Assembly (NCBI GenBank): GCA_947459825.1
Contig: CANHFH010000016.1
Location: 1-32,768 of the forward strand
DNA from: Pseudomonadota bacterium
GTDB taxonomy: Bacteria > Pseudomonadota > Gammaproteobacteria > Steroidobacterales > Steroidobacteraceae
Reading direction: 5' to 3'
Length of the DNA: 32,768 nucleotides
The position numbers were made by a program, and so were the translations under genes. Below, piece after piece: positions 1 through 32,768 of this stretch (within the stretch, counting starts at the first letter, position 1; each line of letters begins with the position of its first letter). Below the pieces are notes generated by a model, which worked only from the letters and a program-made list of their open reading frames with translations, made no database searches and had not been told where the DNA came from.

Positions 1-342
1 GACGAGTGGTGGTCGATGTGGATGCGCGAGGGCAACCGCGCGGCGATGCTGGGTCTCCTGCGGCAGTATGTATCGGGCGGCGTGGAGGACAAGATCCGCG
101 CGGTGCGCGCCCCCGTGCTGCTGATGTGGGGCGAGCGGAACAAGCGCGTTCCCGTCGCGCTCGCCTACGAGACACGGGATCTGCTGGTGAACTCTCCGCA
201 GGTGAAGCTCCAGGTGCTGCCCGGCATCGGCCACATGTTGGTGCAGGAAGCGCCGCAGGAGAGCGCGCGTCTCGTGCGCGCGTGGCTCGATGCGCCGATC
301 CCGCCGGCGACCGTCAGAACCGCGGCGGCCGCTTCTCGATGA
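1..342 (+). CDS. Alpha/beta hydrolase, C-terminal part (5' end outside the window)
   Basis: The frame is open from base 1 and ends with TGA at 340-342, giving the last 113 residues of a protein whose beginning is cut off. The residues include APVLLMWGE, typical of the strand carrying the acid residue region of alpha/beta hydrolases, and a late GIGHM in which the His is the expected catalytic-triad His. The fold assignment rests on these two motifs. The nucleophile elbow (GxSxG) would lie upstream, so the substrate cannot be named. Its last 29 bases overlap, tail to tail, the end of the crotonase-like gene on the minus strand. Confidence 0.8.
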   Translation, partial: DEWWSMWMREGNRAAMLGLLRQYVSGGVEDKIRAVRAPVLLMWGERNKRVPVALAYETRDLLVNSPQVKLQVLPGIGHMLVQEAPQESARLVRAWLDAPIPPATVRTAAAASR

Positions 343-1084
343 ACGCGCGCGCACCCTCGGCGAACTCGGGCGACGAGAAGCTCTCGTCGTAGAAGCGGCG
401 GGACTCGGCGGTCTCGGCCAGCACGCCCGAGGAGATCATGTCGACCACGGCCTTGGCGGCGCGGACCGAGTTGCCGGCGTTGCCTGCGATCTCGCGCGCC
501 AGCGAGTCGGCGCGTGCGGCGAGCGCGTCCGCGGCGACGATCTCGTTGATGAGACCGATGCGCAGCGCCTCCTCGGCGCCCAAGCGGCGCCCGGTGTAGA
601 GGATCTCTTTGGCGCGGGACGGACCGACGAGGTCGTGGAGCCGCTTGGAGTCTGCGAGGCTGTAGGCGATGCCGAGCTTGGCGGGCGTGATCGCGAAGAA
701 CGCGTCCGGCGAGGCGAGGCGCAGGTCGCAGGCGAGGGCGAGGCCGCAGCCGCCGCCGGTGCAGGCGCCGCGGATGACGGCGATGGTGGGCATCGGCAGG
801 CGTTGCCAGTCGGCCTGGGCGTCGAGCACGGCCTGCTGCATGGACTGCATGCGCGCGGGGTCCGACAGGTTGCGATGCATCTCGGCGATGTCGGCGCCCG
901 CGCTGAACGCCGCCTCGCCCGCGCCCTGCAACAGGACCGCCCGCAGGGTCGGGTCGGCGGCGAGCTGGGCCGCGATGGCGCACAGGCCCTGCCATTCGGC
1001 GCTGGACAGCGCGTTGCGCTTCTCCGGGCGGTTGATGGTGACGCGGGCGACGGGCGGGTGGATGTCCGTGAGGAGCTCGGTCAT
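314..1084 (-). CDS. Crotonase-fold (enoyl-CoA hydratase/isomerase family) protein lacking both hydratase glutamates
   Basis: 256 residues, usual length for the crotonase family. The fold is clear: AFSAGADIAEM (about 59-69) and GACTGGGCGLALACDLRLAS (about 107-126) match the two oxyanion-hole regions that bind the acyl-CoA thioester. In true enoyl-CoA hydratases two glutamates (Glu144 and Glu164 in rat crotonase, in GGGCE and QPEI) add water. Here the matching positions are Gly114 (GGGCG) and Pro134 (ITPAKLG). I therefore infer an isomerase, hydrolase, decarboxylase or other CoA-thioester reaction rather than a classic hydratase. The start ATG is divergent from the SDR gene, with 55 bp between them. 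Its end overlaps the hydrolase gene by 29 bp. Confidence 0.9.
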   Translation of the reverse strand: MTELLTDIHPPVARVTINRPEKRNALSSAEWQGLCAIAAQLAADPTLRAVLLQGAGEAAFSAGADIAEMHRNLSDPARMQSMQQAVLDAQADWQRLPMPTIAVIRGACTGGGCGLALACDLRLASPDAFFAITPAKLGIAYSLADSKRLHDLVGPSRAKEILYTGRRLGAEEALRIGLINEIVAADALAARADSLAREIAGNAGNSVRAAKAVVDMISSGVLAETAESRRFYDESFSSPEFAEGARAFIEKRPPRF

Positions 1085-1139
1085 GCCATCATGTTACCAG
1101 TATCCCCTCGTACCCAAGGCTCAGGAGGCCGTGATCGTC

Positions 1140-1982
1140 ATGGGCATCTACGCGGATCTCAAAGGTAAGGTCGCCATCGTCACAGGTTCTGGCCGCGCGA
1201 AGGGCCTCGGCGAGGCGATGGCCAAGCGCCTGGCGGCAGAAGACTGCAAGGTCGTCGTGAGCGACATCGGTGCGGCGCGCGGTGCGGAGATCCCGGAGAG
1301 CGCGATCGGCACCTCGGCCGGCATCGACGCGGTGGTCGCGGAGATCCGGGCGGCGGGCGGCGATGCGCACGGCGTCGCCTGCGATGTGCTGGAGGAGTCG
1401 CAGGTCGAGCGGTTGGTGGCCGAAGCGGTCCGGCACTTCGGTCGGCTCGACATCATGGTGAACAACGCCGGCATCGGCTACCTCATGAAGCCCACCGTCG
1501 AGCTCACGCAGAGCGATTGGGACGCCGTGCTCGGCGTCAACCTGCGCGGCGCTTTCTTCGGCATCAAGCATGCGGCGCGGCAGATGGTCGCGCAGGGCAA
1601 GGGCGGGCGCATCATCAACATCGGCAGCCAGGCGTCCAAGTCCGGCTTCCCCTTCGCGGCGGCGTATGTCGCTTCCAAGCACGGCATGGTCGGCCTCACG
1701 CGCTCGGCCGCGATCGAACTCGGGCCGCACGGCATCACCGTCAACACGATCTGTCCGAACCATGTCACCACCGGTCTCGGTGCTTGGCAGAACCAGTTCT
1801 TCAGCGCGGCCACCGGCCGCAGCGAGGAGCAGTACCTCGCCGACATGCGTGCGCGCATCCCGATGGGTCGTCCAGGGCTGCAGGAGGACATCGCCAAAGC
1901 CTGCGCGTTCCTCGCTTCGGAACAGGCTGCCTACATGACCGGCGAAGCGATGAATGTCTCGGGTGGCGAGGAATACCACTGA
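1140..1982 (+). CDS. SDR family NAD(P)-dependent oxidoreductase
   Basis: 280 residues. This is a classical short-chain dehydrogenase/reductase with a Rossmann fold. Visible motifs are a glycine-rich nucleotide loop (TGSGRAKGLG, 15-24), VNNAG (107-111), Asn134, Ser163, and the Tyr176-x3-Lys180 catalytic pair in AYVASK. The glycine loop has five residues between TG and GLG rather than the usual three. ATG 1140 is chosen because AGGAGG lies at 1123-1128, 11 nt upstream. A GTG at 1131 is only 2 nt from that site, and a long N-terminal extension would run through the divergent crotonase gene. The substrate is unknown. Its position beside acyl-CoA genes suggests oxidation or reduction of a hydroxyacyl or keto intermediate, which is inference only. 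Confidence 0.92.
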   Translation: MGIYADLKGKVAIVTGSGRAKGLGEAMAKRLAAEDCKVVVSDIGAARGAEIPESAIGTSAGIDAVVAEIRAAGGDAHGVACDVLEESQVERLVAEAVRHFGRLDIMVNNAGIGYLMKPTVELTQSDWDAVLGVNLRGAFFGIKHAARQMVAQGKGGRIINIGSQASKSGFPFAAAYVASKHGMVGLTRSAAIELGPHGITVNTICPNHVTTGLGAWQNQFFSAATGRSEEQYLADMRARIPMGRPGLQEDIAKACAFLASEQAAYMTGEAMNVSGGEEYH

Positions 1983-1998
1983 TGGGCGATGCGCGGCC

Positions 1999-2011
1999 GG
2001 GAGGCGCTCCC
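1999..2011. terminator. GC-rich hairpin between convergent SDR and amidase genes
   Basis: GGGAG, a 3-nt GCG loop and CTCCC form a perfect 5-bp stem in the 45-bp convergent gap (1983-2027). CGGC and GCCG further out could lengthen it with bulges. There is no T-run on either side, so a role in ending transcription is plausible by position but not shown by a canonical terminator. Confidence 0.35.
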
Positions 2012-2027
2012 TCCGCCGTGCCCTGAT

Positions 2028-3365
2028 TCAGCGCTGCCGCCGCCGTCCCGCTGCCTCGATGACGGCAGCCAGCTCCAGCGCCCGGACATCGGCGCCGCTC
2101 GCGGTCAGCACCTGCACGCCGACGGGCAGCGCACGCTGCGATGCGACGGAAGCCGTCGCCGGCGTGGGGCAGGGTACGGAGACCGCCGGCACCGCCGCCG
2201 CCGTGCCGATCACCGTGAGGTCTGCGAGGCCGTCGGGCGGCGACCCGTCGAGAAGGAAAGCGACACCGGGAGTGGTGGGCGTGATGCAGGCGTCGAGACC
2301 GGTCACGAGCCTCGACCAGTCGAACTGGAAGCCCGTGACCCGTTCATCGAGCGCGCGCAGCTTCCGGTCATCGAGCGATGCGCCGTACTCGAGCAATCCG
2401 CGGATGCGGCCGGAGTAGGCCTCTGGATCGGCGGCCATCGCCTCTCGGTGGGTACGCCACATCTCATGTTCACAGAGCGCGAACACGGCGCGCCGCGCGC
2501 GGCGCAGTTCGAGCGGACGGATGTCCACCGGCACCAGGGTCGCGCCCGCTTCGCGGAGGACGGCGATGGTCGCGTTGTGGCCGTCGATGATGTCCGCCTC
2601 GGGTGCGAGGTCGTCGAAACCGATGGCGTAGCCGATGCGCCATCCTGCGAGCGACAGCGTGCCGGCAGACCGCGACGGTGGCTGCGGCCCGTCGTCGTAA
2701 TCGACCGACAGCGCGCTCGAGCCATCATGACCTGCGATGACCGCGAGCAGCGCGCGCACACCGGCGATGTCACGGGCCATGGGTCCCACATGGTCGAAAC
2801 GCGGATGCACGGGCAACACGCCGCGCACGCTCACGCGTCCGAAGGACGGCTTCAGTGCGGCGACGCCGCAGAACGCCGCCGGGATGCGGACCGAACCGAT
2901 GGTGTCCGTGCCGATCGCGAGGTCGCACAGCTCCGCGGCGAGCGCGCCTGCCGAACCACCGCTCGAGCCGCCTGCGCTGCGTGCGCGATCGCGCGGGTTG
3001 CGGATCGGTCCGTCGAGGGCGAGTCCCTCGGCGCCGAGCGCTCCCTCGTCCTGAGTGCTCTGAGCGAGCAGCACAGCGCCTGCGGCGCGCAGCCGCGACA
3101 CCACGGCGGCGTCCTGGTCCGCGATGACCCCGGCGCGGGCGCGTAGTCCGCCCTGCCACGGCCAACCGCGTACAGCGATGTTCCCTTTGAGGACGACGGT
3201 GAGGCCTTCTAGGGCGCTGCGCGGGGCGTCGGCGGCCAGGCGCCGGGTGCTTTCAGCGGCGGCGGCCGATGCTTCGGCGGCGGCGACGTGGCTGAAGAGC
3301 CCGAGGTCTGCCGAGGCCGACATCGCGGCCAGCGCATGCTCGACCCGCTGCAGCGAGGTGGTCAT
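2028..3365 (-). CDS. Amidase signature (AS) family hydrolase
   Basis: 445 residues from ATG 3365. The AS-family Ser-cisSer-Lys triad is visible as Lys60 (VVLKG), Ser134 (AGGSSGGSAG) and Ser158 (GTDTIGSVR). Ser134 to Ser158 is 24 residues, the family spacing. The usual GTDTGGS loop reads GTDTIGS, with Ile where the family signature allows Gly or Ala. Such enzymes hydrolyse amides, and the substrate is not deducible here. ATG 3365 is preferred over an in-frame ATG at 3395 because the latter overlaps the upstream gene by 20 bp, while AGGA lies just before 3365. It lies 10 bp after the MmgE/PrpD gene, so it is probably the last gene of that minus-strand operon. Confidence 0.9.
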   Translation of the reverse strand: MTTSLQRVEHALAAMSASADLGLFSHVAAAEASAAAAESTRRLAADAPRSALEGLTVVLKGNIAVRGWPWQGGLRARAGVIADQDAAVVSRLRAAGAVLLAQSTQDEGALGAEGLALDGPIRNPRDRARSAGGSSGGSAGALAAELCDLAIGTDTIGSVRIPAAFCGVAALKPSFGRVSVRGVLPVHPRFDHVGPMARDIAGVRALLAVIAGHDGSSALSVDYDDGPQPPSRSAGTLSLAGWRIGYAIGFDDLAPEADIIDGHNATIAVLREAGATLVPVDIRPLELRRARRAVFALCEHEMWRTHREAMAADPEAYSGRIRGLLEYGASLDDRKLRALDERVTGFQFDWSRLVTGLDACITPTTPGVAFLLDGSPPDGLADLTVIGTAAAVPAVSVPCPTPATASVASQRALPVGVQVLTASGADVRALELAAVIEAAGRRRQR

Positions 3366-3375
3366 GCGATCCTGA

Positions 3376-4746
3376 TCAGACCGGGACCAGGGCATCGACG
3401 AGATGCCTTACATCGCCGAGCTCCTCGAGACGGTCGACGAGGTCGATCAGCGCTTCGATGTGCGCTTCGGAGAGCGGGCGCGCGCCCGATGCCGCAGCGC
3501 GTCTGAACTTGGCGAGATGGCGCCCGCGGTCCAACGGCCGGCCGGGTGCGCCCAGGACCGCCGGCAGATCGAGAGCGTGATGCGAGCCGTCGCGCAGCAT
3601 GACCTCTAGGCGCTGCGGTGCGAGGGCGTTCAGTGAGGGATTGTCATCGCGCTGCGCGCCGATGCGGGCGGCGAGCGCGAGCCGACCCGGGTCTGCGATG
3701 GCGGCCGACTCGAAGTCGGCGACGCCGACATCGCCGTTGAGCAGCGCCGTGGCGGCGACATACGGCAGACAGAGCCGCGCATAGGCCGGCGCCATGTCGG
3801 CGCGGGCGGGCCGGTCGACGAGCTGGATGACGAGCGGGGGCGCATGGACCACAGCGGAAACGAGATCGGCGGGCCGGAAGCCGAGCTGTGACTGCAGGGT
3901 GAGCAGTCCGTCGACACCGCCATGGGTGGCGCGTCCGCTCGGGAACGGCTTATGCGAAAGCTCCGTCACCGCGAACCGCTCTTCGAAACCCTCGAACGCG
4001 GCCGGATCCCACTCCGGATCGATGAGCGTGTAGTAGCCGTGGACGCCCTCGAGGAAATCCCCCGGACCTTGGATGCCGCGGGATGCGAGCTCGATGGCGA
4101 GCAGCGCTGCGCGCGCGTTGAAGCCGATCTGCATCGGCAGCACGGGAGACCCTTCGATGTGCGCCTGCATCGTCCCGGAGAGCTGGCTGTAGGCGATGCC
4201 GAGCGCGCTGCGTGTGGTCGCGGCGTCCAAGCCGAGCATGTTCGCCATGCCGGCGGTCGCGCCGAGCGCGCCGCACATCGCAGGCCTGAAGAAGCGCAGC
4301 TTGTTGCGCGCGGCTCGGCCGATGCCGGTCGCGACATCGACGGCGACGGACACGCCGGTGATGAGCCGTCGACCGTCCATGCCACCGCGCGCCTCCGCGA
4401 ACGCCACCAAGGTCGCCAGCACCACGGCCATCGGATGCACGACCGCGGGTTCGTGGACGCAATCCCATTCCTGGTTGTGGATCTGCCAGCCGTTGAGGAA
4501 AGCGGCCGATTGAGCGGGTACGCGTTCCCCGCTGCTCCAGACGCGCGCGGCGTCACCCGATCCCCATGTGGCCGCCGTGTCCTTGAGGACGGAGATGAGC
4601 GGGACGCGGCTGCCGGACAGCGCGACGCCCAAGGAGTCGAGCACGAAGGTGCGCGTGGCGGCGACGGCGTCCGCCGGCAGCTGCTCGAACCGCATGGTGA
4701 CGGAGCGTCCGACGAGGCGTCCGGTGATGTCGCGGGTGTGGTCCAT
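3376..4746 (-). CDS. MmgE/PrpD family protein
   Basis: 456 residues, the normal family length. MmgE/PrpD proteins include 2-methylcitrate dehydratase, cis-aconitate decarboxylase and other lyases or isomerases acting on polycarboxylic acids. Visible family marks are DSLGVALSG near the N-terminus, HNQEWDCVHEPAVVHPMAVV (the active-site His-rich stretch, where PrpD usually has a D-x-D-D-x-H pattern) and KPFPSGRATHGG in the second half. The altered first segment argues against a true methylcitrate dehydratase, and no prpB or prpC lies near. Upstream, 46 bp separate it from the MaoC-like gene. The family call is firm and the reaction is unknown. Confidence 0.9.
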   Translation of the reverse strand: MDHTRDITGRLVGRSVTMRFEQLPADAVAATRTFVLDSLGVALSGSRVPLISVLKDTAATWGSGDAARVWSSGERVPAQSAAFLNGWQIHNQEWDCVHEPAVVHPMAVVLATLVAFAEARGGMDGRRLITGVSVAVDVATGIGRAARNKLRFFRPAMCGALGATAGMANMLGLDAATTRSALGIAYSQLSGTMQAHIEGSPVLPMQIGFNARAALLAIELASRGIQGPGDFLEGVHGYYTLIDPEWDPAAFEGFEERFAVTELSHKPFPSGRATHGGVDGLLTLQSQLGFRPADLVSAVVHAPPLVIQLVDRPARADMAPAYARLCLPYVAATALLNGDVGVADFESAAIADPGRLALAARIGAQRDDNPSLNALAPQRLEVMLRDGSHHALDLPAVLGAPGRPLDRGRHLAKFRRAAASGARPLSEAHIEALIDLVDRLEELGDVRHLVDALVPV

Positions 4747-4792
4747 CGGGGGTCGATGCTACACCGACTGACGGGGTGGCATGGAGGTGCGC

Positions 4793-5809
4793 CTAGACGC
4801 TCCAGGCCCAGAACTTCCAGTCGAGCACCCGCGTCTCGACCTCCGGGTCGCCGCGCGAGGCGAAGCTCTCGACGGCGATCCGCAGCAGCGCGCCACCGCC
4901 ACGGTCGGGCGCAATGGGGACGATGTCGGTCACCACCAGCGTGCTGCGCAGACGGTCGCTCTCGACCACCGGCGCCAGATGGTCGCAGGACTCCCAAGCG
5001 GTGAGGGTCAGGAGGTTCGGCAAGGCGCGCGTGACCTGCGAGAAAGCCATGAAGATCACATGCCCGCCGAACACCAACCGCTCGCCGAGGTACGACAGTT
5101 TCGCGTCGGTATGCGCCATCGCCATGTTGAGCGAGACGCGCACCAGTTCGGGCGCCGAGGTGATGGTGTCGCGCGCTTCGATCGCGAAACCCTGCCCGGG
5201 CCGGAGGTCATGCGCCCGCAGGCCTTGCCAATGCGCGGTAGGGCCGAGCGACCAGTCGCGGGGCAGGCCATCGGTCGGCGGCGCGGCGTCGGCGCCCACC
5301 GCGTTGAGGTCATCGGCGTGCCCGGTCGCGGCGTCGGGATCGCGGCAGGGGAGCATCGGACAGCGCCAGAAGCGCAGCACCGTGTCGCCGCGCTGGTCGA
5401 CGGTGGTCATCTCCAGCGCCGCGATGCCCGTCGCCGCCCGTCCGGCCTGGGGGCGGTTCTGGCGCAGCGCGACGACCCGCGTCGTGGTGTGCAGCGTATC
5501 GCCGACGAACACGGGGCGGCGCAGGACGAGTCCGCGGTAGAACAGATTGCCTTTGACGCGCTGCGAGGCCCAGGTCGACTGTCCGATGGCGATGTTCACG
5601 GCGACGAGGGGATGCAGCAGCGGCGCGGCGCTTCCGGTCACCGCCCGGCTCGCATGGTGGTCGAGCGGCAGACGCAGACGGTCGCCGAAGAGCGCTGCGT
5701 GCAGCGTCGCATGTCCGTCGGTGAGCGTGACGGCGGGAGCGTCGAAAGACATGCCGCGCTCGAGGTCCTCGAACCAGGGGCCGCCGATGCGGGTGGGAAC
5801 TTCGCTCAT
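4793..5809 (-). CDS. MaoC-like double hot-dog acyl-CoA dehydratase/hydratase family protein
   Basis: 338 residues with a two-domain layout. The N-terminal part (WFEDLERGMSFDAP, LTDGHATLHAALFGDRL, and VFVGDTLHTTTRVV) resembles mesaconyl-CoA/methylmalyl-CoA dehydratase-type MaoC proteins. The second half begins around DLRPGQGF and contains FGGHVIFMAF. Proteins of this class add or remove water on branched C4-C5 CoA thioesters. Substrate assignment here is inference from resemblance. ATG 5809 is chosen because the longer open frame back to 6001 runs through the TauE-like gene and reads as low-complexity shadow. TauE-like is 31 bp upstream and MmgE/PrpD 46 bp downstream on the same strand. Confidence 0.85.
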   Translation of the reverse strand: MSEVPTRIGGPWFEDLERGMSFDAPAVTLTDGHATLHAALFGDRLRLPLDHHASRAVTGSAAPLLHPLVAVNIAIGQSTWASQRVKGNLFYRGLVLRRPVFVGDTLHTTTRVVALRQNRPQAGRAATGIAALEMTTVDQRGDTVLRFWRCPMLPCRDPDAATGHADDLNAVGADAAPPTDGLPRDWSLGPTAHWQGLRAHDLRPGQGFAIEARDTITSAPELVRVSLNMAMAHTDAKLSYLGERLVFGGHVIFMAFSQVTRALPNLLTLTAWESCDHLAPVVESDRLRSTLVVTDIVPIAPDRGGGALLRIAVESFASRGDPEVETRVLDWKFWAWSV

Positions 5810-5840
5810 GGGGTCGTGGCTCGCATGCGCAGGATGGTCT

Positions 5841-6662
5841 TCAGAGCGAGGTCCACGCGCGGTACAGCATCCGCGCCGCGACCAACGCGAGGAACACCCC
5901 GAAGGCCTGCGACAGTCGGCGCCGGGGCAGCGAGTGCGCGAGCCGCGCGCCGAACGGGGCGGTGAGCATGGTGCAGGGCGCGACGATGGCCAGCGCCGCA
6001 ACGCTGACGAGACCGATGGTGAACGGCGGCAAGACGGCTGCCGGTGTCGCGAGCAGGTAACCGAGCGTTCCCGGGAGCGCGATGAACAGACCGAAGAACG
6101 CGGCCGTCCCCACCGCTTGATGGATCGGCCCTCCCGTGAGGGTCATCGCCGGTACCGAGAGCGTGCCACCGCCGATGCCCATCATGGCCGACAGGCCACC
6201 GATGGCCGCAGCGATGGTGTTGCCGCCGAGGCCGTGCGGCACCGCCTGCGCCACGCGCAGGTGGTCGAGGGGCAGGAACATCTTGATCGCGACGATCGCC
6301 GCCATGACCCCGAACACCGCCGCGAGCGTCGCGTCGGCGACGCGTGCGGCCAGCAGACTGCCGACGAGCGCGCCCAAGAGCATGCCGGGCGCCCAAGCCC
6401 GCACAGTCGACCAGTCGATCGCGCCGCGTGCTGCGTGCGCACGCGAAGAGGCGATGGCGGTAGGGATGATGGTGGCGAGCGAGGTCGCCACCGCGACATG
6501 CATCGACCAGTCCGGCGAAACGCCGCCGGTGCGCAGCGCGACATCAAGCACCGGGACGAGCACGATGCCGCCGCCGACGCCCAGCAGGCCGGCGAGCACG
6601 CCGGCGAACAGCGCGGTCGCCACCAGGATCAGGAGCAGAGGCCAGAGCGCGGCGGGTTCCAT
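5841..6662 (-). CDS. Sulfite exporter TauE/SafE family membrane protein
   Basis: 273 residues, strongly hydrophobic, with about eight predicted membrane segments. The two family half-repeats are visible: GVLAGLLGVGGGIVLVPVL near residue 20 and AMMGIGGGTLSVPAM near residue 157. The family moves organic or sulfur-containing anions across the inner membrane (sulfite, sulfoacetate, taurine-derived and others), and the substrate cannot be read from sequence. It is the first gene of the minus-strand run toward MaoC-like, MmgE/PrpD and amidase, so it may export or import an acid handled by them. A TACACT -10-like hexamer at 6672-6677 (minus) would give a very short leader. The long open frame continuing to 9104 is antisense to thrA and is not used. 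Confidence 0.9.
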   Translation of the reverse strand: MEPAALWPLLLILVATALFAGVLAGLLGVGGGIVLVPVLDVALRTGGVSPDWSMHVAVATSLATIIPTAIASSRAHAARGAIDWSTVRAWAPGMLLGALVGSLLAARVADATLAAVFGVMAAIVAIKMFLPLDHLRVAQAVPHGLGGNTIAAAIGGLSAMMGIGGGTLSVPAMTLTGGPIHQAVGTAAFFGLFIALPGTLGYLLATPAAVLPPFTIGLVSVAALAIVAPCTMLTAPFGARLAHSLPRRRLSQAFGVFLALVAARMLYRAWTSL

Positions 6663-6721
6663 CCGACGCCAAGTGTAGGCGACTTGCGACCCGCCCGTCT
6701 GTCGGCGTGACGGAAGGAAAC

Positions 6722-6751
6722 TTGCCGCAAGGCGGCCGCGACCGCTAAAGT
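6722..6751 (+). promoter_or_regulatory. Candidate sigma70 promoter of the thr operon
   Basis: TTGCCG (6722-6727), an 18-bp spacer and TAAAGT (6746-6751) match four of six bases each to the -35 and -10 consensus. Transcription would begin near 6758. The 105-bp gap to the divergent TauE-like gene holds no Thr- or Ile-rich leader peptide and no terminator, so an enteric-style thrL attenuator is absent. Confidence 0.4.
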
Positions 6752-6767
6752 CCAAGAGTTTTTCCGC

Positions 6768-9272
6768 ATGTATCCGGGGGTCGAGGCGATGTCGGGGTCC
6801 GCTGGTTGGGTGGTGCACAAGTTCGGTGGTTCCAGCGTCGCGGACGCGGCCTGTTTCCGCCGCGTCGCGGACATCCTCGATGCGCAGCCGGCCGGACGCT
6901 TGGGGGTCGTGCTCTCCGCCTGCAAAGGGGTCACCGACGCGTTGCTCGCGCTCGTGTCGCAGGCCGAGCGTCAGGACGAGGGGTTCCGCGCCGGGCTCGA
7001 CGCGCTGCGTGCACGGCATGCGACCATCGTGGGCGAACTGCTCGCGCCGTCGACCGCCGAGGCTTGGCTCGCCGACTTCGACCGTGACCGACGCGACATC
7101 GAGGGCATCCTGCAGGCGGTGCGGCTGACGCGCTCGGCCTCCCGCAACATCCACGATGTCGTCTCGGGTTACGGCGAGATCTGGTCGACGCGCTTGTTCC
7201 GCGAGTTCTACGCCGGCCGCGGGGCGCGGAGCGGCGAGACGCGATGGCTCGACGCCCGAGGGATCGTCGTCGTCGAGTGGGGCCCGCTCGGGCCGATGGT
7301 CCGATGGGACGCCTCGAAGGCGCGCATGCGCGAGGCGGTCGACGACCGGTTCGACGGCACGCTCATCATCACGGGCTTCATCGCCGCCGATCCGCGCGGC
7401 GTCCAGACCACGCTCGGCCGCAACGGCAGCGATTTTTCGGCCTCCATCTTCGGCAGTCTGTTGGACGCGGCGGAGATCCACATCTGGACCGATGTCGACG
7501 GCGTGCTGTCCGCCGACCCGCGGCGAGTGCCCGATGCGCAGGTCATCGACTCGCTGTCCTACAACGAGGCCATGGAGCTGGCGTACTTCGGCGCCAAGGT
7601 CATCCATCCCCAGACCATGGCCCCGGCCGTGGGCCGCGGCATCCCCATCTGGATCCGCAACACCTTTGCGCCCAAGAATCCGGCCACGCTGATCTGCGCC
7701 GAACCGAAGTCGGCGTTGCCCGTGAAGGGCATCACGACCATCGAGGACATCGCGCTCGTCAACCTGGAGGGCGCCGGCATGATCGGCGTGCCGGGCACGG
7801 CGAACCGGTTGTTCGGTGCGTTGCGCGAGGAGGGCATCTCGGTGGTGCTCATCTCGCAGGGGAGCTCCGAGCATTCCATCTGCTGCGCGGTGCCGCGCGT
7901 TCAGTCGGACCGCGCCGCCGCGGTGCTGCGCGCCGCGTTCGCGCGCGAGCTCGCGGACGGGCAGATCCACGCGGTGGAGGTCGATCCGGAGCTCGCGATA
8001 CTCGCGGTGGTGGGCGATGGCATGGCGGGACTGCCCGGCGTCGCGGCGAAGGTGTTCGCGGCGTTGGGGTCGGCATCGGTCAATGTGCGTGCCATCGCGC
8101 AGGGCGCCTCGGAGCGCAACATCTCGGTGGTGGTGCCTGCCAAGGCTGCGACCCGCGCCTTGCGTGCGGTACACGCGAGCTTCTATCTGTCCGCGCACAC
8201 CGTATCGGTCGGGATCATCGGGCCCGGCACGGTCGGGCGGGTGTTGCTCGAGCAGATCGCCTCGCAAGCCGGGCGGCTGCGTCGGGACTTCAAGCTGGAC
8301 CTGCGCGTGCGCGGTCTGCTCACCTCGAAGCGCATGCTGCTCGCGGAGCGCGGCGTCGATCTCGGCGGCTGGCAACAGGCGTTGCAGGCCTCGTCCGAGG
8401 CGCCGGACCTCGACCGTTTCGTGGCGCATGTGGCGGCGGACCATCTGCCGCACCATGTGATCATCGATTGCACCGCGAGCGGCGAGGTGGCCAAACACTA
8501 CGCGCGCTGGTTGGCGGCCGGCATCCATGTCGTGACGCCCAACAAGAAAGCGAACAGCGCGCCGCTGCAGGAATACCGGGCGCTGCACGAGGCGCGTCGC
8601 GCCGGCGGAACCCACTATCTCTACGAGGCGACGGTCGGCGCCGGGCTGCCCGTCATCGGCACGCTGCGCGACCTGCGCGAGACCGGTGACGAGATCACCG
8701 CCATCGAGGGCATCTTCTCGGGCACGCTCGCGTATCTCTTCAATGTCTACGATGGCAGCCGGGCGTTCAGCGAGATCGTCCGCGAGGCCAAGCAGCGCGG
8801 TTACACCGAGCCTGACCCCAGGGACGACCTCTCCGGCATGGATGTCGCGCGCAAGCTCATCATCCTCGGTCGCGAGATGGGCCGTGCGCTCGAGATGTCC
8901 GATGTGCAGGTCGAGAGCCTGGTGCCGGCCGGCCTCGAGCAGGGCAGCATCGATGAGTTCCTGGAGCGCTTGCCCGCCCACGATGCCGCGATGCGCGAGC
9001 GTTTCGAGGGTGCCAAGGCCCGCGGCAAGGTGCTGCGCTATGTGGGGCGTCTGACGCCGGACGGCCGAGCGACCGTGGGCGTGGTGGAGTTCGACGCGCG
9101 GCATGCGTTCGCCAACATCGCGCTCACCGACAACGTGGTGCGGTTCGCCACCGCGCGTTACAGCAGCAATCCGCTCATCGTGCAGGGGCCGGGCGCCGGT
9201 CCCGAGGTCACGGCGGGCGGCATCTTCGCCGACCTGCTGCGGCTGTCGGCCTACCTCGGAGCACGGTTATGA
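6768..9272 (+). CDS. thrA: Bifunctional aspartate kinase / homoserine dehydrogenase
   Basis: 834 residues (E. coli ThrA 820). Two activities of the aspartate pathway are fused: phosphorylation of aspartate, and NAD(P)H reduction of aspartate semialdehyde to homoserine. The kinase domain has KFGGSSV (18-24) and TTLGRNGSDFSAS (about 213-225). The middle ACT regulatory region shows GISVVLISQGSSEHSICCAV, close to the threonine-binding segment of E. coli ThrA. The dehydrogenase begins near residue 480 with VGIIGPGTVG and has TPNKKANS and YEATVGAGLPVIGTLRDL. ATG 6768 is used, but ATG 6789 (residue 8) would put the kinase motif at a more usual distance and cannot be excluded. It overlaps thrB by ATGA. 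Threonine feedback inhibition is likely from the family. Confidence 0.97.
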   Translation: MYPGVEAMSGSAGWVVHKFGGSSVADAACFRRVADILDAQPAGRLGVVLSACKGVTDALLALVSQAERQDEGFRAGLDALRARHATIVGELLAPSTAEAWLADFDRDRRDIEGILQAVRLTRSASRNIHDVVSGYGEIWSTRLFREFYAGRGARSGETRWLDARGIVVVEWGPLGPMVRWDASKARMREAVDDRFDGTLIITGFIAADPRGVQTTLGRNGSDFSASIFGSLLDAAEIHIWTDVDGVLSADPRRVPDAQVIDSLSYNEAMELAYFGAKVIHPQTMAPAVGRGIPIWIRNTFAPKNPATLICAEPKSALPVKGITTIEDIALVNLEGAGMIGVPGTANRLFGALREEGISVVLISQGSSEHSICCAVPRVQSDRAAAVLRAAFARELADGQIHAVEVDPELAILAVVGDGMAGLPGVAAKVFAALGSASVNVRAIAQGASERNISVVVPAKAATRALRAVHASFYLSAHTVSVGIIGPGTVGRVLLEQIASQAGRLRRDFKLDLRVRGLLTSKRMLLAERGVDLGGWQQALQASSEAPDLDRFVAHVAADHLPHHVIIDCTASGEVAKHYARWLAAGIHVVTPNKKANSAPLQEYRALHEARRAGGTHYLYEATVGAGLPVIGTLRDLRETGDEITAIEGIFSGTLAYLFNVYDGSRAFSEIVREAKQRGYTEPDPRDDLSGMDVARKLIILGREMGRALEMSDVQVESLVPAGLEQGSIDEFLERLPAHDAAMRERFEGAKARGKVLRYVGRLTPDGRATVGVVEFDARHAFANIALTDNVVRFATARYSSNPLIVQGPGAGPEVTAGGIFADLLRLSAYLGARL

Positions 9273-10207
9273 GCGGCAAGACGACGGCGACCGCGTTCGC
9301 GCCGGCCTCGGTCGGCAATGTCGGCATCGGCTTCGACATCCTGGGATTCGCTGTGGATGCCTTGGGCGACCGCATCACCGTCAAGCGTGCAGCGACTCCC
9401 GGTGTGCGCATCACCGCGATCTCGGGCGTGCCCGAGGAACTGCCGCTGGAGCCCGAGCGCAACACCGCGGGCAGGGCGCTGCTCGCGCTGAACGTGGCGG
9501 TACGGCCGTCGTTCGGTTTCGAGATGACCATCCAGAAGGGCATCCCGCTCGGTTCGGGCCTCGGCGGTTCGGCCGCGTCGGCGGTAGGTGCAGTGGTGGC
9601 GGCCAACGCGCTGCTCGACCGTCCGTTCGAGAAGATAGACCTGCTCAAGTTCGCCATGCAGGGCGAGGCGGTGGCCAGCGGGTCGATGCATGTCGACAAC
9701 ATCGCACCGTCGCTGTTCGGCGGCCTGGTGCTCACGGTCGGCATCGACAACCCGCGGGTCAAGCGCATCCCGGTGCCGCAGGGCATCCGCGCGGTGATCA
9801 TCCATCCCCATATGTTCCTCTCGACGCGCGAGGCCCGTTCGATCCTCAAGCGCGAGGTCGCGATGGCGGACTTCGTCTGGCAGACCGCGAACCTCGCAGG
9901 CTTCATCTCGGGCTGCTATACGGACGACCTCGACCTCATCCGCGAAGGTCTCAACGATGTCGTCATCGAACCGCAGCGCAAGAAACTCATCCCCGGTTTC
10001 TCCGCCGTCCGGTCCGCGGCGCTGAGCGCGGGCGCGCTCGGCTGCTCGATCTCGGGTGCCGGTCCGACGATGTTCGCCTGGTCCCCCAGGGACTCGGCCG
10101 AGGCGGTACGCGCCGGCATGGTCGCGGCGTTCGCGAGCCACGGCGTCGAGGTCGACCATTGGGTCGTCCCCGTGGACTCCGAGGGCGCGCGCGTCGTCGC
10201 CGATTGA
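9269..10207 (+). CDS. thrB: Homoserine kinase
   Basis: 312 residues (E. coli 310). It phosphorylates homoserine to O-phosphohomoserine with ATP, the step between ThrA and ThrC. It is a GHMP-superfamily kinase: ASVGNVGIGFDILGFA at the N-terminus, the ATP loop PLGSGLGGSAAS (93-104) and the C-terminal GCSISGAGPTMFAW. The start ATG overlaps the thrA stop (ATGA, 9269-9272), showing translational coupling in the operon. thrC follows after 7 bp. Confidence 0.97.
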   Translation: MSGKTTATAFAPASVGNVGIGFDILGFAVDALGDRITVKRAATPGVRITAISGVPEELPLEPERNTAGRALLALNVAVRPSFGFEMTIQKGIPLGSGLGGSAASAVGAVVAANALLDRPFEKIDLLKFAMQGEAVASGSMHVDNIAPSLFGGLVLTVGIDNPRVKRIPVPQGIRAVIIHPHMFLSTREARSILKREVAMADFVWQTANLAGFISGCYTDDLDLIREGLNDVVIEPQRKKLIPGFSAVRSAALSAGALGCSISGAGPTMFAWSPRDSAEAVRAGMVAAFASHGVEVDHWVVPVDSEGARVVAD

Positions 10208-10214
10208 CCCGCCG

Positions 10215-11552
10215 ATGAGCTCTCCCATGACATTCGCCAGCACGCGCGGCGCCGCGCCGCCGCTGACGCTGCCTGAAGCGCTGGTGCAGGGGCTTGCGCC
10301 CGATGGTGGACTCTATGTCCCGACGGGATGGCCCGAGCTGAAGCCCGAGGATTTCGGCGGTGTGCTCGACCTGCCCGCCGTCGCCGAGCGTCTGCTCGCG
10401 CCGTTCGCCGCGGGGACGGTGCTGGAGCGCTCGATGCCGGATATCGTCCGCGAAGCCTTCGACTTCCCGGCCCCGCGCATCCCGCTGCCTGCCACCGCGG
10501 CCGGCGAGCGGCTCTCGGTGCTGGAACTCTTCCACGGACCCACCGCAGCGTTCAAGGATTTCGGGGCGAGGTTCCTGGCCGCATGCCTCGCGCGTCTGCG
10601 CGCGGGCAGCGCGGGGGGCGATGTGCAGCCCTTGCACATCCTCGTGGCCACATCAGGTGATACCGGCGGGGCGGTCGCAGCGGCGTTCCATGGCCGTCCC
10701 GGTTTCCGTGTCAGCGTGCTGTTCCCGAAGGGGCTCGTGTCGCCGACCCAGGAGCGACAGCTCACCTGCTGGGGCGGCAATGTGCGCAGCTACGCCGTCG
10801 CCGGCACCTTCGACGACTGCCAGCGCATGGTGAAGGAGGCTTTCCTCGACCCGGCTCTCGCGGCGCGTCATGCGCTGTCCTCGGCGAACAGCATCAACCT
10901 CGGACGCTTGTTGCCGCAGGCGGTGTATTACGCGGCGACCAGCCTCGGACACCTGCGGACCACGGGCTCGCCCCTGTCGTTCATCATCCCGAGCGGGAAC
11001 CTCGGTAATGCGGCGGCTTGCATCTGGGCGCGGCGCATGGGGCTGCCGATCGGCGAGGTGATCCTCGCGCACAACGCCAACCGCACCGTGCCGGAGCTGC
11101 TCGAGAGCGGCATGTACGCGCCGCGCACCAGCGTCGCGACGATCGCTTCTGCGATGGATGTCGGCAACCCGTCGAACCTCGAACGCTTGCGGCAGATGCA
11201 TCCGGCCATCGATTCGCTGCGCGCAGCGGTCCGCGCCATGAGCGTGGACGACGACGCCATCCGCGCCCGTATCGTGGCGGACCACGCGCGCTTCGGGCAG
11301 GTGTGGTGCCCTCACACGGCCGTGGCCGCGGAGGCTTGGTCCCGTCTGTCGCCCGAAGAGCGCCATACCCACGCATGGTGCTTGGTGGCCACGGCGTCGC
11401 CGGCGAAGTTCCCCGAGGTGGTCGAGCCTTTGCTCCGGATGAAGGTCCCGGTGCCGGCGGCTCTGGCCGAGCTGTTCGACCGCCCCTCGAGCGTTGCACC
11501 GCTCGCGGCGAGCTTCGCAGCGCTCCGTGACGCCATCGAGGACGCCGCATGA
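10215..11552 (+). CDS. thrC: Threonine synthase
   Basis: 445 residues, near the E. coli length of 428. This PLP enzyme converts O-phosphohomoserine to threonine. The PLP lysine is Lys114 in FHGPTAAFKDFG, and the phosphate-binding region ATSGDTGGAVAAAF is clear. PSGNLGNAAA and NANRTVPELLESGMY are also family segments. Two starts are possible, ATG 10215 and ATG 10227; the first is used because it is closer to thrB, although neither has a strong ribosome site. A longer open frame upstream lies inside thrB and is a shadow. Its stop overlaps the next gene by ATGA. Confidence 0.96.
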   Translation: MSSPMTFASTRGAAPPLTLPEALVQGLAPDGGLYVPTGWPELKPEDFGGVLDLPAVAERLLAPFAAGTVLERSMPDIVREAFDFPAPRIPLPATAAGERLSVLELFHGPTAAFKDFGARFLAACLARLRAGSAGGDVQPLHILVATSGDTGGAVAAAFHGRPGFRVSVLFPKGLVSPTQERQLTCWGGNVRSYAVAGTFDDCQRMVKEAFLDPALAARHALSSANSINLGRLLPQAVYYAATSLGHLRTTGSPLSFIIPSGNLGNAAACIWARRMGLPIGEVILAHNANRTVPELLESGMYAPRTSVATIASAMDVGNPSNLERLRQMHPAIDSLRAAVRAMSVDDDAIRARIVADHARFGQVWCPHTAVAAEAWSRLSPEERHTHAWCLVATASPAKFPEVVEPLLRMKVPVPAALAELFDRPSSVAPLAASFAALRDAIEDAA

Positions 11553-12160
11553 TGGGCGCGATCGACCTGCACAGCGTCGACCCTTGGATGCTCGCGGCCG
11601 CAGCGGTGTTGCTCGGCGTGCTGGTGGGCATCGCCGGCGTCTTCGGCTGGCGTGCCTGGCGGACGCGCCGGGAGCGTCGGGCCCGCGTGGCGCTGATCGA
11701 CAGCATCTCTTTGGATCATGCCCGCGATGTGGTCGTCCCTGACGGCAACGGCGGCACGCTGCATCTCGATTATCTGCTCTTCACGCCGCGCGGCTTCGTG
11801 GTGCTCGAGATGCGCGATGCCTCGGGGAACATCTTCGGTTCGGATGCCATGACCGAGTGGACCGTGATGGACGGCGCCCGACGCTACACGGTCTCCAATC
11901 CCCAGACCTCGCTGTACGACAGGATCGCCGCGGTCAAGGCGCACGCCGGCGAGGTCCCCGTCGAGGGCCGCATCGTGTTCACCCGTCGCGCGGCGTTCCC
12001 GAAAGGTCTGCCGAGGCTCACGCTGCGTGAGGATAGCCTCGGCGTCGAGCTGTTGATGGGGGATCGCAGCCATGCCGAGCGCGCAGCCGAGCCGTGGTGC
12101 GAGAGCTGGGCACGGCTGCGCAGCCAAATGCGCGCCAGCGATTTCACCGGCGTCGCCTGA
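11549..12160 (+). CDS. Membrane-anchored NERD (nuclease-related) domain protein
   Basis: 203 residues. One membrane segment spans about residues 14-34 (WMLAAAAVLLGVLVGIAGVF), followed by a basic stretch (RAWRTRRERRAR), so the domain should face the cytoplasm. The rest resembles a NERD domain: a conserved Asp before LLFTPRGFVVLEMRDASGNIFG, which matches the D...G..V.E.K-type nuclease core, although the usual Lys after Glu is Arg (EMRD). Many NERD proteins act on DNA or have unknown roles, and no helicase or kinase domain is attached. It is joined to thrC by an ATGA overlap (11549-11552), so it is co-transcribed with threonine synthesis genes for no obvious reason. Confidence 0.75.
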   Translation: MMGAIDLHSVDPWMLAAAAVLLGVLVGIAGVFGWRAWRTRRERRARVALIDSISLDHARDVVVPDGNGGTLHLDYLLFTPRGFVVLEMRDASGNIFGSDAMTEWTVMDGARRYTVSNPQTSLYDRIAAVKAHAGEVPVEGRIVFTRRAAFPKGLPRLTLREDSLGVELLMGDRSHAERAAEPWCESWARLRSQMRASDFTGVA

Positions 12161-12186
12161 ACCGGCGCTTCGGCCGCTCGTCAGGC
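12155..12186. terminator. Stem-loop spanning the stops of the convergent NERD and M20 genes
   Basis: GCCTGA (12155-12160) pairs with TCAGGC (12181-12186). Inside it CGGC (12163-12166) and GCCG (12173-12176) pair around GCTTCG. Each outer arm contains one gene's TGA stop, so the structure is centred exactly on the convergent junction. No T-run follows. A bidirectional terminating or RNA-end-protecting role is inference. Confidence 0.35.
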
Positions 12187-13623
12187 CGCCGCCGCGGTCT
12201 CCGCGCCGACCGGCCGCGAGGCGTGGTCGGCCAGCACCTGCACGACGCAGGCCGTCAGCTTCTCCGCGTAGGCCAGATGCAGGAACTCGTTGGGCCCGTG
12301 CGCGTTCGAGAGCGGCCCGAGCACGCCCGTGATCAGGAACTGGGTGTCCGGGAAACGCCGACCGAGCATCCCCATGAACGGGATGGTGCCGCCGACGCCG
12401 GCGTAGAGCATCTCGCGTCCGAAGACGGCCTGTGAGGCCCGCTGCATCGATTCCTCGAGCCAGGGCGCGCAGATCGGGGCGTGCCAACCTTCGGAGGCGG
12501 ATTCGACATCGAAGCTGACGCGTGCGCCGTACGGCGGGTCGCGTTCCAGTTCGCGTTTGACAGCCGCAGCGGCCACCTCCGCATCGACGGTGGGCGGCAG
12601 GCGCAGGCTGAGCTTCAGCGCGATCTTCGGCAGCAGGACATTGCCGGCCTGCGACACGGGAGGCAGGCCGTCGGCGCCGGTGACGGCCAGCGTGCTGCGC
12701 CAGGTGCTGCCGAGCAGCAGTTCTACGGGGTCGGTCGAGAGTGCGCGCACGCCGGGCAGGAACGGCAGCCGCTCGCGGACCTCGTCGCCCAAGGTCTTGG
12801 CGGCCGTGCGTGCCTGTTCGACGCGTTGGCGCGGGATGTCGCATTGCAGCTCGGGCAGGCGGATGTCTCCGTTGAGCGGATCCTCGAGCCGCGCCAGCAG
12901 CTGCTGGGCGACCCGCCAGGGCGTGGCCGCTATGCCGGTGCCCATGCCGCTGTGCACGCCTTCTCGCAGCATCTCGACGCGCAGCGAGCCGGTGAGGTTG
13001 CCGCGCAACGAACTCGTGCACCAGAGCTGCGAATAGTTGCCGCACTCCGCGTCGAGACAGATGACGAGCGACGGTTCGCCGATGCGGGCGCCGAGCGCCT
13101 CGAGGTGCGCCGGCAGGTCGATGCTGCCGCTCTCCTCGGAGGCTTCGATGAGCACCACGCAACGCGCGAGCTTCACGCCTCGCTCCTGCAGCGCGCGGAT
13201 CGCGAGCAGCGAGCTGAACACGGCATAGCCGTCATCGGCGCCGCCGCGGCCGTAGAGCTTGCCGTCGCGGATGACGGGCTCCCAGGGACTAAGCCCTTCG
13301 TTCCAGCCGGTGAACTCCGGTTGTTTGTCGAGATGGCCGTAGAGCAGCACGCAGTCGTCGATCTCGCCCGGCACATCGACGAACAGCACCGGCGTGCGCC
13401 CGGGCAGGTCGAGCAGTTCCACCGTCATGCCGCGGATGGGTTGGCGACGGCACCAGTCGGCGAGCAGCTGCGCGGCGCGCTGCATGTGGCCGAGCGTCTG
13501 CCAGTCAGGCGCGAAGTGCGGCGATTTGTTGGGGATCCGGACGTAGTCGCAGAGCGTCGGCACGATGGTCTCGCGCCATTCGCGGGCGATGGTCTCGTAG
13601 GTGCGGGCGTCGAGCACGGTCAT
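12181..13623 (-). CDS. M20 family metallopeptidase (dipeptidase-like)
   Basis: 480 residues, normal for M20 dipeptidases. Zinc-site segments are in order: LLYGHLDKQPE (His-x-Asp), YGRGGADDGYAVFSSLLAI (bridging Asp), LIEASEESGS (catalytic Glu and metal Glu), CLDAECGNY (metal Asp region), and the late GPLSNAHGPNEFLHL (metal His). The lid domain between about 230 and 340 contains REGVHSGMGTG. The protein is probably cytoplasmic, as no signal peptide is seen. ATG 13623 overlaps the tatD stop by ATGA. The larger open frame further upstream is antisense-like shadow through tatD. The peptide substrate is unknown. Confidence 0.92.
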   Translation of the reverse strand: MTVLDARTYETIAREWRETIVPTLCDYVRIPNKSPHFAPDWQTLGHMQRAAQLLADWCRRQPIRGMTVELLDLPGRTPVLFVDVPGEIDDCVLLYGHLDKQPEFTGWNEGLSPWEPVIRDGKLYGRGGADDGYAVFSSLLAIRALQERGVKLARCVVLIEASEESGSIDLPAHLEALGARIGEPSLVICLDAECGNYSQLWCTSSLRGNLTGSLRVEMLREGVHSGMGTGIAATPWRVAQQLLARLEDPLNGDIRLPELQCDIPRQRVEQARTAAKTLGDEVRERLPFLPGVRALSTDPVELLLGSTWRSTLAVTGADGLPPVSQAGNVLLPKIALKLSLRLPPTVDAEVAAAAVKRELERDPPYGARVSFDVESASEGWHAPICAPWLEESMQRASQAVFGREMLYAGVGGTIPFMGMLGRRFPDTQFLITGVLGPLSNAHGPNEFLHLAYAEKLTACVVQVLADHASRPVGAETAAAA

Positions 13624-14450
13624 GGGCGGGTCTCCTGGAGGAAGTCGTCGGGGAGATCGGGCAGTCCGAAGAAGGCGCGCGCGGTGCGCGTGGTGTGGTG
13701 GGCGAGCGTGGTGATGTCCTCGCCCCGGGCGGCCGCGACGGCGCGCGCCACCTGCGGCAGATACATCGGTTCGTTGCGGCGCGAGGCGGGCTTGGGGTCG
13801 AGGTCCCGCGGCAAGAGGTAAGGTCCATCGGTCTCGATCATCAACCGGCCCGCCGGGATGCGGCCGACGATGTCGCGTAGGTGCAGACCGCGACGCTCGT
13901 CGCAGATCCAACCGGTGATGCCGATGAAGAGCCCCTGCGCGAGACAGTCGTCGAGTTCGTCGCCGGTGCCGGTGAAGCAGTGCAGCACCGCCGGCGGGAG
14001 CCCGGCTGCGTGGGCGCCCAACATCGCCACGAAGTCGCGGTGCGCATCGCGGCAATGCAGGAACAGCGGTTTGCGGAGCTGGATCGCGAGCGCGAGCTGC
14101 CGCTCGAAGGCGCCGCGTTGCTCGTTCGGCGAAGAGAAGTTGCGATGGTAGTCGAGGCCGCATTCGCCCACGGCCGCGCAGAGCGGATCCTCGGCGAGTT
14201 CCGCCAAGGCGTCGAAAGCCGGCGCGTCGAGGTCGACCGCGTGGTGCGGGTGACAGCCTGCGGTGGCGCGCATCAGGCGCGGCGCCGCGTGGGCGAGGCG
14301 GAGCGCGCCGCGGGTGCCCTCGACCGAGGCCCCGGTGATGACGAACTGGTGGACCCCCGCGGCGAGCGCACGGCGCACCACATCCTCGCGGTCGGCATCG
14401 TAGCTGTCATGCGCGAGGTTGATGCCGATGTCGATCAGCACGGGAGGCAT
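13620..14450 (-). CDS. tatD: TatD family metal-dependent exonuclease
   Basis: 276 residues. It resembles E. coli TatD itself rather than YcfH/YjjV. The N-terminus reads IDIGINL (E. coli DIGVNL) where other family members have DxHxH. GECGLDYHRNFSSPNEQ, FLHCRDAH, VLHCFTGTGDE, GITGWICDERRG and IETDGPYLLPRDL all match in order. TatD is a 3'-5' exonuclease on single-stranded DNA or RNA, with roles in repair and DNA breakdown. It lies 8 bp downstream of ltaE and is coupled to the M20 peptidase by ATGA. ATG 14450 is the last start before the conserved N-terminal motif. Confidence 0.95.
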   Translation of the reverse strand: MPPVLIDIGINLAHDSYDADREDVVRRALAAGVHQFVITGASVEGTRGALRLAHAAPRLMRATAGCHPHHAVDLDAPAFDALAELAEDPLCAAVGECGLDYHRNFSSPNEQRGAFERQLALAIQLRKPLFLHCRDAHRDFVAMLGAHAAGLPPAVLHCFTGTGDELDDCLAQGLFIGITGWICDERRGLHLRDIVGRIPAGRLMIETDGPYLLPRDLDPKPASRRNEPMYLPQVARAVAAARGEDITTLAHHTTRTARAFFGLPDLPDDFLQETRP

Positions 14451-14458
14451 GGCCACGC

Positions 14459-15496
14459 TCAGGCGGTCGCGTTCTTCGGCAATGCGCCCAGCGCCGTGCA
14501 GAGCGCGTCGACATCCTCGTCGGTCTGGTCCCAGGAGACGACGAAGCGCGCCTCGCCGGAGCCTTCCGCTCCCCAGTCGTAGAACTCGAAGCCTTGTGCG
14601 CGCAGCGCCGCGATGCCTGCCGCGCCCGGGCGTACGAAGATCTCGTTGGCTTCGACGGGTTCGAGGCGCAGCGCGCCTGCCGCCTCGCCGATGCGCCGCG
14701 CGTGGGCGTTGGCGCGGGCGGCGAGCCGCAGCCACAGGTCGTCCTCCAGATACGCCAGCCACTGGGCGGCGACATAACGCATCTTCGAGAAGAGGTGTCC
14801 CGCCCGTTTGCGACGGAACTCGAAGTCTGCAGCGCGGGCGGGGTCGAAGAAAACCACGGCCTCGGCGGCGAGCGCGCCGTTCTTGGTGGCGCCGAAGGAC
14901 AGCACATCGACGCCGGATGCGCCGCTCGCCTCGGCGGGCTTGCAGCCGAGGGAGGCGACGGCGTTGGCGAAGCGCGCGCCATCCATGTGCAGCAGCAGCC
15001 CGTTCGCGTGGGCGGTGGCCGACAGCGCCTTCAACTCATCCGGGGTATAGATCGTGCCGAGCTCGGTGGCCTGCGAGATCGATACCGCGCGCGGCTGCAC
15101 CGTGTGCACGGCCGTGGGATTCTCGGCGATACCGCGCAGCAGCGCCTCCGGCGTCAGCTTCGCGCCGGCGCCCGGCAGCAGTTGTAGGCGCGCACCGCCG
15201 GTCATGAACTCCGGGGCGCCGCATTCGTCGCGGACGATGTGCGCCTGCTCATGGCAGAACACCGAGCCGTAAGGCGGTACCAGAGTGGCGAGCGCCAATG
15301 CGTTCGCCGAGGTGCCGGTGCCGACGAGGAACACCCGGACCTCGCGCCCGAAGACCTCCGCGAACCGCCGCTCCGCCCGGGAGGTCCAGGCATCGTCCCC
15401 GTAGCCCCGGGCATAGCCTCGGTTGGCCTCCGCGAGGGCCGCCATCACTTCCGGGGCCGCCGGGGCGGTGTTGTCGCTCTTGAACCAGCGTGACAT
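14459..15496 (-). CDS. ltaE: Low-specificity L-threonine aldolase family PLP enzyme
   Basis: 345 residues (E. coli LtaE 333). It cleaves L-threonine or L-allo-threonine to glycine and acetaldehyde. The fold-type I PLP pattern is clear: FLVGTGTSANALAL near 56, HMDGARFANA (Asp172, cofactor pyridine; Arg175), and the Schiff-base Lys205 in SFGATKNGALAAEA. The N-terminal FKSDN replaces the usual SDT segment. It is first in a minus-strand operon with tatD and the M20 peptidase, and divergent from the YgjP-like gene by about 44 bp. Confidence 0.93.
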   Translation of the reverse strand: MSRWFKSDNTAPAAPEVMAALAEANRGYARGYGDDAWTSRAERRFAEVFGREVRVFLVGTGTSANALALATLVPPYGSVFCHEQAHIVRDECGAPEFMTGGARLQLLPGAGAKLTPEALLRGIAENPTAVHTVQPRAVSISQATELGTIYTPDELKALSATAHANGLLLHMDGARFANAVASLGCKPAEASGASGVDVLSFGATKNGALAAEAVVFFDPARAADFEFRRKRAGHLFSKMRYVAAQWLAYLEDDLWLRLAARANAHARRIGEAAGALRLEPVEANEIFVRPGAAGIAALRAQGFEFYDWGAEGSGEARFVVSWDQTDEDVDALCTALGALPKNATA

Positions 15497-15540
15497 GGAC
15501 GCAGATGCTACCGCAGCCCGTTATCATCGGGCAGGTGATG

Positions 15541-16236
15541 ATGGGCGAGTCGATGGAGAGCTGGGAGTTCCGGACCAGTCCGCGGGCGCGGCGGTTGTCC
15601 GCGAGGGTGCATCTCGACGGCAGGGTGGAGATCGTGCTGCCTCGGGGGGCATCGCGCGAGTCGGTCGACTCGTTCGTCGGCCGCCATCGCAGCTGGATCG
15701 AGGCGCGGGTCGCCGAGCGGCTGGCCCATGCGCCGGCCCCTTTCCCGCCGCGCGACATCGAACTGCACGCTTTGGGGCAGCGCTGGTATCTGCATCTGGC
15801 AGGCGGCCGAGGCGCTCCGCGCGCCGAGATCGCTGCGCCGGGACTGGTGTCGCTGCGCGGCACGGGCGAGCGCGCCCGTCTCGCCGCGGCGCTGCGCGAT
15901 TGGCTCAAGGCCCATTGTCGGGAGCCGATGCAGGCGCGCCTCGCCGAGCTCGCGGGGCAGCACGGATTCGCGTTCGGCAAGCTACAGCTGCGATGTCAGC
16001 GCACCCGTTGGGGCTCCTGTTCGCGGCGCGGCGTCATCAGCCTCAACATCTGCGGTGCGTTCCAACCGCCGCCGGTGCTGGATTACCTGATGCTCCACGA
16101 GTTGGCCCACACCCGGCACATGAACCACTCGGCGGCCTACTGGCATGCGGTGGAGGCGGTGTGCCCAGGGTGGCGGACGCTCGACCGCGAACTCAGCCGC
16201 GGTTGGCGTCATGTCCCGTCGTGGGTGTTCAGCTGA
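15541..16236 (+). CDS. YgjP-like M48-type metallopeptidase domain protein (DUF45)
   Basis: 231 residues from ATG 15541. The zinc motif is H186-E-L-A-H190, followed by H196 in MNHSAAYW, the pattern of YgjP/SprT-like metallopeptidases. CQRTRWGSCSRRGVISLN, preceding the motif, is also diagnostic. Family members are little characterised, and some cluster with type I restriction or heat-shock genes, which are not seen here. ATG 15541 is chosen because AGGTG precedes it at good spacing. An in-frame GTG at 15490 would overlap the divergent ltaE start. The end overlaps msrQ tail to tail by 8 bp. Confidence 0.9.
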   Translation: MGESMESWEFRTSPRARRLSARVHLDGRVEIVLPRGASRESVDSFVGRHRSWIEARVAERLAHAPAPFPPRDIELHALGQRWYLHLAGGRGAPRAEIAAPGLVSLRGTGERARLAAALRDWLKAHCREPMQARLAELAGQHGFAFGKLQLRCQRTRWGSCSRRGVISLNICGAFQPPPVLDYLMLHELAHTRHMNHSAAYWHAVEAVCPGWRTLDRELSRGWRHVPSWVFS

Positions 16237-16852
16237 CCGTGACGCGTCGGCGCCGCCCGCGCCACACGCGCCAGCCGAGGAGCAGCGCGAGCGCCGTCGC
16301 ATAGAGCAACGGCTCGCGGATGTCGGCCTTCACCTGCCACCAGTAGTGCCACACGGCGAGGATCGCGATCGGGTAGACGAGGCGGTGCAGCGTCTGCCAG
16401 CGGCGGCCGAGGCGGCGCATCATGCGGTCGGTGGAGGTCACGACGAGCGGTACGAGCGCGAGCAGCGCCGCGGCGCCCACCCATATGAAGGGTCGTTTGG
16501 CGAGCTCACGGCCGAGGTCCGCCAAGGACAGGTCGAGTTCCAGGACCGCGTACACCAGGAAATGCAGCGCCGCGTAGAAAGCCGCGAAGAGACCCATCAT
16601 GCGTCGCAGTCGCAGCCATGACGGGATGCCGCTGAGATCGCGCAACGGCGACACCAGCAGCGTGATCAGCAAGAGGTTGAGCGCGGTCTTGCCCGTGACA
16701 TGGGTGAGCTCGCGCACCGGGTTGGGTCCGAGGTCGGCGCCGGCGATGCCGAAGATGCCGGCGATCAGCCATGCAGCAGGCGCAGCGGCGAGAGCGAATG
16801 CGAGCGGCCGCGGGGGCGGCGGCAGTCGGAACGGCAGGCGTGGCGTGGTCAC
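16229..16852 (-). CDS. msrQ: MsrQ, haem-binding membrane subunit of the periplasmic methionine sulfoxide reductase
   Basis: 207 residues (E. coli MsrQ 211), with GTG start at 16852. About six membrane helices are seen. LTHVTGKTALNLLLITLLVSPL (about 49-70) is a family hallmark, and His97 (ALHFLVY), His156 (LHRLVY) and His169 (WHYWWQ) are the probable haem ligands. MsrQ passes electrons from the quinone pool or flavin reductase to MsrP, which repairs oxidised methionine in periplasmic proteins. It lies 12 bp after msrP on the same strand, the standard msrPQ arrangement. Confidence 0.96.
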   Translation of the reverse strand: MTTPRLPFRLPPPPRPLAFALAAAPAAWLIAGIFGIAGADLGPNPVRELTHVTGKTALNLLLITLLVSPLRDLSGIPSWLRLRRMMGLFAAFYAALHFLVYAVLELDLSLADLGRELAKRPFIWVGAAALLALVPLVVTSTDRMMRRLGRRWQTLHRLVYPIAILAVWHYWWQVKADIREPLLYATALALLLGWRVWRGRRRRVTVS

Positions 16853-16864
16853 GCCGTCAGCGGT

Positions 16865-17860
<996 letters not shown>

Positions 17861-17874
17861 TTCGAAACAGCCAC

Positions 17875-18555
17875 TTATAGCCAGTATTTAAACGATATCG
17901 GAAGACCGGAAGCCGCTTTCCGCAGGCGCGGTCGGGCGTTCACGAGCACCGCCCGGTCGACAAGACGCAGGTGGGGCAGATCCGGCCGGGAGTTACCGTA
18001 CCCCACCAACGGCCGTCCGGGGAAGCGCGGCAGCACCCGTCGCACGCGATGGGCCTTCTCCTCGTCGCGGACGTTGGTGCTCGCGAGGCGCCCGTCGAGC
18101 CGGTCGCCGTCCCAACTCACCTCGCTGCAGACACATTCATCGAGGCCGAGCGCCGTGGCCAATGCGGGCGCATAGAGGTCGACCGTCGCCGTCATCAGCA
18201 CGAGATGGTCCCCGGCGCTTCGGTGCGACGCGATCGCGGCCAAGGCGTCCGGGAACACGCCGCGGCGCAGCAGCGACGGGATCCACTCGCGGGTCCAGTC
18301 CTCGACCTCGCGGCGGGAGGCACCGCCCATGACGCGACGGATCAGCGCGCCCTTGAGTTCGCCATGGTCCGCGAGCCGCAGCGCGAAGCGCAGCAAGAAC
18401 GGCAGGACCCCGAGGTAGCCCGCGAGACGCCACGGGTGGCGCAGGGCGAAGCCGAACACATAGCCGGACAGCGTGTCGCGACGCGTGATGGTGCCGTCGA
18501 GGTCGAAGAAGACCAGCTGCGGCGAGGGAGCGCGGGGCAGTTCGGGATCGGCCAC
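17875..18555 (-). CDS. HAD-superfamily subfamily IB hydrolase (phosphoserine phosphatase-like)
   Basis: 226 residues. Motif I is [13 protein letters not shown] with nucleophile Asp18 and acid Asp20. Motif II is LVLMTATVD (Ser/Thr), and the late [12 protein letters not shown] gives motif IV. The cap is helical (about 28-110), and the family name in databases is usually HAD-IB, whose members dephosphorylate phosphoserine, phospholipid or other small phosphates. The usual motif III Lys is probably in [13 protein letters not shown]. The gene sits 12 bp after acnA and 14 bp before msrP, so it is probably co-transcribed. The substrate is unknown. Confidence 0.88.
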
Positions 18556-18567
18556 CCGCGCGCCCCG

Positions 18568-21258
<2,691 letters not shown>

Positions 21259-21299
21259 GTCAAACCCCCGGATCGGCGGAAATCTTGGTGTACCACGCG

Positions 21300-21305
21300 A
21301 TTATA
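21300..21305 (-). promoter_or_regulatory. TATAAT -10 box for acnA
   Basis: A perfect TATAAT on the minus strand in an AT-poor region, overlapping the mnmA stop (21301-21303). Transcription would start near 21293, about 35 nt before the acnA ATG at 21258. No good -35 is seen 16-18 bp upstream, so an activator may be needed. It would let acnA be expressed apart from purB-mnmA. Confidence 0.45.
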
Positions 21306-22365
21306 TCGACTCGATCGCTGCCCCGCCCAGACAGCGCTCGCCGTCGTAGAGCACCGCGAACTGGCCGGGCGTCGCGGCGCGCTGCGGCGCATCGAACCGC
21401 AGCTCGAGACCGCCGTCGTCGCGGACCCCGACCTCGCAGGGCTGGTCGGTCTGGCGGTAGCGGATCTTCGCCGCGCAACGGAACCGGTCGGTGCTCTGCG
21501 GCGCGAGCCAGTGCGCGCGCCCCGTGACGAGCGTCTGCGACATCAGCAGAGGGTGGTCCTGTCCCTGCACCACGACCAGGGCGTTGCGCCCGGCGTCCTT
21601 GCGGGCGACATACCACGGCGCCTCCGCCCGACCTCGCAGGCCGCCGATGGAGAGTCCGGCGCGTTGGCCGAGCGTGTGGAAGGCGAGACCGCGGTGCCGT
21701 CCGAGCTCGATGCCCTGTTCGTCGACCACGGGGCCGGGCGCGTCCGGCAGCCACTGCGCGAGGAACTCGCGGAACGGGCGCTCGCCGATGAAGCAGATGC
21801 CCGTGCTGTCCTTCTTGCCGTGCACCGGCAACCCCGCAGCGCGCGCCTTGGCGCGCACCTCGGACTTGGTCAGTCCGCCGAGCGGGAACAGCGCCGCCGA
21901 CAGCTGCTCGCGGTCGATGGCGTGCAGGAAGTAAGACTGGTCCTTGGCGCGGTCGGCGGCCTTGTGCAATTCGGGGCCGTCCGCACCGTCGACGCGACGA
22001 GCGTAGTGGCCGGTCGCGAGGTGCGTGGCGCCGAGCCGGCGCGCATGGGCGAGCGCGACACCGAACTTGATCTCGCGGTTGCAGAGCACATCCGGGTTCG
22101 GCGTCCGACCGGCACGATGTGCGGCGAGGAAGTCGTCGAACACCTGCCGACGGTATTCCTCGGCGAAGCTCACGCGGTGCAGGACGATGCCGAGCTCCTT
22201 GCACACCGCGCGCGCGTCCTGGAAGTCCTGCGCCTGACTGCAGTAGGCGTCGTCCTCGTCCCAGTTCGCCATGAACAGCGCTTCGAGGTCGTGGCCCTGC
22301 TCGCGCAACAGCAGCGCGGCGACCGCCGAGTCCACGCCGCCCGAGACGCCGACGAAGATCTTCAT
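21301..22365 (-). CDS. mnmA: tRNA-uridine 2-sulfurtransferase (34-thiouridylase)
   Basis: 354 residues, typical for MnmA. It places sulfur at C2 of wobble U34 in tRNA for Lys, Glu and Gln. The ATP PP-loop is SGGVDS (8-13), and the catalytic cysteines are Cys95 (NPDVLCNREIKF) and Cys191 (STGICFIGER). KDQSYFL and the C-terminal PGQFAVLYDGERCLGG are conserved. ATG 22365 gives MKIFVGVSGGVDS, the family start; the longer open frame is upstream shadow. It lies 43 bp after purB, a common gammaproteobacterial pairing (in E. coli mnmA and purB are neighbours). Confidence 0.97.
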   Translation of the reverse strand: MKIFVGVSGGVDSAVAALLLREQGHDLEALFMANWDEDDAYCSQAQDFQDARAVCKELGIVLHRVSFAEEYRRQVFDDFLAAHRAGRTPNPDVLCNREIKFGVALAHARRLGATHLATGHYARRVDGADGPELHKAADRAKDQSYFLHAIDREQLSAALFPLGGLTKSEVRAKARAAGLPVHGKKDSTGICFIGERPFREFLAQWLPDAPGPVVDEQGIELGRHRGLAFHTLGQRAGLSIGGLRGRAEAPWYVARKDAGRNALVVVQGQDHPLLMSQTLVTGRAHWLAPQSTDRFRCAAKIRYRQTDQPCEVGVRDDGGLELRFDAPQRAATPGQFAVLYDGERCLGGAAIESI

Positions 22366-22387
22366 GGCTGCCGTGGCGCGCTGCGGT

Positions 22388-22404
22388 CCGGCGGTGATCG
22401 CCGG
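22388..22404. repeat. Perfect 6-bp hairpin in the purB-mnmA gap
   Basis: CCGGCG, a 5-nt GTGAT loop and CGCCGG lie in the 43-bp gap. It is short and GC-only with no T-run. It may partly attenuate readthrough into mnmA, or be chance in a GC-rich genome. Confidence 0.3.
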
Positions 22405-22408
22405 GCGT

Positions 22409-23779
22409 TCAGCGCGCCGTGGCGAGCTGCGCCGCCAGACCAATGTAGCCGGCGGGGCGCAGCGCCGCGAGCCGCGATCGGGCGTCCGCGGGCAGCGGCA
22501 GCGAAGCGACGAACTCGCGGTACAGCGCCTGATCGATGCGGCGGCCACGGGTGAAATCCTTGAGCAACTCGTAGCCGTCGGGCACCCCGGCGGCGCGCAG
22601 CACGGTCTGCACGGCTTCGCCGAGCACCTCCCAGGCGTCGTCGAGATCGGAGGCGATGCGCACGGGGTCCGGTGCGACCTTGCCGAGACCGCGCTCGAGT
22701 GCGCGATGCGCGATCAGCGAGTGGCCGAGCGCGACACCGAGGTTGCGCAGCACGGTCGAGTCGGTCAGGTCGCGCTGCCAGCGGGACACCGGAAGCTTCT
22801 CGGCGAAATGCCGCAGCAGCGCGTTGGCGATGCCGAGGTTGCCCTCGGCGTTCTCGAAGTCGATGGGGTTGACCTTGTGCGGCATGGTCGACGAGCCGAC
22901 CTCGCCCGCCACGGCGCGCTGGCGGAGATAGCCGAGGCTGATGTATCCCCACATGTCGCGCGCGAAATCGATGAGCACCACATCGAGCGCCGCGAGCGCA
23001 TCGCAGTACTCGCCGATCCAGTCGTGCGGCTCGATCTGCGTGGTGTGCGGGTTGTGGCCGAGGCCGAGCGACTCGACGAAACGGCGCGAGATGGACGGCC
23101 AGTCGACTGCGGGCGCGGCGGCGACATGCGCATTGAAGTTGCCCACCGCGCCGTTCCACTTGCCGAGCGCCTGCACCGCCTGCCAACGGTCGGCGGCGCG
23201 CGACAGCCGCGCGGCCACATTGGCGAACTCCTTGCCCAGCGTGGTGGGGCTCGCGGTCTGACCGTGCGTGCGCGACAGCATCGCGAGCGAAGCATGTTCG
23301 CCGGCGAGCCCATCGAGCTTGGCCACGAGCGGACGGATGGACGCGAGCATCGCGCCCCGCGCACCGACCAGCATCAAGGCGTAGGAGAGGTTGTTGATGT
23401 CCTCGGAGGTGCACCCGAAATGGACGAGCTCGAGCGCGGCGGGCGAGGCGCCGGCGGCCGCGAGGCGATCGCGCAACCAGTACTCCACCGCCTTCACATC
23501 GTGGTTGGTGCGCCGTTCGATGGTCTTGACGGACTCGCAGGCATCGACGGGCACCTCGCGCGAGAGCGACTCGGCGGCGGCGATGACGGTCGGTGGCACA
23601 CCCGCAGCGGCGGCGAGGCCGGACGGTCTCTCGCGGACGAGAGCGACGAACCAGGCCGCCTCCACCCGGATCCGGGTGCGGATCAGGGCCGCTTCGGACA
23701 GATGCTCGCGCAGTGGATCGGCACCGCGCGCATAGCGACCATCGACCGGCGAGAGGGCGTGGAGGGGATCGGACTGCAT
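22409..23779 (-). CDS. purB: Adenylosuccinate lyase
   Basis: 456 residues, the same length as E. coli PurB. It acts twice in purine synthesis, releasing fumarate from SAICAR and from adenylosuccinate. The family signature SSTMPHKVNPIDFENAEG is at about 296-313 with the catalytic flexible-loop Ser. The catalytic base His171 lies in THGQTASPTT, at the E. coli position. FGCTSEDINN (121-130) is also conserved. ATG 23779 gives MQSDPLHALSPVDGRY; the open frame extending to 23950 crosses the divergent promoter region and is rejected. Confidence 0.98.
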   Translation of the reverse strand: MQSDPLHALSPVDGRYARGADPLREHLSEAALIRTRIRVEAAWFVALVRERPSGLAAAAGVPPTVIAAAESLSREVPVDACESVKTIERRTNHDVKAVEYWLRDRLAAAGASPAALELVHFGCTSEDINNLSYALMLVGARGAMLASIRPLVAKLDGLAGEHASLAMLSRTHGQTASPTTLGKEFANVAARLSRAADRWQAVQALGKWNGAVGNFNAHVAAAPAVDWPSISRRFVESLGLGHNPHTTQIEPHDWIGEYCDALAALDVVLIDFARDMWGYISLGYLRQRAVAGEVGSSTMPHKVNPIDFENAEGNLGIANALLRHFAEKLPVSRWQRDLTDSTVLRNLGVALGHSLIAHRALERGLGKVAPDPVRIASDLDDAWEVLGEAVQTVLRAAGVPDGYELLKDFTRGRRIDQALYREFVASLPLPADARSRLAALRPAGYIGLAAQLATAR

Positions 23780-23802
23780 GGGTAAGGTGGGTCCGTCGGT
23801 GC

Positions 23803-23817
23803 TAAAATGCGATTGTA
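23803..23817. promoter_or_regulatory. Back-to-back -10 boxes of the divergent purB and nudL-like genes
   Basis: Plus strand: TAAAAT at 23803-23808, which would start transcription near 23815 toward the NUDIX gene. Minus strand: TACAAT at 23812-23817, starting near 23805 toward purB. The two boxes are 3 bp apart, so polymerases would compete. No clear -35 is seen for either. A plus-strand start near 23815 lies after ATG 23778, which supports the TTG start for the NUDIX protein. Confidence 0.4.
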
Positions 23818-23864
23818 CCGCAGGCGCACGCTGCGTCCGGTCCAGACCGCCGGGATCCCAAGAT

Positions 23865-24551
23865 TTGTCTCCGCACAGCCCACCCGCATCGCCCAGCCCC
23901 GCCAGCCTCGGTCCGTCGGAGCTGCGCGAACTGATCTCGCGACGCGTCATCCCGTCCCCCAGCGCCGAGCCGATGCGCGACTGGCGTCGTCGGCTCGTCG
24001 GCGGCGAGGAGCGGTCGATGCGCGAGCTCTTCGCCAGACCGCCGGTGCCGGCGGCCGTCCTCGTGCCGATCGTGGACCGTGCCGATGGTCTTGCGGTGCT
24101 GCTGACACAACGCTCCAGCCGACTGCCGAACCATCCTGGTCAGATCAGTTTTCCGGGCGGGCGGCTCGAGTCGACGGATGCCGATGCGGTCGCCGCCGCG
24201 CTGCGCGAGACCGAGGAAGAGATCGGACTCCCGCGTTCGCTGGTCCGGGTGGCGGGCTTCCTGCCCGATCACCTGATCCCCGTCTCCGGGTATCGGGTGA
24301 CGCCCGTGGTGTCGTTCGTCGATCCGCGATACGAATTGCGGCTCGATCCCACGGAGGTCGACGAGGCTTTCGAGGTCCCGCTCGGGCACTTCCTCGATCC
24401 CACCAACCATGTCGCGCGTGTCCGCGAGTACGCCGGTGAACCCATCGAGTTCATCGACATGCCGTTCGGGCCTCGGAACATCTGGGGCGCGACCGCGGGC
24501 ATGCTGCTCACGCTCTATCGGCTGCTGCGCGGCGAGGAGCTCGCGGCGTGA
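23865..24551 (+). CDS. NUDIX hydrolase, coenzyme A diphosphatase type
   Basis: 228 residues from TTG 23865. The NUDIX box GGRLES...ALRETEEEIGL is complete (about 99-122), and the preceding LLTQRSSRLPNHPGQISFPGG is the motif that marks CoA pyrophosphatases such as NudL. These split CoA or acyl-CoA into phosphopantetheine and 3',5'-ADP. The start is uncertain. ATG 23778 would overlap the purB start codon and lie before the likely transcription start; ATG 23973 would remove the N-terminal helix (LGPSELRELISRRV) that NudL-like proteins have. The stop overlaps mazG by GTGA. Confidence 0.88.
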   Translation: MSPHSPPASPSPASLGPSELRELISRRVIPSPSAEPMRDWRRRLVGGEERSMRELFARPPVPAAVLVPIVDRADGLAVLLTQRSSRLPNHPGQISFPGGRLESTDADAVAAALRETEEEIGLPRSLVRVAGFLPDHLIPVSGYRVTPVVSFVDPRYELRLDPTEVDEAFEVPLGHFLDPTNHVARVREYAGEPIEFIDMPFGPRNIWGATAGMLLTLYRLLRGEELAA

Positions 24552-25339
24552 GCGGGTCCGCGCCGTCCATCGCTCGCTTGCTCGAGGTGATGCGTCGTCT
24601 GCGCGATCCCGTGGGCGGGTGCGAGTGGGACCGCGCGCAGACCATGCAGTCCATCGTCCCGCACACGCTCGAGGAGGCGCATGAGCTCGCTGACGCCGTC
24701 GCCGGCGGCGATCGCGTCGCGGTGCGCGACGAGCTCGGCGATCTGCTGTTCCAGGTGGTGTTCCTGGCGCGCATCGCCGAAGAGCAGGGCGCGTTCGATT
24801 TCGACGCCGTGGCCGCCGCCATCGCCGACAAGCTGGAACGCCGCCACCCGCATGTGTTCGCTGCGCCCGATGCGTTGAGCGCCGCCGAGCAGACGGTCGC
24901 TTGGGAAGGCTTCAAGGCGGCGGAGCGCGCCGCCGCAGGACAGGCGGGCACGCTCGACGGGGTCGCGCGTGCGCTGCCGGCGCTCACCCGCGCCGCCAAA
25001 CTCGGCAAGCGGGCCGCCCGGGTCGGCTTCGACTGGCCGGATCCCGGCGGTGTCCGCGCCAAGGTCGACGAGGAGCTCGGGGAGTTCGAGGAGACGCTGC
25101 GCGACGGCGAGCCGACGGCGAGGCAGGAGGAAGAGCTCGGCGACCTGCTGTTCGCGGTCGCCAACTGGGCGCGACACCTCGGGCTCGACCCCGAGGCGGC
25201 GCTGCGCGCCAGCAACGCCAAGTTCGAGCGCCGTTTCGCGCGCATGGAGATCCTGGCGCGGGAGCAGGGCGTCGCGCTCGAGGCCTTGGATCTGGACGCG
25301 TGGGAGGCGTTGTGGTCGCGCGCCAAGGCGCAGGGCTAG
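24548..25339 (+). CDS. mazG: Nucleoside triphosphate pyrophosphohydrolase MazG
   Basis: 263 residues, the E. coli length, with two MazG domains. The first has GCEWDRAQTMQSIVPHTLEEAHELADAV and DELGDLLFQVVFLARIAEE, and the second has VDEELGEFEETL and EEELGDLLFAVANWARHLG. The E-E-x-x-E and E-x-x-D metal sites are present in both. It hydrolyses (d)NTPs to monophosphates, removing aberrant nucleotides and lowering ppGpp-linked stress. GTG 24548 overlaps the NUDIX stop. The stop TAG is 1 bp before the DAHP synthase ATG. Confidence 0.96.
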   Translation: MSGSAPSIARLLEVMRRLRDPVGGCEWDRAQTMQSIVPHTLEEAHELADAVAGGDRVAVRDELGDLLFQVVFLARIAEEQGAFDFDAVAAAIADKLERRHPHVFAAPDALSAAEQTVAWEGFKAAERAAAGQAGTLDGVARALPALTRAAKLGKRAARVGFDWPDPGGVRAKVDEELGEFEETLRDGEPTARQEEELGDLLFAVANWARHLGLDPEAALRASNAKFERRFARMEILAREQGVALEALDLDAWEALWSRAKAQG

Positions 25340-25340
25340 A

Positions 25341-26729
25341 ATGTCCGCCGTGAACGCGCAGACACTCGATCTCCAGGCCTGGCGGCCGGACTCATGGCAG
25401 ACCCGTCCTGCCCGCCAACAACCGGCCTATCGTGATCCGGCGGCGTTGGCCGCTGCGGTGGAGCAGCTATCGCGATTGCCGCCCATCGTCGTGTCCTGGG
25501 AGGTCGAGCGGCTGCGCGAGGAGCTCGCCGCTGCGCAGCGTGGCGAGAGTTTCCTGCTGCAAGGCGGCGACTGCGCCGAGAGCTTCGATGACTGCGAGTC
25601 CGGCCGCATCGCGCAGCGGCTCAAGATATTGCTGCAGATGAGCCTGGTGCTGGTCCACGGGCTCAAGAAGCCCGTCATCCGCGTCGGTCGCATGGCCGGT
25701 CAGTACGCCAAGCCGCGTTCCGCCGACACCGAGACGCGCGACGGCGTGACGCTGCCGTCCTATCGTGGCGACATCGTCAACCGCCCGGAGTTCACCGCTG
25801 CGGCCCGCGAGCCCGATCCGTCCCTGCTGCTGCGCGGCTACGAGCGCGCGGCGCTGACCATCAACTTCGTGCGCGCGTTGATCGACGGCGGCTTCGCCGA
25901 TCTTCATCACCCGGAGTATTGGGACCTCGGCTTCGTCGGGCATTCCCCCTTCAAGGCCCAGTACGAACGCATCGTCACCTCGGTGGCCGACGGCCTCGAG
26001 TTCTTCGAGACCATCAGCGCCAAGGAGGTCCATCAGTCGCTGCGGACGGACTTCTACACCAGCCACGAGGCGTTGGTGCTGCACTACGAGCAGGCGCAGA
26101 CCCGGCACATCCCGCGGCAGGGGCGGTGGTACAACCTGTCGACCCACATGCCGTGGATCGGCATGCGGACCGCGGAGATCGGTGGCGCGCATGTCGAGTA
26201 TTGCCGCGGCATCGCCAATCCGGTGGGCGTCAAGATCGGCGCCGCGATGGACGCCGACTGGTTGCAGAGGCTCGTCACCACGCTGAACCCCGAGAACACC
26301 CCGGGACGCCTCGCGCTCATCCACCGTTTCGGGGCGAAGGACCTCGAGACCGCGTTGCCGCGCGCGATAGAGGCGGTGCGTGCGACCGGGCATTCGGTGC
26401 TGTGGATCTGCGATCCGATGCACGGCAACACCGAGAACAGCTCGGGCGGTTACAAGACCCGCCGCTTCGAGAACATCCTCAAGGAGGTCGAGCTGTCGTT
26501 CCGCGTCCACGAGGCGATGGGCTCGCATCTCGGCGGTGTCCATGTCGAGTTGACCGGCGAGGATGTCACCGAGTGCACGGGCGGAGCGCGTGGCCTCACC
26601 GACGAGGACCTGCAGCGGGCGTACCGGTCGACGGTCGATCCGCGGCTCAACTACGAGCAGGCGCTCGAGCTCTCGCTGCTCGTCGCGGAGCGGGCGGGCG
26701 CCCCGCGACGCACACGACGGCCGCGCTGA
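25341..26729 (+). CDS. Class II 3-deoxy-7-phosphoheptulonate (DAHP) synthase
   Basis: 462 residues, the usual length of the plant/actinobacterial-type class II enzyme. It condenses PEP and erythrose-4-phosphate at the entry to the shikimate pathway. The metal cysteine is Cys78 in LLQGGDCAESF. PVIRVGRMAGQYAKPRS (111-127), HTEL-like GGVHVELTGEDVTEC and CDPMHGNTE are all conserved. It is unrelated in sequence to E. coli AroF/G/H. ATG 25341 follows the mazG stop by 1 bp; GTG 25350 is an alternative. A longer frame reaching back into mazG is a shadow. Confidence 0.96.
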   Translation: MSAVNAQTLDLQAWRPDSWQTRPARQQPAYRDPAALAAAVEQLSRLPPIVVSWEVERLREELAAAQRGESFLLQGGDCAESFDDCESGRIAQRLKILLQMSLVLVHGLKKPVIRVGRMAGQYAKPRSADTETRDGVTLPSYRGDIVNRPEFTAAAREPDPSLLLRGYERAALTINFVRALIDGGFADLHHPEYWDLGFVGHSPFKAQYERIVTSVADGLEFFETISAKEVHQSLRTDFYTSHEALVLHYEQAQTRHIPRQGRWYNLSTHMPWIGMRTAEIGGAHVEYCRGIANPVGVKIGAAMDADWLQRLVTTLNPENTPGRLALIHRFGAKDLETALPRAIEAVRATGHSVLWICDPMHGNTENSSGGYKTRRFENILKEVELSFRVHEAMGSHLGGVHVELTGEDVTECTGGARGLTDEDLQRAYRSTVDPRLNYEQALELSLLVAERAGAPRRTRRPR

Positions 26730-26746
26730 ACGCGTCGACGGCCGTC
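26716..26746. terminator. 8-bp inverted repeat between convergent DAHP synthase and regulator genes
   Basis: GACGGCCG (26716-26723) and CGGCCGTC (26739-26746) are perfect inverted copies with a 15-nt centre. The left arm is in the last DAHP synthase codons, the right arm overlaps the regulator stop (complement 26745-26747). There is no T-run. It is a likely shared 3'-end hairpin by position. Confidence 0.4.
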
Positions 26747-28271
26747 AGGCCGATGCGCGGGCCAGCGTGCCGGAGCAGGCCGTCGGACGCGGGCAGCCGC
26801 TGCTGCGCGGGCAGATGAGGCTCGCCGGAGATTCCGCGGCGCGCGATACCCAAGCTATGTTCAGCACATGCCCGACGTTGCGGATCGCGGCGGCGGCATC
26901 CACGGGCAGAGCTGCGCTGCCGCCGGCACGACGGCAGGCGGAATCGATGCCGCCGACGAGCGCCTGCGCGTCGAGGCCTTGCGCCGAGAACGCGGGCGCG
27001 AGGTCGATCCCCACCGACAACACATGCGAGGCACCGGCCGCGTCGCGGGTGCGGAGCGAATGGCAGCAGAAGAGCCGCGGTGCGGTGCCGTCATGCATCA
27101 CCGAGACCTGCGACACGGGCGGCATCGACTCTGCGTCGGGTGCGCGGTCGCGCAGCAGCCGGAACACCGCCCAGTGCGGACAGGGGTCGGGCACAAGGCT
27201 CATGTTGCCCCAGGGCAGCGGGATGCCGTTGCCGCGGTACACGGCGCGCAGGTAGCCCGGTTCGTAGCCATCGAAGAAATGCCAATGGCGGTACGGCGAC
27301 ACCGCCGTCATGCGGCGCATCATCACCGCAGGCGTGATGCCTAGCCGTGTCCCCGCCGACAATTCATGCCGTTCGCGGACCAGGAAGCGCCGGAAGGGCT
27401 GCTTGGGGCAGAGCAGCGCCCCGGCGAAGGCGCTGCATTCGAAATCGCGCCAAGCGAGCAGCACATCGCGTGCCGACATCGCGGCGGGAGCGCTCCCCGG
27501 CGGGGTGTCCTCGAGGCCGGCGCCTGCGGCGCTGTGCGGCGGGACCACGCCGTCGCCGTTGTGCAGGATGCGATGACCGACGAAGAAGGCGAGGGTGTAC
27601 TTGAGCCGCGCCTCCTGGTCCTTGAGGCGGCGGTTGATGACGATCGTGCCCGGCGGCTCGAAGCGCGCCCGCAGCAGCCTGTCGGCACGGCCGCCGCGGC
27701 CGTCGTCGGCCCAGCGGACGCTGAGGCCCGTATCGCGCACGATCGCGAACACCTCATCGAGGCTCAAGGGCATGCGACGGCGCCCGACCGTCTCGGCGGC
27801 GCGCTCTATGTCGGGGAACTCGTTGCGCCGTGTCTCCTGCCATGTGCGGACGAGAAGGCGTGCGAACTGCGTGCCGCTGGTGCCGGTCTGCGCCAGCAGT
27901 TCCGGCAACGCGACCTGCAGCAGTTCCCGCGAGAACAGGAACCCCGGTTCGAGCGGCATGGCCATCGGCGTGGGCGGGGCGTCAGCGGGCTCGTTGTCGG
28001 CGATCCCGGCGCCGGAGGCCGCAGCCACGGATTGCCGGTCGAGGAACCATGCCATGTCCTTGCCGAACACGGCGGCCAACACCCCGAGCATCGCACCGGA
28101 AGGGACGCGCTTACCGGTCTCTACCATGCTCAGGTAGGACACCGACGGTGCGTGCTGCGCGTCGATCTGCACACAGCGCGCCGAGAGCTCCTCGAGGGTC
28201 AGGCCGTTCCGTTTGCGCAGACCGCGCAGGCGGGAGCCGAGGAAGTGGCCTTGGCGTAGCAATCCGGTCAT
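26745..28271 (-). CDS. ScfR/RamB-type XRE family transcriptional regulator beside aceB
   Basis: 508 residues from ATG 28271. An XRE helix-turn-helix covers about 10-78 (LRGLRKRNGLTLEELS, SYLSMVETGKRVPS). The middle resembles the IrrE/ImmA-like peptidase fold, but the HExxH motif reads H233-R-I-L-H237, so it is probably non-catalytic. The C-terminal half matches the DUF2083 domain of short-chain fatty acyl-CoA regulators (FECSAFAGALLCP, PYRHWHFFDGYEPGY, DPCPHWAVFRLL). Relatives include RamB and PccR, which control glyoxylate-shunt or propionyl-CoA genes. Divergence from aceB suggests that job here. ATG 28271 is chosen because the 17-residue extension to 28322 would cross the operator repeats. 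Confidence 0.88.
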   Translation of the reverse strand: MTGLLRQGHFLGSRLRGLRKRNGLTLEELSARCVQIDAQHAPSVSYLSMVETGKRVPSGAMLGVLAAVFGKDMAWFLDRQSVAAASGAGIADNEPADAPPTPMAMPLEPGFLFSRELLQVALPELLAQTGTSGTQFARLLVRTWQETRRNEFPDIERAAETVGRRRMPLSLDEVFAIVRDTGLSVRWADDGRGGRADRLLRARFEPPGTIVINRRLKDQEARLKYTLAFFVGHRILHNGDGVVPPHSAAGAGLEDTPPGSAPAAMSARDVLLAWRDFECSAFAGALLCPKQPFRRFLVRERHELSAGTRLGITPAVMMRRMTAVSPYRHWHFFDGYEPGYLRAVYRGNGIPLPWGNMSLVPDPCPHWAVFRLLRDRAPDAESMPPVSQVSVMHDGTAPRLFCCHSLRTRDAAGASHVLSVGIDLAPAFSAQGLDAQALVGGIDSACRRAGGSAALPVDAAAAIRNVGHVLNIAWVSRAAESPASLICPRSSGCPRPTACSGTLARASA

Positions 28272-28310
28272 GTGAAATTGACAGCGTGAAATTTCGACTG
28301 TGAAAATTTT
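28272..28310. promoter_or_regulatory. Three GTGAAATT(T) direct repeats, probable regulator operator
   Basis: GTGAAATT at 28272, GTGAAATTT at 28286 and GTGAAAATTTT at 28300 start exactly 14 bp apart. They lie between the regulator start (28271) and aceB (28337). They overlap a plus-strand TTGACA (28278-28283) and a minus-strand TAAAAT (28306-28311), so binding would affect both genes. The repeats are AT-rich within a GC-rich region. Confidence 0.7.
28278..28307 (+). promoter_or_regulatory. aceB: Candidate aceB promoter
   Basis: A perfect -35 TTGACA at 28278-28283, an 18-bp spacer and GAAAAT (28302-28307) as a four-of-six -10. Start would be near 28314, giving a leader of about 23 nt without a visible Shine-Dalgarno site. 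A TAGAAT at 28324-28329 is an alternative -10 that would make the message nearly leaderless. Confidence 0.4.
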
Positions 28311-28333
28311 ACTCCTCGGCACTTAGAATTCAA
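28306..28333 (-). promoter_or_regulatory. Candidate promoter of the ScfR-type regulator
   Basis: On the minus strand, TTGAAT (28333 to 28328), a 16-bp spacer and TAAAAT (28311 to 28306). The start would be near 28299, and the leader would contain two of the three direct repeats, consistent with self-repression. Confidence 0.4.
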
Positions 28334-28336
28334 CCC

Positions 28337-29938
28337 ATGCCGCCCCTCGCCATCGTCGCCGACGCACCCGCCCGACCCGCCGACGAAGGGGTCCTCACCG
28401 ACCCGGCGCTCGTCTTCCTGGCCGAGCTCGTCGAGCGTTTCGGCCCGCGGGTCCAGCAGCTGCTCAAGGCGCGCGAGATGCGTCAGGCCAGGATCGACGC
28501 CGGGGAGACGCCGGACTTCCTGCCCGAGACCGCCGCGGTGCGCGCCGGGGACTGGCGCGTCGCCCCGATACCGGCGGATCTGCTGGACCGTCGCGTGGAG
28601 ATCACGGGTCCTACCGACCGGAAGATGATCATCAACGCGCTGAACTCGGGCGCGCGGGTGTTCATGGCCGACTGCGAGGACTCGATGTCGCCGAGCTGGG
28701 ACAACGTGGTCGCCGGTCAGGCGAACCTCCGCGATGCGGTGCGGCGGCGGATCGACTTCACCACCCCCGAGGGCAAAGCCTATCGGCTGGTCGACCGGCC
28801 GGCGGTGTTGATGGTGCGGCCGCGCGGCTGGCATCTGATCGAGAAGCATCTCGTGCATGTCGACGCCGCGTACGCCGGCGTGCCCGTCCCCGGTGCCCTG
28901 GTGGACTTCGGGCTCTATCTGTTCCACAACCATGCCGAGCTCGCGGCCCGCGGCACCGGTCCGTACTTCTATCTGCCCAAGCTCGAGAGCCATCGCGAAG
29001 CGCGTCTGTGGGCGGAGGTCTTCGACTTCGCGGAGCGTCGGCTCGGCCTCGCACACGGCACCATCCGCTGCACGGTGCTCATCGAGACCATCCTCGCCGC
29101 GTTCGAGATGGACGAGATCCTGTTCGAACTGCGCGACCACATCGTCGGTCTCAACTGCGGACGCTGGGACTACATCTTCAGCTTCATCAAGAAGTTCGCG
29201 CAGCGGCCCGGCTTCCTGCTGCCCGACCGGCAGCAGGTGACGATGACCACCCACTTCCTGCGTTCGTATTCGCTGCTCTGCATCAAGACCTGTCATCGCC
29301 GGGGCGCTTTCGCGATGGGCGGCATGGCGGCGCAGATCCCGATCAAGAACGACCCGGTCGCCAACGATGCCGCGATCGCCAAGGTGCGCGCGGACAAGGA
29401 GCGCGAGGCGGGCGATGGGCACGACGGCACTTGGGTCGCGCACCCGGCGTTGGTGCCGGTCGCCATGGAGGTCTTCGACCGTCTGATGCCGACCCCCAAC
29501 CAGGTGCACCGTCTGCGCGAAGACATCGAGGTCGGCGCGGGCGACCTGCTGCAGGTGCCGCAGGGCACCATCACCGAGGGCGGGCTGCGGAACAACATCA
29601 GTGTCGCCCTCCAGTACATGGCTGCTTGGCTTTCCGGCAACGGCTGCGTGCCCATCCACAACCTCATGGAGGACGCGGCGACCGCCGAGATCTCGCGCGC
29701 CCAGGTCTGGCAGTGGATCCGCGACCCGCGTGGGGTCCTAGACGACGGTCGCAAGGTCACCGCCGAACTGTTCCGCACGATGCTCGCGGACGAGCGTTCT
29801 CGGCTGCGCGGCGCGCTCGGCGAGGCGGCCTACGCCGCCGGCAATTTCGACCGCGCGGCGGTCCTGCTCGACGGCATCACGACCGCCGAGGCCTTCGAGA
29901 GTTTCCTGACCACCGTCGGCTACCGCGAGCTCGCCTGA
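28337..29938 (+). CDS. aceB: Malate synthase A
   Basis: 533 residues (E. coli AceB 533). It condenses glyoxylate with acetyl-CoA to malate in the glyoxylate shunt. The family signature [17 protein letters not shown] is at about 266-282. Catalytic Arg161 lies in VRPRGW, and Asp446 in [14 protein letters not shown] has the E. coli number. [20 protein letters not shown] is also conserved. Transcribed away from the ScfR-type regulator, with aceA 43 bp downstream. Regulation by acetate or acetyl-CoA status through that regulator is inference from family and placement. Confidence 0.98.
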
Positions 29939-29969
29939 GCTCGCCGCCGCCGGAACGCCGACCCATGCC

Positions 29970-29974
29970 AAGGA
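29970..29974 (+). promoter_or_regulatory. aceA: Shine-Dalgarno site of aceA
   Basis: AGGAG at 29970-29974, 7 nt before ATG 29982, is the clearest ribosome-binding site in this locus. It fixes the aceA start and contrasts with aceB and icd, which lack one. Confidence 0.7.
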
Positions 29975-29981
29975 GTGCACC

Positions 29982-31268
<1,287 letters not shown>

Positions 31269-31323
31269 GGTCCGTCGACCCGAGGGTTTTCGGCTGAAGT
31301 CCGTCCGGTCAGGCGGCCTCATG

Positions 31324-31329
31324 TAAAAT
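31324..31329 (+). promoter_or_regulatory. icd: TAAAAT -10-like box before icd
   Basis: TAAAAT at 31324-31329 in the 101-bp aceA-icd gap. A start near 31336 would fall inside the left arm of the dyad at 31330-31362. No convincing -35 is visible. Confidence 0.35.
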
Positions 31330-31362
31330 CCGCGGCCTACGCCTTCCCGGCGCAGGTCGCGG
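31330..31362. repeat. Long near-perfect dyad immediately before icd
   Basis: Left arm CCGCGGCCTACGCC (31330-31343), 5-nt TTCCC loop, right arm GGCGCAGGTCGCGG (31349-31362). In RNA it is 14 positions with one A-C mismatch and one G-U wobble. It ends 7 nt before the icd ATG, where a ribosome site would be. It could be an operator, a translational block, or a terminator of aceBA; no T-run follows. Confidence 0.6.
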
Positions 31363-31369
31363 GTCTTGC

Positions 31370-32698
31370 ATGAAGTACGAACACATCCGGGTGCCCGAGC
31401 AGGGCGCCCGCATCACCACCAACGCCGACGGTAGCCTCGAGGTCCCTGACCGTCCGATCATCCCGTTCATCGAGGGTGACGGCATCGGCATCGACATCAC
31501 CCCGGTGATGCGCAAGGTGGTCGACGCCGCGGTCGAACGCGCGTACGGCGGCAAGCGCCGTATCGAGTGGATGGAGGTCTACGCCGGCGAGAAGGCGAAC
31601 CGCGTCTGCGGCACCTGGTTCCCGGACGAGTCGCTGCAGGCGCTGCGTGAGTTCGTGGTGTCGATCAAGGGTCCGCTCGGCACGCCGGTCGGCGGCGGCA
31701 TCCGCTCGCTCAACGTGGTGATGCGCCAGACGCTGGACCTCTACGCCTGCGTGCGCCCGATCCGTTATTTCCCCGGCGTCGCGACGCCCATGCAGGACGC
31801 CTCGCTCACCGACATGGTGGTGTTCCGCGAGAACACCGAGGACATCTACGCCGGCATCGAATACCCGGCCGGTTCCCAGGATGTCCAACGGCTGATCCAC
31901 TTCCTGCAGACGGAGCTCAAGGCGCGCGGCATCCGCTTCCCGGACTCCTCCGGCATCGGCATCAAGCCTGTCTCGAAGGAGGGCAGCCAGCGCCTGATCC
32001 GGATGGCGATCCGCTACGCCATCGACAACGACCGCGTGTCCGTGACCTTGGTCCACAAGGGCAACATCATGAAGTACACGGAGGGCGCGTTCCGGAACTG
32101 GGGCTACCAGCTCGCCAAGGACGAGTTCGGCGCGGTCGAGATCGGCGGGGGTCCGTGGCTGTCGTTCCGCAACCCTGTCACGGGCAAGGAGATCGTGGTC
32201 AAGGACGTCATCGCCGACAACTTCCTGCAGCAGGTGCTGCTGCGGCCGGAAGAATACGATGTCATCGCCACGCTCAACCTCAACGGCGATTACATCTCCG
32301 ATGCGCTCGCCGCCCAGGTGGGCGGCATCGGCATCGCGCCGGGCGGCAACATCGGCCATGGGCTCGCGGTGTTCGAGGCGACGCACGGCACGGCACCGGG
32401 TTTCGCGGGCAAGGACCGGGTCAACCCGGGTTCCATCATCCTCTCGGCCGAGATGATGCTGCGCTACATCAAGTGGACCGAGGCGGCCGACCTCATCATC
32501 AAGGGTGTGGCGAACACCATCGCGGCCAAGGAGCTCACCTACGATCTCGCGCGGCTGCGTGAAGCGATCCGCGCGAGCAAGCGCGAGCTCGCAGCGCGGC
32601 GCAACGTCGAAGAGGCGATGCAGCAGTTGATCCCGGGCGCCAAGCTCATGAGCTGCTCCGGCTTCGGCGACGCCATCATCCGGCACATGGCGGATTGA
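31370..32698 (+). CDS. icd: Isocitrate dehydrogenase, E. coli-type homodimeric class
   Basis: 442 residues against 416 in E. coli, with identical numbering up to residue 396. It oxidises isocitrate to 2-oxoglutarate. Substrate and metal residues match: Ser113, Asn115, Arg119, Arg129, Arg153, Tyr160, Lys230, Asp307, Asp311. Ser113 is the residue AceK phosphorylates in E. coli. Coenzyme residues are mixed: Lys344 and Tyr345 of E. coli are Gly and Phe, while Val351, Tyr391 and Arg395 are kept, so NADP use is likely but not certain. A net 24-residue charged helical insertion (397-422) explains the extra length. No Shine-Dalgarno site is visible before ATG 31370. Confidence 0.97.
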
Positions 32699-32709
32699 GG
32701 GCAGGGCGG

Positions 32710-32768
32710 GTGACGTTGTTCGACCCCGCCTGCCGACGCTGCCCACGCCTCGCGGAGTTCCGGGAGGA
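32710..32768 (+). CDS. N-terminus of a probable family 4/5 uracil-DNA glycosylase (3' end outside the window)
   Basis: From GTG 32710 the frame reads MTLFDPACRRCPRLAEFRE to the window end. The CRRCPRL segment is typical of the first Fe-S cysteines of family 4/5 uracil-DNA glycosylases, which remove uracil and other damaged bases from DNA. GAGG lies about 9 nt before the GTG, in the icd stop region. Only 19 residues are visible, so the call depends on one motif; another protein with a two-Cys cluster is possible. Confidence 0.5.
   Translation, partial: MTLFDPACRRCPRLAEFRE

Follow-up and report, generated by a model that had tools for sequence, protein, structure and literature searches.

Three 14-bp-phased repeats between a DUF3612 regulator gene and aceB are the probable operator of a gammaproteobacterial glyoxylate-shunt regulator

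Introduction

In the window studied here (the whole stretch of DNA analysed, 32,768 nucleotides in length), three AT-rich repeats lie in the gap between a regulator gene and the divergent malate synthase gene aceB, in a genome whose closest named relatives belong to Steroidobacteraceae and to other MAGs of Gammaproteobacteria, among which it presumably falls. This arrangement raises the question of whether the repeats are the operator of the adjacent regulator and, if so, to which family such a regulator would belong and how it might act on the genes of the glyoxylate shunt, the pathway for growth on acetate or fats.

Results

A first-pass annotation of this DNA had described three repeats with an exact 14-bp period, starting at 28272, 28286, and 28300, and all three are present in the window as described, far beyond chance expectation (Table 1). 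Lone 8-mers resembling GTGAAATT are not rare, as seven were found in the window with one mismatch or fewer, against 4.75 expected; the 14-bp-phased triple scores 23/24, and dinucleotide shuffling of the 65-bp gap (20,000 rounds) never gave more than 18/24. In a scan of the 2.6-Mb genome allowing three mismatches or fewer, the window array was the sole three-unit site, so that the operator reading gains no support from a second target in the source genome. A weak two-unit match, GTGAAATGCCCCGTGTGAAAAT, is present in the same genome at G000:C43:2018-2039 (L003), where the full three-unit site is absent.

The array occupies most of the 65-bp gap between the start codon of the regulator (28271) and that of aceB (28337). 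A regulator start at the GTG at 28322, corresponding to the long open reading frame, was considered and dropped, as homologues align from the ATG at 28271; the repeats are therefore wholly intergenic, with unit 1 abutting the regulator start codon. Judging from its spacing, aceA is likely to be in one operon with aceB, and the membership of icd in this operon is uncertain.

Table 1. Features of the regulator-aceB locus (window coordinates)
Feature	Sequence	Position	Strand	Remarks
Repeat copy 1	GTGAAATT	28272-28279		Exact at this place
Repeat copy 2	GTGAAATTT	28286-28294		Exact at this place
Repeat copy 3	GTGAAAATTT	28300-28309		One mismatch to GTGAAATT
Putative operator unit 1	TGTGAAATTGACAGC	28271..28285	+	Family consensus is the 13-bp palindrome TGTnAAnTTnACA
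Putative operator unit 2	GTGAAATTTCGACT	28286..28299	+	Family consensus GTnAAnTTTCTATT, right half degenerate
Putative operator unit 3	GTGAAAATTTTACT	28300..28313	+	Family consensus GTnWAAWT; lies over the aceB promoter at its -35 position
-10 element, aceB promoter	TAGAAT	28324-28329	+	24 bp after unit 3 start
Regulator, 508 aa		26745..28271	-	N-terminal HTH, PrpR-like sensor, C-terminal DUF3612 (PF12268)
aceB, malate synthase A		28337..29938	+	TIGR01344, 5.9e-243; divergent target
aceA, isocitrate lyase		29982..31268	+	PF00463; 43 bp after aceB
icd, isocitrate dehydrogenase		31370..32698	+	PF00180; 101 bp after aceA

Conservation of the repeat and of its spacing in relatives, which the first-pass annotation had proposed as a check, was assessed using loci from 98 relatives, a genome collection, a distant gammaproteobacterial family, and Vibrio and Pseudoalteromonas records. 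After removal of duplicates, 131 upstream regions were available, and an array was called when at least 18 of 24 positions matched at period 14. Three units at exactly 14 bp were found upstream of the homologous regulator in 129/131 non-redundant loci, with a mean score of 21.7/24 over all 131; no signal was seen in these regions at other periods (10-13 and 15-18 bp), where means ranged between 12.8 and 15.3, and the maximum reached by shuffled upstream regions (n=13,100) was 20. The array is conserved as far as regulators of approximately 45% protein identity, those of Vibrio and Pseudoalteromonas included, and while its distance from the regulator start varies between 0 and 101 bp, units and phase stay fixed. 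Concerning the two misses, L104 does carry three units, spaced by 14 and 15 bp, and L156, whose upstream context differs, is the sole regulator locus where no array was found within the 350-450 bp scanned upstream.

Across the 129 loci, unit 1 has the consensus T-GT-n-AA-n-TT-n-AC-A, a 13-bp palindrome whose non-n positions carry approximately 1-2 bits, most of them about 1.9; unit 2 reads TGTnAAnTTT, followed by a weaker CTAT, and unit 3 reads TGTnWAAWT. The flanks of the array are nearly information-free up to a TAnnnT element. The first-pass annotation had also pointed to a TTGACA and a TAAAAT overlapping the repeats, and these are indeed present (28278-28283 on the plus strand and 28307-28312 on the minus strand, respectively), but we regard both as incidental because they are not conserved across loci. 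Position 8 of unit 1, the base that creates TTGACA, is in fact free in the 129 loci (C 48%, A 23%, T 20%, and G 9%; information content 0.23).

In 120 of the 129 loci, the TAnnnT element, a candidate -10 element, lies 23-26 bp past the start of unit 3 (mean 9.7 and maximum 18 in shuffles), and such conserved spacing makes the -35 position fall inside unit 3, where the available hexamers (GTAAAT, TGAAAT, and GAAATT) are poor -35 boxes. The aceB transcript is predicted to start near 28336, which would place the unit centres at about -59, -45, and -31; TAGAAT at 28324 and this start would make the aceB mRNA leaderless. No Shine-Dalgarno sequence is visible before either aceB (28329-28337) or the regulator (28271). 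A Shine-Dalgarno sequence, AAGGAG, precedes aceA before 29982, and more distant relatives have longer leaders. On the minus strand, a -10 element for the regulator took no fixed position in more than 28% of the loci, and the regulator promoter was not located.

The regulator had been labelled as ScfR-type by the first-pass annotation, a view that holds for the fold, which is shared with PrpR, but not for the Pfam family. The protein matches PF12268 (DUF3612) at 1.3e-62, with 211.5 bits against a curated cut-off of 25, and its N terminus matches HTH_31 and HTH_3 above cut-off; PF12268 is also matched by 25 of 25 relatives. PF09856, the C-terminal domain of ScfR/IsaR proteins, gave no match in the regulator, and matched 2/25 relatives with a best E of 0.015. 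PF06114 (IrrE N-terminal-like), the middle domain of ScfR/IsaR proteins, reached an E of 0.04 in the window protein, below cut-off, and matched 22/25 relatives weakly (best 3.9e-6); NCBIfam has no family for this regulator. When the AlphaFold model of the regulator (mean pLDDT 79) was searched with Foldseek, Mycobacterium tuberculosis PrpR was the top match (E 7e-11), and VIA-align superposed the model on PrpR 6cyj with a Z of 23.7 and an rmsd of 3.4 over 280 residues at 19% identity, with the next fold matches, CapP and IrrE-like proteins, at a Z of 12-14, well below PrpR. Profile comparison with 14 PF09856 proteins aligned 345 columns (E 1e-16; hhalign probability 98.8). The link to PrpR rests on fold and profile comparison, because a PDB sequence search with the regulator profile returned HTH domains only.

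In PrpR, a [4Fe-4S] cluster is held by Cys363 and a C-X2-C-X4-C motif, and the protein binds CoA (PMC6765138). The C-X2-C-X4-C cluster motif of ScfR/IsaR proteins was not found in our regulator, where C487, C493, and C499 are invariant with spacing C-X5-C-X5-C, an arrangement seen in 146/149 regulator sequences. C364, in the invariant DPCPxWAVF, aligns to the cysteine of PrpR CPLW (Cys363), which lies 84 residues before C-X2-C in that protein. A recognition helix of the form PS(V/T/M)SYLSM(I/V/L/M)E is present in 142/149 sequences, paralleling the invariant DNA. Based on sequence and model comparison, the regulator appears to work like the ScfR/IsaR proteins and to be a distant relative of them; it is not filed among them because some of their defining marks were looked for and are missing here.

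To follow the array at the genome scale we used a degenerate pattern with 22 fixed bases and two mismatches or fewer, with the pattern read backward as control. The pattern was found in 41/98 relatives, every one of which carries the regulator, and the reversed control in 0/98. It occurs in 41 of 44 genomes with the regulator and in none of the 54 without (Fisher 2e-24, computed on genomes that are not independent); the three carriers without a match are G013, which has a diverged array, and G022 and G071, whose regulator genes are partial. Approximately 19 genomes without the regulator retain a close aceB, none with the pattern, and nine such aceB loci, read directly, matched at best 12-14/22 bases versus 21-22 in regulator loci. 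We acknowledge that physical linkage between operator and regulator gene, together with the relatedness of the genomes, makes this co-occurrence in part a matter of co-inheritance. In G027 and G044, aceB is located elsewhere and lacks the site.

The regulator diverges from aceB in 60 loci and from aceA in 48 (duplicates included); elsewhere its divergent neighbour is aceK (L081), malate synthase G (L040 and L261), or, judging from the N-terminal sequence, an isocitrate lyase of another type (L150 and L160). In Vibrio L161 and others, the divergent gene encodes a standalone malate-synthase-G insertion-domain protein (PF20658). Unlinked sites are three only, in two genomes of one genus: the site at G079:C5:53897 precedes an isocitrate lyase, those at G079:C3:18408 and G065:C22:38657 precede PF20658 proteins, and all three have TAnnnT 24 bp past the start of unit 3. 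Of all the evidence, these sites before genes of one and the same pathway speak most strongly for an operator function of the array, beyond mere hitch-hiking with the regulator gene. The standalone PF20658 proteins, which match the alpha/beta insertion domain of malate synthase G, are about 150-190 aa long, each behind an array (L161:3230-3808, L259:2548-3066, and L260:3024-3485), and are annotated as 'malate synthase' in Vibrio; the catalytic barrel is missing from them.

Discussion

With high probability, the three 14-bp units serve the adjacent DUF3612 regulator as its operator, and the regulator would bind them directly. The first-pass annotation had attributed the repeats to this regulator, and such attribution is borne out by their conservation, spacing included, wherever the regulator is (L156 apart). 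According to the mechanism we propose, the N-terminal HTH would read TGTnAAnTT half-sites, unit 1 being a full palindrome and units 2 and 3 half-sites in the same orientation, and a regulator multimer (dimer or tetramer) might span the approximately 42 bp, or four helical turns, of the array. Occupation of unit 3, at the -35 position, would give the regulator control of the aceB promoter. A [4Fe-4S] cluster is probably held by Cys364, Cys487, Cys493, and Cys499 in the PrpR-like sensor, which could bind acyl-CoA or a related effector, with altered oligomer or DNA contacts as the outcome, and aceB-aceA would be switched when carbon must enter via acetyl-CoA. As unit 1 abuts the regulator start codon, the same binding should also limit the regulator's own expression, and autoregulation is likely in the source genome.

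With regard to the sign of control, by analogy with known systems, we lean only just toward a dual or activating action on aceB. RamB of Paracoccus denitrificans is an activator on acetate and a repressor on succinate (PMC10370305), and a dual mode of this kind (activation on acetate, repression otherwise) would be slightly likelier here than pure repression because no good -35 hexamer exists. The alternative is that the array is still the regulator's operator, with the protein acting as a plain repressor that would keep RNA polymerase off the two divergent promoters until an inducer releases it, with no activation; such a reading concerns the sign of control alone and not the pairing of operator and regulator. 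It falls somewhat short of an even chance in our estimate, as it would fit the overlap of unit 3 with the -35 position and the contact of unit 1 with the regulator start codon, as well as the repression of aceA and aceB by RamB in Corynebacterium glutamicum (PMC4448153), but the poor -35 hexamers would leave a weak promoter once freed, and in P. denitrificans activation on acetate requires RamB (PMC10370305).

Quite improbable, by comparison, is that the repeats are bound by some other, global regulator (CRP-like or similar) that happens to act on the glyoxylate genes. CRP half-sites resemble TGTGA/TCACA and lie 6 bp apart; the TGTGA/TCACA half-sites of the array do look CRP-like, but the gap between them is 3 bp. 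Five regulators have been predicted for Shewanella aceBA, the DUF3612 family not being among them (PMC3223726), a point in favour of this reading; against a global regulator are the usual one site per genome, the confinement of the pattern to genomes with the regulator, and the lack of a site at the tested aceB loci of regulator-less genomes. That the AT-rich repeats are mere promoter or UP-element sequence, periodic by chance, is barely credible: TTGACA and TAAAAT do occur and have promoter-like scores, but position 8 of unit 1 is variable where operator positions reach about 2 bits across many families, and promoters are not characterised by an exact 14-bp phase.

Returning to the array as operator of the DUF3612 regulator, its closest published counterparts are ScfR/IsaR proteins (PrpR, RamB, PccR, and MccR; PF09856), which likewise adjoin or diverge from acetate or propionate assimilation genes and share the N-terminal HTH, the PrpR fold, the CPxW cysteine, and three C-terminal cysteines. 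They differ in cysteine spacing (C-X2-C-X4-C, here C-X5-C-X5-C), in having PF09856, and in their operators, which are TTTGCAAA-type pairs and not three TGTnAAnTT units at 14 bp. The first-pass annotation had anticipated that motif and 14-bp phasing depart from RamB/PccR-family sites, and published operators do differ in both sequence and spacing: RamB/PrpR-type sites have been described as TTTGCAAA palindromes (PMC6765138) or as AA/GAACTTTGCAAA (PMC4448153), and the class 2 RamB operator as two boxes with an 18-bp spacer (PMC10370305). Loci of PF09856 proteins score 15/22 or less for the three-unit operator. The P. denitrificans system resembles ours in that ramB is divergent from ms-icl (aceB-aceA), in controlling the glyoxylate cycle, and in its near-identical repeated boxes, which are required in the RamB system (PMC10370305); it differs in having two boxes with the 18-bp spacer and in the classification of RamB as ScfR (PMC10370305). 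The DUF3612 proteins of Vibrio and Pseudoalteromonas belong to the same family and have the same operator upstream, but their divergent gene is that for the standalone insertion-domain protein.

Taken as a whole, it is reasonably probable that the DUF3612 proteins form a branch of their own among iron-sulfur acyl-CoA regulators, widespread in Gammaproteobacteria and marked by a C-X5-C-X5-C cluster motif and a three-unit operator spanning four helical turns. In this reading they would be dedicated to switching the glyoxylate shunt, with unlinked isocitrate lyase, malate synthase G, and orphan insertion-domain genes among the targets. An uncharacterised regulator family would gain both a DNA code and a pathway, and any genome bearing PF12268 could then be scanned for targets; PrpR/RamB-type control would extend to Gammaproteobacteria such as Vibrio and Pseudoalteromonas, with another cysteine motif and another operator. 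The array precedes glyoxylate-shunt genes in many Gammaproteobacteria, and the orphan malate-synthase-G insertion-domain proteins would be tied to this pathway, a connection for which we found no earlier description. In our literature search, which covered mainly openly accessible papers, DUF3612 and PF12268 appeared in no paper found; we found no description of the DUF3612 family or of the three-unit operator, and the 2015 ScfR family paper or RegPrecise may mention either.

Two further observations concern gene content. VC0735 of V. cholerae, which sits between aceB and aceA and is upregulated along with both in a ribD mutant (PMC5816637), was considered as a DUF3612 gene and dropped, as in the Vibrio records examined the DUF3612 gene adjoins a different, small gene. 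In L095, L098, L105, and L120 (Burkholderiales and other MAGs), operator and regulator adjoin a reductase-like gene instead of a glyoxylate-shunt gene; the L105 frame gave no Pfam match, and the N terminus encoded at these four loci resembles ketopantoate reductases.
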